From: an uncultured Lachnospiraceae bacterium | Lineage (GTDB): Bacteria > Bacillota > Clostridia > Lachnospirales > Lachnospiraceae | Assembly: GCA_949878435.1 (NCBI GenBank) | Contig: CATLAK010000002.1 | Span: 1-64,000, forward strand | Direction of reading: 5' to 3' | Length of the DNA stretch: 64,000 nucleotides | Part shown: positions 1 to 64,000 of the stretch, piece after piece | Position numbering within the stretch: position 1 is the stretch's first letter | How the letters are laid out: each line of letters opens with the position of its first letter | Program-made: the position numbers and the translations under genes | Notes under the pieces: model-generated | Told to the model about the DNA's origin: nothing | The model's input: only the letters and a program-made list of their open reading frames with translations | Database searches by the model: none

Positions 1-11
1 TGATAACACAA

Positions 12-72
12 GAAGGTACTGATTCAAACACTCTGCTGTAAAATACATCAGAATATATGAGTCAGTACCTTC
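12..72. repeat. 11-bp inverted repeat with 39-base loop
   Basis: Bases 12-22 and 62-72 are perfect reverse complements (GAAGGTACTGA / TCAGTACCTTC) around a loop of 39 bases. No T-run follows, so it is not a convincing terminator. It could be the end of a mobile element or a large hairpin in an upstream transcript. Nothing in the loop is recognisable. Confidence 0.5.
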
Positions 73-130
73 ATTTAATTTGATGAATATAAGAAAGACT
101 TGGAGCACCTAGGGTGCTGGATAACAAGAT

Positions 131-244
131 ATGTTGGCAAAGGAATTGGATAAGCTTATAGCAAAAACGAAATTGGATATATATAAAATGAACATTTTGC
201 CGGAAAATTGGAAAGATTTATATGATAAAATATTGTCCTTGTAG
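131..244 (+). CDS. possible 37-residue small protein or gene remnant
   Basis: An ATG at 131 opens a 37-codon frame ending with TAG at 242-244. The product is charged and amphipathic (start MLAKELDKLIAKTK, end YDKILSL), which looks more like real coding sequence than random sequence. No ribosome site precedes the ATG and the reading frame is closed just upstream. It may be the tail of a lost gene. I do not recognise the family. The rest of 73-385 shows no other gene. Confidence 0.2.
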   Translation: MLAKELDKLIAKTKLDIYKMNILPENWKDLYDKILSL

Positions 245-329
245 GGATAATTGATTTGTATGTGAATATAATAAAAAAGACCGTAGGAAGGCATGGGTAA
301 TGCCCGAATCCAAATATTCCATTGGCGGG

Positions 330-356
330 TAGGCAGCTGTGAGAAACGGCTGCCTA
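330..356 (+). terminator. hairpin upstream of the truncated ATPase-like gene
   Basis: An 8-bp perfect stem (TAGGCAGC / GCTGCCTA) with an 11-base loop is followed by only a short T-rich stretch. It could be a weak terminator of whatever lies upstream, or a leader hairpin of the gene starting near 386-425. Confidence 0.35.
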
Positions 357-424
357 TTTCAGTTATTAAAGAATGGCGGTGTCTTATGGAAATTAATTTG
401 AAGCTTATTGAATTGTAGGATGTT

Positions 425-2419
425 TTGGTAAAAGGGCGAGGTTATGAGTTTGCTGTTCTGTGTCTTCGCCCTTTTTGTTTGCCAAAAGATGAAGTTGACG
501 CATGGGCTAATACAGATGGTTTAGGGGATTCTTTGCCAGTGCATGAAGTTAGGCAGGGTAAAGGATGGGATGTTGCTGTTACAGAAGAAGGAAAAACGTT
601 AAATCTTTTTCCTTTTTCAAGGAGAGCGATTGTATATTTGTATAATAATCTTTTGCAGGAGAATTATCGTACGCCTCGCTACTTGTTAAGAGATGTTGTT
701 GAAAAAACTGTAAGAGATGCACTGTGGAATTTTGACAATTTCCCTGGATTTAAGATTGTTAATACGAATATTAATTCAAGCCTTAGAGAGGCAATCCAAA
801 AGACGGGTGTCTCAAATGCGCAGTTTGAAAGAATGTACCTTTTCATGTGTATCTGGGGTGATGCAACAACTGATACCTATCAAGAGGGGGAATTCACATA
901 TATTTCAGGACTTTCCACACAAGTATATGAGGATATGGGTTTTCCTTTGATAAATGGGAAAAAGATTTCTGGGAAACCTACACAAACAAGGTCAGTAAGT
1001 CAGGCGGCTGGACAAGCTTCGCCAAGCACAACAGTTGTTAAAACACCGGCTCAGATTGCAGCAGAGCAGAAGCTCCAGGCGGAGAGGGCACAGTTAAATG
1101 AAAGCTTGCAGGCAATAGAAAATTGGATTGCAGGTGGAACGATTAATGTTGGTGCAACAACTGGTAATGTAGTCTTGATTTCAAAAGCAAGAGAAGATAT
1201 GTGCAGTTACCTTTACTCAGCTATTGATTGGCAGGCTGAGGGGGTATCAATGGATAACGTTGATAAGATTAAAAAGGTAAAAGATCGTTTAGTTGGTTTT
1301 GAACGTCAGAAACGTGGTGCGGACCAGATGTTCTATAAACTTCCTGCAGATAGAGAAACACAGGCTGTTATTGAAGCATTTCTTGAATGGAATGTACTTG
1401 GAAAACGTAGCTGGAATTTTAACGGTGCGGATAGACGAGTATATCGAGTTCAGCTATGGACAGAGAAAGTAAAGAGACCACTAATTGAAGCTATTACAAC
1501 ATTTGAAAATAGAGAGATAGACTACTTTAAATGTGCAATGATAGCAGAATTCTACAGAGTCATTCTCTTTGGTTCATCAAAGGCTACAACAGTTGAGGGA
1601 CTAAAGGCAGAACATATTCTTGATAATGGAATAAGAGGTTTAGGTGTTAATTCTCATTCGGATGCATGGAATTCTTTGCTTAATATTATTACTAGAAGCG
1701 AGAATGATAAAATTAATAGAGAAACGGTGATACAGTATTGCAATATCATTCAGGGTGAGAGTCATGCACAGGTTTTTCTGGATAGAGAGAAATTTGATGC
1801 AATGGTTAGAAATGTTAAGAATGAGAAGCTGACTGTTGAATCTTCTATATTGGATTTGGTTGATCCGGTGAAGCCACGTAGAGATGCAAGAGATTATCTT
1901 AGAATGATTTTAGAGAGACTTGATAAAGTTCAAGAAGATGAACTTGCTAAGGCTGCTGGAATAATGGCAACTATTAAAGAAAATTTTGGAACAACTGATA
2001 TTGATGATGAAGACATAGAAGATATGGTTGATAAAATAGTTGAGTTTTATAGAACTGCTGAGGATAACAAGCTCCCAGGGAAATATGATCAAGAATTATT
2101 TGACGAGGTAAAGAAATATTCAATGTCAACGAGTAAAGCAATTAAAGAAATCGTTGCTGCGCAGAAGACTACAAATGCTCTGGATTGCATTTTGGCATTT
2201 TCGCAAGATCCTATTCGAAAGGTAGAAAAGTTGGAACAGCTATTAAAGAAAGTAGTTGTTGACATAGCGAAGATTCAAGCTGAACTTACTGTAAGGAAAG
2301 AAAAGCTTGGTGGAGGAAGAAATCCATCTGGCTCTCAAAATGTGTTCGACAACGAGAAGGTTACTATTAGTGAATGCAGTAAGATATTGGCAAGATTGGA
2401 GGGGCAGTATGTTAATTGA
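425..2419 (+). CDS. C-terminal part of a large ATPase-like protein, N-terminus missing
   Basis: The 664-residue frame begins at a weak TTG with no ribosome site. A better-looking ATG at 386 lies in the same frame but is cut off after ten codons by an amber TAG at 416-418, so the gene looks decayed at its start. No Walker A motif is present. The early segment (LFPFSRRAIVYLYNNL, then RTPRYLLRDVVEK) is reminiscent of the lid region of large phage-defence ATPases of the DptF or BREX BrxC/PglY type, but this is from memory and unproven. Residues 230-664 are helical and coiled-coil rich. Its stop overlaps the start of the next frame at 2409, a translational-coupling arrangement that implies a former operon. 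Likely a remnant of a defence-type gene that lost its nucleotide-binding half. Confidence 0.5.
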   Translation: MVKGRGYEFAVLCLRPFCLPKDEVDAWANTDGLGDSLPVHEVRQGKGWDVAVTEEGKTLNLFPFSRRAIVYLYNNLLQENYRTPRYLLRDVVEKTVRDALWNFDNFPGFKIVNTNINSSLREAIQKTGVSNAQFERMYLFMCIWGDATTDTYQEGEFTYISGLSTQVYEDMGFPLINGKKISGKPTQTRSVSQAAGQASPSTTVVKTPAQIAAEQKLQAERAQLNESLQAIENWIAGGTINVGATTGNVVLISKAREDMCSYLYSAIDWQAEGVSMDNVDKIKKVKDRLVGFERQKRGADQMFYKLPADRETQAVIEAFLEWNVLGKRSWNFNGADRRVYRVQLWTEKVKRPLIEAITTFENREIDYFKCAMIAEFYRVILFGSSKATTVEGLKAEHILDNGIRGLGVNSHSDAWNSLLNIITRSENDKINRETVIQYCNIIQGESHAQVFLDREKFDAMVRNVKNEKLTVESSILDLVDPVKPRRDARDYLRMILERLDKVQEDELAKAAGIMATIKENFGTTDIDDEDIEDMVDKIVEFYRTAEDNKLPGKYDQELFDEVKKYSMSTSKAIKEIVAAQKTTNALDCILAFSQDPIRKVEKLEQLLKKVVVDIAKIQAELTVRKEKLGGGRNPSGSQNVFDNEKVTISECSKILARLEGQYVN

Positions 2420-3183
2420 TACATTAAACGAATGCATAATTGATATGAAAACCGTTCGTGAAATGGAGACAGCTTCTGCGGATACTAAAAAGCAGGCTGC
2501 AGCAGATTATGATTTTAAACAATTAGTACTAAATTTGAAGCAAACAATTAATGAAGTTAATTTTGCGGTTGAAAATTCAGGATTTCACCCTTCAGCTAAT
2601 GTTATAAGTGCATTGAAGAGTTTTCTTGGGGCTTGCGATAAAGTTATCCAGATTGGTGCGGCAAATAATGACACGACGCAGTACATTTCTTTGGAAACAA
2701 AAAAATGTATGCTGTTATCGGACAAGAATGGGCGGAATATTATTCGCAAGCTACAGCCAATACGTTAAGTCTTTTAGATCAAATGTAGTTGAGGCGGCTA
2801 TATCAAAAAAGAATGCAAGTAGACCGAAAGGGATGCCTGTATATAAAGCCACTGCAGTTTTAGAATGTTCGTATTCTGACGGAATGCCAATGTATACATA
2901 TGGAATTATTATACATTATAAAGAAGATGACGATAGTGAGGAGAGATTTCCTGCTAATTGTTTGCGAGACAAAAAATGGTTTCCAAAGGAAGATGAATGT
3001 TATAGAATATTTGTTCCAGCACTTACACATAAAGAAATGAATGCAATAAATCAAATGCTTCCAGAGAAAAGTGCAGATGAGATATGTGATGAATTTCCAT
3101 TTGTCCCAAGAAATACAATCAAGAAGTATGTGGAGATTTGGAATTATTATCCGCATTTTCTCGAAGTTGGGAATTATGTGTAA
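2409..3183 (+). pseudogene. partner gene broken by two frame changes
   Basis: The ATG at 2409 overlaps the stop of the upstream gene. Coding-like sequence runs in one frame to about 2705, continues in a second frame as MYAVIGQEWAEYYSQATANT to a TAG near 2786, then in a third frame to TAA at 3181-3183. Both shifts are in the -1 direction. The first falls on a run of seven A at 2699-2705 that is in phase to act as a slippery A_AAA_AAA site; the second has no obvious slippery site. The N-terminal part is helical (EMETASADTKKQAAADYDFK) and the C-terminal part contains ALTHKEMNAINQMLPEKSAD. I do not recognise a family. Decay is the simpler reading. Sequencing error or programmed shifting at the first site remains possible. 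Confidence 0.5.
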
Positions 3184-3244
3184 ATAGTAGTGAAGAGAAG
3201 TGAGATGGAGGCGTTGATTACATCTTCATTTCGCAAGAAAATAA

Positions 3245-3394
3245 CTACCTACACTTACTCGCATCCAGCCAAGTATGAAATTCATAAAGAGTAATCTGTT
3301 CTTCTTCACACAACTTTCGCTTTTTACGGGCAGTTTTGCTCCATTCTGTAAACTCTTTTTTGGAAATATACACAGTTTGTTTTTGGGAGTCCAT
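3245..3394 (-). CDS. 49-residue small basic protein, unknown
   Basis: Reading leftward from an ATG at 3392-3394 gives a 49-codon frame ending at 3245. The product starts MDSQKQTVYISKKEFTEW, has a basic helix (KTARKKRKLCEEEQ) and ends FHTWLDASKCR. It resembles the small helical proteins found in integrative elements but I cannot name a family. There is no strong ribosome site. It lies among mobile-element debris, so it may be a relic. Confidence 0.35.
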   Translation of the reverse strand: MDSQKQTVYISKKEFTEWSKTARKKRKLCEEEQITLYEFHTWLDASKCR

Positions 3395-3472
3395 TCGTAA
3401 GCGTCAAATCCGACGCTTAAACAGGAAAGCCAGAACTATACTGTAATTACGCTACGGATGAAGAACCGGTGA

Positions 3473-3745
3473 ATGCGGTGGTCGGTAAAGGGAGTCAACA
3501 ATCTGGCAAAAGCGCTGTACCTGAAAGAAAACAGGGAACTGAAAGAAACGATAGACTGATACACAGATGGATTAGGATTTAGGATGCAGATGCAGGAAAT
3601 CGTGGAAACGTTAAGCGCAGCCAAAGCACCAAAGAAGGGTGGAAAAGGTAATTCGCATGTAGATGTAGTAAGTGCATATATGCTGATAGTGGAAGCGATG
3701 CAGATGGCATCAAGAAAAGCGTTTAAGAAAGCGTTTTGCTGTTAA
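3473..3745 (+). pseudogene. relic of a mobile-element gene (possibly transposase C-terminus)
   Basis: The frame from ATG 3473 reads MRWSVKGVNNLAKALYLKEN and continues through an in-frame TGA at 3557-3559 to a stop at 3743-3745. The RWS-KG-N-LAK-L--KENREL pattern recalls the C-terminus of ISLre2/UPF0236-type transposases; this is a memory-based comparison. After the stop the frame reads YTDGLGFRMQMQEIVETL and is rich in Lys and Ala. No intact open frame or terminal repeats are visible, so it is a dead fragment. Confidence 0.35.
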
Positions 3746-3939
3746 CCGGAGAAAGAACCCAGCAGGGTTTATTTAGCATACAAAAAATAGATGAAATATC
3801 ATAGAGAAAAATCAAGTGGAAAGTTGCCAATGATTACTTGACACAAACTAAGATAAGGATGAACTTTAAAAATTTCTGGATATAGGCTATAATATAGAGC
3901 AATGAAGAAACATGGAAAGAAAGGAATTATAGTTACAGT

Positions 3940-4746
3940 ATGAGAAAAGTCAGAATTCTGCTTGCCGCTGCTTTATTTATAGGTATATTTCTATTTTCAG
4001 GCACAGGCAATCCCGTTTGTGCGGCGGAATTAGCCGAAACGCAGGCGCAAAGCACGGCAGCCGATACACGACCGGACTACACTATTTATGTGAACAGGGC
4101 TTTGAATTGCATTACCATTAAACAGCAAAACGAAGATGGCTCCCAGACACCGGTAAAGGCAATGGTATGTTCCTGTGGGCGTGAGGGTTCTGAAACACCG
4201 GAAGGCATCTTCCGCACTTCCAATTATTATACTTGGCGCAAAATGGTAGACGCAACTTACGCCAGATATGCAGTGCGGTTCAATGGAAAGATACTTTTTC
4301 ATTCCGTGCCGTATATTGAGGAATCACCGGATACGCTGGAATGGGAAGAATATAATAAGCTGGGAGAAAGCGCGTCACTAGGCTGTGTAAGATTATCTGT
4401 TGAGGATGCAAAATGGATTTACGATAATTGTAAACAGGGAACAGCAGTAGTCGTATATTCTGACACAGAAGAGGCGGGAGAACTTGGAAAACCCACGGTA
4501 ATTAAGATAGAAGAGAGCTCTCCGAACAGGGGATGGGATCCGACAGATGCCAGAGCCGATAACCCGTGGATGGGCGGAAAAGGGATCTATACGCCTTTCT
4601 CAGGAAGCATGGATGAATTTGATTACATAGCATATGCAGACCAGTATCCGGACTTGCGGGAAGCCTTTGGCTATGATAAAGAAGCATTGTATGGGCATTA
4701 TATTGCGCATGGAATAAATGAAGGAAGAATTGGGAAGGCGCTTTGA
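3940..4746 (+). CDS. secreted L,D-transpeptidase (YkuD domain)
   Basis: The 268-residue protein starts with a signal peptide (MRKVRILLAAALFIGIFLFS, cleavage near VCAA). Residues about 45-175 form a YkuD-type L,D-transpeptidase domain: His near 121 in FHSVPY and the catalytic Cys near 149 in SASLGCVRL. Such enzymes cross-link peptidoglycan stems or attach proteins to the wall outside the membrane. The C-terminus carries a short module (YADQYPDLREAFGYDKEAL then HGINEGRIGKAL) of a type often appended to Firmicute wall proteins. A -10-like TATAAT lies at 3888-3893, with no clear -35. The gene stands alone, 41 bases before the next operon. Confidence 0.9.
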   Translation: MRKVRILLAAALFIGIFLFSGTGNPVCAAELAETQAQSTAADTRPDYTIYVNRALNCITIKQQNEDGSQTPVKAMVCSCGREGSETPEGIFRTSNYYTWRKMVDATYARYAVRFNGKILFHSVPYIEESPDTLEWEEYNKLGESASLGCVRLSVEDAKWIYDNCKQGTAVVVYSDTEEAGELGKPTVIKIEESSPNRGWDPTDARADNPWMGGKGIYTPFSGSMDEFDYIAYADQYPDLREAFGYDKEALYGHYIAHGINEGRIGKAL

Positions 4747-4787
4747 AGTGACGCTGCCGATAGATCATAAGAAGGGATGGAAAAGGA

Positions 4788-5837
4788 ATGGCAATCCTGC
4801 AATGCAAAATGTGTGGCGGTACGTTAGACTACGACCCGGCAAAGGATCAGGCAGTCTGTCCTTATTGCGGCAGCAGATCTACCATTTACAATCGGGACAG
4901 AAAGCTTTATGAGCAGTTCAGGAATCAGTTTGCCGCCCTGCTGGATCAAAAACCTGCCCCCCAGATGGAGGAAGGATTTTTCGTGGAGAGCAGCCGGGAG
5001 GAGCTTACAAGGGAGGACGGAGAAACCATCGAGATCGACTATCTTGCCAAGCGCAGGGCGGATATGTGTACCATGTATGCGGCAAAGCGCAATATCATCT
5101 ATCTGTTTGACAAGGAGCATGAAGCCTATGCCAGGCGGTACAAGGAGATGATTGGGAGGATTGCCTATCCTTCGAAGGAGATGGAGCGGGAACTTTCTTC
5201 CTATGTGCCGAAACTGGTGACAGAGTGCAGACTTTCGGACGGCCGCTGGTTCCTTGCAATTGAGAAAAAGGAAGGGGTCTATCCCCTTGGGATGTTAGGA
5301 AATTTTACGGACCGTCATGTGGCGTGGATGATCAGCAGGCTTGAGAATCTTTGCTGCCTGCTGCAGTATAATGAGATGGTACTTAATGGGTTTGCGCTGG
5401 AGAATCTTTTTGTGGATCCGGCAAACCATCAGATTTATTTGTACGGCGGATGGTGGTTCGCCGGTTTTATCGGTGCGCAAAGGGCAGGAGCATCCCAGGG
5501 CGTGTTTTCACATGGAAAAGAAAAGGAACATCTGTCGGAAGGATGCGGGCAGAATGAGAGAAATCATGGGAGGACGGATCTTTACAGTATCCGGCAGAGT
5601 GCAATCAGGCTGCTGGGATTTGCAGACCGGGAAGACTTAGAAAGGCAGCTGGAGGGCGGCGGGACGCAGGTTCTTCCGCGTCCGTTTGCAGACTTTTTAC
5701 TGGAAGATGTGAAACGGGATGCAGTGGCAGATTTTAAGAAGTGGGATGAGGTACTTTTACAATCTTACGGAGAGCGGAAATTCATTCCCCTTGCAATGAC
5801 GCAGGAGGAAGTATATAGCAGAAGCGGAGAAAATTAG
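4788..5837 (+). CDS. zinc-ribbon protein with degenerate protein-kinase-like domain
   Basis: This 349-residue protein opens with a zinc ribbon: C6 and C9, then C24 and C27 (CPYCGS). Residues about 100-240 look like a pseudokinase. A helix resembling kinase alpha-E is followed by LNGFALENLFVDPANHQIYL, which has the layout of a kinase catalytic loop (HGDxxxENxLVDP) but lacks the catalytic Asp, and the metal-binding DFG position reads YGGWW. Similar atypical kinase domains accompany vWA proteins in Ter-type stress systems (family knowledge). It is the first gene of a three-gene operon, with 10 bases to the next. The start is fixed by the Cys at residue 6. The kinase reading is inferred from loop spacing only. 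Confidence 0.6.
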   Translation: MAILQCKMCGGTLDYDPAKDQAVCPYCGSRSTIYNRDRKLYEQFRNQFAALLDQKPAPQMEEGFFVESSREELTREDGETIEIDYLAKRRADMCTMYAAKRNIIYLFDKEHEAYARRYKEMIGRIAYPSKEMERELSSYVPKLVTECRLSDGRWFLAIEKKEGVYPLGMLGNFTDRHVAWMISRLENLCCLLQYNEMVLNGFALENLFVDPANHQIYLYGGWWFAGFIGAQRAGASQGVFSHGKEKEHLSEGCGQNERNHGRTDLYSIRQSAIRLLGFADREDLERQLEGGGTQVLPRPFADFLLEDVKRDAVADFKKWDEVLLQSYGERKFIPLAMTQEEVYSRSGEN

Positions 5838-5847
5838 GAGGCAGTGT

Positions 5848-6786
5848 ATGGGACACGGAAGTTATCAGAGCAAGGATTGGGAGAAATTGCGTTCTTCCCG
5901 CAACATTAACAGTCAGTCTACAGTGCAGGATATGTATCAGTCCAGATCCATGAAGGATTATCTGAATCCTTATGGAGTGAAATACAGGGAATCCTGCGAT
6001 TCCATGGATAATCCGGCATCTACGGCAATTATTTTCGGGCTGGATGTGACCGGCTCTATGGGGTATTTGTCGGAGGAGATTGCCAAGGGGGCATTGAACC
6101 GCACTATGTTGGAGATTTATGACAAGACGCCGGTGACCAATCCTCACATTATGTTTCAGGCAATCGGCGATTCCCAAAGCGATCAGGCGCCTTTGCAGGT
6201 CACACAGTTTGAGGCGGATATCCGCATTGCGGAACAGCTCCTGGATGTATATTTTGAGGGCAGAGGCGGAGGAAACGGCGGGGAGTCCTATCTCTTGTCA
6301 TGGTATTTTGCGGCAAGGCACACGAAGATTGACTGCTATGAGAACCGGAGAGAAAAGGGGTTCTTATTTACCATAGGGGACGAGTGCTGTCACAAGACGA
6401 TTACATATGGAGAGCTGTACCGTGTATTTGGAGAAGCGGAGCTAAAAGAAGGAACCAGGTATACGGCACAGGAACTTTTCAAGGAAGCATCGGAAAAATA
6501 TGAAGTCTTCCATATCGTGATGAAAGCAGGCGCTTACAAGTATCAGAAAAGCGGAAAGGACTGGCGGGGACTGATTGGAAACAGGGCGATTGAGTTAGAC
6601 CCGGAGGATCTTGATGTGCTGCCGGAAATCTTTGTGAGTCTGATGCAGTATGCCAGAGGGAGGGAGCTGAAAGAAATACTGGATCAGTGGACCGGCAAGG
6701 CAGTGGATGTTGTAAAGCGCATCCTTGAGGAAATGGGACCGCTTTCTAAGGACGGCAAGGGAAAAAAGAAATTTTTAAAGTTTTAG
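5848..6786 (+). CDS. vWA-domain protein of the PurA-like operon
   Basis: The 312-residue protein contains a von Willebrand A fold with a MIDAS-like metal site at residues 66-70 (GLDVTGSMG) followed by an amphipathic helix. A Gly-rich segment (EGRGGGNGGESYLLSWYFAA) and FLFTIGDECCH follow, as in standalone bacterial vWA proteins that read out or tether partner proteins. There is no signal peptide or membrane segment, so it is likely cytosolic. A ribosome site (AGGAGGCAG) precedes the ATG, 10 bases after the pseudokinase gene. The tail is basic (KDGKGKKKFLKF). It probably acts as a metal-dependent scaffold for the two neighbouring products. No enzymatic role is visible. Confidence 0.75.
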   Translation: MGHGSYQSKDWEKLRSSRNINSQSTVQDMYQSRSMKDYLNPYGVKYRESCDSMDNPASTAIIFGLDVTGSMGYLSEEIAKGALNRTMLEIYDKTPVTNPHIMFQAIGDSQSDQAPLQVTQFEADIRIAEQLLDVYFEGRGGGNGGESYLLSWYFAARHTKIDCYENRREKGFLFTIGDECCHKTITYGELYRVFGEAELKEGTRYTAQELFKEASEKYEVFHIVMKAGAYKYQKSGKDWRGLIGNRAIELDPEDLDVLPEIFVSLMQYARGRELKEILDQWTGKAVDVVKRILEEMGPLSKDGKGKKKFLKF

Positions 6787-6803
6787 ACAGGCAGCGATAA
6801 AGT

Positions 6804-8042
6804 ATGATAGAAGCAAAAGCAGTAATCGGTAAAAATTTTGGCGATGAAGGAAAGGGGCAGACGGTGGACTGGCTCTGCCGCGGCAGGCATGTCTTGGTGG
6901 TGCGCCATAACGGCGGCGCGCAGGCGGGACATACGGTGACGGACGGAGGATTCCGCTTTGTCTTTCACCAGCTTGGCAGCGGCAGTCATCAGGGCTGCCC
7001 TGTTTTTTGGAGCAGGTCTTTTCTGCCGGATCTGTTAAAGCTGGGGGAAGAGGCGGAGGCATTTGCCAGTCTTGACCATCCTGCCATAGTTTACGCCGAC
7101 CCGGACTGCGCCTGCACCACGGTATACGATGTTCTGCTCAACAGCCTGACAGAACAGCTTCGGGATAAAAAACGGCATGGCTCCTGCGGCATGGGCATCT
7201 TTGAAACGGTGCTCCGCACCCGGGATACGCCCTATGCGCTTTTTCTGCATGAATTTGAGGGAACGGATGAAGAGAAAATCGTGGGAAAACTCCGCAATAT
7301 CCGGGAGAACTATACAAAGCCCCGGCTGGAAAACCTTAAGCAGGAGTATCCCGGGCAGTTTGCATGCCCGGAAATCGCCGGATGGATTGATTTGATTTAC
7401 GATGAAAATGTGCTATACAACACAGCCGCAGAGATGTGCGAAAATTTCAGGAAATATGTGAGACTCATTAAGTGGCGGGACATTGCAGAAATGTATGACA
7501 CAGTAATTTTTGAAAATGCCCAGGGGCTGATGCTTGATTGGGACAATGAGGCGTATGCGCCCCATTTGACGGCATCCAACACGGGACTTCAAAATGTAGA
7601 AAACCTATTGGAAGAATTGGAACAAAGCGAACATAGGGCTGCCCCCTGTCCGCTGGAAGTCATCTATGTGAGCCGCACCTATGTGACCCGGCACGGCGCA
7701 GGCAGATTGGACCATGAATGTGCCAAAGAAGAAATCAATCCCCAAATGGAGGACCGCACCAATGTGCCGAATCCTTGGCAGGGCGCATTGCGCTATGCAA
7801 GGCATCCTGAAGGAGATGCTTTTTTTGAATATATGCAAAAAGATTTAAAGGTATTAAAGCGCCCCTTTACCGCAGCGTTACGACTGACACATTTGGATGA
7901 AACTCAGGGAAAAATCATATTTTCCGACCAGGGGCGAAGCATGGAGGCATTCTGCAAATACTGCCGGACAAAAGCGCCGGGATTACTTAAGACCATCTAT
8001 ACAGACCTTCAGCAGAGGCAGGAAACCATTTACCTTAACTAA
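6804..8042 (+). CDS. divergent adenylosuccinate synthetase-like enzyme (PurA fold)
   Basis: The 412-residue protein keeps the main PurA landmarks. The GTP/IMP loop GDEGKG spans residues 13-18 with the catalytic Asp at 14. GAQAGHTV carries the catalytic His at 43. FENAQGLMLDWDNEAYAPHL matches the PurA FEGAQG-LLD segment, ASNTG follows, and THLD sits where PurA has its guanine-recognition TKxD. The IMP-binding stretch differs strongly: KKRHGSCGMGIFETVLR replaces the usual GIGPAYEDK, and DRTNVPNPW replaces the Arg-rich loop. It may therefore ligate Asp or another amine to a non-standard purine nucleotide, as phage PurZ enzymes do with dGMP. It ends the pseudokinase-vWA operon, not a purine operon. 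Housekeeping PurA is presumably elsewhere. Confidence 0.8.
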   Translation: MIEAKAVIGKNFGDEGKGQTVDWLCRGRHVLVVRHNGGAQAGHTVTDGGFRFVFHQLGSGSHQGCPVFWSRSFLPDLLKLGEEAEAFASLDHPAIVYADPDCACTTVYDVLLNSLTEQLRDKKRHGSCGMGIFETVLRTRDTPYALFLHEFEGTDEEKIVGKLRNIRENYTKPRLENLKQEYPGQFACPEIAGWIDLIYDENVLYNTAAEMCENFRKYVRLIKWRDIAEMYDTVIFENAQGLMLDWDNEAYAPHLTASNTGLQNVENLLEELEQSEHRAAPCPLEVIYVSRTYVTRHGAGRLDHECAKEEINPQMEDRTNVPNPWQGALRYARHPEGDAFFEYMQKDLKVLKRPFTAALRLTHLDETQGKIIFSDQGRSMEAFCKYCRTKAPGLLKTIYTDLQQRQETIYLN

Positions 8043-8051
8043 TTTATAATC

Positions 8052-8753
8052 TTACCAATTTACATAATCGATGAATGTGACGCCCTCAAGTGCGCCATAA
8101 GTTTCCACAATCTGGGAGTAAGTGACTTCCTCATGAAAACACAAAGTAATCGTAGCGGAGACAGAAGTGCTTTCCGCAGTACTTCTCCCCCGGGTCATCT
8201 CCAAATGCTCTACGGTGCAATTCTTACTCTTTGCAAAAGAAATAAACTTGCTCATGTCGGCAATCTTTTCAAACTCCACATGCAATATAACCAGCTTCGA
8301 CGCCGGATTCAGATGCCGGTTCACGACCCGCAGCATTTTAAGCGCGATTCCTATGGCGGCAAAAACCACCAGTGCGCCGGTATAAAATCCTGCGCCCAAA
8401 GCAAGCCCCATACATGCCACTGCCCACAGCCCGGCGGCAGTGGTAAGACCTTTCACCTGATTCTGCCTTGTCACCAGAATCGTTCCAGCCCCCAGAAACC
8501 CAATCCCGCTGATGACCTGCGCCGGAATACGCCCTGCATCGATAGAATCAAAAATCGTCGTCAAATAAATCCCCACCATCATGGCAAGCGTAGACCCTAA
8601 ACACACCACCAGATAAGTCCGAAACCCCGCCGGTCTATGCCTCTTTTCCCTCTCATACCCCAAAATCCCGCTGAGCACCATAGCAAGAAACGTCCGAAGC
8701 AAAATAGAAGGCAGCGTCAACTCCCTCAAAATCTCAATCCTCTCCAATACCAT
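8052..8753 (-). CDS. MgtC/SapB-family membrane protein
   Basis: The 233-residue protein begins with about four to five membrane helices carrying MgtC hallmarks: GILGYEREKRHRPAGFRTYL, then VISGIGFLGAGTI and GLTTAAGLW. The C-terminal 80 residues are a soluble ACT-like region (LVILHVEFEKIADMSKFISF). The family is linked to survival under low magnesium and to control of ATP synthase or phosphate uptake in pathogens; its role here is unknown. It converges on the PurA-like gene with only nine bases between stops. A GGAGATGG ribosome site lies upstream of the ATG. Its upstream region contains hairpin element A. Confidence 0.9.
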   Translation of the reverse strand: MVLERIEILRELTLPSILLRTFLAMVLSGILGYEREKRHRPAGFRTYLVVCLGSTLAMMVGIYLTTIFDSIDAGRIPAQVISGIGFLGAGTILVTRQNQVKGLTTAAGLWAVACMGLALGAGFYTGALVVFAAIGIALKMLRVVNRHLNPASKLVILHVEFEKIADMSKFISFAKSKNCTVEHLEMTRGRSTAESTSVSATITLCFHEEVTYSQIVETYGALEGVTFIDYVNW

Positions 8754-8933
8754 AACACCATCTCCTCAATAAACCCGATTCTTCTGCTCCTAACTAAAGT
8801 TTACCATAGGAACACCCCACACTCAAACCTTTTCTCATCCACATTTCCCTGTCAAAAATCAAGAACACCCTACATTTTTAGACCATAGCAAAATTCACCT
8901 TTTCAAACTAGCACTACGTCCCGTCTTAGAAAA

Positions 8934-9220
8934 GGGGGATTTGGGGAAGGAAGCAGCAGGGGGAGGGCGGGGGTGTAGATAGGGTTACAAGGCTCTGGCG
9001 AAAAATCGGCAATTTCACTTACAGAATGTGGAGCAGACCAGGGTAAAATCGCCACGGATGGCGATTTTAGGAGCCATGCGGCAGGATGCCGCCGGGCTCC
9101 GACCCGACCGCCTTGAAACACATAAATACATTCTGTTAGTGAAATCCGATTTACAGACGAGCCTTGTAACCCTATCTACACCCCCGCCCTCCCCCTGCTG
9201 CTTCCTTCCCTAAATCCCCC
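8934..9220. repeat. giant hairpin element, copy A (62-base arms, 163-base conserved core)
   Basis: Arm 1 (8934-8995) and arm 2 (9159-9220) are reverse complements at 61 of 62 positions, and the one difference would be a G-U pair in RNA. The core (8996-9158) begins TGGCGAAAAATCGG and ends CCGATTTACAGAC. It contains a second, imperfect inverted pair (9003-9028 with 9129-9152), a hairpin at 9044-9069 with loop ACGGAT, and a nested hairpin at 9070-9100. The core closely matches the reverse complement of the core at 29820-29980, while the arms are unrelated. It lies between the divergent mgtC-like and response-regulator genes. Open frames across it are by-products of the palindrome. Other sequence in 8754-9300 shows nothing clear. 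Confidence 0.9.
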
Positions 9221-9300
9221 GCCTCCCATTTTGTTTACAATTTGATGCTTTTTTTGCAAGACTTTTGTGTTAAGATAAGTGCTAAATGGGGGAGTATGTG

Positions 9301-9969
9301 ATGACAAAGATTTTAGTGATTGAAGATGACAATGCCATATCAGAACTCATCTGCATGAATTTAGGCGCCGCCGGCTACGAAACAATACCCATCATGGACG
9401 GACTTGCCGCAGAGGCACTCCTGCAGGACGGAAAGAACAAGGAGATTGCCCTCGCCTTAGTAGATGTGATGCTGCCCGGCAAGGACGGATTTGCCCTTAT
9501 GGAGGATCTGCAAAGAGAAGGCATCCCTGTCATTTATCTGACTGCCAAGGATGATGTGCTGTCGAAAGTCCATGGACTTAAGGCAGGGGCAGAGGATTAC
9601 ATTGTAAAGCCCTTTGAGGTGCTGGAACTTTTGGTGCGCATGGAAAAGGTGCTCAAAAGAACCGGACGCAGCAGGCAAAAGATTCAGATACGGGATGTGA
9701 TGATTGATTTAAAAGAACACAGCGTATCGAAGGACGGCGTGAAGGTGTCCCTAAAACCGTTAGAGTACGAGCTTTTGGTGACCCTTGCAGGGAGCAAGAA
9801 TGTGGCGTTTACAAGGGAAGAGTTGTTAAACAGGATATGGGGATGCGACTATATGGGAGAGACCAGGACGGTGGATGTGCATATCGGACAGCTGCGCAAA
9901 AAGCTGGATTTTTATGATGTGATACGCACCATATCGAAAACGGGTTACCGCTTGGAGGATTTGGAGTAG
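9301..9969 (+). CDS. OmpR-family response regulator
   Basis: The 222-residue protein has a receiver domain with acidic pocket EDD (residues 8-10), phospho-acceptor D55 (ALVDVMLPGKDG) and the conserved YLTAKDD and VKPFE segments. A winged-helix DNA-binding domain follows (RDVMIDLKEHSVSKDG, then TREELLNRIWG and TVDVHIGQLRKKLD). I chose the ATG at 9301, not the upstream ATG at 9286, because a GGGGGAG ribosome site sits just before it. Its stop abuts the start of the histidine kinase gene. It probably controls the neighbouring lipoprotein gene or an unlinked regulon. Confidence 0.93.
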   Translation: MTKILVIEDDNAISELICMNLGAAGYETIPIMDGLAAEALLQDGKNKEIALALVDVMLPGKDGFALMEDLQREGIPVIYLTAKDDVLSKVHGLKAGAEDYIVKPFEVLELLVRMEKVLKRTGRSRQKIQIRDVMIDLKEHSVSKDGVKVSLKPLEYELLVTLAGSKNVAFTREELLNRIWGCDYMGETRTVDVHIGQLRKKLDFYDVIRTISKTGYRLEDLE

Positions 9970-11355
9970 ATGAAACTTTGGGTGAAACTTGCCCTTATGA
10001 CAGCGTTGATCTTGCTGCTGTCCATGGGCTTTTTCGGCGTGGAAATGATTTACCGGTCGATTTTGTACAATCAGGAAAAAACGATTGAAAGCTGCGAGCA
10101 GCAGCTGCAGTCCACTGCCTATGCTATCGGAAGGGAACTGGAAAATGGGCTTCGGGAAGAATACAGCGAAACCACCAAGCGTTCCTATATCAATTATGTG
10201 GTAAAAAAGTATGGTGCTTCCCAGTACATTTTAATTGAGGATGCGCAGGAAGTCTGCAACCTGACGCCTTTTACATTAAAAAATCCCGGGGACGAAAGAT
10301 GGAACCAAACCCAGTGCAGCAGCGTCATACAAAGAAGGGGAGAACAATATATTTTGATTTCAGGCAAAGCGGTGCCGGCGATGGGAGATGCAGACTATAA
10401 ACTCGTACTTGTACAGGATATCTCAAAGCTCTATCAGGATATGCGGGAGCAGGCGTTTCTAAGCATCCTGGTCTTTTTAGGGGCAGTGGCAGTTTGTGTG
10501 GTTCTGGTTTTTCTGGTGACAAGGAAAATTTTGCGCCCGCTTAGGGAACTACAGCATGCAGCGCGGGATATCAGCGATGGAAAGCTGGAAAGGCGGGCAA
10601 ACGTATCCGGCAGGGATGAGATTAGTCTTATGGCGGCGGATTTTAATAAGATGGCAGACCGGATTGAGGAGCAGGTGACGGAATTATCCAAGGTGTCTGA
10701 GCAGCGCAGGCAGATGCTGGGAAGCCTGACCCATGAGATGAAGACGCCTATGACTTCCATTATCGGCTATTCAGATACGCTTTTGCATGTGAATTTGAAA
10801 AAGGAACAGCAGGAGAGGGCGCTTTTGCATATCAAAGAGGAGTGCAGCCGGCTAGAGCGTTTGAGCAGCAAACTTATGAGCCTGATAGGACTGTATGAAA
10901 ATGACAGTATCTGCATGGAATGGGTCTCTATGCAGCAATTATTTGAACAGGTGGCAAGGCTGGAAGAACATTCTTTAAAGCAAAAGGGGATTCGGCTGGA
11001 ATGTTCCTGTCATATGGAGGATCGACAGATTGACAGGGACTTATTTGAAAGCCTTCTGGTCAATCTCATCGATAATGGGGCAAAGGCAAGTGAAGCGGGC
11101 AAGACGATTTGTCTTACAGGCGAGGGAAATGTCATTACCGTAAGGGATCAGGGATGCGGGATTCCCAGAGAGGAAATCGAGCGGGTGACGGAAGCCTTTT
11201 ACATGGTGGACAAGACGCGGAGCAGAAAGGCGGGAGGGTGCGGGCTTGGGCTGTCCTTGTGCAGCATGATTGCCCAGCTCCATCATGCCAGCTTGGCTAT
11301 TGAAAGCGAAATTGGCAAGGGCACGAAAGTATCGATTATTTTCCCACAGGGGTAA
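9970..11355 (+). CDS. membrane sensor histidine kinase
   Basis: The 461-residue kinase has a first membrane helix (about residues 5-27), an extracytoplasmic sensor of about 135 residues, a second helix (about 165-187), a HAMP linker and a HisKA domain with His near 255 (GSLTHEMKTPMTSIIGYSD). The ATPase domain carries the N box (LVNLIDNGAKASEAG), G1 (VRDQGCGIP) and G2 (GGCGLGLSLC). It starts one base after the regulator stop, so the pair is translationally coupled. The sensor region has no recognisable ligand domain; the stimulus is unknown. Confidence 0.93.
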   Translation: MKLWVKLALMTALILLLSMGFFGVEMIYRSILYNQEKTIESCEQQLQSTAYAIGRELENGLREEYSETTKRSYINYVVKKYGASQYILIEDAQEVCNLTPFTLKNPGDERWNQTQCSSVIQRRGEQYILISGKAVPAMGDADYKLVLVQDISKLYQDMREQAFLSILVFLGAVAVCVVLVFLVTRKILRPLRELQHAARDISDGKLERRANVSGRDEISLMAADFNKMADRIEEQVTELSKVSEQRRQMLGSLTHEMKTPMTSIIGYSDTLLHVNLKKEQQERALLHIKEECSRLERLSSKLMSLIGLYENDSICMEWVSMQQLFEQVARLEEHSLKQKGIRLECSCHMEDRQIDRDLFESLLVNLIDNGAKASEAGKTICLTGEGNVITVRDQGCGIPREEIERVTEAFYMVDKTRSRKAGGCGLGLSLCSMIAQLHHASLAIESEIGKGTKVSIIFPQG

Positions 11356-11362
11356 AGTCTGT

Positions 11363-11392
11363 TTGCAATTTGTTTACATTTTGTTGTATACC
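11363..11392 (+). promoter_or_regulatory. possible promoter for the lipoprotein gene
   Basis: TTGCAA at 11363-11368 and TATACC at 11387-11392 are separated by 18 bases, a fair sigma-A pattern. It lies about 70 bases before the lipoprotein start, so that gene may be transcribed separately from the kinase. Confidence 0.35.
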
Positions 11393-11461
11393 TTTTACAG
11401 GACAGTAGCGTATGCTTCTTGTATTCAAGTAAAAGAATACAGGAGAGGAGAACGATAGAAA

Positions 11462-12907
11462 ATGAAGGCAAGAAAGATAGCAGTATTATGTGCTGCAGTG
11501 AGCATGCTGTCCGTGCTGTTTACGGGATGCGGTGACAGCATACAGTCTGAGGAGGAAATTGTTGTTCCGAAAGAAGATTCAGATTCTCAGGAATTGGAAG
11601 GGCAGAATGATCAGGATTCTGGGGAAGAGGATGTGGCAGCAAATACTGGCGGCATTGCCCAGATGGTGCAGGCACCGGAGCATTATACATGGGAGCAAAG
11701 CAGCGGGGACTATCACATTTCGGTGGATGCGCCTGTGATTCTGCCGGAGGCGGAAGGATTCAAGTCCTATAAGGTGACCAGCGCAGTGTTTACCCAGGAA
11801 GACTATGATAAAGTAAATCAGGTGCTGTTAAACGGTGCATCGCTCTGGGAAAGAGATTATGAGGCAATGAAAGCGTCTAACGGATATACGGCATCGGAAA
11901 TCGATGAGATCATAGAGCGTTTGGAGAATGCAGAGAAGACAGACAAAGCCGGGGCAGCAACTTATGAGGAAAGAATTGAGGAGTTTAGGAGATTACAGGA
12001 AGGAGCGCTTGAAGAACCTGTTATCGTTGAAGTTCCGGCAGTGGTTTCCTACCAGAAGACAGAAGATTCTGAAGGGGTAAATGTGGAATATGCAGAAGAA
12101 AATGTTTTGTATGGAAATGCGACGTTAAACGGAGAGGACTATACGGTAATTTTGGATAATAACTTGAAGGATGACTGGCGGTGGATTTACTTTAACATAA
12201 TTAGTTCCAGAGGAAATTTTTATTCTGTGGGCAGACAAGTGGAACCGGGCGGAGAGAAGATTTCGGTGGAAAATGTCAGGCAGGAAGCGCAGCAGATGAT
12301 GACGGATATGGGATTTTCAGATTTTATTATGTCAGGTGATGAGTATTTTGCTTCTACCTCTATGAACGAAACGAATGGAACCATAACTGGTACAGGTGGT
12401 TACGGCGTCCATTTCACGAGATGTCTGGATGGGATACCTGTGACCTATACGGATAGTGAGGGATCTACAGTGGAAGATGGAGATATTTCTTCGTGGCCGT
12501 ATGAAAGAATCGATATCATTTTTGATCAGGATGGGTTTGCCGAATTTAAATGGACCAATCCCTATCAGTTGGAAAAAACGTCGGATGAATATGTATTCCT
12601 GCTTCCCTTTGCGGATATTCAGAACGTGTTTGAAGAGATGATGTTCAAAAAGACGGAGGACTTCTGGAAAGACGTGCAGGCGGAAGTGACGCTGCAGGTG
12701 AATGAGGTGCGTTTAGGATATATGCGCGTCATGGAAAAGGGGAATGTGATGGAAGGAACTATGATTCCGGTGTGGGATTTCTTAGGAAGCGAGACCTTCC
12801 GTTATGGAGATATGGAAGAGGCTTGGACGGAAGAGCAGCCATATAGGTGCCTGCTCACCATCAATGCCATGGATGGCACGATTATTGACAGGGATCTTGG
12901 ATACTAA
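11462..12907 (+). CDS. large secreted lipoprotein (DUF6034-like)
   Basis: The 481-residue protein has a lipoprotein signal with lipobox (SMLSVLFTGCGDS, Cys near 21), then an acidic linker (about residues 25-60, many Glu, Asp and Gln). The mature part is extracytoplasmic and lacks membrane helices. It resembles the DUF6034 lipoproteins found beside two-component systems in Lachnospiraceae, though that assignment is from memory. A strong ribosome site (AGGAGAGGAG) precedes the ATG. Its position after the kinase suggests an accessory sensor or a regulated envelope target. No catalytic motif was seen. Confidence 0.7.
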   Translation: MKARKIAVLCAAVSMLSVLFTGCGDSIQSEEEIVVPKEDSDSQELEGQNDQDSGEEDVAANTGGIAQMVQAPEHYTWEQSSGDYHISVDAPVILPEAEGFKSYKVTSAVFTQEDYDKVNQVLLNGASLWERDYEAMKASNGYTASEIDEIIERLENAEKTDKAGAATYEERIEEFRRLQEGALEEPVIVEVPAVVSYQKTEDSEGVNVEYAEENVLYGNATLNGEDYTVILDNNLKDDWRWIYFNIISSRGNFYSVGRQVEPGGEKISVENVRQEAQQMMTDMGFSDFIMSGDEYFASTSMNETNGTITGTGGYGVHFTRCLDGIPVTYTDSEGSTVEDGDISSWPYERIDIIFDQDGFAEFKWTNPYQLEKTSDEYVFLLPFADIQNVFEEMMFKKTEDFWKDVQAEVTLQVNEVRLGYMRVMEKGNVMEGTMIPVWDFLGSETFRYGDMEEAWTEEQPYRCLLTINAMDGTIIDRDLGY

Positions 12908-12917
12908 AAAGAAAGGC

Positions 12918-13622
12918 ATGGATTTTACAAAAGTGAAGGTTCAAAAGGCAATCTGTATTTCAGCTTCTAACATTATAAAAAATCAAAAGCAGAGCACATC
13001 GTACCATATAAGTATGATTATTGGGGAGGCGTTATCGAAAAAGAATATTTCCTGTGAAATCATTGACCTGCGGGAATTTGCCTTAATGCCATGTAATGGA
13101 TGCGGCGAATGCTGCAAGTGCAGAACATGCGGGCAGGATGCGGAGTTCAACAGGATTTATGAGAAGGCGGCGGGAGCGGACTATCTCTTTTTTGCCTCTC
13201 CCTGCTGTGCACCGATACCGGCAAAGCTATGTATGCTTCTGGAAAAGATGGAGAAAATGTCATCTTTGTATAAAAGGATGGAAGCTGACGGATTGCCAAA
13301 ATGCAGCGGGACATTGGCTGGAATCATTTCTTATGGGGAGGTGGAAAGGGAAGCGTCAAAAGATCAAATTTCCACAGTCTTGCAGGAAAAATTGCTGCGT
13401 TATAAGGCGATGGTGAATGATATTATTGCGGATGCTCTCTGCAGAATGAATATGCGCACGGTGCCGTATAATTCAAAGTGGAATACGGGGATTGCCCTTC
13501 CGGTTGGGGAGGATAGGAACGGGAAGGAGCAAAGCTATGATCCAGGGCTGATAGAGCAGGAGATTCGGCAGTATGTGGAGGTCATTGTGCAGACATCTAA
13601 GTCTTTGCATGCAATTTGTTGA
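12918..13622 (+). CDS. flavodoxin-like NAD(P)H reductase with Cys-rich motif
   Basis: From the ATG at 12918 (ribosome site AGAAAGG) the product has 234 residues. An in-frame extension to 12804 lies inside the lipoprotein gene and is unlikely to be used. The N-terminal half looks like an NADPH-dependent FMN reductase/iron-sulfur flavoprotein fold (AICISAS, then IIDLREFALMPCNGCGECCK). The Cys cluster PCNGCGECCKCRTCGQD at about residues 58-75 is typical of the family and could bind an FeS cluster or act in redox. DYLFFASPCCAPIPAKL follows the flavin-fold order. It lies 10 bases after the lipoprotein gene, so the two probably share a transcript. A reductase of an unknown substrate is the likely role. 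Confidence 0.75.
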   Translation: MDFTKVKVQKAICISASNIIKNQKQSTSYHISMIIGEALSKKNISCEIIDLREFALMPCNGCGECCKCRTCGQDAEFNRIYEKAAGADYLFFASPCCAPIPAKLCMLLEKMEKMSSLYKRMEADGLPKCSGTLAGIISYGEVEREASKDQISTVLQEKLLRYKAMVNDIIADALCRMNMRTVPYNSKWNTGIALPVGEDRNGKEQSYDPGLIEQEIRQYVEVIVQTSKSLHAIC

Positions 13623-13634
13623 TGGAGGTGAGGT

Positions 13635-13711
13635 GGTTCCGCCTGCAAGGCAGGGCAGCAGCATGGACGAGAGAAAAGCGCATGGTGCTGCCCTGCCTTG
13701 CAGGCGGAACC
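13635..13711. repeat. perfect 26-bp inverted repeat with 25-base spacer
   Basis: Arms at 13635-13660 and 13686-13711 are perfect reverse complements (GGTTCCGCCTGCAAGGCAGG... and its complement). The spacer has no internal pairing. There is no T-run after either arm, and the GC-rich stem is longer than a normal terminator. It resembles the arms of the two giant hairpin elements in style, but has no conserved core. No gene overlaps it; the rest of 13623-13837 shows nothing else. Confidence 0.8.
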
Positions 13712-13837
13712 GGTATCATCTATCATTCATAATGTAATTGAAGGTTAAGTTTGGACAAAATATGTCTGCTTATGGTATATTAAATTATAAGTGCAACAGT
13801 GTTGATAAAATGGAGTAATGATTGCGATAGGTGAGGT

Positions 13838-14410
13838 TTGAACGAGAAAATAGGTATGAATTTTGCAGAGAAAAAGATAGAGTTGAAAAATGGGAAAGAG
13901 GGCATTTTGCGGGCGGCACGGCAGGAGGATGCGGAGGGGATGATTGTGTTTATGAAAACTGTATTTGGGGAAACGCTGTTTTTGTCAAGGAATGCAGATG
14001 AGGTGAGCTTTACGCAGGAGGAGGAAAGAAAGATTCTGCAAGGGATGCTGGATGGGGAAGACGAGTTTATGATGCTTGTCCAGGTTGGGGATGAAATCGC
14101 TGGGAATTGCACGGTTATGTCAAAAGGCGGGCAGAGAAGAGTGAAGCATAGATGCGGATTTGCCATAGCTTTAAAGAAAGAATATTGGCATCTGGGGCTG
14201 GGAGGCTTTATGATGGAATATGCGTTGGAATTGGCGGAAAAGATGGGGTATGAGCAGATGGAGCTGGGAGTCGTTGAAGGAAATGACAGGGCAAAGGCAT
14301 TGTACGAAAGATTCGGATTTGAAGTGACGGGGAAAACGCCGAGGGCGATGAAATATGATGACGGAAGCTATAGAGATGAATATGCAATGACAAAAGTGTT
14401 TCATCATTAA
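13838..14410 (+). CDS. GNAT-family N-acetyltransferase
   Basis: The 190-residue protein has the GNAT fold, with the acetyl-CoA site near GFAIALKKEYWHLGLGGFMM (the RxxGxG/A motif is degenerate) and the C-terminal VVEGNDRAKALYERFGFEVTG signature. The family acetylates amines of small molecules, peptides or ribosomal proteins; the substrate cannot be told. The start is uncertain: TTG at 13838 is very close to the GGTGAGG site and an internal ATG lies at 13856. It is transcribed away from the 26-bp inverted repeat and stands alone. Confidence 0.85.
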   Translation: MNEKIGMNFAEKKIELKNGKEGILRAARQEDAEGMIVFMKTVFGETLFLSRNADEVSFTQEEERKILQGMLDGEDEFMMLVQVGDEIAGNCTVMSKGGQRRVKHRCGFAIALKKEYWHLGLGGFMMEYALELAEKMGYEQMELGVVEGNDRAKALYERFGFEVTGKTPRAMKYDDGSYRDEYAMTKVFHH

Positions 14411-14468
14411 TAGAAAATGGTTATAATGATAGGTAGATAGTAGTTGAGAAATTAAAAGGAGGAAGGAT

Positions 14469-14720
14469 ATGTTAGAGTTTAAGTATGATACACAATTGCT
14501 GATCGAAGGCGAGGATTTGGACGAGGATGTGATTTCAGAATATTTTACGGAAAATTTTAAAGGGGACTGTCTTTTGGCGGTGGGAGATGAGGAACTGATT
14601 AAGATTCATTTCCACACTAATGAACCCTGGAAGGTGCTTGAATATTGCGCCAGCTTAGGAGAAATTTATGATATTGTGGTGGAGGATATGGATAGACAGT
14701 CCAGAGGACTTAAAGGGTAA
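14469..14720 (+). CDS. stand-alone FakA/YloV middle-domain-like protein
   Basis: The 83-residue product matches only the central segment of DAK2-fusion proteins of the FakA/YloV type (fatty acid kinase subunit): start LEFKYDTQLLIEGEDLDED, then HFHTNEPWKVLEYCASLGEI and VVEDMDRQS. The N-terminal DAK2 kinase domain and the usual C-terminal region are absent. A full FakA has over 500 residues. The gene has a good ribosome site (AAAGGAGGA) and its own terminator, so it looks like a real small gene, not debris. It may bind FakB-type partners or be a solitary regulatory domain. Confidence 0.7.
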   Translation: MLEFKYDTQLLIEGEDLDEDVISEYFTENFKGDCLLAVGDEELIKIHFHTNEPWKVLEYCASLGEIYDIVVEDMDRQSRGLKG

Positions 14721-14741
14721 ATTCTATAAAAAAGGAAAGGG

Positions 14742-14766
14742 CGCAGGCGGTCTTTGCCTGCGTTTT
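14742..14766 (+). terminator. rho-independent terminator after the FakA-like gene
   Basis: A 7-bp stem (CGCAGGC / GCCTGCG) with a 7-base loop is followed directly by TTTTGT, 21 bases after the stop codon. Confidence 0.8.
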
Positions 14767-14865
14767 GTATTTCATCTTGTTTAAAAGCATCTTATCCGCA
14801 AAGCTCTTTTAAGTGGGAAAAAATTATGTTATGTTGGCTCCATCAAAGGATGGAGGAGCCGGATT

Positions 14866-15951
14866 ATGAAAAGAGAAAAAGTTGAAAGAGAGTTTGATAG
14901 GAAGAAAATCGTATTAAGGTGCGTCAAAATTGCAGCCATTATTTTTTGTATCGTGGTTTTGATAAGGATTCTTTTGTTCCCGCCTTATAAAGAGCCGGTC
15001 GTCACGGGGAGTCATGAAGTCGCCATAGAGTTATTTACGTGGGAAGATGAAAGCAGGGTGGAGACCTTTACAGATACCGGAGAGAACCGTGCGCTCACGG
15101 TGAAGTTCTGGTATCCAAAGGAGGAGGGGAGATATCCGCTTGTGGTATTTTCTCATGGGGCATTTGGCGTGATTGACAGTAATTATTCCACCTGTATGGA
15201 GCTTGCATCCAATGGCTATGTGGTGGCAAGCGTTGCGCATCCGTATCATGCCATGTTCGTGGAGGATGTAAATGGCAAGGTCACCACGGTAGACATGGAC
15301 TTTTTTAAGAGTGTTTATGAGGGGAATGGCAATATGGATCCAGAGGTGGAAGAAAGACTTTATTTAAACTATAAAGAATGGATGGCGCTTAGGACGGCAG
15401 ATGAAAATTTCGTGCTGGATACGATTTTAAGTAAGGCGGAAAAAGGGGAGGCTGGACCTTTTGACCTGATTGACTCGGAAAAAATCGGTCTGTTCGGGCA
15501 TTCCATGGGCGGCGCATCATCGGTGGCGCTTGGAAGGCAGCGGGATGATATCGATGCTGTCATTGACTTAGAGGGCACCATGCTGGGAGAATATGTGGGA
15601 TTTGAAAACGGTGCGGAACTTTTTAATGAGGAGCCTTATCCTGTTCCCATATTGGATGTAAACTCTGACAGGGTTCACGAGGCAGTAAAGGAGCAGGAAT
15701 TAGAGGGATTTGAGTACGTCAATTTTTATGTAGGAAGAAATGCATTAGACTACAGGGAAGTGGTTTTTCATAATGCAGGACATTTGAATTTTACAGATTT
15801 GCCGCTGGCATCTCCTGTTCTGGCAAAGATGCTGGGGGTAGGAAAGGTGGATGCCCGGACTTGTATTGAGAATGTAAACGAAATGGTGCTTATATGGTTC
15901 GATTATTATTTAAAAGGCGAAGGAGAACTGAATCTGAAAGCGGAATATTGA
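14866..15951 (+). CDS. membrane-anchored alpha/beta hydrolase
   Basis: The 361-residue protein has an N-terminal membrane anchor (about residues 20-42) and then an alpha/beta hydrolase domain resembling platelet-activating-factor acetylhydrolase/dienelactone hydrolase relatives. Visible are the oxyanion segment VVFSHGAFG, the nucleophile elbow GHSMGG (Ser near 213) and a late His in FHNAGHLNFTD that could complete the triad. It probably acts outside the membrane on esters or lipids. A GGAGG site before the ATG sits in the right arm of a small hairpin in the leader (about 14833-14857), which could affect translation. It stands alone. Confidence 0.85.
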   Translation: MKREKVEREFDRKKIVLRCVKIAAIIFCIVVLIRILLFPPYKEPVVTGSHEVAIELFTWEDESRVETFTDTGENRALTVKFWYPKEEGRYPLVVFSHGAFGVIDSNYSTCMELASNGYVVASVAHPYHAMFVEDVNGKVTTVDMDFFKSVYEGNGNMDPEVEERLYLNYKEWMALRTADENFVLDTILSKAEKGEAGPFDLIDSEKIGLFGHSMGGASSVALGRQRDDIDAVIDLEGTMLGEYVGFENGAELFNEEPYPVPILDVNSDRVHEAVKEQELEGFEYVNFYVGRNALDYREVVFHNAGHLNFTDLPLASPVLAKMLGVGKVDARTCIENVNEMVLIWFDYYLKGEGELNLKAEY

Positions 15952-16023
15952 TACCGCGGAGCCGTAAAGCGGAGTAATCTCAGAATGCGCAAATTGCAAA
16001 TATAGGAAAAGGTATGATTTGGA

Positions 16024-16470
16024 ATGAAAGTCAGCATCAGAAAAATAACGAGGAAAGAGGAAGAACAGGTCGTCATAGAGTGCGTGGAGATTACTCCCGA
16101 GATCAGGGATATCCACAGCTATATAACGGCTAAAGGCATTGAATTGTCCGGCACGACAGATGACCAGCATATGCAGCGATTTCGGCTGGAGGATGTGCAT
16201 TATTTTGAGGCAGTAGATGAAAAGGTGTTTGCCTATGCAGACAAACAGGTATATGAAATAAAGATGCGGCTGTACGAGGCGGAAACTGCTTACAGGGAGT
16301 ATCATTTTGTGCGGTGCTCCAAATCGGTGGTGCTCAATTTGATGAAATTAGATAGCATCAGCCCGGCGCTGAACGGACGCTTTTTTGCCCATATGAAAAA
16401 TGGGGAGAAGCTGCTGATATCCAGACAGTATGCGGGGGCGTTTAAGCAAATCGTTATGGGAGGGGTTTAG
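16024..16470 (+). CDS. LytTR-domain transcription regulator
   Basis: The 148-residue protein ends in a LytTR DNA-binding domain (about residues 40-145): RFRLEDVHYFEAVDEKVFAY, HFVRCSKSVVLNLMKLDSIS and GEKLLISRQYAGAFKQ follow the LytTR order. There is no receiver domain, so it is a one-component regulator. Its stop is one base before the next ATG, and such proteins usually pair with a DUF3021 membrane protein, as here. The pair probably autoregulates and controls a membrane transporter elsewhere. Confidence 0.9.
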   Translation: MKVSIRKITRKEEEQVVIECVEITPEIRDIHSYITAKGIELSGTTDDQHMQRFRLEDVHYFEAVDEKVFAYADKQVYEIKMRLYEAETAYREYHFVRCSKSVVLNLMKLDSISPALNGRFFAHMKNGEKLLISRQYAGAFKQIVMGGV

Positions 16471-16471
16471 A

Positions 16472-16927
16472 ATGAAAGATAAAAAAGATTTTTTGGCGCC
16501 AATCATGGCATTTATGGTCTGTACTACCTGCATTACGATTTTGGAGGGGGTAGTGGGAATGATCCTTTATCCTGAGCAGAAGTTTGGATATGATGCTTTT
16601 TTTTCACCGCCCCTGTTTGGGTTCTGCTCCGTTTTATTGGGAATTGTCACATATTCTAAGAAAGAATTGAGCGTAAAACAGGTTTTGGTCCGCAGAGGCA
16701 TTCATCTGCTTTTGATAGAAGGATTGATTTTTGGGATAAATTATGCGGCTGGAATTATTTTTGAACCGTTGGCAGGTATTCTTCTTGCAGCGGCAATTGC
16801 GCTGGTCTTTGTGACAGTCTATGTTGTCTTATGGCTGAATGATAAGAGAAGTGCGGCGATGTTCAATGAACAATTGAAGCGTTATCAACAGCAGATTCTG
16901 GAGTCAGAGAAATTTACTCCATATTGA
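16472..16927 (+). CDS. DUF3021-family membrane protein
   Basis: Starting at the ATG at 16472 (ribosome site GGGAGGGG), the 151-residue protein has four predicted membrane helices (about residues 8-30, 43-62, 73-92 and 97-118) and a cytoplasmic tail (NEQLKRYQQQILESEKF). It pairs with the LytTR regulator directly upstream, an arrangement in which the DUF3021 protein is thought to hold or sense for the regulator. Confidence 0.85.
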   Translation: MKDKKDFLAPIMAFMVCTTCITILEGVVGMILYPEQKFGYDAFFSPPLFGFCSVLLGIVTYSKKELSVKQVLVRRGIHLLLIEGLIFGINYAAGIIFEPLAGILLAAAIALVFVTVYVVLWLNDKRSAAMFNEQLKRYQQQILESEKFTPY

Positions 16928-17058
16928 GTCGATTTGGTTACATCTGACATCAATATCTGAAAATCATGCCGATAATCTATGTAAGCAGCATACATCAAAC
17001 TACATGTTTGGAGAAAGTTTAAAGAGATTTTGCTTGCAAAGGATTGGAGGTATGGAAT

Positions 17059-17676
17059 ATGAATATAAAGTTACAGGCAGGCAATGGTCTGCTTTTCGGG
17101 CTTAGATCGCCGGCGCTCAACGGCGGATTAAAGAGCACCCAGCAGAAGATGGAAAGACAGGAAAAATGCGAGAATCAGGTTGCCTTTTTTGAGGAAAAGA
17201 AAAGCAATCTGAAAAATATGGAATGCGGCACCCTTGAGGAAATTGCAGAGAAACTGGATATGCTGCATACCTATGACGAGCAGATTGCCGCGGCAAAAGC
17301 GCAGTACAATCGAGAGCAGATGTCCCATGCGCTTGACGAGGCGTTAGAAAAAGGGGAAAAGATTGCCGACGCAGTGGAAAAGACCAAGCCCAAAACACCC
17401 GAGGAGAGGGCAGAGGATCTTGCCAAGGAAGCACTGGGAATCGAAGAGGAAGAAGGCATGCTGGAAGAGGCGCTGGAGGAAGTGTCAGAAATCGTGGAAG
17501 AGACCGCCGAAATGAGCGAAACCTTGGAAGAGACGACAGAAGCGCTTGCAGATCAGGCTGCCGAGGACGCAGAAGCACTGACGCAGCAGACGGAAGAGGT
17601 ACTTGAGGGACAGGAGACAGAAGGATTAGAGCAGCAGATAGAGCGAAGATACAGGCGGTTTGATATGCGCGCTTAA
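17059..17676 (+). CDS. acidic coiled-coil protein, unknown
   Basis: The ATG at 17059 has a GGAGG site eight bases upstream, giving a 205-residue protein. Residues 1-30 are low-complexity (KLQAGNGLLFGLRSPALNGG); the rest is charged coiled coil, with a strongly acidic second half (repeated EE and TEE runs) and a basic end (IERRYRRFDMRA). No signal peptide or membrane segment is present. I do not recognise a family. It stands alone with a hairpin 70 bases downstream. Confidence 0.6.
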   Translation: MNIKLQAGNGLLFGLRSPALNGGLKSTQQKMERQEKCENQVAFFEEKKSNLKNMECGTLEEIAEKLDMLHTYDEQIAAAKAQYNREQMSHALDEALEKGEKIADAVEKTKPKTPEERAEDLAKEALGIEEEEGMLEEALEEVSEIVEETAEMSETLEETTEALADQAAEDAEALTQQTEEVLEGQETEGLEQQIERRYRRFDMRA

Positions 17677-17748
17677 AAGTGATTGTTTTTTGCATAAGCT
17701 GCTGATTTGGTACAGTCGGTATGAACAGAATATAGGAACATAGTTGAA

Positions 17749-17792
17749 AGCAATGGCTTCCGGCACATCAGACGTGCACGGGAGCCATTGCT
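17749..17792. terminator. long hairpin after the coiled-coil gene
   Basis: AGCAATGGCT and AGCCATTGCT pair over 10 bp, with CCG/CGG pairing further inside around a loop of about 16 bases. No strong T-run follows on the plus strand, so termination is likely weak; it may instead be a structural or operator element between this gene and the tetR-like gene. Confidence 0.45.
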
Positions 17793-17836
17793 ATTACAAT
17801 AAAGCTATTGCAGATGCTTCAAAAACATGATAAAGT

Positions 17837-17861
17837 AATTATTGACCGCAAGTCAATAATT
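17837..17861. promoter_or_regulatory. probable TetR operator
   Basis: AATTATTGAC and GTCAATAATT form a perfect 10-bp inverted repeat with a 5-base spacer, centred 35 bases upstream of the TetR-type regulator gene. Size and position fit an autoregulatory operator also controlling the coupled efflux gene. Confidence 0.7.
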
Positions 17862-17883
17862 GTTTACAAAGGAGCAGATTAAA

Positions 17884-18543
17884 ATGGCACGACCAGTGAA
17901 AAAGACACAAGAGCAATGGAAAAAGGAAATTCTTGATGCGGCGCGAGCCCTGTTTGTTTCAAAAGGTTACGAGGAAACTTCTATTTCCGACATCATGGAC
18001 ATGGCAGGCGGGGCAAAGGGAATGTTTTACCGCTTTTTTCAAAGCAAAGAAGAAGTGATGTACGCATTAGGAAATCAAATGTTTTTTGAAAACAACCCAT
18101 TTGATGCGATTAAAGGGCGGGATGATTTGAATGGTCTGCCAAAAATCAGGTCATTGCTTGCTTTGAACCAATCTGATGGCGAACGCAACTGTCTGAATAG
18201 GCAGGCAGTTTCTATTTTAAAAGACCCACATATTCTGGCGGCTTCAATCAGAGAAAACAGGCGTGTATTGACGCCCTTATGGCTGGAACTGTTGGAGGAG
18301 GGAAAAAGGGACGGTTCTGTCAGGACAGAATTTACGAAAGAACTTTCTGAACTTTTGCCGCTGATCAATTTCTGGCTTTTGCCTTCGGTATTTCCTGCCA
18401 CAGAGGAAGAACTACAGCATAAATTCTATTTTGTGACAGAAGTGCTGTCCCATATGGGACTGCCGCTTTACGATGATAAAACCATGTCTTTTACAAAAAA
18501 TTTTATCTCCGATCTTGCGGAAGAAGAGGAGGATAAGCCATGA
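17884..18543 (+). CDS. TetR-family repressor
   Basis: The 219-residue protein starts at the ATG at 17884 (site AAAGGAG). The N-terminal helix-turn-helix is typical (ILDAARALFVSKGYEETSIS, then GAKGMFYRFFQSKEE). The C-terminal ligand domain is divergent. Its stop overlaps the MFS gene start by four bases (ATGA), and a perfect palindrome at 17837-17861 sits just upstream. It is most likely an autorepressor of the regulator-efflux operon, relieved by a small molecule exported by the MFS protein. Confidence 0.92.
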   Translation: MARPVKKTQEQWKKEILDAARALFVSKGYEETSISDIMDMAGGAKGMFYRFFQSKEEVMYALGNQMFFENNPFDAIKGRDDLNGLPKIRSLLALNQSDGERNCLNRQAVSILKDPHILAASIRENRRVLTPLWLELLEEGKRDGSVRTEFTKELSELLPLINFWLLPSVFPATEEELQHKFYFVTEVLSHMGLPLYDDKTMSFTKNFISDLAEEEEDKP

Positions 18544-19670
18544 AGGAGCCGTTATTTACAAAAAATTTTACACTCCTTATTTTAGGTCAGCTAACGTCGC
18601 TGTTTGGAAATTTTATATTGAAATTGGCATTATCCATGTATGTGCTGGAAGTGACCGGCTCGGCTGCTGTTTTTGCAGGAATCTTGTCTGCTGCGACAAT
18701 CCCTACAATCCTTTTGTCACCCTTTGGCGGAATCTTAGCCGACAGAGCAGATAGACGGAATATTATGGTAGCGTTAGACGCATTGACCGGTGCATCGGTT
18801 TTTTGTGTAGCCATATTTTTATCGGAAAGCAATGCGCTCGCAGTAATCAGTATTTTGCTCGTCATACTTTCTGTTTTTGGAGCGTTTGAAACACCTACGG
18901 TACAGGCATGTATTCCTACGATGCTGCAGGGGGATCAAATCACGAAAGGAAATGCCGTGGTGAACCAAGTAGCCTCACTGTCCTATCTGACTGCCCCTAT
19001 GCTGGGCGGCGTACTGTCGATTGTAAAACAGGATTTTTCTTTAAGCATGCGGTATATTTCAAAAGAACAGACAAGTATTTTAAAGATGCTGCTTTTAACT
19101 GCAGTTTCAAGATTTTTTGTGATGGGCATTACCATAGTTGGATTACCCTATATTGTGCGCACGGTCCTTGGATTAAATGCACAGCATTATGGGGCGGCTG
19201 AAAGCGCATTGGCGATTGCCACAATCTTAGGGAGCATTGCAGCAGGACTGTTGACAGATAAATGGAAAATACATAGATTATCCGTGCTGCTTGCATCGAT
19301 TGGCATTTTTATGATTCCTGCCGGCATCGCTTTCCTTTTACCGGCTGGTTCGCTGATTAAATATGCTATCACTGTCATTTCATTTTGCGGCATGCAGGCA
19401 GTCATCAGTATTTTTTCTATTTTTGCAGTTTCCCTCATACAGCAAAGGACGCCGAATCATCTGATTGGAAAAGTCATGGCCTATACATCCATGGTTACAC
19501 TGTGCGCGCAGCCAATGGGACAAATCGTGTATGGCATTTGCTTCGATAGGTTCCGCAGTACCGTTTATCTTGTATTCATCCCGACAGGTATCTTGGTTTG
19601 TATTGTCGGATTGCTTACAATGGAATTTTTTAGAAAAATGGAAAGAGAACAAGGGAATATTTCTGAATGA
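18540..19670 (+). CDS. MFS efflux transporter
   Basis: The 376-residue protein has about ten to eleven membrane helices. It carries the MFS motif A after helix 2 (GGILADRADRRNIMV) and a start typical of the drug/macrolide-efflux MFS group (LFTKNFTLLILGQLTSLFGN). It is somewhat shorter than the usual 400-420 residues. It is coupled to the TetR gene by an ATGA overlap, which supports an export role under that repressor. The substrate is unknown. Confidence 0.9.
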   Translation: MKEPLFTKNFTLLILGQLTSLFGNFILKLALSMYVLEVTGSAAVFAGILSAATIPTILLSPFGGILADRADRRNIMVALDALTGASVFCVAIFLSESNALAVISILLVILSVFGAFETPTVQACIPTMLQGDQITKGNAVVNQVASLSYLTAPMLGGVLSIVKQDFSLSMRYISKEQTSILKMLLLTAVSRFFVMGITIVGLPYIVRTVLGLNAQHYGAAESALAIATILGSIAAGLLTDKWKIHRLSVLLASIGIFMIPAGIAFLLPAGSLIKYAITVISFCGMQAVISIFSIFAVSLIQQRTPNHLIGKVMAYTSMVTLCAQPMGQIVYGICFDRFRSTVYLVFIPTGILVCIVGLLTMEFFRKMEREQGNISE

Positions 19671-19837
19671 AACAAGATTAATGGCTGCTTTTGGGGCAGC
19701 AGTGCGTTTGCAGGTGCTGTCAAAGAATCTTTGCGCTGGTTTTCGGATTATGGTAAACGTGGATTGCTTTTCTTTCTGCTCTATTTAGGAGATAATGAAG
19801 TCGAGGATAATGGTCAGATGATCAGGAAGGAGCAACG

Positions 19838-20281
19838 ATGAAAATAGGAAGCATGATACAGGATATCAGGAAAGAAAGGAACATGACTCAGGAGGAATTT
19901 GGTAAACTGTTTTTTGTGACCAGACAGACCGTATCAAATTGGGAAAACGAGAAAAGTTATCCAGATCTGCAGGTCCTGGTGCGTATGAGTGAAGAGTTCG
20001 GTATTTCACTTGACAGACTATTAAAGGAGGATAAAGAAATGGTTAAGGCAATAGACAAAGAAAGAATGCTTGGTGCAATCAAACGTGGGCAGTCCGTAAG
20101 AAATATGCTGACAGGGGCAGGTACTGGCATCATTGTATCCTGCCTATTTTCTCCAGATTCTGGCAGAAGAATCATTATGATTTTACTTGGTCTTGCAATG
20201 ATAGGAATTGGATGGTGGATTATGGCAAGATGCGATAAGCGGATGAATGAATGCATAGAAAATCTTCAAAAGAAGGAGTAG
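19838..20281 (+). CDS. XRE helix-turn-helix protein with membrane helices
   Basis: Residues 1-60 are an XRE/Cro helix-turn-helix (IRKERNMTQEEFGKLFFVTR, then QTVSNWENEKSYPDL). After a linker, two hydrophobic segments (about residues 85-103 and 110-128) suggest a membrane-tethered regulator of the type common in Firmicutes. A GGAAGGAG site precedes the ATG. The 167 bases upstream contain coding-like debris (ESLRWFSDYGKRGLLFFLLY). The target is unknown. Confidence 0.85.
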   Translation: MKIGSMIQDIRKERNMTQEEFGKLFFVTRQTVSNWENEKSYPDLQVLVRMSEEFGISLDRLLKEDKEMVKAIDKERMLGAIKRGQSVRNMLTGAGTGIIVSCLFSPDSGRRIIMILLGLAMIGIGWWIMARCDKRMNECIENLQKKE

Positions 20282-20790
20282 CCTCTTTGTCTCTTTTTGG
20301 CTAGGACAGCAGCCAGCGCCTGATTGCTTCTTGCTTCGTTAAACTGGTATTCCCTCAGAATTGGCATGCCGCCAAACTGCAGGTATCTCTGGAACTTTTC
20401 TTCAATCGTGACCGAAGGGCAAATTCGTAGAATGTCAGAAATTCCTTGAACGACAGCGGTAACATACGAATTTCCACATATCTGTCGGAAAGCAGTGTAG
20501 AAAATTCTGTGGAAAGCAGGTAGGCATTGGAACCTGTGATATAAATATCTACATCAAAGTCGAGACGGAAAGATTCTATAGCTTTTTCCAAATGTTCCAC
20601 AGCCTGAAGTTCATCAAATATCAGATAGGTTTTGCCATCATTCGGAATACGTTCGCTGACATAGTCATAGAAAGCAAGGTAATTAGAAAGATTACGATAA
20701 CGCAGGGATTCCAAGTTCATGTAGATGATGTTGGTATCAGCCACTTTGTGATCAGACAAATACTGGTGATACAAATTTTCCTTATTTCTA
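20280..20790 (-). pseudogene. fragment of an AAA_14/DUF4143-type ATPase
   Basis: Reading leftward from about 20774, the frame has FDELQAVEHLEKAIESFR and YITGSNAYLLSTEFSTLLS, typical of the Walker B and sensor regions of AAA_14/DUF4143 ATPases, and LPLSFKEFLTFYEFA. The frame then shifts near 20400: another frame continues the family pattern as EEKFQRYLQFGGMPILREYQ until about 20280. The Walker A end is missing at the right and the DUF4143 region at the left. It is a dead remnant. The AT-rich stretch 20791-20991 holds no gene. Confidence 0.8.
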
Positions 20791-20991
20791 TTATACCCCC
20801 AAATTTAAAAAAACAATAATTTTTAACTTATAAGTTGAAAACTTAGTAAAAAATAAAAGTTTTAGACTTTCAATTCAAAAACTTTGATATAAAATTAGAA
20901 AAAAATGAAAATCACCTGTAACAAATTGCATTAAAATAGAACTAATAATATGAGGTACAAAAAACAGTGATTCATCAGAATAGAGGAAAAG

Positions 20992-21489
20992 ATGGAAAAG
21001 GCGAAAATCGATGAAATATATCAGAAAAACGCAGCAATGATTTACAAGTACCTATGCGGATTGTCCCATGATACACAGCTGGCGGAAGAACTGACGCAGG
21101 AGACTTTTTTTCAAGCGATAAAAGGAATTGACAAATTCAGGGGCGACTGCAAGATTTCCGTCTGGCTCTGCCAGATTGCAAAAAATCTGTGGTATAAGGA
21201 ACTGGAAAAAAGAAGCAGGCACAAAACCGTGGAACTGGACGATACAATGCCATCCGGCGAAAATATCGAAAGCAAGTGTCTGAACCGATTGGAAAAGGTA
21301 GAGGTCTTCCGCCTTATACACAATCTGGATGACGTGACAAGGGAAGTCGTGCACCTGCGGCTGACAGGGGAGCTGCAGTTTGCTGAGATTGCAAGTATTA
21401 TGGGGAAAACAGAAAATTGGGCGCGGGTAACTTATTACAGAGGCAAACAAAAATTGATGAAAGGAATAGAAGAATGGAAAGAGAATTAG
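20992..21489 (+). CDS. ECF sigma factor
   Basis: The 165-residue protein has sigma-70 region 2 (AAMIYKYLCGLSHDTQLAEE, then FFQAIKGIDKFRGD) and region 4 (DVTREVVHLRLTGELQFAEI, then GKTENWARVTYYRGKQKL), with no region 3, as in ECF sigmas. The start follows a GAGGAAAAG site. The anti-sigma gene overlaps its 3' end. A TGTAAC motif near 20921 could be an autoregulatory -35, but I cannot define a -10. The next operon is an ABC exporter, so an envelope or antimicrobial stress response is plausible. Confidence 0.9.
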   Translation: MEKAKIDEIYQKNAAMIYKYLCGLSHDTQLAEELTQETFFQAIKGIDKFRGDCKISVWLCQIAKNLWYKELEKRSRHKTVELDDTMPSGENIESKCLNRLEKVEVFRLIHNLDDVTREVVHLRLTGELQFAEIASIMGKTENWARVTYYRGKQKLMKGIEEWKEN

Positions 21490-22223
21490 CATGTGAAATC
21501 GTAAAAGATTTACTCCCTCTTTATGTGGATGGAATGGCAAGCGACGTTTCCCAAAGAAGTGTAAAGGAGCACTTGGAACACTGCGAGGATTGCAAGGAGG
21601 TCTACCGCAATATGGCATTTCGCCTGGAAGAGGAGGCGCAGCCGATAGAGGCGGGAGAGGTAAAAAGATTTTTGAAAAAGACAAAGCAAATGTATTTCCT
21701 CTACGGTCTGGGCGGGCTAAGCTTTATTGCCCTGCTTGTCTGCGGAATCGTGGATTTGGCAATCAATAAGGGGATTACATGGTCATTAATTGCAGGGAGC
21801 GCAGTCATGTTTGCAGATGCCCTTGTATACGCCGTCTCTGTGTGCAAAAGGAACAAAGCTTTGGTAACCATGGGAATAATCAGCATTGGCACATTCCTTT
21901 TGCTTATTGCCATACAGATTGCAAGATATTATCTGATGCACGTAGGAACTTTTTGGATTTTGCACTATGGGCTCCCCATTCTGCTCTTATGGCTGGGCGT
22001 TCTTTGGATTCCTGTTCTTTGCAGGACATTCTTGAAATGGAATATCTGGGATTGTATAGCGTTGTTCCTGCTGCTGGTAATCGCAGGAAATTATGGAACC
22101 AAACTGATTACAGGGGACTATGGATGGGAAGAAGTGGTGCACATGCATAACTTCGTCGGCAATGCACTGGGTGAAGTGATTGGAATAGTTGTGTTTGTAA
22201 TAATCGGGAGGGTGAAAGGCTGA
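21474..22223 (+). CDS. zinc-finger anti-sigma factor, multi-pass
   Basis: Starting at the ATG at 21474 (inside the sigma gene), the 249-residue protein has a cytoplasmic HC2-type zinc finger (VKEHLEHCEDCKEVYRNM; His-x3-Cys-x2-Cys) at about residues 31-42. Six hydrophobic segments follow, so it is a membrane anti-sigma that would hold the ECF sigma until a signal arrives. The overlap fixes stoichiometric co-translation. Its stop codon lies inside the stem of the hairpin at 22218. Confidence 0.88.
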   Translation: MERELACEIVKDLLPLYVDGMASDVSQRSVKEHLEHCEDCKEVYRNMAFRLEEEAQPIEAGEVKRFLKKTKQMYFLYGLGGLSFIALLVCGIVDLAINKGITWSLIAGSAVMFADALVYAVSVCKRNKALVTMGIISIGTFLLLIAIQIARYYLMHVGTFWILHYGLPILLLWLGVLWIPVLCRTFLKWNIWDCIALFLLLVIAGNYGTKLITGDYGWEEVVHMHNFVGNALGEVIGIVVFVIIGRVKG

Positions 22224-22253
22224 ATAAATTGCTCGATAGCAATTTATTCAGCC
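22218..22253 (+). terminator. 15-bp perfect hairpin at the end of the anti-sigma gene
   Basis: GGCTGAATAAATTGC and GCAATTTATTCAGCC pair perfectly around a 6-base loop; the first arm contains the stop codon TGA. No T-run follows, so it may protect the mRNA 3' end or attenuate read-through into the ABC operon. Confidence 0.55.
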
Positions 22254-22332
22254 AAGAATTTGTGACGAAGCGTCATAAATTCCATGATGGCAGAGCGAAA
22301 TCTGATATTTCGCTCGCCGCTTCAGCGTAGAA

Positions 22333-22353
22333 CGCTTCGGAATGGAGGAAAAG
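22333..22353 (+). promoter_or_regulatory. repeated translation-start module, copy 1
   Basis: The 20-base sequence CGCTTCGGAATGGAGGAAAA ends directly before the ABC ATPase start codon, with GGAGG as ribosome site. The identical 20 bases recur at 24073, 47929 and 57627. Confidence 0.7.
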
Positions 22354-23262
22354 ATGGAAGAGATAATCAAAGTACAGAATTTGAAAAAAGTGTATAAAAA
22401 GGAGACTGCCGTTTGGAAAGTGGGTTTTTCGCTTACGCCTGGAAGCATTATGGGACTGCTTGGGACGAACGGGGCAGGGAAGACGACCACGTTAAAAATG
22501 ATTACTCATTTATGCACCAAGGATGAAGGAGAAGTCGTAATCGATGGCGTATCGCTGGACGCCGATCCGGGGCTGGCGCTTTCAAAGGTGGGGGCGGCGC
22601 TGGATACGCCCAGCTTTTATCAGGAATTAACTGCAAGAGAAAATATAGAATGCTTTGCGCAGCTTTATAAGAATATTTCCGGCGGGCAGGTCATGGAACT
22701 GCTGGATTATGTGGGGCTCCATACGCAGGCGGAAAAGAAAGTGAGGAATTTTTCCCTCGGTATGAAGCAGAGGCTGGCGCTGGCAAGGGCTATGCTGGGG
22801 GAGCCCAAACTGATTATTTTGGATGAGCCTGCAAACGGATTAGACCCGCAGGGACAGATAGACCTTTATCAGTTGATTTGCAATCTGTCACATAGCAAAA
22901 AAACGACCTTTATCGTTTCTTCCCATCAACTCCATGACATGGAGAAATTCTGCACGGATATTTTAATTTTGGATAAAGGGAAAAGTATTCTGCAGGGAAA
23001 GACGGAAGAAATCTTATCTGAGTCGACAAATGTGGTTGACTGTGTGCTGGAAGAAACAGAAACCTTTTTAAGGCGTTTTCCCAGCTTTGAGGGAATCACC
23101 TTGACCGGACGGAAGGGGAACCAGCTTACAGTCAGGTTAGAGACCATGTGCCTGGATGAATTCATCAAGAAACTGGTCGCGGATAATTTTCATATTTGCT
23201 ATCTTTCCATGCGCAAAAATTCATTGCAGGATCTGTTTTTGAAATTGACAAAGGAGTTATAA
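22354..23262 (+). CDS. ABC exporter ATP-binding protein
   Basis: The 302-residue ATPase starts at the ATG at 22354; the upstream in-frame ATG at 22342 is part of the repeated ribosome-site module. Visible are Walker A (LLGTNGAGKTTTLK), the signature (FSLGMKQRLALARAM), Walker B (LIILDEPANGLDPQG) and the H-loop (IVSSHQLHDME). It belongs to the lantibiotic/bacitracin-type exporter group (LanF/BcrA-like). Two permeases follow. The complex probably expels or resists peptide antibiotics. It sits next to, and may respond to, the ECF sigma system. Confidence 0.92.
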   Translation: MEEIIKVQNLKKVYKKETAVWKVGFSLTPGSIMGLLGTNGAGKTTTLKMITHLCTKDEGEVVIDGVSLDADPGLALSKVGAALDTPSFYQELTARENIECFAQLYKNISGGQVMELLDYVGLHTQAEKKVRNFSLGMKQRLALARAMLGEPKLIILDEPANGLDPQGQIDLYQLICNLSHSKKTTFIVSSHQLHDMEKFCTDILILDKGKSILQGKTEEILSESTNVVDCVLEETETFLRRFPSFEGITLTGRKGNQLTVRLETMCLDEFIKKLVADNFHICYLSMRKNSLQDLFLKLTKEL

Positions 23263-24029
23263 TGATGCATCCATTGACGAAATTATATGTAAGGAGAATG
23301 TTCAGCCAGAAATTAATCTACATTTTTTTTGCCTGTTTTTTAACAGCTTCTTTTTTTTATGCCTTTTTAATCTCCACACCGCAGATGGAAGAGATGCTGA
23401 ACATCGATATTAGAACGGTGGGAAGAGAAAATTTTCCTGAATTTATGATGCGGTTTTATGTGGGAACGGTGGGGATTCTTTTTCAGGTGTTTCTGCTGAC
23501 CCTCTATATATGTGAGGAGGATCGGACCAAACTTATTTTTCAACCTCTGCTCCATGGGGAGGAGCGGCGCAGAGTGATGCAGTCAAAGATTTGGATTGCA
23601 GCCGGCATGTCAATGCTCTTTGTGCTGCTGATTGCCATTATAAATTATGGGGCAGCTTTTATGCGGTGGGGAAATGAAATCTTTGAGACGGAAGTCGTCA
23701 TAAGGACCGGGGCTAAATATCTGTTGTCAGGTATCTATATGTCGTGCATTGCGATGGGCATAATTGCACTTTGCCTTTATACCCGCAGCACGTGGAAGAC
23801 GATAATCGTATCGATTCTTTACATGCTGGTGGATGGGGGGATCTGCAGCAGCGGTATCCTGCCTTTGCAGAGAATATGGATTGGATATCCGTCTAATTTG
23901 GCAATGTTTGCTTATGAGTATGGGAGAATGCCCGTGAGAGAAATGATTTGGGGAATCGCTGTTATGATGGTATACGGCGCTGTCTTTTATAAGATTTCTT
24001 TATATAAAATTGAAAGAATTGATTTCTGA
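23262..24029 (+). CDS. ABC-2 permease, first subunit
   Basis: The 255-residue membrane protein has about six helices (first at about residues 17-37, KLIYIFFACFLTASFFYAFL). The ATG at 23262 overlaps the ATPase stop by one base; a second ATG at 23265 is equally possible. A GGAGT site lies upstream. It belongs to the LanE/G or BcrB-like permeases that pair with the preceding ATPase. Confidence 0.85.
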   Translation: MMHPLTKLYVRRMFSQKLIYIFFACFLTASFFYAFLISTPQMEEMLNIDIRTVGRENFPEFMMRFYVGTVGILFQVFLLTLYICEEDRTKLIFQPLLHGEERRRVMQSKIWIAAGMSMLFVLLIAIINYGAAFMRWGNEIFETEVVIRTGAKYLLSGIYMSCIAMGIIALCLYTRSTWKTIIVSILYMLVDGGICSSGILPLQRIWIGYPSNLAMFAYEYGRMPVREMIWGIAVMMVYGAVFYKISLYKIERIDF

Positions 24030-24072
24030 TCAATTTTGAGACGCTGGATGGGGGATTGCCAAAAAGCTGTGC

Positions 24073-24093
24073 CGCTTCGGAATGGAGGAAAAA
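24073..24093 (+). promoter_or_regulatory. repeated translation-start module, copy 2
   Basis: CGCTTCGGAATGGAGGAAAA precedes the second permease start, identical to the copy at 22333 over 20 bases. Confidence 0.7.
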
Positions 24094-24837
24094 ATGATAA
24101 CAGGATTATTGAGAATACAGTTTGCCCGGATAAAAAGGCAGAAAATTTTATATTTATATTTTGCTGTGATGGCAGTTATGTTTGTTTCTAAAGCGCTTCA
24201 ATGCATGAAGAACCCGGGAGAGGATGCCATGGGGTATTATGCGGGAGGGAGATTTCCTACGTTTTGCATGCAGACCTATATCGATATTATCGGTCCTTTG
24301 TTCTTAAGCTTCATTTGTGCTGTATTGATCAGCGGCGAGAGGGTAAATGGCATGTTGAAACAGCCGCTGTTAAGCGGCGCTTCAAAAAAGCAGCTATTGA
24401 CAGCGAAGACGGTCAGCATTTTGGCTGTCGCTGGGATTTGCTTTTTGTTTGTTGTTCTATCCAGTGCAGGTATTGGGTTTTGGTTTTGGGGAAGCCATGT
24501 ATTTGGTTATGCTAGGGAGTATCTGCCGCAGATGCTTTTATTGATAGTTCCCCAAATCACAATGGTATTGTTCATGGTTTTTTTGTCCCTGCATATGTCT
24601 AACATTCCCAGCATGATGTGCGCTTCGCTGATTATTTTGCTGGTCAACAATTTGTTCAGCCAGTTTTTCGGAGATTATGCAGCGTTTGTAGACTTCATGT
24701 ATTATTTATATGCTTTTTCAGGCTATAATGGGATTGAATTAAAAAGCGGCAGTATTGTGTTGGGGATATTGGTTAATCTCGTAACGGGGATTGTACTTGT
24801 CTGTGGGATAGACAGGCGGATTAAAAATTTATTGTAA
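24094..24837 (+). CDS. ABC-2 permease, second subunit
   Basis: The 247-residue protein has six predicted membrane helices and starts at the ATG at 24094 after the repeated ribosome-site module. The segment LISGERVNGMLKQPLLSGAS in the first cytoplasmic loop is typical of lantibiotic-type ABC-2 permeases. It would form the channel with the other permease and the ATPase upstream. No terminator was found before the methyltransferase gene. Confidence 0.85.
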   Translation: MITGLLRIQFARIKRQKILYLYFAVMAVMFVSKALQCMKNPGEDAMGYYAGGRFPTFCMQTYIDIIGPLFLSFICAVLISGERVNGMLKQPLLSGASKKQLLTAKTVSILAVAGICFLFVVLSSAGIGFWFWGSHVFGYAREYLPQMLLLIVPQITMVLFMVFLSLHMSNIPSMMCASLIILLVNNLFSQFFGDYAAFVDFMYYLYAFSGYNGIELKSGSIVLGILVNLVTGIVLVCGIDRRIKNLL

Positions 24838-24950
24838 AAAAAGGTGTTTTCATGTACAATTTGGATAAAAAGAGAATGAAGGTTTGAGAGAGGTTTATTG
24901 GACAGTATATATTGTAATATATTTATATACGAAACAAGGGGGTGATGCGG

Positions 24951-27839
24951 ATGAAGACGATTGAAACTATCATTCAGAGATTAGGATATAGCAGATCAGA
25001 AAAATTATTCTATTTATCTGATATTGATAAATGTACTGATTTATCATGGCATGATAGAAGAGTGTTACGCGAATTGGCTCCTTATGCTGCTTACATTGTA
25101 GATGGAAATATACTTACGGTTTTTTTTGACGATTTAAATGATCGGGAGGATGCGGATATCCAAGGAAGGATATGGAATGCACAGATGCCGGTTGTTATTT
25201 CTGATGAAGGTAACTATATTAAAGTCTATAATGGAAGGAGCATGGTTCTAAATACTGATAAAAAGATTAGATTACGGGATATTATTGAATATGATTTAAG
25301 TCAATGCAATGAAAAAAATGCATTTTCGTATTGGAATGTGACCAACAGCCTGTCATTAGAACTTTACGAGAAAAGCATGGGTAAAAAAACTTTAAACGAG
25401 TTTTTAATTGATAATCTTAAATATATTACCAAAAAGTTAAAAGATGAATACAAAATTTCCTTTGCAAACAAGCTAATGCTGAGAGTATTGTTTATTCGGT
25501 ATTTGATTGACCGCGGTGTTGATATTGGGTATATGGGGCTTAATGGTAATGTCAAACATTCGCAGGAGACATTCCTGAATATTATCCAAAATAAGAATGA
25601 TTTTTTCGATTTGGTCAGTTATTTAAAAGCGAGATTTAATGGTAATCTGTTTGAAATGGATGAAAAGATGGAAAAGAGTGAGATAACACAAGAGGCTCTT
25701 TCTATGCTTCATGATTTTTTGACAGCTAAGGAAAAGATGAAAACGGGGCAGTTGTGCCTGTTCCCGTTTTATGATTTTAATATTATTCCAATTGAGTTAA
25801 TAAGTAATATCTATGAAATATTGTTAGGTAAAAAAAAGAAAGATAAAGATAAGGCATTTTATACACCGGAGTATTTGGTCGATTACATTGTAAATAGAAC
25901 AGTTGGAAATTACCTTGCCAATGAGAATGAGTGCAAGGTATTGGATCCTTCTTGTGGGTCGGGGATTTTCTTGGTTAAGTCGTTGCAAAAAATACTGGAA
26001 TGTAACGCTGATCCAAATGGTCTTTTACAGGATAAAGATAGAATTCATGCATTGGTTAAAGAAAACATATACGGGGTCGATTATAACGAGGAAGCTGTAG
26101 ACGTTACAATTTTTTCTATTTATGTTACACTTTTTGACTACCAGGATCCCAAGAGCTTAAAACAGTTTAAACTGCCCTTGCTAAAAAATGAAAACATTCT
26201 TTTTGGCGATTTTTTTGATAATGAGAAAATGAGGGCAATTGAAAATGTGGATTTCAAATTCATTTTAGGAAATCCGCCGTGGGGAAATATCGAGCAGCAG
26301 AAAAACTATAAGAAGTATTGTGAGGATAGAGATGTTATTGCGCAAAACGGTGAAATCAGTGTTGCTTTTTTGCTGAAGGTTCAGGAAATTGCAAATACAG
26401 ATACAGAATGTAGTTTAGTGGTTCCTTCAAAAATATTGTATAAGGGAAAGGGACCTTCTATAGCTTTAAGAAAAAGGTTATTGACCAATACGCAGTTAAA
26501 GCAGGTATTAGAAATCTCGGCCGTAAGGAAAGAAATTTTTAAAGGCGCAATAGCACCGGCAACTGTGCTTTCTTTTCTATGTAAAAAAAGTTCCCTGAAT
26601 CATAAAGTAGAGTACATAAGTTTAAAACCTAATAAATATTTAAAATTGTTTGGGGTTATTATGATTGAACCCAATGATGTCAAATATGTGAAGCAGACCT
26701 TGTTCTTGGAAAACGATGACTTGTGGAAGATACTGGTTTACGGCGGATACTGGGATTTTGAATTGCTTAGCAATATGCATGAAACGTTTAGATCGATTAA
26801 GGATATTGCAGCGGAACATGATTTGATCATGAAAAAAGGACTGCAGGATAATGACGGTGATAAGAAGGACGCCTCGCATCTGGTTGGAAGAAAAATTTTA
26901 GATTCTGATAAAGCGATAGATCATTTTTATTTTGATGATAGTGCATATTCAATATTTGAAAAAGATAAAATACATCGTCCCAGAATACCGGAAATCTATA
27001 AAGCGCCGTATGTCCTTTTTAAAAAGGGATTAGACTGTGAAGATTATTCTATAAGGGCGGTATATGCAGAAAAAGATTTTCTTTATAGGGAGACAATAAA
27101 TTGCATAAAAGGGTCGCAAGCCGATAAAAAAATTTTATTAAATTTATGTGGTATACTTAATTCCACGTTATTTTCTTATTTCAATTTAATGCTAGGATCC
27201 TCTGCAGGGATAGAAAGAGAACAAGTTTTTTTGGAGGAATTAGCTGAGTACCCTTATGCGTATAGTGACGAACTCGTTGAACTGGTCCAGCAATTACAAG
27301 AAGATTGCAAGGAGGATGGGGATGAATTACAGGATAAATTAAATAAATGCGTCATGAAGATGTATGGTTTGCAAAATAATCAGTTTGTTGATTATGCGCT
27401 ATCTGTACAGATCCCAATGCTTTGTGGAACATATCAGGAGTCGAAATGCAGTATAAAAATGATGAAAGAATATGCATCCATATTTTCTGAAATATGGAAT
27501 GAACATTTCACGCAAAGTGAAGTGCATTATGCAATAAATATTTATCCGGAGATAAAAGGAAAATTTGCAGCTTTGGAAGTAAAGTTTTCTTTAGAGAAAA
27601 TGGCGGAGTGCGTCAAAGTAGTTGGAAATATTGATGATGATATTAGCTTACTTACTGACTTTATGGTTTATCAGCTCAATGATTGTTTTTATCAGACGAA
27701 AAACATGATAGAGTTTTTGGAGGATTCATTTGTAATCGTAAAGCCTATAGAAGCAAAGAACTGGCATCCCGCAATGGCGGTAAAAGACAGTCATAAAGTT
27801 TTAAATGCAGTACTTCTGGGGAAGGAGGACTGCAGATGA
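24951..27839 (+). CDS. restriction-type N6-adenine DNA methyltransferase (Eco57I-like)
   Basis: From the ATG at 24951 (AAGGGGGT site seven bases upstream) the protein has 962 residues. Residues about 1-290 are an unassigned N-terminal region. The methyltransferase core has motif I near residue 330 (VLDPSCGSGIFLV) and the catalytic NPPW near 441 (ILGNPPWGN), typical of gamma-class m6A enzymes such as Eco57I. The C-terminal half (about 600-960) probably holds the target-recognition domain. An A+T-rich leader with TATATT-GT-AATATA at about 24907 could be an operator. Its stop overlaps a downstream nuclease-like gene that is frameshifted, so methylation may persist without cutting. Confidence 0.88.
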   Translation: MKTIETIIQRLGYSRSEKLFYLSDIDKCTDLSWHDRRVLRELAPYAAYIVDGNILTVFFDDLNDREDADIQGRIWNAQMPVVISDEGNYIKVYNGRSMVLNTDKKIRLRDIIEYDLSQCNEKNAFSYWNVTNSLSLELYEKSMGKKTLNEFLIDNLKYITKKLKDEYKISFANKLMLRVLFIRYLIDRGVDIGYMGLNGNVKHSQETFLNIIQNKNDFFDLVSYLKARFNGNLFEMDEKMEKSEITQEALSMLHDFLTAKEKMKTGQLCLFPFYDFNIIPIELISNIYEILLGKKKKDKDKAFYTPEYLVDYIVNRTVGNYLANENECKVLDPSCGSGIFLVKSLQKILECNADPNGLLQDKDRIHALVKENIYGVDYNEEAVDVTIFSIYVTLFDYQDPKSLKQFKLPLLKNENILFGDFFDNEKMRAIENVDFKFILGNPPWGNIEQQKNYKKYCEDRDVIAQNGEISVAFLLKVQEIANTDTECSLVVPSKILYKGKGPSIALRKRLLTNTQLKQVLEISAVRKEIFKGAIAPATVLSFLCKKSSLNHKVEYISLKPNKYLKLFGVIMIEPNDVKYVKQTLFLENDDLWKILVYGGYWDFELLSNMHETFRSIKDIAAEHDLIMKKGLQDNDGDKKDASHLVGRKILDSDKAIDHFYFDDSAYSIFEKDKIHRPRIPEIYKAPYVLFKKGLDCEDYSIRAVYAEKDFLYRETINCIKGSQADKKILLNLCGILNSTLFSYFNLMLGSSAGIEREQVFLEELAEYPYAYSDELVELVQQLQEDCKEDGDELQDKLNKCVMKMYGLQNNQFVDYALSVQIPMLCGTYQESKCSIKMMKEYASIFSEIWNEHFTQSEVHYAINIYPEIKGKFAALEVKFSLEKMAECVKVVGNIDDDISLLTDFMVYQLNDCFYQTKNMIEFLEDSFVIVKPIEAKNWHPAMAVKDSHKVLNAVLLGKEDCR

Positions 27840-28344
27840 AGGGGAGATTTAGTAAAAATATATTAGAGGCACTGCATCGGGCAAATTTTGAGAAAATTGC
27901 AAATAATTTGAGCTTGAAGTACCTGAAAATTATGCGGGCAATGGGAAGCATATTGGAAGAGTGGATATTCGTATCCTTTTAAAAAGTGATTTTGAAAAAG
28001 AAGATGCATATTATGTTATCGAATGTAAGAGAATTGACGGAACATCTGATTTGAATAAGAAATATGTAAAGGAAGGCGTTGCCAGATTTGTTACGCAAAA
28101 ATATTCTTCTTACTACGGTAGAAATATTATGCTTGGATTTGTTGTGAAAAAGGTTAATATGTCTGCTAATGCTAAGTTGATTGAGGGTATTCAAAATGCC
28201 GATTTAAACCAACACGTGCATGGAAATTTAAGGCTTGTTAAAAGTGAAGGGGTGACAGAAAGTTATAAGTGCATGTATCAAATACAGTCAGGGGAGTTAG
28301 AATTGCGGCATATTTTTTCAGATTATTCAAGTGTTATGCAGTAA
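27836..28344 (+). pseudogene. PD-(D/E)xK nuclease-like partner, frameshifted
   Basis: An ATG at 27836 overlaps the methyltransferase stop and has a strong GGAAGGAGG site. The first frame reads MKGRFSKNILEALHRANFEK and should shift by -1 near 27905 to continue FELEVPENYAGNGKHIGRVD. Without the shift it ends near 27985. The second frame has a PD-(D/E)xK nuclease core: Asp in GRVDIRIL, then YYVIECKRIDG (E-x-K), and runs to 28344. The alternative frame has stops just before 27907, so the shift point is narrow. It is either a disabling indel, a sequencing error or, less likely, recoding. Intact, it would be the restriction subunit of about 169 residues. Confidence 0.7.
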
Positions 28345-28389
28345 ACAATGGTCATCACAAGGACTTATGAAAAAGGAGGATATATCACA

Positions 28390-28968
28390 ATGGAAAACAA
28401 TCTCACAAGGCAGGAGGCGCTAGCACTGCTCAAAAAATACAACAAGGAACCGTTCCACATCCAGCACGCGCTCACGGTGGAAGGCGTCATGCGCTGGTAC
28501 GCTGGCGAGCAGGGCTATGCCGGGGAGGCGGATTACTGGGCAATCACAGGTCTTCTGCACGATATTGATTTTGAACTTTACCCGGAGCAGCACTGCTTAA
28601 AAGCGCCGGAACTATTGCGTGAAGGCGGCGCATCCGAAGATATGATTCATTCTGTCTGTTCCCATGGATATGGACTGTGCTGTGATGTGGAGCCGGAGCA
28701 TGAGATGGAAAAGATTCTTTTTGCGGTGGACGAGCTCACAGGACTGATCGGTGCGGCGGCGCTCATGCGTCCTTCTAAGAGCGTCATGGACATGGAAGCA
28801 TCCAGTGTAAAGAAGAAATTTAAAGATAAGAAGTTTGCCGCAGGCTGTTCCCGCGACGTCATAAGCAAGGGGGCGGAGATGCTTGGCTGGGAATTAAATG
28901 ATTTGTTTGAAAAGACGATTCTCGCCATGCGTTCCTGTGAAAAGCAAGTGCAGGAAGAGATGGCATAA
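28390..28968 (+). CDS. HD-domain hydrolase
   Basis: The 192-residue protein starts at the ATG at 28390, nine bases after AAGGAGG. HD-superfamily ligands are visible: His in FHIQHALTVEGV, the HD pair in TGLLHDIDFEL, His in VCSHGYG and Asp in FAVDELTGLI. The family includes metal-dependent phosphohydrolases acting on nucleotides. The stop is three bases before the DUF554 gene, so the two form an operon. The substrate is unknown. Confidence 0.88.
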   Translation: MENNLTRQEALALLKKYNKEPFHIQHALTVEGVMRWYAGEQGYAGEADYWAITGLLHDIDFELYPEQHCLKAPELLREGGASEDMIHSVCSHGYGLCCDVEPEHEMEKILFAVDELTGLIGAAALMRPSKSVMDMEASSVKKKFKDKKFAAGCSRDVISKGAEMLGWELNDLFEKTILAMRSCEKQVQEEMA

Positions 28969-28971
28969 ATC

Positions 28972-29697
28972 ATGATAGGATTAGGCACGCTGATCAATAC
29001 GGCGGGGGTCATCGCCGGCGGACTGATCGGCTTAGGACTTAAAAACGGCATCAGGAAGAATATGCAGGAGATTATGATGCAGGCATGCGGTGCAGCCACC
29101 ATTTTTATAGGCGGCGCCGGCGCGCTGTCCAAGATGCTGGTCTTTCAGGACGGGAAGATAGAGACGCAGGGAACCATGCTCCTTATCTTTTCCCTGGTTC
29201 TGGGTTCTCTTTTGGGGGAATGGATTGGCATCGAGCAAAAGATGGATCTGCTGGGAGAGAAGATTAAGAAGGCGGTCAAGGCAGAAAACGATCATCTGTT
29301 TGTAGAGGGCTTTGTAAATGTGTCCCTGATCATCTGTGTAGGGGCTATGGCAATCGTAGGCTCCATACAGGACGGCATCAGCGGCGACTATTCTCTCCTT
29401 GTGGCAAAGGCGATTCTGGATTTGATCATCGTGGTGGTGTTTGCTGCCACTTACGGAATCGGTGCAGTGTTTTCAGCCGTGCCGATTTTTATCTATCAGG
29501 GAGCCATCACTCTGGCGGCAGCCTTTTTGGGTTCCTTCGTCAGCGAGGCGGTGATTAATGAGCTGTCCTTTATCGGATCGGTGCTGATCTTCTGCGTAGG
29601 GGTCAACATTGGATTCGGAAAGAAATTCAGGGTTGGAAATATGCTGCCGGCGCTGCTGATACCGGTCGCGTATGAAGCCATACGGTCTTTTCTGTAG
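28972..29697 (+). CDS. DUF554 (YqgA-like) membrane protein
   Basis: The 241-residue protein has about seven hydrophobic segments and the family's start (MIGLGTLINTAGVIAGGLIG) and centre (CVGAMAIVGSIQDG). DUF554 proteins are putative transporters of unknown substrate. It is co-transcribed with the HD-domain gene. Hairpin element B begins 11 bases after the stop. Confidence 0.88.
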   Translation: MIGLGTLINTAGVIAGGLIGLGLKNGIRKNMQEIMMQACGAATIFIGGAGALSKMLVFQDGKIETQGTMLLIFSLVLGSLLGEWIGIEQKMDLLGEKIKKAVKAENDHLFVEGFVNVSLIICVGAMAIVGSIQDGISGDYSLLVAKAILDLIIVVVFAATYGIGAVFSAVPIFIYQGAITLAAAFLGSFVSEAVINELSFIGSVLIFCVGVNIGFGKKFRVGNMLPALLIPVAYEAIRSFL

Positions 29698-29707
29698 GGA
29701 AAGATAA

Positions 29708-30094
29708 CTTACAAAACAATGCCATTAAGTTTAGAGGGAAGCGCGGGCAGGACAGCAGTGACACGGAGCGGAGCGCGGACCAGGTACAGGGGAGCGTATA
29801 TCATATCGTTTCCAGTCTCCTCTCAAAATCGGATTTCACTAACAGAATTGGACGTAGGTGTTTCAAGGCGGACGGGTCGGAGCCAAGCGGCATCCTGCCT
29901 AATGGCTCCTAATCCGGCATCCGTGCCGGATTCCCCTGATACTCACCAATTCTGTAAGTGAAATTGCCGATTTTTCGCCAGAGACTGGAAACGATATGAT
30001 ATACGCTCCCCTGTACCTGATTCGCGCTCCGCTCCGTGTCACATTGCTGTCCTGCCCACGCTTCCCTCTAAACTTAATGACATTGTCTTACAAG
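29708..30094. repeat. giant hairpin element, copy B (112/114-base arms, 161-base conserved core)
   Basis: Arm 1 (29708-29819) and arm 2 (29981-30094) are near-perfect reverse complements, diverging mainly at their outer ends and at a few inner bases. The core (29820-29980), read on the minus strand, begins TGGCGAAAAATCGGCAATTT and carries a stem with loop ACGGAT, then GGAGCC...GGCAGGATGCC...GGCTCC, then CCGCCTTGAAACAC. All of these occur in the same order in copy A. The arms are unrelated to those of copy A. It sits between convergent genes, and the last codons of the minus-strand GNAT gene (30088-30094) lie inside arm 2. The small open frames across it are palindrome by-products. Confidence 0.9.
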
Positions 30095-30558
30095 ATGGTT
30101 TCCATTCCCACTTTCTGCGGTTTCAGACCGCAGGATTGATAGAATTTCATGGCGGTATCGTTTAAACTCCATACATTTAAGGTCACATTATAGCACCCTT
30201 TTTCTCTGGCAAAAGTAAGTACGTGTTCGTAAAGGCTTTTGCCGATATGCTGTCCTCTGATGGTTTCATCAACGCATAAATCGTCAATATACAATGTCTT
30301 GATATCCGTAAGGATATTGTCGTCGATATGCTGCTGAAAAATGCAGAACGCATATCCCAAAACCTTTCCTTGTTCATCCACGGCAGTAAAGATGGGGCGG
30401 CAGTCGTCGTGTATGATTGCGCGGAGCTGATCATCCGTATATTTTTTTGCCCCATATTTAAATAAATCGGGACGCCCTTTATGGTGCACCAGACATACCT
30501 GTTGCAGAAGATTGCCGATTCCGTCCATATCTTGTTCTTTAGCGCGTCTTATTTCCAT
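30088..30558 (-). CDS. GNAT-family N-acetyltransferase
   Basis: The start at 30558 has a GAGGAGC site; a longer in-frame start at 30630 lacks one. The 156-residue product has the GNAT signatures LYIDDLCVDETIRGQHIGKS (acetyl-CoA loop RGQHIG) and NVWSLNDTAMKFYQSCGLKP. The substrate is unknown; similar enzymes acetylate polyamines, antibiotics or proteins. Its stop overlaps the outer end of hairpin element B. A minus-strand terminator-like hairpin at 30664-30685 lies in its leader. Confidence 0.9.
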   Translation of the reverse strand: MEIRRAKEQDMDGIGNLLQQVCLVHHKGRPDLFKYGAKKYTDDQLRAIIHDDCRPIFTAVDEQGKVLGYAFCIFQQHIDDNILTDIKTLYIDDLCVDETIRGQHIGKSLYEHVLTFAREKGCYNVTLNVWSLNDTAMKFYQSCGLKPQKVGMETIL

Positions 30559-30663
30559 GATTTTTAGCTCCTCTTTATGTTGCAGATTGTGTTTGTGAAT
30601 GGGTAGTTGTTCTAAATATATGGCAATCAAACAAATGAAATATCGTTTAATAGCATATAAAAA

Positions 30664-30685
30664 AGCGGTAAATATTTTTACCGCT
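30664..30685 (-). terminator. terminator-like hairpin in the GNAT leader
   Basis: On the minus strand AGCGGTAAA / TTTACCGCT with a 4-base loop is followed by TTTTTTAT. A plausible minus-strand promoter (TAGACT, 17 bases, TAAACT) lies about 20 bases upstream of it, so transcripts would be short unless read-through occurs. It could act as an attenuator. Confidence 0.55.
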
Positions 30686-30741
30686 ACTCTATTGTCCAGT
30701 TTATCACATTTAAAAAATAAAGTCTAGTAATTTTTCCTTTT

Positions 30742-30770
30742 TTCACTACACTATAAATAGAGGATATAAT
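30742..30770 (+). promoter_or_regulatory. promoter of the helD-like gene
   Basis: TTCACT at 30742-30747 and TATAAT at 30765-30770 are 17 bases apart, followed 38 bases later by the HelD-like start codon with an AGGGGAGG site. Confidence 0.6.
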
Positions 30771-30808
30771 TAGAGTTTACGAAAAGGCAGAAGGGGAGGA
30801 AAGCATAG

Positions 30809-33800
30809 ATGCATGTAGAAGATGAAAAAGAAATTTTCGCAACATCCAGGCGGGAAGAGGAAAGCCACTTGGAACAGACGCTTGCTGTTATTAAGGATAA
30901 TATAAAAAATTACGGGCAGGAGATTGCGCGTATGCAAGGGGACATCGATGAGATGCTGGATCATTACCATGACAATGATCCGGAGGTATTTTCCATCTTA
31001 AATACTACGGTGACACTGCATGAACATATGAAGCGCGCGCTTATGCGCAATGAGAAAGCCTTGAGCAGACCGTATTTCGGAAGAATCATTTTTCATGATG
31101 CGCTCCTTGATAAGATGGAAACCTTATATATCGGAAGGGGCGGCATTTCAAAAGATACCACCAACCAGATTGTAATCGACTGGCGCGCGCCTGTGGCAAA
31201 TGCCTATTATGAAAATGGGATGGGCAGATGCAGTTACAAGGCGCCGGACGGCAGCCCAATCAAGATCGACTTGAAGAACAAGCGCACTTATGAGATTGAG
31301 AAGGGAAAGCTTTTAGACTATTTTGACAGTGAAGTGATTGCCAATGATGACCTGCTGACCAAGTATCTGGCAAAAAATAAACAGGCAGTCCTGGGGGAGA
31401 TCGTAGCCACCATTCAAAAGGAGCAGAATGAGATTATCAGGAAATCACCCTACCACAATATCATCGTGCAGGGAGTGGCAGGGAGCGGCAAAACGACGGT
31501 AGCCATGCACCGCATTTCTTATATTTTGTACAATTACAAGGAACGGTTTAAGCCAGATGATTTTTATATTGTGGGAAGCAACAGGATGCTGTTAGAGTAT
31601 ATTACCGGAGTGCTGCCGGACCTGGACGTATATGGGGTGCGGCAGATGACCATGGAACAGCTTTTCACAAGGCTTTTGTACGAGGATTGGGAGGAAGGCA
31701 GATATAGGATAAAAAGTCTTGATAAAAATGGAAACAGGGAAATTGCCAAGGGCAGTAAGAAATGGTTTGAAGATTTGGAAAAGTATTGTCAGAGGGTGGA
31801 AGCGGAAGCGATTTCCCGAGATAGCGTCTATCTGAACAGAAAACAGTTTGTGGAGGGCATAAAGGATGGCAAGGCTGGGGTGTTCGACGAGAGGAAGGAA
31901 GGGGAGGAGGCGCCTCAAAGTCTGGTCTGTCTGTTGGATGGAGAAACCATAGAGACATACGTGAGGGATAATCCGGCTGTGTCCATTCAAAATAAGATCA
32001 ATATGCTGAATAAGCGTCTGGTCAGTAAAATCAAAGATGAATTTTTAAGAAAAGGTCTTCAATATACAGAGGCGGAGCGAAAGGCAATTCTAAAAGCGTA
32101 CAGGGGAAGATTCGGGGGGAGAATCTGGAAGCGTTCCATCTATGAGATGTATCAGGAATTTATGAACGGACAGATGAAAAAGGGATATGCGGTGGAACTG
32201 CCAGAGGAGGCATTTGACGTATATGATCTTGCGGCGCTTTCCTATCTGTACAAGCGGGTGAAGGAAAAGGACGTCATCAGCGAGGCGCATCATGTGGTCA
32301 TCGACGAGGCGCAGGATTTTGGAATGATGGCGTATTGCGCTTTAAAATTCTGCATGACAGGATGCACCTACACCGTTATGGGGGATGTCTCCCAGAACAT
32401 ACACTTTGGTTATGGATTGAATGACTGGGAAGAGTTAAGAAAGCTGCTTCTGCCGGATGCCATGGACAGTTTTGGAATCTTAAAGAAGAGTTACCGGAAC
32501 ACCGTGGAAATCTCGGACTTTGCCACCAATATTCTGCATCACGGACAGTTTTCCATCTATCCCGTGGAACCCATCATAAGGCACGGGAGCCCGGTCAGGG
32601 TGCAGCAGCTTTCCGACCGCAAAGCGCTGATCAAGGAAGCAGCCCACACCTGCAAGGACTGGCAGGCGAAAGGGCTTGATACCATTGCCGTCGTCTGCCG
32701 GAACAAGGCGCAGGCAGCAACGACCGCCGCAGAACTTAAGGCGTATGTGGAAATCCTGGAAAGCGATATGGAAAAGGCGGTATTCGGAAGCGGAATCATG
32801 GTGCTGCCGGTGGAATACACGAAAGGACTGGAATTTGACGCGGTTCTGATTTTGGATCCCACCAAAGCGGCGTATCCGGAAGACGACGGACACGCCAGGC
32901 TGCTTTACGTGGCGGCGACCCGCGGGCTGCATGAATTGTGCATTCTCCATGTGGGGAACCCCACGGAACTTATCATGCAAAAACCCCTGCGCGCAAAAAA
33001 TATACCGGATAAACCGGCAGCTGCAGTGTTAAAAGAGGGAAAAGAAAAGGAAAGGAAGAAAACACCTCTAAGCGGCACACAGGTGCAGACGAAAAACCCC
33101 GTTCTTACGCCTGATGACAGCAGAATAGGACAGCGGCAGGACAGAATGGCAGCAGGGATGTCAGCCGCAAGGAAAAGACCCGTTGCAACTGTAGCCAGCA
33201 GGCAGACGCCGGAGGATAAGAAGCCGTTTATCATAAGGCACACGGGAACCTCTTATGAAAAACAGACAAAAAAGCAGGTCAAGGAGGCGGCTCAGGCAGC
33301 GGTAAAGCCTCAATCTATGATAATCAAACGCACGCCAGAGCGGACGGGACATGCCTTTGGGGATTTGCCGGCAACGGAACTGCTGCGTCCGGCAGGGCAT
33401 GGGAAGATAGACCTTGCGGTGCGCTGGACGGCAAAACGGGCGGATGGCGTGTATCTTCAAAGCCGTTATGGAACATTGCGTTTAAGTCCTGTCAGAAGCG
33501 ATATCATCCGTGTGACTTTTGCCAAGGGGGGAAATATCGCGGAAAGGACAGATGACCGGATTGCTGTTTCCGGGACAGAGCGTATGTGGATGTACAAGGA
33601 AAATGCAAATGTGGTGGAACTTTATACGGACGCACTGTACCTTACGGTAGACAAAGCAGGCGGCGCTATCAGCTATAGGACACGGGATAAAAAGCTGTTG
33701 CTTTCAGAGCGGGCGCGGGAGTGCAGACAGATAGAAAACGGACCGGACGGAAAAATGCGGAGTTGGCTTTATCTTGACTGGCAGAAGAAAGAGACCCTGT

Positions 33801-34087
33801 ACGCTGCGGGAGGAGAAGGACAGGCAGGGATAAAGCTGCAGGCGGCAGCCCGGTACATTTCCCACGGAGAGCATGCACAGCAACTGCCATTTTTGATTTC
33901 AGATAAAGGATACGGGATCCTGCCGGTTACAGAGGCGGACTGCCTATTCTGCAATATTCCGGCATATGGTTCCTATCTCTATACGGAAAATAAGGACCAG
34001 ATGGATTATTACTTTATCGGAGGAGGAACGCAGAAGGCGATTATGGATGGGTATGCGCTTTTATGCAGGAGGAATTATAAAATATAA
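30809..34087 (+). CDS. helD: HelD-like UvrD/Rep-family helicase fused to a GH31 N-terminal-like domain
   Basis: The 1092-residue protein starts as a HelD/IVA-type helicase: an N-terminal coiled coil (about residues 1-75), Walker A near 222-229 (QGVAGSGKTTVAMHR), DExx-like VVIDEAQDFG near 500, and the UvrD motifs GILKKSYRNT, VEYTKGLEFDAV and LYVAATRG, ending about residue 735. HelD proteins recycle RNA polymerase from stalled complexes. A Lys/Pro/Thr-rich linker of about 105 residues follows. The last 250 residues resemble the beta-sandwich that precedes the barrel in GH31 glucosidases (SRYGTLRLSPVRSDIIRVTF, then LPFLISDKGYGILP and QMDYYFIGGG). The GH31 catalytic barrel is absent. HelD proteins normally have about 700-770 residues, so the tail is an unusual addition. 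Confidence 0.85.
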   Translation: MHVEDEKEIFATSRREEESHLEQTLAVIKDNIKNYGQEIARMQGDIDEMLDHYHDNDPEVFSILNTTVTLHEHMKRALMRNEKALSRPYFGRIIFHDALLDKMETLYIGRGGISKDTTNQIVIDWRAPVANAYYENGMGRCSYKAPDGSPIKIDLKNKRTYEIEKGKLLDYFDSEVIANDDLLTKYLAKNKQAVLGEIVATIQKEQNEIIRKSPYHNIIVQGVAGSGKTTVAMHRISYILYNYKERFKPDDFYIVGSNRMLLEYITGVLPDLDVYGVRQMTMEQLFTRLLYEDWEEGRYRIKSLDKNGNREIAKGSKKWFEDLEKYCQRVEAEAISRDSVYLNRKQFVEGIKDGKAGVFDERKEGEEAPQSLVCLLDGETIETYVRDNPAVSIQNKINMLNKRLVSKIKDEFLRKGLQYTEAERKAILKAYRGRFGGRIWKRSIYEMYQEFMNGQMKKGYAVELPEEAFDVYDLAALSYLYKRVKEKDVISEAHHVVIDEAQDFGMMAYCALKFCMTGCTYTVMGDVSQNIHFGYGLNDWEELRKLLLPDAMDSFGILKKSYRNTVEISDFATNILHHGQFSIYPVEPIIRHGSPVRVQQLSDRKALIKEAAHTCKDWQAKGLDTIAVVCRNKAQAATTAAELKAYVEILESDMEKAVFGSGIMVLPVEYTKGLEFDAVLILDPTKAAYPEDDGHARLLYVAATRGLHELCILHVGNPTELIMQKPLRAKNIPDKPAAAVLKEGKEKERKKTPLSGTQVQTKNPVLTPDDSRIGQRQDRMAAGMSAARKRPVATVASRQTPEDKKPFIIRHTGTSYEKQTKKQVKEAAQAAVKPQSMIIKRTPERTGHAFGDLPATELLRPAGHGKIDLAVRWTAKRADGVYLQSRYGTLRLSPVRSDIIRVTFAKGGNIAERTDDRIAVSGTERMWMYKENANVVELYTDALYLTVDKAGGAISYRTRDKKLLLSERARECRQIENGPDGKMRSWLYLDWQKKETLYAAGGEGQAGIKLQAAARYISHGEHAQQLPFLISDKGYGILPVTEADCLFCNIPAYGSYLYTENKDQMDYYFIGGGTQKAIMDGYALLCRRNYKI

Positions 34088-34342
34088 AAGTAAATACAAA
34101 AGAGCCGCCACGTAGCCTTTATACGGTACTGGCGGAAAGGGAGATCAAGCAAAAATGAATGGAATTGTGTGTGGAGGTGTGATAAGATAACATCGTTGGA
34201 CAATTCAACAAATCAGAATTCGTTGGGGAATTATGACAGAGCAAACAGAGCGATGAGTTTCCGTTTATCGGGGAGCCTTGAAAGCAAAGAAAATAATTTG
34301 TCGATTTTTAAACCTTTTATGATGTGAAGGAGAAGATAAAAA

Positions 34343-35113
34343 ATGAACAGAGATGAAATATTAAAAACAAATAGGCTTTACTGGGATACTTACGCAGATT
34401 TGTGGTTTGGAACTACGGCGCTTCCTGCATATGGAGTACATTTTGTAACCGAGAATGAGTTGCACCTGTTCGGTGACGTTTCGGGCAGGAAAATGCTTGA
34501 AATTTGCTGTGGAAGCGGTCATTCTTTGAAATATCATGCAGACAGAAACGCCGGCGAATTATGGGGTGTAGATCTTTCTCATAAACAGCTTGAAAATGCT
34601 AAACAGTATTTGGGTGAGAGCGGTTATACCGCAAATCTTATTTGCTCTCCCATGGAAGCGGATATGGATATTCCGAAAGACTATTTCGATTTTGTATATT
34701 CTATCTATGGTATCGGATGGACAACAGATCTGGATGGTACTTTCCAGAAGATTGCCTCATACCTGAAAAAAGACGGCATCTTTATTTTCAGCTGGCATCA
34801 TCCGCTCAATTATTGCATCGCATGGTCTTGTGATGAGCGAAAAGATGTGATCGAAAATAATGCTTTGGTGATGAATAAAAGCTATTTTGATGAGTCCTAT
34901 TTCAGAATGCCGGTGGATGGTAGTGAGATTCTGCTGTGCAACCGGAAAATATCCACTTATGTCAATGCTTTGGCAAAGGCTGGATTTGTAATCGAGCAAA
35001 TGATTGAGCAGACCGATGAGGCGACAATGCAGGCAGAAGGAGATATCAGCGACAAAGCCCAAAAAGCAAAGATGTTGCCTATTTCAGTTTTATTTAAGGC
35101 AAGAAAGTTATAA
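34343..35113 (+). CDS. class I SAM-dependent methyltransferase
   Basis: The 256-residue protein has SAM motif I (MLEICCGSGHSLKYHA), an acidic ribose-binding residue in WGVDLSHKQL and the motif IV region DFVYSIYGIGWTTD. The layout matches Methyltransf_11-like small-molecule methylases. A GAAGGAGAAG site precedes the ATG. It stands alone; the substrate is unknown. The 255 bases upstream (34088-34342) contain one imperfect hairpin (CCGCC...GGCGG, about 34106-34136) and no recognisable gene. Confidence 0.88.
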   Translation: MNRDEILKTNRLYWDTYADLWFGTTALPAYGVHFVTENELHLFGDVSGRKMLEICCGSGHSLKYHADRNAGELWGVDLSHKQLENAKQYLGESGYTANLICSPMEADMDIPKDYFDFVYSIYGIGWTTDLDGTFQKIASYLKKDGIFIFSWHHPLNYCIAWSCDERKDVIENNALVMNKSYFDESYFRMPVDGSEILLCNRKISTYVNALAKAGFVIEQMIEQTDEATMQAEGDISDKAQKAKMLPISVLFKARKL

Positions 35114-35269
35114 AGGAGAATCGGAAATTTGTAGACTTGGTTCAGGGCGGTGTAAAAGGATTTTGACATAATTTATTTGTATTGCAAAGTCAAGTTGCTG
35201 GAAAAGCATTCAAAGATACTGTATATTGAGTATGCTTCTTATCGAGGTAAAAACAAAGGTGGGTGAAAT

Positions 35270-35576
35270 ATGGAAATTGGAAGCAGACTTAAAAATGTAC
35301 GAAATGAAAAGGGCATGACACAAGAACATGTGGCTGAGTTACTTGGTGTTAGTAGACAGACAATTTCAAATTGGAACAGTAACTGTAGCCAAAAATGATT
35401 ATTTGGAAACAGGTACTTTGTGGAATATAATGCTTGCAAAAAATAAACATAAAATAGTTGAATAGTTGGTAAGTTTGAGCGACGGCGTGTTGGTACGGGT
35501 AACTAGAAAGCCGGCATTTTTCGGATTGCTACATGATACGGATGATATAAAGATATTTGAAACAAAGGTGCATTAG
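35270..35576 (+). pseudogene. hybrid relic: XRE helix-turn-helix start joined to another gene's tail
   Basis: The ATG at 35270 (GGTGGGTGAA site) encodes an XRE domain start (MEIGSRLKNVRNEKGMTQEH, then GVSRQTISNW) that ends at a TGA at 35396 after 42 codons. From 35373 another frame reads GTVTVAKNDYLETGTLWNIM, passes a TAG at 35463 and continues (SLSDGVLVRVTRKPAFFGLL) to 35576. The join lies within the helix-turn-helix, as expected for a deletion that fused two genes. The second part is coding-like but I do not know its family. Other sequence in 35114-35603 shows nothing. Confidence 0.55.
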
Positions 35577-35603
35577 ACTTTTACAGAAAGGCAGGGTATA
35601 ACA

Positions 35604-36347
35604 GTGAAGACAAAACGACATTTATCCAATGGATATAGTCTGGCAAAGGAAACGCTTTGTTTATATTCCGAAATGCAGAATTTAAACAGAGCAGCCATAA
35701 AGCATATTGCCTGTACAATGAAAGTCGGGATGAACCTGCGGGATATCAAAGCGTTGTGCGAAGATTATCTGCTGAAAAATGGCGCGGATTCATTTTGGTA
35801 TTGGGATGTTGGCGCTTTTGTTTTTGCCGGAGATGAAACTGCGACATCCATATCGGGCAGGGATTACATGGCAGCGGATAGAACCATACAGGAAAATGAT
35901 ATTATCACGATTGATTTAAGTCCTCAAAAGAATAACATTTGGGGAGATTATGCAAGAACGATTGTATTTGAAAATGGCGTTTTATGTGATGAAATTGACA
36001 GAATAAAAAATGACGAGTGGCGGAGAGGTTTGCAGATGGAAGAATATCTGCATAAAACGCTAATTGATGTAGCAACGCCGGATATGACATTTGAGGAATT
36101 ATACTATTTCATGAATGATTTGATCGTGAAAAAAGGATTTCTTAACTTAGATTTTCTTGGAAATCTTGGACATTCCATTGTGAAACAAAAAAATGACAGG
36201 ATATATACCGAAAGGGGAAATAATAAAAGGCTGTCAGATGTTGAAATGTTTACCTTTGAACCTCATATCGGTATTACTGATTCTAAATATGGATATAAGA
36301 GAGAAGATATCTATTATTTTGATAACGGCAAGTTAATAAAATTATAG
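35604..36347 (+). CDS. M24-family metallopeptidase (aminopeptidase P / MetAP fold)
   Basis: The 247-residue protein has the pita-bread fold's five metal ligands in order: Asp in ITIDLSPQ, Asp in WGDYARTIV, His in LGNLGHSIV, Glu in FTFEPHIG and Glu in KREDIYYF. It is close to the length of a methionine aminopeptidase but starts differently, and the N-terminal half has a Trp-rich segment (DSFWYWDVGAFVFAG). Its start could be ATG at 35640 if the leader is non-coding. It stands alone. Substrate is probably a short peptide. Confidence 0.85.
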   Translation: MKTKRHLSNGYSLAKETLCLYSEMQNLNRAAIKHIACTMKVGMNLRDIKALCEDYLLKNGADSFWYWDVGAFVFAGDETATSISGRDYMAADRTIQENDIITIDLSPQKNNIWGDYARTIVFENGVLCDEIDRIKNDEWRRGLQMEEYLHKTLIDVATPDMTFEELYYFMNDLIVKKGFLNLDFLGNLGHSIVKQKNDRIYTERGNNKRLSDVEMFTFEPHIGITDSKYGYKREDIYYFDNGKLIKL

Positions 36348-36400
36348 ACCGCATAAATGAAAGGATTTTGTATGGGAAAAATCAAGCTAGAAAATTTTTC

Positions 36401-36727
36401 CTACTCTACAAGCTCTTTGTACATGAGTCCCCATTTTTTCATTTCGTCAATGACGGGACACAGGGATGCGCCTAGTCCGCTCAGAGCATATTCCACTCTG
36501 GGCGGAACCTCAGGGTAGACAGTCCTCGTGATGATTCCGTCTGCTTCCATGGAACGCAGGCTGTCGGTCAGGACTTTCTGGCTGATGCCTTTTAAATTCC
36601 GTTGAAGCTCATTGAACCGCCAGGGTCGGGATATCAGGTTCCTTATGATAAGGAGCTTCCACTTGTTTCCGATCATACTTACGGTGGTCGCTACAGGGCA
36701 GTCTGGCAAGTCTTCTTTTCTTCTCAT
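36401..36727 (-). CDS. HxlR-family transcription regulator
   Basis: The 108-residue winged-helix protein has the HxlR signature (CPVATTVSMIGNKWKLLIIR, then NELQRNLKGISQKVLTDSLR). A promoter on the minus strand (36787-36815) and a palindrome (36755-36782) lie just upstream, pointing to autoregulation. It diverges from the hyp-containing operon, which it may control. HxlR proteins usually sense redox or aldehyde/quinone stress via Cys residues; only the N-terminal Cys is conserved here. Confidence 0.92.
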   Translation of the reverse strand: MRRKEDLPDCPVATTVSMIGNKWKLLIIRNLISRPWRFNELQRNLKGISQKVLTDSLRSMEADGIITRTVYPEVPPRVEYALSGLGASLCPVIDEMKKWGLMYKELVE

Positions 36728-36754
36728 ATGTATAAATCCTCCATTTTATAATAA

Positions 36755-36782
36755 GTATTACACTTAAAAATGAATGTAACAC
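36755..36782. promoter_or_regulatory. probable HxlR operator
   Basis: GTATTACACTT and AATGTAACAC form an imperfect inverted repeat around AAAAATG, just downstream of the hxlR-like -10 element. The size suits a dimeric winged-helix regulator. Confidence 0.55.
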
Positions 36783-36786
36783 TTTA

Positions 36787-36815
36787 ATTGTAATGTTATA
36801 TACCTTGCTTGTCAA
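36787..36815 (-). promoter_or_regulatory. promoter of the HxlR-type regulator
   Basis: On the minus strand TTGACA (36810-36815) and TACAAT (36787-36792) are 17 bases apart, an excellent sigma-A promoter about 60 bases before the start codon. Confidence 0.8.
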
Positions 36816-36848
36816 TATAGTATGAGAAGTATGCAGGGAATTGAAACA

Positions 36849-36900
36849 GAGTTACTAATGCGAGTCACTGATGCGAGTCACTGATGCGATTTACTAAGCC
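36849..36900. repeat. four 13-bp tandem repeats upstream of the hyp operon
   Basis: The units GAGTTACTAATGC, GAGTCACTGATGC, GAGTCACTGATGC and GATTTACTAAGCC lie head to tail and end eight bases before the -35 of the hypB promoter. Iterated spacing near one helical turn suggests an operator array for a multimeric regulator. Confidence 0.7.
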
Positions 36901-36908
36901 AATGTGGG

Positions 36909-36937
36909 TTGATTTTAACTTAAGGAATGGATATACT
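36909..36937 (+). promoter_or_regulatory. promoter of the hypB operon
   Basis: TTGATT (36909-36914) and TATACT (36932-36937) are separated by 17 bases; the start codon lies 36 bases further. Confidence 0.7.
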
Positions 36938-36973
36938 GATAGAAAGAGAATGTGTGAAAGACGAGGTACATCC

Positions 36974-37651
36974 ATGCGGGAAGTGAGAGTTTTAGAAATC
37001 AAGCAGAGTGTTTTCGCTGATAATGACCGGCAGGCGGATTTACTGCGGCAGGATTTAAAGGAAAAGGGGGTATTTCTTTTAAATTTGATGTCTTCCCCGG
37101 GAGCCGGCAAGACCACCACGCTGATGCGCATCATAGAGGCTCTTAAGGACACCTTTAAGATCGGCGTCATGGAGGCAGACATCGATTCGGACGTGGATGC
37201 ACAGACCATATCGGAATCGGGGGCAAAGGTGATTCAGCTCCACACAGGGGGTATGTGTCATCTGGACGCAGAAATGACCAGGCAGGGGCTTGCAGGGTTA
37301 GAAACCAGCGATGTGGAACTGGCAATCCTTGAAAATGTGGGAAATCTTGTCTGTCCGGCGGAGTTTGACACGGGTGCTGTGAAGAACGCCATGATTCTTT
37401 CTGTGCCGGAGGGGCATGACAAGCCGCTGAAGTATCCGCTGATGTTCACTATTTGCGATGTGGTGCTGATCAACAAGGTGGACGTGCTCCCTTATTTTGA
37501 TTTTGACATGGAAAAGTGTAAGGAATACATATACATGCGAAATCCCGAGGCGAAAATCATCCCTATCTGTGCAAAGACGGGGGAAGGGATTGAGGAATGG
37601 AGCGGATGGCTTAAGGAAGCGGTTTTAAGCTGGCGTGAGAAGAAGGGATGA
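36974..37651 (+). CDS. hypB: nickel-inserting GTPase HypB
   Basis: From the ATG at 36974 (GACGAGG site) the protein has 225 residues. It has the P-loop LMSSPGAGKTTTL, the switch segment ADIDSDVDA, the nickel/zinc site region TGGMCHLDAEM (Cys-His), the G3-like LENVGNLVCPAEFD and the guanine site INKVDVL. No His-rich nickel store is present at the N-terminus. HypB delivers nickel with HypA to [NiFe] hydrogenase. Here it starts an operon with an FeS/FAD oxidoreductase and hypA, and no hydrogenase subunits are in the window. Confidence 0.95.
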   Translation: MREVRVLEIKQSVFADNDRQADLLRQDLKEKGVFLLNLMSSPGAGKTTTLMRIIEALKDTFKIGVMEADIDSDVDAQTISESGAKVIQLHTGGMCHLDAEMTRQGLAGLETSDVELAILENVGNLVCPAEFDTGAVKNAMILSVPEGHDKPLKYPLMFTICDVVLINKVDVLPYFDFDMEKCKEYIYMRNPEAKIIPICAKTGEGIEEWSGWLKEAVLSWREKKG

Positions 37652-37722
37652 AACGCCGAATAACAGAGAGAATTTTTTTATAAATTTTACATAAGAAGAC
37701 TAATTTTACAAGGGAGGAAGGT

Positions 37723-40509
37723 ATGGAGAGAAAGCTGGACAAAGAACTATATCCTGATTATGTTTATCCTAAGCATCAGCCGGATCACAGTGCGCCGCCG
37801 AGGGAAAGCATTATCAAACTGGGGAAGATGATGACGGACAGGATTCCCCAGAAGCTGGGAATCAAGAAGATTACCCAGGATGATCCTGAGTATTGGGGGC
37901 TTGCAGGCGTACTCACGGATGAGGAAGCAGAAATCGCTTTGAAAATGGGAGTAAGAAAACCCAAGACTTTAAAGGACATGGTGAAACTGACGGGCATGCC
38001 GGAGGAAGCGTTAGAGCCGAAGCTGCAGGAAATGTCTGTGAAGGGGATTTTAGAGTACAACTGGGAAAATCCCCAGCATGAAAAGCAGTATGTGCTCCCC
38101 ATGTTCGTGCCGGGGGCAGCGGAGTTTTTCAACATGAACAGCGCTGTCATGGAGAAGAACCCGGAGGTTACATTATTTTTTGAGCATATGTCAAGGCTTC
38201 CCCTGGAACATGTCACGCCCTTTGTGGGAGAAGGCGGAAACGGAATCGGCATGCATGTCATCCCGGTGGAAAAGGCAATCGAGATGGAGAACGAATCCAT
38301 CGATTTAGAGCATATTTCTTACTGGCTTACCAAGTATGAGGGCAAGTATGCTGCCAGCCCTTGTTCCTGCCGGCGTTCCCGGCTGTATCATGATGAAGGG
38401 TGCGCGGATGATCCGGAAGGGTGGTGCGTTGCCGTAGGCGATATGGCGGACTATGTGGTGGAGACCCAGAAGGATGGGCGGTACATTACCAGAGAAGAAG
38501 CCCTGGCAATCTTTAAACAAGCGGAGGATAACGGGTTTGTTCATCAGATTACCAATATCGACGGCGCCAACAAGATTTTTGCCATCTGTAACTGTAATGT
38601 GAATGTATGTTATGCCCTGCGGACCTCACAGCTTTTTAACACGCCCAACATGTCCCGCTCGGCGTATGTGGCAAAGGTAGATAAGAATAAGTGCGTTGCC
38701 TGCGGCAAATGTGTGGAGGTATGTCCGGCAGGCGCGGTGAAGCTTGGACAAAAGCTCTGCAAAAAGGACGGCAGCGAGGTTACCTATCCCAAGATGCCCC
38801 TTCCCCAGGAACAGAAGTGGGGAGAGCATATGTGGACCCATAACTACAGGGATGTGAACCGGATCAACTGCTATGACACCGGAACGGCGCCCTGCAAGAC
38901 GGCATGCCCTGCGCATATCGCAGTGCAGGGATATCTTCAGCTGGCAAAGGAAGGGCGCTACGAAGAAGCGCTTGCGCTGATTAAAAAAGACAATCCCCTG
39001 CCGGCAATCTGCGGACGTATCTGTAACCGCCGCTGCGAGGATGCCTGCACCCGGGGCACCATAGATGAGGCGGTTGCTATAGATGAGGTAAAGCGGTTTG
39101 TGGCGGAGAGGGATCTGAAGGCAGAGACCCGTTATATTCCGAAACCCACCGTTCCCTCCTTAAAGGGATATTTTGAAGAAAAAATTGCCATTATCGGCGC
39201 CGGTCCTGCGGGGCTTTCCTGTGCTTACTATCTGGCTGATAAGGGCTATAAGCCTACTATATTTGAGAAGAACGAAAGACCCGGCGGTATGCTTACATAC
39301 GGAGTTCCTTCTTATAAGCTGGAGAAGGATTTGATAGAGGCGGAAATCGACGTGATCAAAGCCATGGGCGTCACAATCAAGTGCGGCGTTGAGGTGGGAA
39401 AGGATGTTACCATTGAACAGCTCCGTGCCCAGGGATATAAGGGATTTTATATTGCCATCGGCTGCCAGGGCGGCAGAAAGGCAGGGGTTCCCGGAGAGGA
39501 TGCCCAGGGCGTTTATACAGCGGTAGATTTCCTGAAAGAGGTCGGCGCAAAAGAGGAATTTGACTTAGGAGGCGATGTAATCGTCATCGGAGGTGGAAAT
39601 GTTGCCATCGATGCGGCAAGAACCAGCACCCGCTGCGGTCAAGGGAAGGTATCTATGTTCTGTTTGGAGAGCAGGGATGAGATGCCTGCAAGCAGGGAAG
39701 AGATTCTGGAAGCTGCAGAAGAGAAGATAGCCATCAACAACGGTTGGGGTCCCAAGGAAATCCTTACGGAAAACGGAAAGGCTGTGGGAGTGGTATTTAA
39801 GAGATGCACCCGCGTATTTGACGAGAACCATAGATTTGCACCGCTTTATGACGAAGAGGATACCATGACGGTCTCCTGTGCCAGCGTGATCTTCAGCGTA
39901 GGACAGGGAATCATCTGGGGAGATCTTTTGAAAGGAACGAAGGTGGAACTTCGTCCAAATGGCGGAGCCATAGCCGATAAGCTGACCTATCAGACGGCGG
40001 AGCCGGATATCTTTGTAGGCGGCGATGTCTATACCGGACCGAAATTTGCAATAGATGCCATTGCGGCAGGAAGGGAAGGTGCCATTTCCCTGCACCGGTT
40101 TGTACACGAACATTGTACTTTGACCATCGGACGGAACCGGAGAGATTTTATCGAACTTGACAAAGAGGATATCTTTATCGCCAGCTATGACAACACCGAC
40201 AGGCAAAGACCCGAGAGGGCGGAGGAAGCGCAGATGCGCAGTTTCCGCGACCTGTCCCATACACTGACGGAAGAACAGGTGAAGGCGGAGACTTCACGCT
40301 GCCTGTCCTGCGGCGCATCCGTGGTAGACCCTAACAAATGTATCGGGTGCGGTCTTTGTACGACGAAGTGTGTATTTGATGCGATTACTCTGCACAGGGA
40401 ACTGCCGGGCTGTTCGGAGATGGTGAAATCCGAGGATAAGCTCAAATATGTGCTGCCGAATATGATCAAGCAGTCTTTGAAAGTCAAATTTGCGCCGAAG
40501 AAGGATTAA
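37723..40509 (+). CDS. large iron-sulfur/FAD oxidoreductase (GltD-like core, ferredoxin domains)
   Basis: The 928-residue protein has at least three parts. Residues about 1-310 carry a Cys-rich segment (SPCSCRRSRLYHDEGC) and CNCNVNVC. A 4Fe-4S motif lies near 325 (CVACGKCVEVCPAGA). From about 390 comes a GltD/PreT-like domain: the FeS-binding CKTACPAHIAVQGYLQL, RICNRRCEDACTRG, the FAD site IIGAGPAGLSCAYYLADKGY and the NAD(P) site VIGGGNVAIDAARTSTRCGQ. A last 4Fe-4S motif (CIGCGLCTTKCVFDAI) ends it. Such proteins route electrons between NAD(P)H and ferredoxin-type centres. It lies between hypB and hypA, so the enzyme may work with a nickel protein. Confidence 0.88.
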   Translation: MERKLDKELYPDYVYPKHQPDHSAPPRESIIKLGKMMTDRIPQKLGIKKITQDDPEYWGLAGVLTDEEAEIALKMGVRKPKTLKDMVKLTGMPEEALEPKLQEMSVKGILEYNWENPQHEKQYVLPMFVPGAAEFFNMNSAVMEKNPEVTLFFEHMSRLPLEHVTPFVGEGGNGIGMHVIPVEKAIEMENESIDLEHISYWLTKYEGKYAASPCSCRRSRLYHDEGCADDPEGWCVAVGDMADYVVETQKDGRYITREEALAIFKQAEDNGFVHQITNIDGANKIFAICNCNVNVCYALRTSQLFNTPNMSRSAYVAKVDKNKCVACGKCVEVCPAGAVKLGQKLCKKDGSEVTYPKMPLPQEQKWGEHMWTHNYRDVNRINCYDTGTAPCKTACPAHIAVQGYLQLAKEGRYEEALALIKKDNPLPAICGRICNRRCEDACTRGTIDEAVAIDEVKRFVAERDLKAETRYIPKPTVPSLKGYFEEKIAIIGAGPAGLSCAYYLADKGYKPTIFEKNERPGGMLTYGVPSYKLEKDLIEAEIDVIKAMGVTIKCGVEVGKDVTIEQLRAQGYKGFYIAIGCQGGRKAGVPGEDAQGVYTAVDFLKEVGAKEEFDLGGDVIVIGGGNVAIDAARTSTRCGQGKVSMFCLESRDEMPASREEILEAAEEKIAINNGWGPKEILTENGKAVGVVFKRCTRVFDENHRFAPLYDEEDTMTVSCASVIFSVGQGIIWGDLLKGTKVELRPNGGAIADKLTYQTAEPDIFVGGDVYTGPKFAIDAIAAGREGAISLHRFVHEHCTLTIGRNRRDFIELDKEDIFIASYDNTDRQRPERAEEAQMRSFRDLSHTLTEEQVKAETSRCLSCGASVVDPNKCIGCGLCTTKCVFDAITLHRELPGCSEMVKSEDKLKYVLPNMIKQSLKVKFAPKKD

Positions 40510-40512
40510 GCG

Positions 40513-40857
40513 ATGCATGAATTGGGAGTAGTATTTCACATAATGGATAATCTGGAGAAGGTTGCCGAGGAAAATCAGGTGAAAGGCATCTCCAAAGTGG
40601 TCTTAGAACTGGGAGAGGTGTCGACCGTGATTGAATCCTATCTGCAGAACTGTTGGAAGTGGGCGATAAAAAAGCGGGAGCTGTTTGCGGAGGCAGACTT
40701 AATCGTGGAGCAGCTCCCAGCGGTTACTTATTGCGAGGGATGCGGTCAGACTTATCCCACCGTGGAATACGGAAAAATCTGTCCCTATTGTCAAAGCCCG
40801 GATACTTGGCTTTTGCAGGGGAACGAATTTAATATTAAAGAGATTGAAGTGTATTAA
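40513..40857 (+). CDS. hypA: nickel metallochaperone HypA
   Basis: The 114-residue protein starts MHELG, with His2 as the conserved nickel ligand. It has the zinc site Cys-x2-Cys (YCEGCGQTYP) and Cys-x2-Cys (ICPYCQSPDT) near residues 74-97. HypA hands nickel to HypB. It begins three bases after the oxidoreductase stop, so the genes are co-expressed. The rest of the hydrogenase maturation set (hypC-F) is absent from the window. Confidence 0.93.
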   Translation: MHELGVVFHIMDNLEKVAEENQVKGISKVVLELGEVSTVIESYLQNCWKWAIKKRELFAEADLIVEQLPAVTYCEGCGQTYPTVEYGKICPYCQSPDTWLLQGNEFNIKEIEVY

Positions 40858-40887
40858 ACAATAAAGCAAGAAAGAGAGGGTGAGATT

Positions 40888-41925
40888 ATGATTTTTCAAA
40901 TTTATGATGAAAGGATCGTCTGGCATTTGCTGGGCTGGGTCATGGTGTTTGCGGGGCTTATCATTATGAATGAGATTGCGCGCCGTACCAAGATTGGGGG
41001 AGGAATTTGTTTCTTTGCCATTCCTGCAGTGCTGACGGTTTACTTCATTGCAATTTATGTGGGCGCGGCACAGGGAGCCGAATGGGCGCTGAACAATCAG
41101 ACCTATGTGCACATGAACAGCTGGTTCCACTACGCAAAGCTATATGCGGCGTTAGCCGGATGTATCGGTTTCATGATTATCAAATATCACTGGGGGAAGC
41201 TGGGAAAATCCCATGCATTTAAGGTGTTCCCTTTTGTAATCGTTGCAATCAATATTATGATTGCGGTGGTATCCGATTTTGAATCCGTTGTGAGAGCGGG
41301 AAACATCATGGGTGGATGGTGGAAATCCTCTGAAGGCGTGTGGCTCTACGGCGGATGGTGGAACATTTTAAACGGTATCGCGGGTATTCTTAATATCCTG
41401 TGTATGACAGGCTGGTGGGGAATTTATTCCTCCAAAGATAAAAAGGATATGCTCTGGCCGGATATGACATGGTGTTTTATCTTGGCTTATGATATCTGGA
41501 ATTTCCAGTATACCTACTTGAACCTGCCTACTCATTCATGGTATTGCGGTTTTGCTCTTCTGCTGGCGCCTACAATTGCTAACGCTTTCTGGAATAAGGG
41601 CGGATGGATTCAGAACCGTGCCAACACGTTGGCGCTGTGGTGTATGTTTGCACAGGTATTCCCGCTGTTCCAGGACAGAAGCCGCTTTACGACGGTGTCT
41701 TCCGTATATGGAGCAGGAGGGACGGCAGCAGCCTTTGGGGAGGCGATGCCCACAGTGGCAAATCCCACGGCACAGGGTATCATTTCCATTCTTTCCATTG
41801 CAGTCAATATTGCAGTCTTTGCCGTGATACTGAAACGTGCGAAGACGCAGAAGAAGAATCCTTATACCAACGAAATCTTCACAGACCAAAAGGACTTCAA
41901 GACAGCAATGGCGAGAGCAGAGTAG
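40888..41925 (+). CDS. multi-pass membrane protein (DUF5692-like)
   Basis: The 345-residue protein has about eight to nine hydrophobic segments and unusually many Trp residues (for example GGWWKSSEGVWLYGGWWNIL). I recall it as DUF5692-like but this is not proven. It ends the hypB-oxidoreductase-hypA operon (30 bases after hypA, AGAGAGGGTGAG site). Possible roles are a nickel or electron-carrier transporter or a membrane anchor for the oxidoreductase. Confidence 0.7.
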   Translation: MIFQIYDERIVWHLLGWVMVFAGLIIMNEIARRTKIGGGICFFAIPAVLTVYFIAIYVGAAQGAEWALNNQTYVHMNSWFHYAKLYAALAGCIGFMIIKYHWGKLGKSHAFKVFPFVIVAINIMIAVVSDFESVVRAGNIMGGWWKSSEGVWLYGGWWNILNGIAGILNILCMTGWWGIYSSKDKKDMLWPDMTWCFILAYDIWNFQYTYLNLPTHSWYCGFALLLAPTIANAFWNKGGWIQNRANTLALWCMFAQVFPLFQDRSRFTTVSSVYGAGGTAAAFGEAMPTVANPTAQGIISILSIAVNIAVFAVILKRAKTQKKNPYTNEIFTDQKDFKTAMARAE

Positions 41926-41963
41926 CAGGCACTTTGGTCTGCGGCATCCAGAGGGAGATAGGA

Positions 41964-43616
41964 ATGGACAGAAATAAAAAACCAATGACAAAAATGATGG
42001 CAGCGCTTGCTGCCATCATATTAATGACAGGAAGTATCGTACTCTTTTTTAATAAACCGCTTAAGGCACAGGCAGCAGGGCGCAGTGTGGCAATCGATTC
42101 CTGTCTGATTTCAGGGACGGACGTGGTGTGCCATATTAAGACAGGCAGTGTCCCAGCAAGTGACGACGGTAAGTTTTATATTTATGCAGATGAAGTCTAT
42201 CTGGACGGGACAGCTGGGGAAATTGTAGCTTCGGTGAAGGCTGGGACCTCTGTTTCCGTGAGTTTTCCCCTAAACTATAACACGGCGGACTCAAATTTGA
42301 GCCGTAAGTTTCTGGTTGCGGTAAAGCGTAACGGGCAGATGTATCAGGTAAGCGACGAGCATTATATCACCAATCCGGAAGCCTTAGCAACGCTGACTTC
42401 TCCCCGTATGAATGTGGGAATCAAGGGGATTCTGCCGGAGATTGAGAAAATTGCAAACGGAGATCTGCAGGAGCTGGGCATCCAGCAGGTCGTTTATAAC
42501 CTCCATTTGGATGATATCTGTTCCGAGGCGTCTGTTCCGGGTGCCATTGCCTTTGAATATAATGGGAAGACCTATTATTTTGACGGGGAGATGGTGAGAA
42601 ATTATGACGGGGCAGTGCGTACCTTCAACAGCTATGGAATGCAGGTGACGATGGTGATTCTAAACGGCGGAAAGGGTGCTTATTCCCAAGATCTGGTCCA
42701 TCCGTCGGCAAGGGATGGAGTGTGTGAAGGATATGCCCTGAATATAGCGGACGCCGCCGGCACCGACCACTTAAAGGCAATCGGCGCTTTTTTAGGACAG
42801 CGTTATTCAGGAAGATTCGAATATGGGCAGGTGGATAATTGGATTGTCGGAAATGAAGTGAATGCCCGGACATCATGGTGGTACAGCAATTCCGCATCTC
42901 TGGATTACAATGTAAATAATTATGTCAAGGCATTCCGTATCATCTATAATGAAATGAAGAGTATGAATGCCAATGTGAGAATCTATAATTCCATAGATCA
43001 GGAGTGGAACCGTAAATCCAATCCGGGAAGTTTCCTGGCAAAGGAATATCTGGATCAGTTCAATTACTATATGATCCGGGAGGGAAACATCGACTGGAGC
43101 CTTTCTTTCCATCCGTATAATTCGCCTCTGTACGATCCTTATGCATGGAACGGACCGGAAGCGTGGGTCAAGAAAAGCATTTCCAGCCCATATATTACCA
43201 TGCAGAACATTGATATTTTAATTGACTATATGCATCAGAAGCAATTTTTGAATCCAGCAGGAGAGGTGAGGAGCATATCTCTTGCGGAGATCGGATATAC
43301 TTCCGACTTTGGCGCGCAGGCACAGGAGGCATCCATAGCTTACGGCTATCTGAAAGCGGCATCCATACCGGACATTGACGCCTTTATCTTATTCCGGCAC
43401 ACCGATGATGCCCACGAAATGGAAAGCCACTTAGCGCTTGGACTGTGCGATTTAAGCGGTAATAAAAAGCCTGCTTATGAGATCTATAAAAATTTAGGGA
43501 CGCCTAATGAAGCATCGGCAAAGGAACGGGCATCCCAGATTATCGGGATGGATATCGATCAGATGATTCGGGAGAATATCGTATGGACGAGACCGGGAAC
43601 CGGCGTGGTGCAGTAG
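41964..43616 (+). CDS. secreted glycosidase-like protein (DUF5722-like)
   Basis: From the ATG at 41964 (GGGAGATAGGA site) the 550-residue protein has a signal peptide (MAALAAIILMTGSIVLFF, cleavage near AQAAG), a beta-rich domain (about residues 35-150) and a TIM-barrel-like domain. The barrel has WIVGNEVNARTSWW, with Glu positioned like the acid/base after the fourth strand, and ISLAEIGYTSDFG, a likely nucleophile strand. Similar proteins are DUF5722 glycoside-hydrolase relatives. It is transcribed after the hyp operon but its role seems separate. A strong bidirectional terminator follows. Confidence 0.75.
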   Translation: MDRNKKPMTKMMAALAAIILMTGSIVLFFNKPLKAQAAGRSVAIDSCLISGTDVVCHIKTGSVPASDDGKFYIYADEVYLDGTAGEIVASVKAGTSVSVSFPLNYNTADSNLSRKFLVAVKRNGQMYQVSDEHYITNPEALATLTSPRMNVGIKGILPEIEKIANGDLQELGIQQVVYNLHLDDICSEASVPGAIAFEYNGKTYYFDGEMVRNYDGAVRTFNSYGMQVTMVILNGGKGAYSQDLVHPSARDGVCEGYALNIADAAGTDHLKAIGAFLGQRYSGRFEYGQVDNWIVGNEVNARTSWWYSNSASLDYNVNNYVKAFRIIYNEMKSMNANVRIYNSIDQEWNRKSNPGSFLAKEYLDQFNYYMIREGNIDWSLSFHPYNSPLYDPYAWNGPEAWVKKSISSPYITMQNIDILIDYMHQKQFLNPAGEVRSISLAEIGYTSDFGAQAQEASIAYGYLKAASIPDIDAFILFRHTDDAHEMESHLALGLCDLSGNKKPAYEIYKNLGTPNEASAKERASQIIGMDIDQMIRENIVWTRPGTGVVQ

Positions 43617-43633
43617 AACCATAAAGACAGTCA

Positions 43634-43679
43634 AAAAAGACTTTGAAGAATCGGTAAGCTGACTCTTCAAAGTCTTTTT
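43634..43679. terminator. strong bidirectional terminator
   Basis: A 16-bp stem (AAAAAGACTTTGAAGA / TCTTCAAAGTCTTTTT) with a 14-base loop has A-runs on one side and T-runs on the other, so it can stop transcription from both strands. It separates the glycosidase-like gene from a minus-strand small gene. Confidence 0.9.
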
Positions 43680-43700
43680 AACTGAGTGAACACTTGTCGT

Positions 43701-43931
43701 TCAGAAGTGGTATTCCCTTGGCTGATAGAAGAAGGTCTGTATCCGGCTGTCACGACCGTAGGTGGTGGTGTGGCAATCCATGGAAGCGTTCTGGGTTTCT
43801 CTTTTGGCATTTTCAAGTACTTTTGCAAAAGAGCCGTTGGAACTCTGGCTTCCGGATTCGGAATCAAATGCCTTCTGCTGGTCACGCTTGATCTTTCCAG
43901 TCTTAGGAACAGCTGCTACTGAATGCACCAT
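43701..43931 (-). CDS. small conserved-looking protein, unknown
   Basis: The 76-residue product ends with a distinctive segment (CHTTTYGRDSRIQTFFYQPR then EYHF) that I recall in small Lachnospiraceae proteins, although no function is known to me. The frame is preferred over overlapping plus-strand frames because it faces a bidirectional terminator. The start at 43931 has an AAAGGA site 13 bases away. The 298 bases from 43932 to 44229 contain no other gene. Confidence 0.5.
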   Translation of the reverse strand: MVHSVAAVPKTGKIKRDQQKAFDSESGSQSSNGSFAKVLENAKRETQNASMDCHTTTYGRDSRIQTFFYQPREYHF

Positions 43932-44229
43932 AAAAATACTTGAAAATCCTTTTGCTGCGATTATCCCTCCTTGGATGCGTATTTGAATAGTGTATTGTAA
44001 AACGATTCCTTTGTTATTATATATATCGTATTATTTTTGAAAAAAGTTAATAGGGAAACTCGATGGCAGCTGACTATTTTATAGCAGCTTGACGGACAAG
44101 GCGGTCTCAAAGTAGAACTTGCTAAGTGAGGCGCTGTTATTTTTTGGAAAAAGGCATTTAATTTTTGGTGTAGTTATGATACAATTTTTAGAAAAGGAGA
44201 AATAAAAATAAGGAAAGAGGGAATTGGAG

Positions 44230-46245
44230 ATGGACCGGACAAAAGAAATCACGTCTGCTGCCGGAGAGAAAAGGCGGCGGGGAATAGGTGTCACAGTAAA
44301 GCTGGTGGCAGCCGTTATTGTGAGCGTTATCATTGCTGTGTCAGCGCTGCTAGCGGTAGTATATGACCGAATGTCCCAGACACTTCTTGAGAAGAGTGAA
44401 GAAATACTCCGCACCACTTCTGAAAAGACGCTTCAGGAGACCAGGGCATGGATGAACAAGACTCTTACTATGTTGGAGACGCAGAGGGATGTCATAGAGT
44501 ATGAGGATATGACAATTCCTGAGATGACAGCATATATCAAACATACGGCAGGGCAGAATGACGCCTATCCGGCAGGTCTGTATGTGGCGCTGACGGATGG
44601 TTCACTGTACCATGCTTCATTCGTACCGGGACCGGATTTTAATGCGCTGGTAAAAAGCTGGTATCTGGATGGGCTGGATTCAGAAGATTTTATATTGGGA
44701 GATGTATACTTTGACGAGGACAGCCAGTCCTATGTTGTGGGAGCATCTGGTGTGCTAAAGGACGGCAAAGGCGCGGTGCGCGGTGTTGCAGCAGCAGATG
44801 TTTATTTGGATTCTATTTCTGATATTGTCAGCAATATCCAGATTGAGGACACTGGCGGTATTTTTTTGGTAGACACACGTACAGATACGATTATAGGGCA
44901 TAGGGATGAGACGGTGGTCGGAGAAAAGCTGAGTGAAGCCGATGGTATGTATGCCTATGCAGAAGAACAGATACAGGCTGGTCAAATGGGACTGAGTCTT
45001 TACGAAGACACTTATATTGAGATAGACGAGGTCGCTGGGAGCAGCTGGATAGCGGTAGCTTATGTGTCCCGGGCGGAGGTATTATCAGAACTTTTTGATT
45101 TGACGAGTATCATGGTAAAGGTTTCAGTCATAGCAATACTCGTATTGACGCTTCTTGTTGTCATACAGATCCGCCGTATCATTGGCAGACCGGTAAAAGA
45201 ACTGAGCCGGGTGGCTACCCAGATCGCGGAGGGAAATCTGGACCAGACGATCAGTTATAAATCCAGTGATGAATTAGGGATCCTTGCACATGATTTTAAT
45301 CGGGTTACGATAAGACTGCGTGATTACATAAAATATATTGATGAAATATCAGGCACATTACGGGAGATTGCAAAGGGGAATCTTGCATTTGAACTGAAAA
45401 ATGAGTATACGGGTGAGTTCACTAAAATAAAGGAGTCTCTGGATGAAATCGCCGTTGAATTAAATGACGCCATAGGACAGATGAATGCATCTTCGAGAGA
45501 TGTTGCTGCCGGTGCGGCGCAGATTTCCGACAGTGCGGTGAGCTTGTCCCAAGGGTCTACGGAACAGGCGTCGGAGGTAGAAGCGCTGGCTGGAAATATA
45601 GGAAAAGTTTCTGACAGTGTACAGAAGATCGCCCAAGGGGCGCAGAAAGCAAGCAGTATTTCGCAGGAAGTCAAAGAAGGGCTTTTAGAGAGCAATGTAA
45701 AGATGCGGAATATGACGGAAGTGATCCAGAAGATAAGCGAAAAATCCAATGCAATCAATAAGATCGTGAAGACAATCGATGATATTGCATTCCAGACGAA
45801 TATCCTTGCACTCAATGCGGCAGTAGAAGCAGCCCGGGCAGGAGAAGCGGGAAAAGGCTTCGCGGTGGTTGCCGAGGAGGTTCGGACGCTGGCAGGCAAA
45901 TCTGCCAATGCAGCTAAGGACACTACGGAACTTTTAGGAGAAACCATAAGCTCCATGGAAGAAGGAGTCACTGCAGCAGAAGATACAGCGAAATCCATGT
46001 TGGAGGCAGCAGGACTGGCAGAGGAGATGAATAAGCTCATAGGCGGTATTGCGGACTATACAAAGCAGCAGGCTGTGACGGCGGAGGAAATCAGCCACGG
46101 AATCGATCAGATTGCCGTCGTCGTTCAGACCAATGTGAACGCGGCAGAATCCAGCGCCGCCGCCAGCGAAGAATTGTCCGGTCAGGCTGCAGCGCTTAAG
46201 GAATTGGTATCCAAGTTCCGGCTGAAAAAAGTATATAGACGATGA
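44230..46245 (+). CDS. transmembrane methyl-accepting chemotaxis protein with Cache-type sensor
   Basis: The 671-residue receptor starts at the ATG at 44230 (GGAATTGGAG site). It has a first membrane helix (about residues 22-45), an extracellular dCache-type sensor (about 50-285; [30 protein letters not shown]), a second helix (about 290-315), a HAMP domain and the coiled-coil signalling tip ([20 protein letters not shown], then [15 protein letters not shown]). It would send ligand signals to CheA and implies motility or a chemosensory pathway. A terminator follows. Confidence 0.95.
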
Positions 46246-46294
46246 AACGATAGGTACACTTTCAAAATGGTACAAGAATTTTGCAGAGGTGTAA

Positions 46295-46318
46295 AAGGGG
46301 GCAGAAAACCGCCCCCTT
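46295..46318. terminator. terminator between convergent chemoreceptor genes
   Basis: AAGGGGGC / GCCCCCTT forms an 8-bp stem with an 8-base loop, flanked by AAAA on the left and TTAATAA on the right. It lies between the convergent receptor genes and can serve both. Confidence 0.75.
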
Positions 46319-46341
46319 AATAAATGCTTTTATGTATCTTG

Positions 46342-47745
46342 TTACATGGAAGCCTTTTTGATGCTTTCCAAATCCTGTATCAGCCCTTTTGAATACTGGC
46401 AGGCTTCTTTGTATATATTCTCTGCCTGTTGATTGTTTCCTGCCAATAAAGCATCTATTACCTGCTGCCCATAGGAATGGAATTTTTTATGTTTTTCGCC
46501 CAAGGCTTTCCAAATCTTTATGACTTCAGGATTGGCGGGATTCATTGCATAGTAAAAATGACCGAATCCGCATTTTTTATCGTTGATCTGCAGGGGCAGG
46601 ATAGTTTTTTCCTTAAGGATTTTTCCAAGAGTGTCCAGCCAGTTTTTATGAGCATGAATAGCTTTTTCAATATATTCTATGAAATGTTTGTCTTCCAGTT
46701 TATAAAAGGCGTCTTCCGCCATTTTTCCCATGACTTTTGCAGACGCATCCAGAGTCGTTTCTATAGATGACAAAGGCGCTGAAATGCGGTCGATATCCTG
46801 ACCGTGTTCCCGCAGCTTTGTAATATCTTCTTCTAATACACCGCACTGATTATCAATATCTGCTGCACGCGATTCCAGTTCAATGATGGAACTGCTGATC
46901 TCTTCGCTCAGGCTTGCAAGAGAGGATATATTATTGGTAATTCTCTCCAGGTGCTGCCTGTTATGTTCGTTTATTTCCCACACATAGCTGATTTTCTGCG
47001 TGACCGTTTCCAATGAATTTATGGTATGGTCTGCGCTTTTTACGCTTTTGGCGGATGCGGTCTGGATGTCGGATACAAAATGTCCCATGCTTGCAGTCAG
47101 ACTCTGCGTTTCATCGGCAAGTTTCCGTATCTCATCGGCGACTACTGCAAATCCTTTTCCGGCTTCTCCGGCTCTTGCAGCTTCGATAGAAGCATTCAGT
47201 GCAAGCAGATTCGTCTGGGAGGAGATGGAATTAATGCCGTCAATGACACTGTTCATCTGGCTGATAATCTGGGATAATTGATTCATATCCTGCTGCATCT
47301 CTTTTGAGGCAAGGATAGTCTTGCCGGATAAATCATTGGTTTCAGTCAGTGCCTTTTGACCTTCATCTATTTTTTGATAAACGCCGGAGGTTTCTTCGGA
47401 GATATCGATAATGGTATGGGTCAGGTCTTCATGCTGAACAGACACCGTTTCGGACACGCTTGCCGCTTCGCCGGAAGCGGTATGAATGAGTGCGGTGGCT
47501 TCTGAAACGCTGTCTGATATCTGCTGCAGCATTTGGGAGTAGTGATTTAAAGAAAGATCCAAAGAACTGATCCGCATCAGGGAATCAAAAACATCAGACA
47601 TCACTTCCTCAAATTGCGTCCGTCCTGCAAGCAGGCGGTCGTAGATTTGCGCCATTTCGGGAGACTTCTGGCTGTAATTGGCAGCGCTTAGCTCCGACAT
47701 GGATTGTAATAAAGTTTTCTTTTTTGGTTTCATTAATATAGTCAT
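46342..47745 (-). CDS. soluble chemoreceptor with C-terminal CZB zinc domain
   Basis: Starting at the ATG at 47745 (GAGGG site), the 467-residue protein has no membrane helix. The signalling tip is typical ([20 protein letters not shown], then [19 protein letters not shown]). The C-terminal 120 residues form a CZB domain: His in [18 protein letters not shown] and HKKFHSYG give the His3-Cys zinc set. CZB receptors sense hypochlorite or zinc in the cytosol. It converges on the membrane receptor gene. The promoter region 47746-47900 was not resolved. Confidence 0.93.
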
Positions 47746-47928
47746 ATGCGTCCCTCTTTTCCTGAAAATATCATAGGATATGGGGATGCTTTTGTCAATA
47801 TTCAACTGATGGTTGAACCGCCGCGGCAAATTCCCGTGATGCGTTATTGAGGTGTATAGGTAATTATATTAATATAGGAATATCATAATCGTGAAGAAAA
47901 TGCGGGAGGTAAGCTCTTTCGCGTAAAA

Positions 47929-47948
47929 CGCTTCGGAATGGAGGAAAA
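47929..47948 (+). promoter_or_regulatory. repeated translation-start module, copy 3
   Basis: CGCTTCGGAATGGAGGAAAA is identical to the copies at 22333, 24073 and 57627. Here the start codon (TTG at 47958) is a few bases further away. Confidence 0.65.
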
Positions 47949-47957
47949 AAGGAATAT

Positions 47958-48821
47958 TTGAAAACGGGGGAAGTGATAAGTAAAAGAAGGAAGGAGCTTG
48001 GGCTCACGCAGAGACAGCTTGCCGACCTGCTTGGCATATCTTTTCAGGCAGTGTCTAAATGGGAGAATGAGCGGGTGTACCCGGATGTGGTGATGCTTCC
48101 TAAACTTGCCGCAGCGCTTGACACGACGGTTGACGCGCTGCTTGGATACAGCGGCAAGGCGGCGGAGTATGACAGAAAATATGAGGCTGAGGGGTATTAT
48201 TGGGGGCTTAAGCCGAATCCTGTCTGCTATGATATTATGAAGATTATGCCGCCAATTAAGCCGTATCGTGTATTGGACATGGGATGTGGAGAAGGGAAGG
48301 ATGCGGTCTTTTTTGCAAAATGCGGTTATGCGGTAACGGCATTCGATGTATCGGAACAGGGGATTGAAAAGGCAAAGAGGCTTGCTGCGCATAATCAGGT
48401 CAATATCCGCTTTTTTAAGGCAGACATTTTTGATTATCGCCCTGATACGGATTATGACATTATATTCAGCAGCGGAACACTCCATTTCGTTCCAGAAGTA
48501 CAGAGAAAGGAACTTTTTGACAGATTGAAAGTGCATACCGCAGACAAAGGCATCCATGCGATGAATGTATTTGTAGAAAAGCCATTTATTGACCCGGCAC
48601 CGGATCTTACACAGGAAGAGAAAAAAGGGAAATTGTGGCGTTCAGGGGAATTGTTCACATATTATCATGACTGGCTGTTCCATGCCTGCAAGGAAGAGGT
48701 GTTTGACTGTAACAGCGGCGGCATTCCCCATAAACACTGTATGGATACGCTCATTGCACAGCGCCGTGCATGCAGTCCGCTCTCTGCCCCTTCATCTGGC
48801 AGTCACGCTTCCTTATCTTAA
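47958..48821 (+). CDS. XRE helix-turn-helix fused to a SAM methyltransferase
   Basis: The 287-residue protein starts at TTG 47958. Residues 1-65 are an XRE domain (RRKELGLTQRQLADLLGISF, then KWENERVYPDVVMLPKLAA). Residues about 75-270 are a TehB/Methyltransf-like domain with motif I (VLDMGCGEGKDAVFF) and TAFDVSEQGI. The last 20 residues (SPLSAPSSGSHASLS) look like read-through into unrelated sequence. The fusion suggests DNA-binding control by, or of, the methyltransferase. The family (XRE-methyltransferase) occurs in Clostridia. The substrate is unknown. Confidence 0.85.
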   Translation: MKTGEVISKRRKELGLTQRQLADLLGISFQAVSKWENERVYPDVVMLPKLAAALDTTVDALLGYSGKAAEYDRKYEAEGYYWGLKPNPVCYDIMKIMPPIKPYRVLDMGCGEGKDAVFFAKCGYAVTAFDVSEQGIEKAKRLAAHNQVNIRFFKADIFDYRPDTDYDIIFSSGTLHFVPEVQRKELFDRLKVHTADKGIHAMNVFVEKPFIDPAPDLTQEEKKGKLWRSGELFTYYHDWLFHACKEEVFDCNSGGIPHKHCMDTLIAQRRACSPLSAPSSGSHASLS

Positions 48822-48907
48822 TCATATTGTCTCAAGCATATTGCTGTTATTGACGGGAATGGTCAGAATCGTTAGAATGTGGATAGAAAGGTTAGGGAGG
48901 GCTGCCT

Positions 48908-50023
48908 ATGATGAAAGCAAGAAGCAGGCTTTTTAGGTGGAAGGATCCTTTCGCTGTGAAGGAAACAGAAGACTTATTCCTTGCAGCTATGAGGGGAAAC
49001 TGCCGTTTTCAATATACTCATTGCGAGTCTTACCGGAAAATTTTAGACCATTTTCATTTTTCCCCGGAGAATTTAAAGGAAAGTAAGGATATGGAAAGGC
49101 TGCCTTTTCTGCCTACCTGGGTGTTCAAGAATCATATACTTTTTTCCATGCCAAAAAGAAAGATGCTGATTCAGGCGACCTCTTCCGGCACAAAGGGGAA
49201 ATTCAGCCGGGTAGGATTTGAATTTGGAGGTTTGTGGAGCGGTCTTCGAATGGTTTTGCGGGTGGGAAAATGGAGGAACTTGTTTTCCATCTGTCCTGCC
49301 CATTATATTGTGCTTGGGTATAAGCCTCATAAGGGAAATGAGACGGCGGTGACGAAGACGGCATACGGCGCCACCCTTTTTACCCCTGCCCTTAGCAGGA
49401 CCTTTGCCCTAAAGATGAAGAACGGAGCGTATGAGCCGGATTTAGACGGAGTGATCGATGCAGTCGTAAGGCACAGCAGGGGACATTTTCCCGTGCGTTT
49501 TATGGGCTTTCCCTCTTATCTATACTTTGTACTGCGAAAGATGGAGGAGCAAAAGATTGAGGTAAAACTTCCCAAGGGCTCCAAGATCCTTTTAGGCGGC
49601 GGCTGGAAGCAGTTCTATACGGAGCAGGTGGATAAACAGACGTTGTATGAATTGGCAGAGAAGGTTCTAGGGGTGAAGGAGTCGGAAGTCGTAGAATTTT
49701 TTGGGGCAGTGGAGCATCCCATTTTATACTGTGACTGTCCAAAACACCATTTCCATGTGCCGGTATACAGCCGGGTGATTATCCGGGATGTAGATACGTT
49801 AGCGCCTGGCGGGACAGGGCAGGTGGGATTGGTGAACCTGCTCACGCCTATGACCCTTGCCACCCCCATTTTAAGTATTATGACGGATGATCTGGGGGTG
49901 CTGCATGAGGGGAAAGAATGCGGCTGCGGCATCGAATCGCCTTATCTGGAAATCATAGGGCGCATTGGCTTTCAGGATATCCAGACCTGCGCGGCAGGCG
50001 CATCGGCATATTTAAAGAAGTAA
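48908..50023 (+). CDS. LuxE-like acyl-protein synthetase
   Basis: The 371-residue protein follows an AGGGAGGG site (a second ATG is at 48911). It has the LuxE/PaaK adenylation landmarks: QATSSGTKGKFSRV (phosphate-binding loop of this group), LLGGGWKQFYTE, VVEFFGAVEHPILY and TGQVGLVNLLTP. LuxE activates fatty acids with ATP and holds them as a thioester for LuxC. LuxC follows after 16 bases, so the pair could reduce a carboxylic acid to an aldehyde. No LuxA/B luciferase genes are present in the window. Confidence 0.88.
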   Translation: MMKARSRLFRWKDPFAVKETEDLFLAAMRGNCRFQYTHCESYRKILDHFHFSPENLKESKDMERLPFLPTWVFKNHILFSMPKRKMLIQATSSGTKGKFSRVGFEFGGLWSGLRMVLRVGKWRNLFSICPAHYIVLGYKPHKGNETAVTKTAYGATLFTPALSRTFALKMKNGAYEPDLDGVIDAVVRHSRGHFPVRFMGFPSYLYFVLRKMEEQKIEVKLPKGSKILLGGGWKQFYTEQVDKQTLYELAEKVLGVKESEVVEFFGAVEHPILYCDCPKHHFHVPVYSRVIIRDVDTLAPGGTGQVGLVNLLTPMTLATPILSIMTDDLGVLHEGKECGCGIESPYLEIIGRIGFQDIQTCAAGASAYLKK

Positions 50024-50039
50024 AAGGCAGGGAGAAAGC

Positions 50040-51374
50040 ATGATACTCTATAAAGGGAAATTATATGAAACAAAAGAACAGGAAAGGCTCCTTGCCCGGC
50101 TGGAACAGGATATCAATGATACCCGCATTCATAGGAAGCTGGATATTTCCAAGGTAATCAATGCGGTAGATGCCATTGGGCAGAAGCTGAAAGCCGGTAT
50201 TTATCATGAAAAAATTGCCCGGCTGGGCATAGAGGGGATGGAAGAGCAGATTCGCACCGTGATTGCCATGACGGACAGGGAAAACTTAACCTACAGATTG
50301 GAAGTAGAGCTGGGGCAGCTGCGGGAACCGTTCTTAAAGGGACAGGTCATAAAAGGCAGGCATGGAAGCAGCTTAGAAGCGGTGGACACTTACATCTATC
50401 CGCTGGGAACGCTTTTTCACATTGCGGCAGGGAACCGGGAAGGGCTTCCCGTGTACAGTGTGCTGGAAGGGCTGCTCACAGGGAATATCAATATCTTAAA
50501 GCTGCCGCAGGCAGACCAGGGGCTGTCTATAGAAATCCTGCAGGCGCTTTTGGAGATAGAGCCGCATCTTGCGGAATATATTTATGTGTTTGACACGCCG
50601 TCCACCGATCTGGATGCCATGTGCGCTATGGCGGCAATGAGTGACGGAATCGTGGTATGGGGCGGAGATGAGGCGGTGGCGGCGGTAAGGCGGTTTGCCC
50701 CGGCAGGCGCTAAGCTGATTGAATGGGGGCACAAGCTGAGTTTCGCTTATCTTTCCGGTCTTAATGAAATAGAAGAAGCGGTCCTTGATCGGGAGCTGCA
50801 GGCACTGGCGGAGCATATTGTATCCACCAGGCAGGTTCTTTGCAGTTCCTGTCAGGTGATTTATTTAGATCAGCCAGGGATGGAGGCGGTAAAGGATTTC
50901 TGCAACAGGTTTCTCCCTTATTTGGAAAAGGCGGCGCTCAAGTTTCCGGCAAAGTCGGCGGGAATGCGGGCGGATCTTTCCATGAGGCGATACTGCGAAA
51001 CGCTGCAAAAAATCATCACTGGAGGCGAGGCGGCAAAAAGACAGGTATATGCCGGAAAAAATTGCAGCCTGACAGCCTGTGAGGATATGGAACTGGAACT
51101 GTCGGAGATGTTTGGAAATTGTCTGGTCAAGCGCCTGCCCAGGGAAAAGATGATGGAGGTGCTCCGCAGGAAAAAGGGGTGTCTTCAGACGGCAGGTCTT
51201 TTGTGCCCCAAAGATAAGCGTGAGGAACTGACTAAGTGCCTGGCATCCTGTGGGGTGGTGCGGATCACTTCGGCAGGGAGGATGTCAGAGACCTTCCTGG
51301 GGGAAGCTCATGACGGCGATTATTCCCTGCGGCGGTATGTGCGGGCGGTGGATGTGGAAGTTTGCGAAGGATAG
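50040..51374 (+). CDS. LuxC-like acyl-CoA/acyl-protein reductase
   Basis: The 444-residue protein matches the LuxC family. It has the N-terminal YKGKLYETKEQERLLARL, the Rossmann and substrate segment IYPLGTLFHIAAGNREGL, and the active-site Cys region near residue 265 (STRQVLCSSCQVIYLD). The family makes aldehydes from acyl-CoA or LuxE-bound acyl groups using NADPH. Gene order LuxE-LuxC with a tight third gene points to one operon making an aldehyde for something other than light. Confidence 0.9.
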   Translation: MILYKGKLYETKEQERLLARLEQDINDTRIHRKLDISKVINAVDAIGQKLKAGIYHEKIARLGIEGMEEQIRTVIAMTDRENLTYRLEVELGQLREPFLKGQVIKGRHGSSLEAVDTYIYPLGTLFHIAAGNREGLPVYSVLEGLLTGNINILKLPQADQGLSIEILQALLEIEPHLAEYIYVFDTPSTDLDAMCAMAAMSDGIVVWGGDEAVAAVRRFAPAGAKLIEWGHKLSFAYLSGLNEIEEAVLDRELQALAEHIVSTRQVLCSSCQVIYLDQPGMEAVKDFCNRFLPYLEKAALKFPAKSAGMRADLSMRRYCETLQKIITGGEAAKRQVYAGKNCSLTACEDMELELSEMFGNCLVKRLPREKMMEVLRRKKGCLQTAGLLCPKDKREELTKCLASCGVVRITSAGRMSETFLGEAHDGDYSLRRYVRAVDVEVCEG

Positions 51375-51380
51375 GAAGGT

Positions 51381-52127
51381 ATGGATATCATAGAGAGGGA
51401 CATTTATGCTTTGATCTGCAGCAGTGACGGCATAAAAGCAAGGGAAATAGCGAAGAAATTAAAGAAAGAGAAGGGGGTGATCAATCATTACCTTTATGCT
51501 TCCCCGTACATGCATGAGCTCTGCTACTGTGACGAGGAGTTCAACTGGCATGGCTATATCCGTCAGATGCGTCCCCATAAGGGGCTGGGCGATTTTTGCG
51601 GGTATTATTCCACCGTCGGAGAGTTCCTTGACTTGGATGCAGAGGAATGGTTTGATGCCTTGACATCCGGCTGCAAGGAAATTGGACGCAATCTGAATGA
51701 CACCAGAGGATTGTTCCATTCCTTTCGGGATACCGGGGAGACTATGCGGGCGTTATTTGCCGATTTGGAGGGAATTGATTACAGGGATTGGGAGATTGCC
51801 TTTGAGCTTCGCATCAAAAAGTCCCGTTTCATAAGAATTTATGCGGATGTGCTGGTGATTACGGTAAAGTATGTGTTTTCGCTGGAGTTTAAAATGAACG
51901 ATAAGATAGAAGAGGAAGAGGTTCTGCAGGCGGCAAAATACAGCGCTTATCTGGAAGTGCTGTTTGGACCGGCATATGACGTGATTCCGGTGCTGGTGCT
52001 CACGAAGGCGCATGACCTTTACCGGTATGTGCAGCTGAAAGATACCACTGCGGAGATTCCGGTGTGTGCGGGGGATATGCTTTTTAATATTTTTGATGAA
52101 TACCTGGGGTTTTTGAATGACATTTGA
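51381..52127 (+). CDS. winged-helix plus PD-(D/E)xK-nuclease-like protein
   Basis: The 248-residue protein begins six bases after luxC-like. Residues 1-60 look like a winged helix (GIKAREIAKKLKKEKGVINH). The C-terminal half has a PD-(D/E)xK-like core: Asp in YADVLVITVKYVFSLEFKMN, then E-x-K in the same segment (LEFK), and a following helix (EEVLQAAKYSAYLEVLFG). Family unknown to me. Its place in the LuxE-LuxC operon is unexpected for a nuclease. Confidence 0.6.
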   Translation: MDIIERDIYALICSSDGIKAREIAKKLKKEKGVINHYLYASPYMHELCYCDEEFNWHGYIRQMRPHKGLGDFCGYYSTVGEFLDLDAEEWFDALTSGCKEIGRNLNDTRGLFHSFRDTGETMRALFADLEGIDYRDWEIAFELRIKKSRFIRIYADVLVITVKYVFSLEFKMNDKIEEEEVLQAAKYSAYLEVLFGPAYDVIPVLVLTKAHDLYRYVQLKDTTAEIPVCAGDMLFNIFDEYLGFLNDI

Positions 52128-52146
52128 TAAGGATGGGAGTAGTATT

Positions 52147-52383
52147 ATGAATGAGAGACAGCAGATCATATACATGCAGGCACGGCTTATAAGGCTGGCG
52201 TCAGAAAAATGGGGCGAACCAATAGAGAGAATTGCGGAATTGTTTGATAAACATCATGTTTTAAAGTATATTGAGGATTGTTTTGGGATTTTTCACGTAG
52301 AAGGGGATGAAGCAATACTTGAAGATATTGTAGGATATCTTAAGAATAAAGGAGTTTCATGGAATGAAAAGATTAATGAATGA
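52147..52383 (+). CDS. DUF3791-like small protein (putative antitoxin)
   Basis: The 78-residue protein fits DUF3791 in length and pattern (YMQARLIRLASEKWGE, then LKYIEDCFGIFHVEGDEAIL and DIVGYL). DUF3791 genes usually lie next to DUF3990 genes, as here: the DUF3990 start at 52364 overlaps this gene's 3' end by 20 bases. It probably counteracts the ADP-ribosyltransferase-like partner. The GGGAG site fixes the ATG at 52147. Confidence 0.75.
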   Translation: MNERQQIIYMQARLIRLASEKWGEPIERIAELFDKHHVLKYIEDCFGIFHVEGDEAILEDIVGYLKNKGVSWNEKINE

Positions 52384-52927
52384 TATGCTGCTGTATCATG
52401 GAAGTTACTGTGAAGTAAACACACCTGATTTAAGCAGATGTGCAAAGTATAAAGATTTTGGTCAGGGATTTTATCTGACAACATCTAAAGAGCAGGCAGA
52501 GAACTTTGCGAAAATCAGCGTCAGAAAAGCAATAAAGAAAGGGACGATCGATACGGATCAGAAGCATGGTATGGTATCTGTCTTTCGGACTCGATTTGTA
52601 GAAAAACTTTTAGTTCAAAGCTATTCTGCAGCAGATGCGCAGTGGCTTCACTGTGTGGTCGGACATAGAAGGAGAAATACTTTTTCCAATATCATTTCTG
52701 AACTGGAAAGTTATGATGTTATTGCAGGGAAAATTGCAAATGATAGTACAAATGCGACGATAACGACGTATATGGCAGGGGCATTTGGAGTAATTGGCAC
52801 GAAATCGGCAGATGATATCTGTATTGGCTTGCTGCTCCCGGAGCGGCTGCAGAATCAGTTTTGCTTTAGGACAAATAAGGCACTTGATAGTCTTGTATTT
52901 GAGGAAAGTGAGAAGACATGGCTGTAG
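52364..52927 (+). CDS. DUF3990 protein, ADP-ribosyltransferase-like (putative toxin)
   Basis: The 187-residue protein has the DUF3990 start (LLYHGSYCEVNTPDLSRCAK) and the KDFGQGFYLTTSKEQAENFA segment, which match the first two strands of the ADP-ribosyltransferase fold (His-Tyr motif, then the G-x-G-F-Y-x-T strand). No signal peptide is present. It is likely a toxin that modifies a host or phage target, held by small partners on both sides. The start could be ATG 52364, 52376 or 52385; the first fits the GGAG site. Confidence 0.75.
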   Translation: MKRLMNDMLLYHGSYCEVNTPDLSRCAKYKDFGQGFYLTTSKEQAENFAKISVRKAIKKGTIDTDQKHGMVSVFRTRFVEKLLVQSYSAADAQWLHCVVGHRRRNTFSNIISELESYDVIAGKIANDSTNATITTYMAGAFGVIGTKSADDICIGLLLPERLQNQFCFRTNKALDSLVFEESEKTWL

Positions 52928-53154
52928 AAAAAATAGTTTCAGATGATACAAAGAAGAATGCGATTGATTTGATGGTAATGATGGTGGTGGATGAAGTTGC
53001 TGAAAACATACATATGAAACCTACAGAATTATTACCCCAATTTGTAGCTTCAAAGACAGGAAAGCTGTTATATGATGAGCAATCTAAGCTGTGGTGGAGT
53101 GGACCATCGGATATTGCAGAAATGTTTATGGCAGAAATAAATCGTGAAGACTGA
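52918..53154 (+). CDS. small protein of the DUF3990 toxin locus
   Basis: The 78-residue protein overlaps the DUF3990 gene end by ten bases. It is helical, with LLPQFVASKTGKLLYDEQ and LWWSGPSDIAEMF, a pattern I associate with small proteins next to DUF3990 genes. No DNA-binding motif is visible. It could be a second antitoxin or an accessory factor. Confidence 0.6.
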   Translation: MAVEKIVSDDTKKNAIDLMVMMVVDEVAENIHMKPTELLPQFVASKTGKLLYDEQSKLWWSGPSDIAEMFMAEINRED

Positions 53155-53206
53155 CAAGCTGGTTCTTTTTTGGAAAATCAGGGCAGGTAAATGAAGGGGA
53201 GAGAAT

Positions 53207-53926
53207 ATGTATCATGTAGTGATATGCGATGATGAAAAAGAGATTTTGAGTGACCTACATAAGAAAATTCAGGATTGTTTTGATAAAACTGGGATACAAG
53301 CCAAGTACACGTGCATTGATGATGCAAGGGATTTAATGGCGCGCATTGAGGATGAAAGGATAGATGTATTGTTTCTTGATATAGATATGCCTTATCACAG
53401 TGGGATGGAGATTGCGGGATATATGAGCAGGCAGGAGCGCAGGACGATTCTTGTCTTCGTGACAAGTCATGATGCGCTGGTTTATCAGACCTTTGCGTAT
53501 AGACCCTTTGGCTTTATCAGGAAAACCCATATAGAGGAAGAATTGGAAGAGCTGACGCTGCGGATCCGCAGGGAATTGCTGGAAGGTCAGCAGGAATTAA
53601 TCATCCAGAAAGGGCAGGAGCTGTACCGGCTGCTTCTTGGTGATCTGCTTTATATAGAAGCGGAAGGAAACTATCTTGTGCTGCAGCTGAAAAATGAAAA
53701 GATTCGTATAAGGGAAACCATGACCAATATGGAAAATAAGCTTTGCGGAAAAGGATTTATCCGATGCCACAAAGGGTATCTGGTGAACACCTGGCACATT
53801 GAGAAATTAAAAGGCACAGAGGTCATGATAAGGCAGGGGGAGGAGAGCATAGCGATTCCTGTAGGCAGAAGTTATGAAAAAGATGTTCGGAAAATGATTT
53901 ATGAGATGATTCGCGACGAGAATTGA
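53207..53926 (+). CDS. LytTR response regulator (AgrA-like)
   Basis: The 239-residue protein has a receiver domain with acidic DDE at residues 8-10, the phospho-acceptor near D58 (DVLFLDIDMPYHSG) and VFVTSHDALVYQ. A LytTR domain follows (LYIEAEGNYLVLQLKNEKIR, then FIRCHKGYLVNTWHIEKL). The ATG is preceded by GGGGAGAG. It is paired with the histidine kinase 34 bases downstream and probably controls the ABC transporter operon that follows, as in peptide-sensing systems. Confidence 0.93.
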   Translation: MYHVVICDDEKEILSDLHKKIQDCFDKTGIQAKYTCIDDARDLMARIEDERIDVLFLDIDMPYHSGMEIAGYMSRQERRTILVFVTSHDALVYQTFAYRPFGFIRKTHIEEELEELTLRIRRELLEGQQELIIQKGQELYRLLLGDLLYIEAEGNYLVLQLKNEKIRIRETMTNMENKLCGKGFIRCHKGYLVNTWHIEKLKGTEVMIRQGEESIAIPVGRSYEKDVRKMIYEMIRDEN

Positions 53927-53960
53927 GCAGGCTGTAAAAGAGTGCCGGAATGGAGTTTGG

Positions 53961-54746
53961 ATGTATATCGTGCTTGCAGCAATCATCATTGTCCAAGGGA
54001 TACTGATGATAAGAGAAGTGAATAAGAGAAAAGCAGACAAAGTAAGATACGAGGAACAGGACGAGGCGCTTACGCAGTCGGTGGCAGATAATCTGGACTT
54101 AAGCAAGCGTTTGGCGGATATGAAGGTTGATTATGACAGGCAGCAGGAGATGGCGGATGAAATCCAAAGGACACAGCAGCAAATCGGGTTATTGAAGCAC
54201 GATATGAAGAATCATACGCTGGTCATCTTATCCTACCTTGAGGAGAATAAAATCAAGGAAGCGAAGCAGTATGCAGGTGAGATTCTGGACAAGCTCAACA
54301 GAATGTACACCTATGTCAATGTAGGCAATTCCCTGTTAAGCTATATCATCAACAGCAAGCTTTCAGCAGCAAAGGAAGAGGGCGTGGAGATCAAGGCTGA
54401 AATAGAGAATCTGCCCTTTGCATATATGGACAGCGTGGACTTTTCCTCACTGCTCAATAATATGCTGGATAATGCCATCTGTGCGGCGCGCCATTCTCAC
54501 AAGAAACGGCTTGAAGTGAACATTGCTTCAAAGAAAGGAATCGATGTGATAACGGTCAGGAACAGCATTGATGAGCCTGTCCTTGAAAAGAACCCGGAAC
54601 TTAAATCTTCCAAGGAGGAGCCGGGACATGGATATGGCATGAAGCAGATTAAGGCGATTGCGGAAAAGTATAACGGCGATGTAGATATTTATGAGAATAA
54701 GGAAATGTTTATTGTGAGCGTTATGCTGTTGTTCGTCCCCACATAA
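53961..54746 (+). CDS. GHKL-family sensor histidine kinase (short)
   Basis: The 261-residue kinase has one N-terminal membrane helix (about residues 2-18), a coiled coil, the phospho-acceptor His in GLLKHDMKNHTLVILSYLEE and a GHKL ATPase domain (LLNNMLDNAICAARHSHKKR, GHGYGMKQIKAIAEKY). It is far shorter than AgrC-type receptors, lacking the multi-pass sensor, so it may signal from a partner protein or have a truncated N-terminus. A terminator follows. Confidence 0.88.
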   Translation: MYIVLAAIIIVQGILMIREVNKRKADKVRYEEQDEALTQSVADNLDLSKRLADMKVDYDRQQEMADEIQRTQQQIGLLKHDMKNHTLVILSYLEENKIKEAKQYAGEILDKLNRMYTYVNVGNSLLSYIINSKLSAAKEEGVEIKAEIENLPFAYMDSVDFSSLLNNMLDNAICAARHSHKKRLEVNIASKKGIDVITVRNSIDEPVLEKNPELKSSKEEPGHGYGMKQIKAIAEKYNGDVDIYENKEMFIVSVMLLFVPT

Positions 54747-54755
54747 AAGTTGTTT

Positions 54756-54787
54756 ATCCCACATGAATTGACGTGTGGGATATTTTT
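54756..54787 (+). terminator. rho-independent terminator after the LytTR system
   Basis: ATCCCACA / TGTGGGAT forms an 8-bp stem with a 10-base loop, followed by ATTTTTATAT. Confidence 0.85.
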
Positions 54788-54793
54788 ATATAA

Positions 54794-54893
54794 CATAAGG
54801 GTGCCTCGCAAGGTGAGGCGCCCGTTGTGTGGCATAAGGGTGCCTCGCAAGGTGAGGCGCCCGTTGTATGGTATGAGTATGCCTCGCGAAGGC
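54794..54893. repeat. 39-bp tandem repeat, 2.5 units, each with a hairpin
   Basis: Units at 54794-54832 and 54833-54871 differ by one base; a partial unit extends to 54893. Each has the stem GGGTGCCTC / GAGGCGCCC with a short loop. They lie between the terminator and the ABC ATPase gene. No spacer-repeat alternation is present, so it is not CRISPR. It could be a regulatory array, an RNA-stability element or a slippage-prone sequence. Confidence 0.75.
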
Positions 54894-54917
54894 AAATAAA
54901 GACAGGCGGTGGAGTGA

Positions 54918-55823
54918 TTGATTGTACTTCAGAATGTGTGCAAGACTTTATCCGGCAGGGAGGTGCTTAAGGATATCTCCTTTCATATCGCAGAAAATGA
55001 AAATGTTGGAATCATCGGATTAAACGGTGCCGGGAAGACGACGCTGTTAAATACCATTGCCGGAATGATCAAGCCGGATTCCGGATTCATAAGGTCGGGC
55101 GGAAAGGAGAGTCTGATAGAAGAAAAGCAGGCGCTCAGAAAGCTGGCATATGTATCGGGTACAAGGTCCCAGCTATGGGAGACGCTCAAGGTGAAGGACT
55201 CCTTTGACAACTGTATCAGCATGTACCGGCTGAACCGGAAGGATGCCGGAGAAAGGCTTATACTGCTTGCCGATATCTTTGAAATAAGGGCATTTATGGA
55301 CAGGACGCCGGAGGGTCTGTCTCTGGGGGAAAGGATGCGGTGCGAAATGGTTTACGCGCTGCTTGCACAGCCGAAGATTTTGATGCTCGATGAGGTCATG
55401 AATGGACTGGATCTTTCAATCAAATATAAGATCATGGGGTACTTTGAGAAATATAAAAATGAGAGGCGGGTCACCATGATCTATACCAGCAACCAGCTTG
55501 CAGAGGTGGAACAACTGTGCGACAGGGTGCTTCTGATCGACCAGGGAAAACTGATCTTTGACGGAACCATGGAGCGGATCATGAAGCAGTTCTCGCCTTA
55601 TTATCGGATAGAGATAAAGATTTCGGAGGGCTTTCCTGATTTCGAGGATCTGCCGCTTGAAAAGTACAGTATGGATAACGATGGGCTGACCATTGTCTAC
55701 GATAAGCAAAAGATTGGGACAGCCCAGATTTTAAAGCAGGTCATGGAGAAATGCAAGATTAAGGATGTAAAGCTTTTTGAACCGAATTTGGAAGATACGA
55801 TTAAGAAGATTTATAGAGGGTAA
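54918..55823 (+). CDS. ABC transporter ATP-binding protein, first copy
   Basis: The 301-residue ATPase starts at TTG 54918 (GGTGGAG site). It has Walker A (IGLNGAGKTTLLN), a degenerate signature (LSLGERMRCEMVYALL), Walker B (ILMLDEVMNGLDLSI), where the usual Pro after DE is missing, and LLIDQGKLIFDG. It likely pairs with the second ATPase and two permeases downstream. The changed Walker B and signature suggest an asymmetric, partly inactive site. Confidence 0.88.
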   Translation: MIVLQNVCKTLSGREVLKDISFHIAENENVGIIGLNGAGKTTLLNTIAGMIKPDSGFIRSGGKESLIEEKQALRKLAYVSGTRSQLWETLKVKDSFDNCISMYRLNRKDAGERLILLADIFEIRAFMDRTPEGLSLGERMRCEMVYALLAQPKILMLDEVMNGLDLSIKYKIMGYFEKYKNERRVTMIYTSNQLAEVEQLCDRVLLIDQGKLIFDGTMERIMKQFSPYYRIEIKISEGFPDFEDLPLEKYSMDNDGLTIVYDKQKIGTAQILKQVMEKCKIKDVKLFEPNLEDTIKKIYRG

Positions 55824-55853
55824 AGCCGCTTGCGCGGCGGAATGGGAGGAGAA

Positions 55854-56819
55854 ATGGAAAATATGATCGAGGTCCGGGATGTAAAGAAGTATTACAAAAT
55901 CGCAAAGCGGGAAAAAGGGATGGCAGCCGCGGCAGGAAATCTTTTTAACAGAAAGTATGAGACGAAAAGGGCAGTGGATGACATTAGTTTTTCCATAAAA
56001 AAAGGGGAAATCGTAGGATTTATCGGTCCCAACGGCGCAGGCAAATCCACGACGGTCAAAATCCTCTCCGGAATCCTCTACCCGGATGCAGGGGAAGTGA
56101 AAGTAGGCGGATTTATCCCGTATAAACAGCGAAAGCAATATGTAAAGAACATCGGCGTGGTGTTCGGTCAGAAATCACAGCTCAATTGGGATCTGCCTTT
56201 GATTGAAAGCTTTGAGCTTATGAAATTCATATACAAAATACCCCAGAAAAAATATGAAGAAAATCTTCGGCTTTTTTCAAAGCTTCTTGACATGGAAGAG
56301 TTTATCAATCAGCCTGTAAGGCAGTTGTCGCTGGGACAGAGGATGCGGGGAGATATCGTTGCATCCCTTCTCCATTCGCCGGAAATCGTGTTTCTGGATG
56401 AGCCTACCATTGGTCTGGATGTGGTGGCAAAGGAAAGGATAAGGGAATTTGTCAGATATATGAATGAGACGGAGCGCACCACCATCATCTTTACCACCCA
56501 CGATATGCAGGACATAGAAAAGGTCTGCGACCGGCTGATCATCATTGATAAAGGGAAGAAGATCTACGATGGCAGCATCGAGGAGATTAAGAATAGATAT
56601 GCCAATATCAAGACGATTGAATTGCTGCTTGAAGATGGAAGAAAAGAGACCAAAACTTTTGACGTAAGCAAGACGCCCATGAGCGTGGTGATGGAATCTC
56701 TTTTTTCTGAAAAGAATATCAAGGATATTACGCTCTGTGAGTCGGAAATCGACAGCATTATCCGTGATATTTATGAGGGAAGAGTGATTCTTGACGACCT
56801 AGAAGCAGAGAGGAACTAG
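55854..56819 (+). CDS. ABC transporter ATP-binding protein, second copy (COG4586-like)
   Basis: The 321-residue ATPase starts at the ATG at 55854 (GGAGGAG site). An N-terminal extension (KREKGMAAAAGNLFNRKYET) precedes Walker A (IGPNGAGKSTTVK). The Q-loop region has VVFGQKSQLNWDLPLIESFE, the signature is LSLGQRMRGDIVASLL and Walker B is VFLDEPTIGLDVVAK. This matches uncharacterised exporter ATPases paired with DUF990-like permeases. The two permeases follow directly (three bases). Confidence 0.92.
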   Translation: MENMIEVRDVKKYYKIAKREKGMAAAAGNLFNRKYETKRAVDDISFSIKKGEIVGFIGPNGAGKSTTVKILSGILYPDAGEVKVGGFIPYKQRKQYVKNIGVVFGQKSQLNWDLPLIESFELMKFIYKIPQKKYEENLRLFSKLLDMEEFINQPVRQLSLGQRMRGDIVASLLHSPEIVFLDEPTIGLDVVAKERIREFVRYMNETERTTIIFTTHDMQDIEKVCDRLIIIDKGKKIYDGSIEEIKNRYANIKTIELLLEDGRKETKTFDVSKTPMSVVMESLFSEKNIKDITLCESEIDSIIRDIYEGRVILDDLEAERN

Positions 56820-56822
56820 CGT

Positions 56823-57611
56823 ATGAGGGCTTATTTAGAATTTGCCATTAAGAAATTTCAGGACAAAATGGCATATAGATTAGATTTCTTTATGGGAATC
56901 GTCAATACCGCGATTACTATTTTGGTTTATCTGTGTATCTATAGAGCGCTGTATGGAAATGCAGCGGATGTGGACGGGATATCCTATTCCATGGTGGCTA
57001 CCAATTTCGTGATTACGCTGGGGCTTTCAAACGCTTTTCATTACAATGAAATGTTTTTACAGGATAAGATTCGGGACGGGAGCATAACCAATGAGTTTTT
57101 AAAGCCGGTCAGCTTTATCCTGCGGCTCCTTTCTGAAAATATTGGGGAAGGTGCGTTTAAAATCATTTTCCACTTTCTTCCAGCGCTGGGAATTACCATC
57201 TTATATACGAAACTGTGCCCGCCCGAGAGCGTGCTGGGACTGTTTGCCATGTTTTTAAGTGTTGTGCTGGGGTATCTGATCCTGTGGCTGATTAGCTTTA
57301 TCATCCAGACGTGGAGCTTCTGGCTGTTCAGTGTGTGGGGAATCATTACCATCAAGAATGTGTTCGTAAGTATTTTGTCGGGATCGCTTCTGCCCTTATG
57401 GTTCATGCCGGAGGCGCTTCGGGGCATCATTTCCGTTACGCCCTTTGAATCCATTTATTTTACGCCGGTGAGGATTTATCTGGGCGAGCTGGAGGGAATG
57501 GAGCTTCTTTGGGCTTTGGCGGTTCAGATTATGTGGATTGCCGTTCTTGGCTTGATTGCAAACGCGTTCTGGAAAAAGGGCGTGAAAAAACTTGTGGTGC
57601 AGGGAGGGTAA
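56823..57611 (+). CDS. ABC-2-like permease, first subunit
   Basis: The 262-residue protein has six predicted membrane helices (for example YLCIYRALYGNAADV, then GLFAMFLSVVLGYLILWLIS). It resembles the COG3694/COG4587 permeases that occur with COG4586 ATPases. It starts three bases after the ATPase stop. Substrate unknown. Confidence 0.85.
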   Translation: MRAYLEFAIKKFQDKMAYRLDFFMGIVNTAITILVYLCIYRALYGNAADVDGISYSMVATNFVITLGLSNAFHYNEMFLQDKIRDGSITNEFLKPVSFILRLLSENIGEGAFKIIFHFLPALGITILYTKLCPPESVLGLFAMFLSVVLGYLILWLISFIIQTWSFWLFSVWGIITIKNVFVSILSGSLLPLWFMPEALRGIISVTPFESIYFTPVRIYLGELEGMELLWALAVQIMWIAVLGLIANAFWKKGVKKLVVQGG

Positions 57612-57626
57612 AAGGATGGCGTTAAA

Positions 57627-57647
57627 CGCTTCGGAATGGAGGAAAAA
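57627..57647 (+). promoter_or_regulatory. repeated translation-start module, copy 4
   Basis: CGCTTCGGAATGGAGGAAAA directly precedes the permease start codon at 57648 and is identical to copies at 22333, 24073 and 47929. Confidence 0.7.
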
Positions 57648-58451
57648 ATGGGTGAAGTGAGGATTGCTTTGCAGTCGCTGAAGATGAGTTTCAGCACAAG
57701 GATGCAGTACAGGGTGGATTCGCTGGTGGCTGCGCTGGCGGTGTTTATCAGGGAATCTGCCAATATCATTGTCATTTATCTGGCACTGCTTAAATTTGAC
57801 AGCATCAACGGTTGGAATGTAAATGAGATGTTGTTTCTGTTCAGCATTTTGTTTCTGACTTATGCATTTGTCGTTTCCCTGTTTGCCGATTTGCGGGATT
57901 TCTCGCGGATGATCAGGGAAGGCAGATTTGACCGGCTGCTTGTAAGACCAAGGGGGCTTTTGTTCCAGCTGATTTTGAACAATGCGGATTTAATTGCATC
58001 GGTGGGACATGGGACTTTAGGGGTGCTTTTGTTTCTCGTATCTGCAGGAAAGGTGGGAATACACTGGAATTTTGCAACGATTCTATATTATGTATGCGCG
58101 ATTATCAGCGGCATCTTAATACAGGGGGGAATGTTCATTATTTTTTCATCCTTGAGCTTTTATTTTGTGGAGACCAACAGCATCCGGGAAATCTTTTATT
58201 GGAATATGCGAAAATTTGCAGGTTATCCGATCAGCATTTACCACAAATTGATACAAGGACTGATCATATATGTGATTCCTTTTGCATTCGTGAATTACTT
58301 TCCGGCGCAATACCTTTTGCGGAAGCCGGATATGGTGAATTATAATGAAATCTACATTTATATCGCGCCGCTTGTGGGGATTATCGTGTACCTTGCAGCA
58401 TATGCATTTTGGCGGGTGAGCGTGAAAAGATATTATAGTACGGGAAACTGA
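57648..58451 (+). CDS. ABC-2-like permease, second subunit
   Basis: Starting at the ATG at 57648 after the repeated ribosome-site module, the 267-residue protein has six predicted helices (ANIIVIYLALLKFDSING, LFVVSLFADLRDF-like segment, IYIYIAPLVGIIVYLAAYAF). It belongs to the same permease group as its neighbour. Its stop converges on the type III toxin gene with 11 bases between. Confidence 0.85.
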   Translation: MGEVRIALQSLKMSFSTRMQYRVDSLVAALAVFIRESANIIVIYLALLKFDSINGWNVNEMLFLFSILFLTYAFVVSLFADLRDFSRMIREGRFDRLLVRPRGLLFQLILNNADLIASVGHGTLGVLLFLVSAGKVGIHWNFATILYYVCAIISGILIQGGMFIIFSSLSFYFVETNSIREIFYWNMRKFAGYPISIYHKLIQGLIIYVIPFAFVNYFPAQYLLRKPDMVNYNEIYIYIAPLVGIIVYLAAYAFWRVSVKRYYSTGN

Positions 58452-58462
58452 AAGATGAGGTA

Positions 58463-58879
58463 TCATGATAAATATTCGGTGAAGTATTTTAACGTACTGT
58501 ATTTTAATATATTCTTACTTCTGGGATTGCATGGATGCTTCATAGCCCTTTTGTATTGATTGACATATTGGGCAAGACCATAACGTATTTTTTGTTCCTC
58601 GCGTTTTATAATGGCAAATTCTTTATTTTCTATAGAGGGGCTTTCATTAGATAAAAAGAGTGGGTCTGTAATTATGACAGTTTTGGTGTAATCAAGTCCG
58701 GATTCCCCTATGGTGTAAAAGGCATACGGATGTTTAATATGATGTCGAAATGGAATCGCAAATAAGTGTCCGCTCAGCTGTATGGTTAGGCATGCATAAG
58801 GTCGGTTTTCTTTTTTTAATATTTCTTTATAATTCGAATATGTATCATAAAATTTTTCAGAAAGTATTTTTAATTGCAT
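58463..58879 (-). CDS. toxN: type III toxin, ToxN/AbiQ/CptN-family endoribonuclease
   Basis: The 138-residue protein has the ToxN/AbiQ signatures: KILSEKFYDTY at the start, ACLTIQLSGHLFAIPFRHHI, the glycine-tyrosine region GESGLDYTKTVII and a basic C-terminal helix (QYVNQYKRAMKHPCNP). The AGGAG site at 58886-58890 fixes the start. Such toxins are RNases kept inactive by a repeat RNA and can abort phage infection. Upstream are the expected terminator, RNA repeats and promoter in the right order. It is slightly shorter than typical members (150-180 residues). Confidence 0.9.
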   Translation of the reverse strand: MQLKILSEKFYDTYSNYKEILKKENRPYACLTIQLSGHLFAIPFRHHIKHPYAFYTIGESGLDYTKTVIITDPLFLSNESPSIENKEFAIIKREEQKIRYGLAQYVNQYKRAMKHPCNPRSKNILKYSTLKYFTEYLS

Positions 58880-58892
58880 AGTATGCTCCTAT

Positions 58893-58921
58893 AAAAATAC
58901 CCTCTGCTTATGCAGAGGGTA
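58893..58921 (-). terminator. leaky terminator between RNA antitoxin and toxin
   Basis: On the minus strand TACCCTCTGC / GCAGAGGGTA with a 4-base loop is followed by TTTTTAT, then the toxin ribosome site. In type III systems this hairpin sets the high antitoxin-to-toxin ratio. Confidence 0.9.
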
Positions 58922-59034
58922 CTAATCCATTGAGCCTTCTTTTGTTTAAGCTCCTTGCGCTCTACAAGGAGAATCATCCATTGAGCCGTCTTTATTTTAG
59001 TCTCGCCCTGCTCTCAGGCGATAATCTTATTGTA
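58922..59034 (-). ncRNA. type III RNA antitoxin, about two 51-base repeats
   Basis: Read on the minus strand, units end with GGCTCAATG at both 58927-58936 and 58978-58987 (51-base period). Each unit starts GATxAT and has an internal hairpin-forming segment (CTCCTTGTAGAGCGCAAGGAG in one, CGCC...GGCG in the other) followed by an A-rich part (AAAACAAAAGAAGG / AATAAAGACGG). Transcription would begin near 59033. In the family, the toxin cuts the precursor and each unit folds into a pseudoknot that blocks it. Confidence 0.85.
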
Positions 59035-59039
59035 CCCTT

Positions 59040-59068
59040 ATTATATTCGATTATTTGGGAAATAGCAA
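59040..59068 (-). promoter_or_regulatory. promoter of the type III toxin-antitoxin locus
   Basis: On the minus strand TTGCTA (59063-59068) and TATAAT (59040-59045) are 17 bases apart, directly before the RNA repeats. The rest of 59069-59330 is AT-rich and contains a possible -10 (TACAAT near 59263) for the next two-component operon. Confidence 0.8.
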
Positions 59069-59330
59069 TTGTTGTGTAAAAAAATTATGATTTTGTCAGA
59101 AGGTTATTCTTTTGACAATGCGGACACTTTGAAAACTCAGAAGTGAATTTTTTATTTGTTAGTTCCTATTTATGCCATTATAACAGATATATATGATAAG
59201 TCAACAAAAAAATTCGAACAGCTTTCTCATATCATCTTCATATAGAATTCATAAGCCTGTGTTACAATAAGTGTATCGTATTTGAGAATAAGCGCTTATG
59301 AGACGAATACGTCTAAGTGAGGAGGAAAGA

Positions 59331-60002
59331 ATGCAGATTTTATTTTTAGAAGATGAACCCACCATACGGGAGGTTCTGACGGAATATATGAAAATGCAAA
59401 ATTACGATGTAATCTGTGCCGGTGATGGCAAAGAGGCGCTGGAATATTTAAAGACCGGGCATTTTGACATGGCGGTGCTGGATATCATGGTTCCCAAGGT
59501 GAGCGGGCTTGACGTGCTTGCCTATATCAAAGAACATAAGCCGGAGATGGCGACGATCATGCTGACGGCGCTGGGAGATGAAAAGACCCAGGTGCAGGCA
59601 TTTAATCTCTATGCGGATGATTATGTCATCAAGCCGGTGTCTCCCATTATCTTGTTAAAAAGAATGGAGACCATCCTGCGGCGGGTGAAAAGGACCGAGC
59701 AGAGGGAAGAAAAGGGGCTGGTGCTCCATGAAGAGTCTTATCAGGCATTTTATGACGGCGCAGCGCTGGAACTGACCTTGAGCGAATTTCTGCTGTTGCA
59801 GGTGCTCTATAAGGAACCGAAGCGGGCGTTTACCAGAGAGCAGTTGATTCTGCGTATATTCAATGAGGATTATGTGGGGAATGACAGGATCATCGATGCA
59901 CATGTAAAAAATTTGCGGAAGAAACTTCCCGGAAATTATATCAAAACAGTAATCGGAGTCGGTTATCAGTTTCAGAATGGAGGAAAAGATGGGACTGTCT
60001 AA
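59331..60002 (+). CDS. OmpR-family response regulator
   Basis: Starting at the ATG at 59331 (GAGGAGGAAAG site), the 223-residue regulator has the acidic EDE at 7-9, phospho-acceptor D51 (MAVLDIMVPKVSG), TALGDEKT and VIKPVSP, then a winged helix (TREQLILRIFN, RIIDAHVKNLRKKLP). Its last 14 bases overlap the kinase start. It probably regulates the ABC operon 1.6 kb downstream. Confidence 0.93.
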   Translation: MQILFLEDEPTIREVLTEYMKMQNYDVICAGDGKEALEYLKTGHFDMAVLDIMVPKVSGLDVLAYIKEHKPEMATIMLTALGDEKTQVQAFNLYADDYVIKPVSPIILLKRMETILRRVKRTEQREEKGLVLHEESYQAFYDGAALELTLSEFLLLQVLYKEPKRAFTREQLILRIFNEDYVGNDRIIDAHVKNLRKKLPGNYIKTVIGVGYQFQNGGKDGTV

Positions 60003-61614
60003 AAAAACGTTTCTATACAGCATGGCGATTGCAGCGATCATGGTCGCTTTTATCATAGGATATTTTGTCCTTATGCTGCCTTCGCTGTATGTGGATTATG
60101 TGAAAGAAAGCAATTTTAAAAATGTGGTGGCGATTCAGGAAGGATATATAGAAAGCCACAGTTACGATAATCTGGAGGTGAAAAACCCTTCGTCAGCTTA
60201 TACCCTGGAGGTGCCCTATGAAGGGACGAAGCTTTATTTGTCAGGAAAATTCTTTAAACTTACTGCAGATATAAAGGACACAGAATTGATCACTATGCTG
60301 GATAACCTCAGAAACAGAATGAAAGGCATGGGCGGGCAGACTTTTTCAGAAGAAGCGCAATCCCTTGAAAATCTTGAAGAAGAGGGAGTTTCGGAGGAAT
60401 TTGGGGAAGAAGAATTTCAGGAACAATGGGACACGATCAAGGAAAAATTTGCAGATGCAGATCTGTTTTCAGGAGAGGATTTTGTAGAAATACAGGTAGA
60501 AAAGAAAGAGAGCATGGGCGAGTTCACGGAAGAGTATACGAAGGTCCATGCGGTATCAGATCAGGTTCTGGTCTATGAGGCGGGAGCCTCAGACGGAAAC
60601 TATGGGTATACGACTTATACGGCGCTTTCTAGCACGAAGGACGCTTATATCATCACGGTTGTTCCCACGCTGACGCCCAGAATGGATGAATTAAGGCCGG
60701 TGGTGGTGGGAAGCCTGCCTATGATTATTGCAGTTACTTTTCTGCTGATTTTGATTTCCTCCCGCTTTTTTTCAGGCAAGATTGTAAATCCCATCATCCG
60801 CCTGGCAGGGTATGCGGAAAGTGCAAAGTTTGCCAAGAATTTTGATGTGGAAGCCTTTGACGGAGGCGGTGAAGACGAGATCGGCGCCTTGGGAAGGGCT
60901 TTGCAGGAATTATATGAGGAACTTAGGGATAAGTATCTGGAGCTGGAGCAGAAGAACAATGCCCTGCAAGAGGAAAATACCAGACAGGAGGTTTTCTTAA
61001 GAGCCTCTTCCCATCAGCTCAAGACACCGATTTCAGCAGCGCTTTTGCTGGTAGAAGGCATGATAAATGAGGTGGGAAAATATAAGAACACTAGGGAATA
61101 TCTTCCGGAAGTAAAAAAGCAGCTTTTATCCATGAGAAAGATTGTGGAGGATATCCTGTATCTGAATTATCATGCAGACCATATGCAGAAGGAACCGGTT
61201 TCCCTCAAGGAATTGACGGAAGAACTTTTAAAGGCTTATGCGGTTCAGTTAGAGGATAAGAAGCTGAATCTGACTGTCACAGGAAACGGGATTGTTCAGG
61301 CAGACCGGGAAATAATGAAGAAGATTATGGATAATCTATGTTCCAATGCGGCAGGATATACGCCGGAGGGAGAACAGATTGAGATTATGCTTTCAGACAG
61401 CGAAATTCAAATAAAAAACAGCGGTGTCACCATAGATGAAGCACTGCTTCCGAATGTCTTTGATCCTTTTGTCAGCAGTGACGAGAGCAGGAAAGGAAAA
61501 GGTCTGGGACTGTATGTGGCGTCCTATTACAGCAGGCTTATGGGATTTGAACTGAAGGTTGACAATATGGAAAACGGCGTGCGCACAAGGCTCATCTTTA
61601 AGGAGACAAAATAA
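59989..61614 (+). CDS. membrane sensor histidine kinase
   Basis: Starting at the ATG at 59989 (AATGGAGGAAAAG site), the 541-residue kinase has a first membrane helix (about residues 8-30), a large acidic extracellular sensor (about 35-235, many Glu), a second helix (about 240-260), a HAMP linker, HisKA with His near 342 (RASSHQLKTPISAALL) and an ATPase domain (MDNLCSNAAGYTPEG, KGKGLGLYVASYYSRL). It lies in an operon with the response regulator and the ABC exporter, a layout typical of peptide-antibiotic sensing. Confidence 0.92.
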   Translation: MGLSKKTFLYSMAIAAIMVAFIIGYFVLMLPSLYVDYVKESNFKNVVAIQEGYIESHSYDNLEVKNPSSAYTLEVPYEGTKLYLSGKFFKLTADIKDTELITMLDNLRNRMKGMGGQTFSEEAQSLENLEEEGVSEEFGEEEFQEQWDTIKEKFADADLFSGEDFVEIQVEKKESMGEFTEEYTKVHAVSDQVLVYEAGASDGNYGYTTYTALSSTKDAYIITVVPTLTPRMDELRPVVVGSLPMIIAVTFLLILISSRFFSGKIVNPIIRLAGYAESAKFAKNFDVEAFDGGGEDEIGALGRALQELYEELRDKYLELEQKNNALQEENTRQEVFLRASSHQLKTPISAALLLVEGMINEVGKYKNTREYLPEVKKQLLSMRKIVEDILYLNYHADHMQKEPVSLKELTEELLKAYAVQLEDKKLNLTVTGNGIVQADREIMKKIMDNLCSNAAGYTPEGEQIEIMLSDSEIQIKNSGVTIDEALLPNVFDPFVSSDESRKGKGLGLYVASYYSRLMGFELKVDNMENGVRTRLIFKETK

Positions 61615-61654
61615 TGGCTGCATGCAAAAGTTTTAAAGAGAAAGGAATAGAAAC

Positions 61655-62539
61655 ATGTTGATGACGATCAAACAAATGCGGGTAAAATATGGAGAGCAGA
61701 CAGCTCTTCATATTAATGAGCCGATTGCCTTTGAAAAAGGGGAACGGATCGGCGTAATCGGTTCTAACGGCGCGGGAAAGACCACCATGGTAAATGCCCT
61801 GCTTGGGCTGATCCCTTATGAGGGAAGGGTGATCACCCAGCTTACACCGGAGCAGATGGCAGTACATATGCAGCAAAATGAGTATGTGACCACTGTCCCG
61901 GTGAAATGTATCATGGAAACCATATTAAATACAAAGATAAAAGAAGATGAAAAGCTTAAGGAATTGATTGCCTTCTTTGATTTTGAAGACTGTCTAAAAA
62001 AAAGGTATAATACCCTTTCCGGTGGGCAGAAGCAGAAGTTCACAATTATTATGGTCATGATGCAGAATGCAGAGCTGACTTTTTACGATGAGGTCACTTC
62101 AGGTCTGGACTTTGAGACCAGACAGAAATTGATGGAGAAACTGGTGGAATGGTACAAGGACAAAGATGATACACTGGTAATCATTTCCCACTACTATGAG
62201 GAATTGGAACAGATGGCGGATAAGATTTTGATTCTGGATCAGGGAAACGTGGTTGCATATGGCAAAAAGGAAGAACTATTTGAGACATATTGCGGCAAAG
62301 CGGTGTTCCTGCTGGAAAATACGCCGGAAAATCGAAGGCTGTCACAGGGAATCAGGATGTTGAAATCCGCGGACCACCAGCTTGCCCTCTCCTGCAGGGA
62401 CGAAAGAGAGGAAGAAGAACTGGCAGCAGTGCTGATTAAAAATAATGTGGACTTTAAGAGAAGTCATTCGGATATTGAAATGATATTTATCAATGCGAGG
62501 GAACAGTTTTATGAAAAGCAGGGAGGAATGAAAGCGTGA
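61655..62539 (+). CDS. ABC exporter ATP-binding protein
   Basis: The 294-residue ATPase has Walker A (IGSNGAGKTTMVN), the signature (LSGGQKQKFTIIMVM), a Walker B in which the usual LDEP is FYDEVTSGLDFE, and LILDQGNVVAYG. It is preceded by AGAAAGGAATAG. The permease gene overlaps its stop by four bases (ATGA-like). It would power a small ABC-2 exporter regulated by the kinase upstream. Confidence 0.9.
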   Translation: MLMTIKQMRVKYGEQTALHINEPIAFEKGERIGVIGSNGAGKTTMVNALLGLIPYEGRVITQLTPEQMAVHMQQNEYVTTVPVKCIMETILNTKIKEDEKLKELIAFFDFEDCLKKRYNTLSGGQKQKFTIIMVMMQNAELTFYDEVTSGLDFETRQKLMEKLVEWYKDKDDTLVIISHYYEELEQMADKILILDQGNVVAYGKKEELFETYCGKAVFLLENTPENRRLSQGIRMLKSADHQLALSCRDEREEEELAAVLIKNNVDFKRSHSDIEMIFINAREQFYEKQGGMKA

Positions 62540-63303
62540 AAAAGAAATGTACTTTGAAAATGGTTTTATATGAATTGCGAAATTTAAACGGGAATCTCAT
62601 GCCTCACTTTTTTGGGATCATTTTTCCCAATCTGATGTGCCTGCTTCTGCCCAGGGCGGTGGCAAGCGGGCTGCCGGCGGATATACAGCAGAAGGTGACC
62701 GATTCGATTATGCTTTCAATGGCAATTGTGATTCCCATGTCGATTATGTTTTTGGGATACGGTGCTGTGTATGCACAGGAGGTTGAAAGAGGGATTCCTC
62801 TTAGAATGCGGCTTTTTGGATTTGAAGAAAAGAGTGCGATCATGGCAAAGGTCTTCGCGCATTTGATTCTGCTTACAATTGCTTTTGTGATTTTTGCATT
62901 TTTTCAGATGGCAGTGACGAAGGTATCAGTGCCTGCAGTTTCTTCCTTTTTATGCCTTGTAATATCATTATATTTGATAGGGGTTATTTTACTGGTCATA
63001 TCCCATGCACTTGCCAACCTTTTCAAAAAATTCAGCATTGTCTTTGGGGTGGAAATGGGAATATACTTTTTAATGATCATCTTATGCGGAATGATGGGGA
63101 TAAAGACAAGCGCACTGCCGAATGTGATGCAAAAAATTGCAGCGGCCTTTCCCATGACGTATATCGCCAATGAGTTTGCGGATTTCTGGCAGGGAGGAAC
63201 TTATCAGTTCATGCCGTTTATTCAATCCTTCCTTTTTATGGGGGCTATAGCGGGAATTTTGCTCTTGTTTTCCCTCTATAAAGATAAAAGAACCGTTAAA
63301 TAA
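62536..63303 (+). CDS. ABC-2 permease
   Basis: The 255-residue protein has six predicted membrane helices (for example SIMLSMAIVIPMSIMFLGYG and LCLVISLYLIGVILLVISHA). It starts at the GTG at 62536, overlapping the ATPase stop. With a single permease the exporter would be a homodimer. Confidence 0.88.
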   Translation: MKKKCTLKMVLYELRNLNGNLMPHFFGIIFPNLMCLLLPRAVASGLPADIQQKVTDSIMLSMAIVIPMSIMFLGYGAVYAQEVERGIPLRMRLFGFEEKSAIMAKVFAHLILLTIAFVIFAFFQMAVTKVSVPAVSSFLCLVISLYLIGVILLVISHALANLFKKFSIVFGVEMGIYFLMIILCGMMGIKTSALPNVMQKIAAAFPMTYIANEFADFWQGGTYQFMPFIQSFLFMGAIAGILLLFSLYKDKRTVK

Positions 63304-63309
63304 GAAAGG

Positions 63310-63339
63310 CAGTTCCGCTTTCGGCAGAAGGCGGAACTG
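63310..63339 (+). terminator. hairpin after the ABC permease
   Basis: CAGTTCCGC / GCGGAACTG pairs over 9 bp with a 12-base loop. The following TTGCTGT is only weakly T-rich. It also lies between convergent genes. Confidence 0.5.
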
Positions 63340-63347
63340 TTGCTGTC

Positions 63348-64000
63348 TCATAGTACGAACATGAAAAACAGGACGAGGTATGCTTTCTTTAAATCTCTGT
63401 TTACTAAAAGGAATACGCATCCAAAGGCAAACCCGAGGGCGGCGCCCATAATACCGGTGGCAAAGTCTTTGGTGAGGATATGCCCCAGCCCCCAGGTGAG
63501 ACCGCAGATAATACCGCCGTAGGGAAAACCTTCCTTGCAAAACCATACTTCGCAGGCTTTTTGTCCAAATATGATGATCAGTAAAAACAGCATGGTCTCA
63601 AATGCATAGTAAAGATACTGAAAGGCAAAGAGCAAAGGTCCCTTTCCAGCATATTCCAGATATACTTTAAAACCGCCCCAGGAATGGTAACTCTGCCAGA
63701 ATGCAAGCAAAACGAATAGCAGGCTTAAACCCCACTGCCATAACCGCAGAGGCTTTCTTTTTTCCAGCAGGTCAAACCCGTATCGATCCCGCGCCCTTTT
63801 TATAAGAGCAAAAGCAATGATTCCCCATGTGGCGCAGGTGAGGATCCAGTGAAGAATCGTCTGTCCGGCGTTCCAGTTTTCCATAGCAGCTCCATAAAGG
63901 ATAGGTTCCAGCAGGAAGGCGTAGACAGCCTCCATTCCCAGACCAGCAAAGGCATATAACCCGAGATTTAGATAACTGCCGCCTTTTATTCCAGCGGGCA
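63348..64000 (-). CDS. multi-pass membrane protein, 5' end outside the window (CPBP-like)
   Basis: The visible frame has a possible ATG at 63935 but stays open and coding-like to the window edge (AGIKGGSYLNLGLYAFAGLG), so the real start lies further right. At least five hydrophobic segments are seen. The C-terminal GLTWGLGHILTKDFATG and GAALGFAFGCVFLLV recall CPBP-type membrane proteases, whose metal ligands I cannot place with confidence. Function unassigned. It converges on the ABC permease. Confidence 0.7.
   Translation of the reverse strand, partial: PAGIKGGSYLNLGLYAFAGLGMEAVYAFLLEPILYGAAMENWNAGQTILHWILTCATWGIIAFALIKRARDRYGFDLLEKRKPLRLWQWGLSLLFVLLAFWQSYHSWGGFKVYLEYAGKGPLLFAFQYLYYAFETMLFLLIIIFGQKACEVWFCKEGFPYGGIICGLTWGLGHILTKDFATGIMGAALGFAFGCVFLLVNRDLKKAYLVLFFMFVL

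Follow-up and report, generated by a model that had tools for sequence, protein, structure and literature searches.

What kind of element keeps two long arms complementary to each other around a core that recurs between other arms? The question is raised by a hairpin in a 64,000-nt stretch of DNA from an uncultured Lachnospiraceae bacterium (GenBank assembly GCA_949878435.1, contig CATLAK010000002.1, positions 1 to 64,000; hereafter the window). A first-pass annotation had described this hairpin (copy A, or T49 among the copies of the source genome) as a pair of 62-nt arms with one G-U exception enclosing a 163-nt core, and had located the same core, inverted, at 29820-29980 (copy B, or T74). 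Both observations were confirmed. A repeat search of the window returned 62-nt arms, 98% complementary and spaced 163 nt apart, for copy A, the sole arm mismatch of which is a C versus a T in the outward-read arms, that is, a G-U on the core-sense strand. For copy B it returned an inner pair (29758-29819 / 29981-30042) that is 97% complementary and 161 nt apart, within a whole palindrome extending over 29716-30086 (Table 1).

Table 1 Coordinates of the two hairpin elements in the window
Feature	Position	Strand	Remarks
Copy A (T49), left arm	8934..8995	+	98% complementary to 9159-9220 (repeat search)
Copy A, core (RF01731, TwoAYGGAY)	8996..9158	+	82.4 bits, match 8996-9159
Copy A, first AYGGAY hairpin loop, ACGGAT	9054..9059	+	from sequence
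Copy A, right arm	9159..9220	+	ends upstream of response-regulator gene starting at 9286
Copy B (T74), target-site duplication, first copy CTTACAAA	29708..29715	.	partner CTTACAAG, one mismatch
Copy B, arm on low-coordinate side, type-1 terminus ACAATGCCATTAAG	29716..29819	-	
Copy B, core (RF01731)	29820..29980	-	73.7 bits, match 29819-29980
Copy B, arm on high-coordinate side, type-1 terminus (reverse complement ACAATGTCATTAAG)	29981..30086	-	
Copy B, target-site duplication, second copy CTTACAAG	30087..30094	.	

Results

The core is that of RF01731 and is dispersed through the genome

The hairpin had been thought to match no known class of repeat. Its core is in fact that of the Rfam family RF01731 (TwoAYGGAY), whose covariance model matches copies A and B in opposite orientations, both times above its gathering score of 43. 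The second loop of copy A is AGGAT in GGCAGGATGCC, a shortened variant that is also found in the orthologues of this copy in two other genomes of the genus, G035 and G019. The source genome (G000; 3.4 Mb, 51 contigs, 86% complete) holds at least 78 matches, 77 of them above the gathering score; as 150 of 178 candidates were scored, this count may be a lower bound. Of the 299 genomes examined from the family (298 genera), 45 contain RF01731, as do 17 of 60 relatives searched, the source genome being counted in both sets and all 17 belonging to its genus; none of 14 control genomes gave a match. Copies per genome outside the source genome are lower bounds, being drawn from the best 38 or 9 candidates scored in each. 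Among viral contigs, two carried an exact-pattern match to the stem of A cores and 48 matched a degenerate 16-base pattern of B cores, many of which may be chance matches; in a blastn search, 29700-30100 matched neither phage nor plasmid sequences.

Fragments of the element lie at the ends of contigs C1, C15, C28, C37, C80, C85 and C142 in the assembly of the close relative G008 (for example, C15:62821-63062 of 63063 and C37:36692-36915 of 36915), which suggests that assemblies break at the palindromes and that true copy numbers are higher than those counted.

Nearly all copies carry complementary arms

When the outward-read flanks of each core were aligned, 75 of the 78 source-genome copies proved to have nearly perfect inverted arms, 32-200 nt long and 89-100% identical to each other, the orientation of 11 copies (T04-T07, T09, T10, T17, T22, T27, T28 and T30) having been reversed after inspection. 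The anchored arm score was at least 32 in these 75 copies and reached 32 in 3 of 234 comparisons in a swapped-flank control that itself includes some truly related arms. Element length ranged from 232 to 559 bp. Arms were likewise present in 52 of 52 testable copies from six other genomes of the genus (G008, G009, G013, G019, G034 and G035), testable meaning a nearly complete core with at least 60 nt of flank, on which account two A copies with too short flanks were dropped. Twenty of 21 copies taken from among the best-scoring ones of 20 genomes, each of another genus, had arms of 24-77 nt, the other-genera scores being 12-44 versus at most 6 for swapped flanks. The copies that lack arms are T77 and T78, which are truncated, T24, which has a full-length core, and, among those from other genera, the copy of G228. 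Core copies devoid of arms, which the first-pass annotation would have counted against its proposal, accordingly amount to 3 of 78 in the source genome.

The arms had also been described as unrelated from copy to copy, which is correct in part. Copy A is one of 52 singletons among 74 arms, having no related arm in the genome. The inner ~15 nt of most arms, judged by reading, recur between copies, and, once the inner 20 nt are set aside, blast places 22 of the 74 arms in two related groups of 13 and 9 copies. Group 1 includes T48, T50, T72 and copy B, ending in CAATGTCATTAAG or close to it; group 2 includes T30 and T42, ending in GTAACAGTTCAGCC or close to it.

Insertion and loss of copies

The comparison with G008 covered 1.23 Mb of ~4.2 Mb and located both flanks, at 81-100% identity, for 18 of the 78 source-genome copies, the state of each site being read from the printed sequences. 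The sites of T50 and copy B are cleanly empty in G008, where flanks 92-95% identical to those of the source genome enclose one ~8-bp target repeat and neither arm, which argues that it is the whole palindrome that moves. The copy B site is empty in G013 too, with a 7-bp overlap of the flanks and a repeat differing by one base. Whole-palindrome mobility is thus well supported by two clean cases, and copy B is probably a recent insertion. The same two sites contradict the main idea of the first-pass annotation, namely that insertion inversely duplicates the target. Direct repeats at the ends of the arms with a score of at least 7 were visible in 5 of 75 copies (T30, T42, T50, T72 and T74), an average of 0.95 per set being obtained with swapped flanks. 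Those copies in which target repeats can be seen have arms in common within the two groups.

Elsewhere in G008, T13 is occupied, the T52 site holds another element, nine sites (T04, T07, T12, T20, T26, T42, T49, T61 and T64) hold remnants, and five (T23, T36, T45, T53 and T71) hold no clear trace; a further copy, T69, was also found occupied. At T04 and T07 both arms persist with the core missing, an arrangement that the first-pass annotation had named as adverse to its proposal; we read these sites as deletion remnants. Palindromes devoid of a core also occur in the source genome, at C5:84424-84593 with type-1 ends and at C5:101633-101728, C18:16836-16881 and C38:15891 with type-2 ends. By eye, the three type-2 core-less hairpins lie between direct repeats of 8-9 bp, one exact and two with a mismatch.

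At the position of copy A, between an mgtC-like gene and the response regulator, an element is present in G035 and G019, right-arm sequence alone remains in G008, and the core end and right arm remain in G013. Given orthologues with the same loop in the first two genomes and remnants in the others, copy A is an old resident that was deleted in some relatives, and its arms have probably drifted. Some copies are lost by deletion, most clearly at this site in G013, where the core end and one arm are left. The histidine kinase adjoining copy A has relatives in records that include Lachnospiraceae bacterium IMSAGC_005 and Parablautia intestinalis. In G019 (L167/L086), ~2 kb of extra sequence, absent in G035, separates the mgtC-like gene from the orthologue of copy A.

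The two arms of a copy change in step

Ten sites are occupied in both of the genomes compared, and there the arms of a single genome were 93-99% identical to each other. For eight of these sites the comparison was with G013 or G035; a given arm was then 50-79% identical between genomes, shuffled sequences giving 47-54%, versus 94-99% for the within-genome pairs. The differences could be sorted at five alignable distant sites (T01, T04, T14 and T44 versus G013, and T49 versus G035), where 92 changes were found on both arms, 15 were private to one arm, one was a mismatch common to both genomes and three were of other kinds. In the close relative G008 (T13 and T69), the corresponding counts were 0 both-arm changes, 12 private one-arm changes and 9 shared mismatches. 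These counts draw on seven of the ten shared-site pairs, T42, T70 and T71 being too diverged to align; T52 and T77 had been excluded beforehand. One-arm changes thus come first and both-arm changes dominate at greater distance, and one-arm differences can outlast a species split.

In-step evolution of the arms at shared sites is therefore well supported, and, judging from its products, a DNA-level mechanism such as template switching is the probable cause of their homogenisation. Published passages describe homogenisation of the arms and inversion of the spacer by template switching in yeast inverted repeats (PMC8604942), as well as creation and repair of stems by template switching in RNA genes (PMC8794818).

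The core is conserved and, at some sites, discordant with its arms

All 66 A cores examined, a set from which two truncated cores were left out, retain a T-T mismatch in the basal stem. Since unrestrained copying between arms should erase such a mismatch, its persistence suggests that the core is probably under selection.

At 12 shared sites, the core was the best match of its positional counterpart in four, tied in one, and not the best match in seven, among which two cores lie in the other orientation (T52 and T71) and one belongs to the other subfamily (T26). Arm-to-arm copying alone does not explain this discordance, which could stem from copies exchanging sequence, from elements re-inserting into old palindromes, or from adjacent elements that underwent different deletions. 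T26 has outer arms common to both genomes, with an A-type core in the source genome and a B-type core in G013; in view of this site, the suggestion, made from the letters, that the element favours pre-existing hairpins may still hold. At T52, the outer right arm of the source genome is present in G008 without an inverted partner, and the source genome retains a left-arm remnant of the G008 element, so that T52 likely represents two neighbouring elements with different deletions. Spacer inversion was considered for the reversed cores of T52 and T71 and is not claimed here, since two neighbouring elements better explain T52.

Mismatches in arms and core stems

Selection on RNA pairing should leave G-U mismatches in excess of A-C. 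All arms examined together gave 139 G-U versus 156 A-C (p 0.35), in a test that reads mismatches perhaps too young for selection to have sorted. A first alignment of the A cores of the source genome gave 34 G-U versus 15 A-C (p 0.009), 16 of the G-U coming from one pair; with more genomes, the ratio in core stems was 27:22 for A cores and 6:15 for B cores. The stems of 26 tRNAs in the same DNA, used as a control, gave 25:1, in a register that is imperfect since 21 of 312 pairs were other mismatches.

Ends of the palindromes and candidate mobilisers

The type-1 end pattern occurs at 14 sites in the source genome, 13 at hairpins and one in a coding region. The type-2 pattern occurs at 33 sites, and no transposase was noted at the nine loci viewed by eye. 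Overall, this 86% complete assembly yielded no transposase whose ends match, the type-2 sites having been inspected partly and by eye. Its sole IS66 match (L423, 2960 bases of C25) lies at a locus where palindrome ends are absent, and the copy-rich genomes G009 and G019 gave no IS66 match in a search that did not extend to G034 and G035.

An element of 1.8 kb in G018, a species of the genus, encodes an IS66-family transposase of 478 aa (L425; NF033517 242 bits, PF03050 133 bits) and carries GTAACTATTCAG at both ends, with a flanking repeat that is not clean (5/8). ISDge4, a member of the ISBst12 group, is reported to have two different ends, GTGACTACTCAGCA and GTAACTGCTCAGCA, together with an 8-bp direct repeat (PMC12898284). 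The ends of L425, together with the ends and 8-bp repeat of ISDge4, make an ISBst12-like enzyme the best candidate mobiliser of the type-2 palindromes, in which GTAA-type ends and 8-bp repeats are seen. An IS66 link is accordingly plausible for the type-2 subgroup. IS66 as the mobiliser common to all copies was rejected, because the type-2 ends alone fit and because the presence of IS66 does not follow the number of copies across the genomes searched.

Genomic placement

The elements are intergenic according to a simple ORF heuristic in which ORFs overlapping a hairpin were omitted. An opposing gene lies on the right of 37 copies, and in 25 of these 37 its stop codon falls 1-32 nt beyond the arm; many other copies lie, by eye, directly upstream of promoter-like sequence. 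No motif common to all flanks was apparent by eye. A role as intrinsic terminator was set aside because neither arm is followed by a consistent T-run in the flanks inspected. All nine pairs of source-genome copies with less than 1 kb between hairpins (contigs C2, C4, C11, C14, C15, C17, C32, C38 and C42) are divergent, seven of them being 124-191 bp apart, and their intervening sequences are dissimilar by eye.

A 45-nt direct repeat also occurs four times in the window (22314-22358, 47910-47954, 57608-57652 and 59949-59993), its copies having GAATGGAGGAAAA in common and being 67-73% alike to the reference copy. On the minus strand, 58925-58975 matches the Rfam 6A RNA (RF02925) with 45.2 bits, the gathering score being 41.2.

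Discussion

We consider it probable that the elements described here are palindromic and MITE-like, some with IS66/ISBst12-like ends, and that their arms are homogenised at the DNA level around a conserved core. The family would thus consist of dispersed palindromic mobile elements of ~230-560 bp, with a folded core of ~165 bp and arms of tens to 200 bp. Insertion-sequence transposases working in trans may recognise the ends of the palindromes and catalyse their insertion, a putative ISBst12-group IS66 enzyme acting on type-2 ends (GTAACnnTTCAG) and another putative insertion-sequence transposase on type-1 ends (CAATGTCATTAAG). During replication, the folded core would bring the arms together on single-stranded DNA, and the polymerase could then switch template from arm to arm and copy mutations across, such that the arms would drift in sequence while their complementarity stayed. 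The core itself might be kept as a hairpin nucleator or as a protein-binding site. Against this reading, ends are common only within subgroups, no relative can be recognised for 52 of 74 arms, and target repeats are visible in just 5 of 75 copies.

The family has so far been catalogued as RNA, and core and arms might accordingly form one long transcribed hairpin, a gene or a leader, selected for its pairing, such as a CsrA-sequestering RNA; published passages do propose CsrA binding for TwoAYGGAY (PMC4333381). Rfam models the core as RNA, and its strong conservation, its covarying pairs, the G-U excess of the first alignment, and the many copies lying immediately beyond an opposing gene's stop codon or, by eye, upstream of promoter-like sequence would all agree with such a role. 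We nonetheless regard it as quite unlikely, in view of the tRNA-like G-U excess that neither the arms nor the enlarged set of cores display, of the mixed orientation of copies relative to flanking genes, and of dozens of copies with two cleanly recent insertions, which is unlike a conserved gene. A stronger version of the DNA-level reading, in which TwoAYGGAY would be above all a fold of DNA, with a core that snaps single-stranded DNA into a hairpin and arms that are repeatedly recopied from each other in a palindromic, self-templating mobile element, is put forward tentatively as a possibility that may well prove wrong.

Two further alternatives were considered. The core could be a cassette that enters, or is exchanged within, palindromes of independent and earlier origin, as the core-less palindromes (C5:84424-84593, C5:101633-101728, and T04 and T07 in G008), the different cores between shared outer arms at T26 and the seven discordant cores would allow. 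Core-less palindromes are, however, equally possible as deletion products, T26 in G013 shows by eye neither a bulge nor a target repeat between outer and inner arm, and T50 and T74 are absent from G008 core and arms together, all of which makes a cassette an unlikely explanation. The arms might alternatively arise on insertion by inverted copying of the flanking target, an idea with which the abundance of singleton arms, an arm composition that seems by eye to differ between genera, and the unpartnered outer right arm of T52 in G008 are consistent. This we hold to be very improbable, given empty sites at T50 and T74 that contain neither arm, copies with target repeats that share arms and termini at unrelated sites, and the better reading of T52 as two neighbours with different deletions.

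The DNA-level reading of a mobile palindrome with homogenised arms can be set against several known systems. In Weinberg et al. 2010 (PMC2864571), TwoAYGGAY is listed as a likely RNA that probably does not regulate in cis, and copies A and B as well as 77 of the 78 genome matches reach its gathering score; the published passages mention neither a dispersed distribution nor insertions bearing target repeats, long arms specific to each locus or arms that change in step. More generally, published passages on TwoAYGGAY, supplements aside, describe neither arms nor mobility, titles and abstracts on inverted repeats or MITEs of Lachnospiraceae and on bacterial palindromic MITEs name no such element, and a term search of a MITE review gave no match. 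Thus, the core is that of a known Rfam family, and its life as a mobile palindrome with arms changing in step was not found in published passages.

As in bacterial MITEs, the elements are short, non-coding and dispersed, with terminal inverted repeats (75 of 78 copies having arms) and, in some copies, a target-site duplication, which at T50 and T74 is accompanied by an empty site in a relative. MITEs usually have conserved ends and a free middle; here it is the middle that is conserved and the ends that vary, with the whole element apart from the core made up of inverted repeats. Type-2 ends (GTAACAGTTCAGCC) and 8-bp direct repeats resemble the end GTAACTGCTCAGCA and the repeat given for ISDge4 in published passages (PMC12898284), but the palindromes lack a transposase gene, no IS66 element with such ends was found in the source genome, and type-1 ends differ. 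REP/BIME elements, which go with RAYT transposases, are likewise dispersed intergenic palindromes, REPs being 20-40 bp long according to a published passage (PMC3733652), as opposed to 232-559 bp here with 8-bp target repeats in some copies. Homogenised arms and multi-base changes on both arms are shared with quasipalindrome correction and template switching as published passages describe them (PMC8604942, PMC8794818), although the yeast repeats in the former are short, whereas the arms here measure tens to more than 100 bp around a folded loop of ~165 bp and belong to a dispersed family.

This reading gives a family listed since 2010 as RNA a different and testable nature, and describes a design of mobile element in which the middle is conserved and the ends are free. 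If TwoAYGGAY is primarily a DNA fold, the covariation that led to its cataloguing as RNA would be at least partly a trace left by DNA template switching, a process that the arms would naturally record; covariation alone, it warns, can arise at the DNA level. The hairpins are also a likely cause of assembly breaks in gut Lachnospiraceae. As a genome offers dozens of natural palindromes, comparisons between close relatives may reveal how fast and how far one arm is copied from the other.
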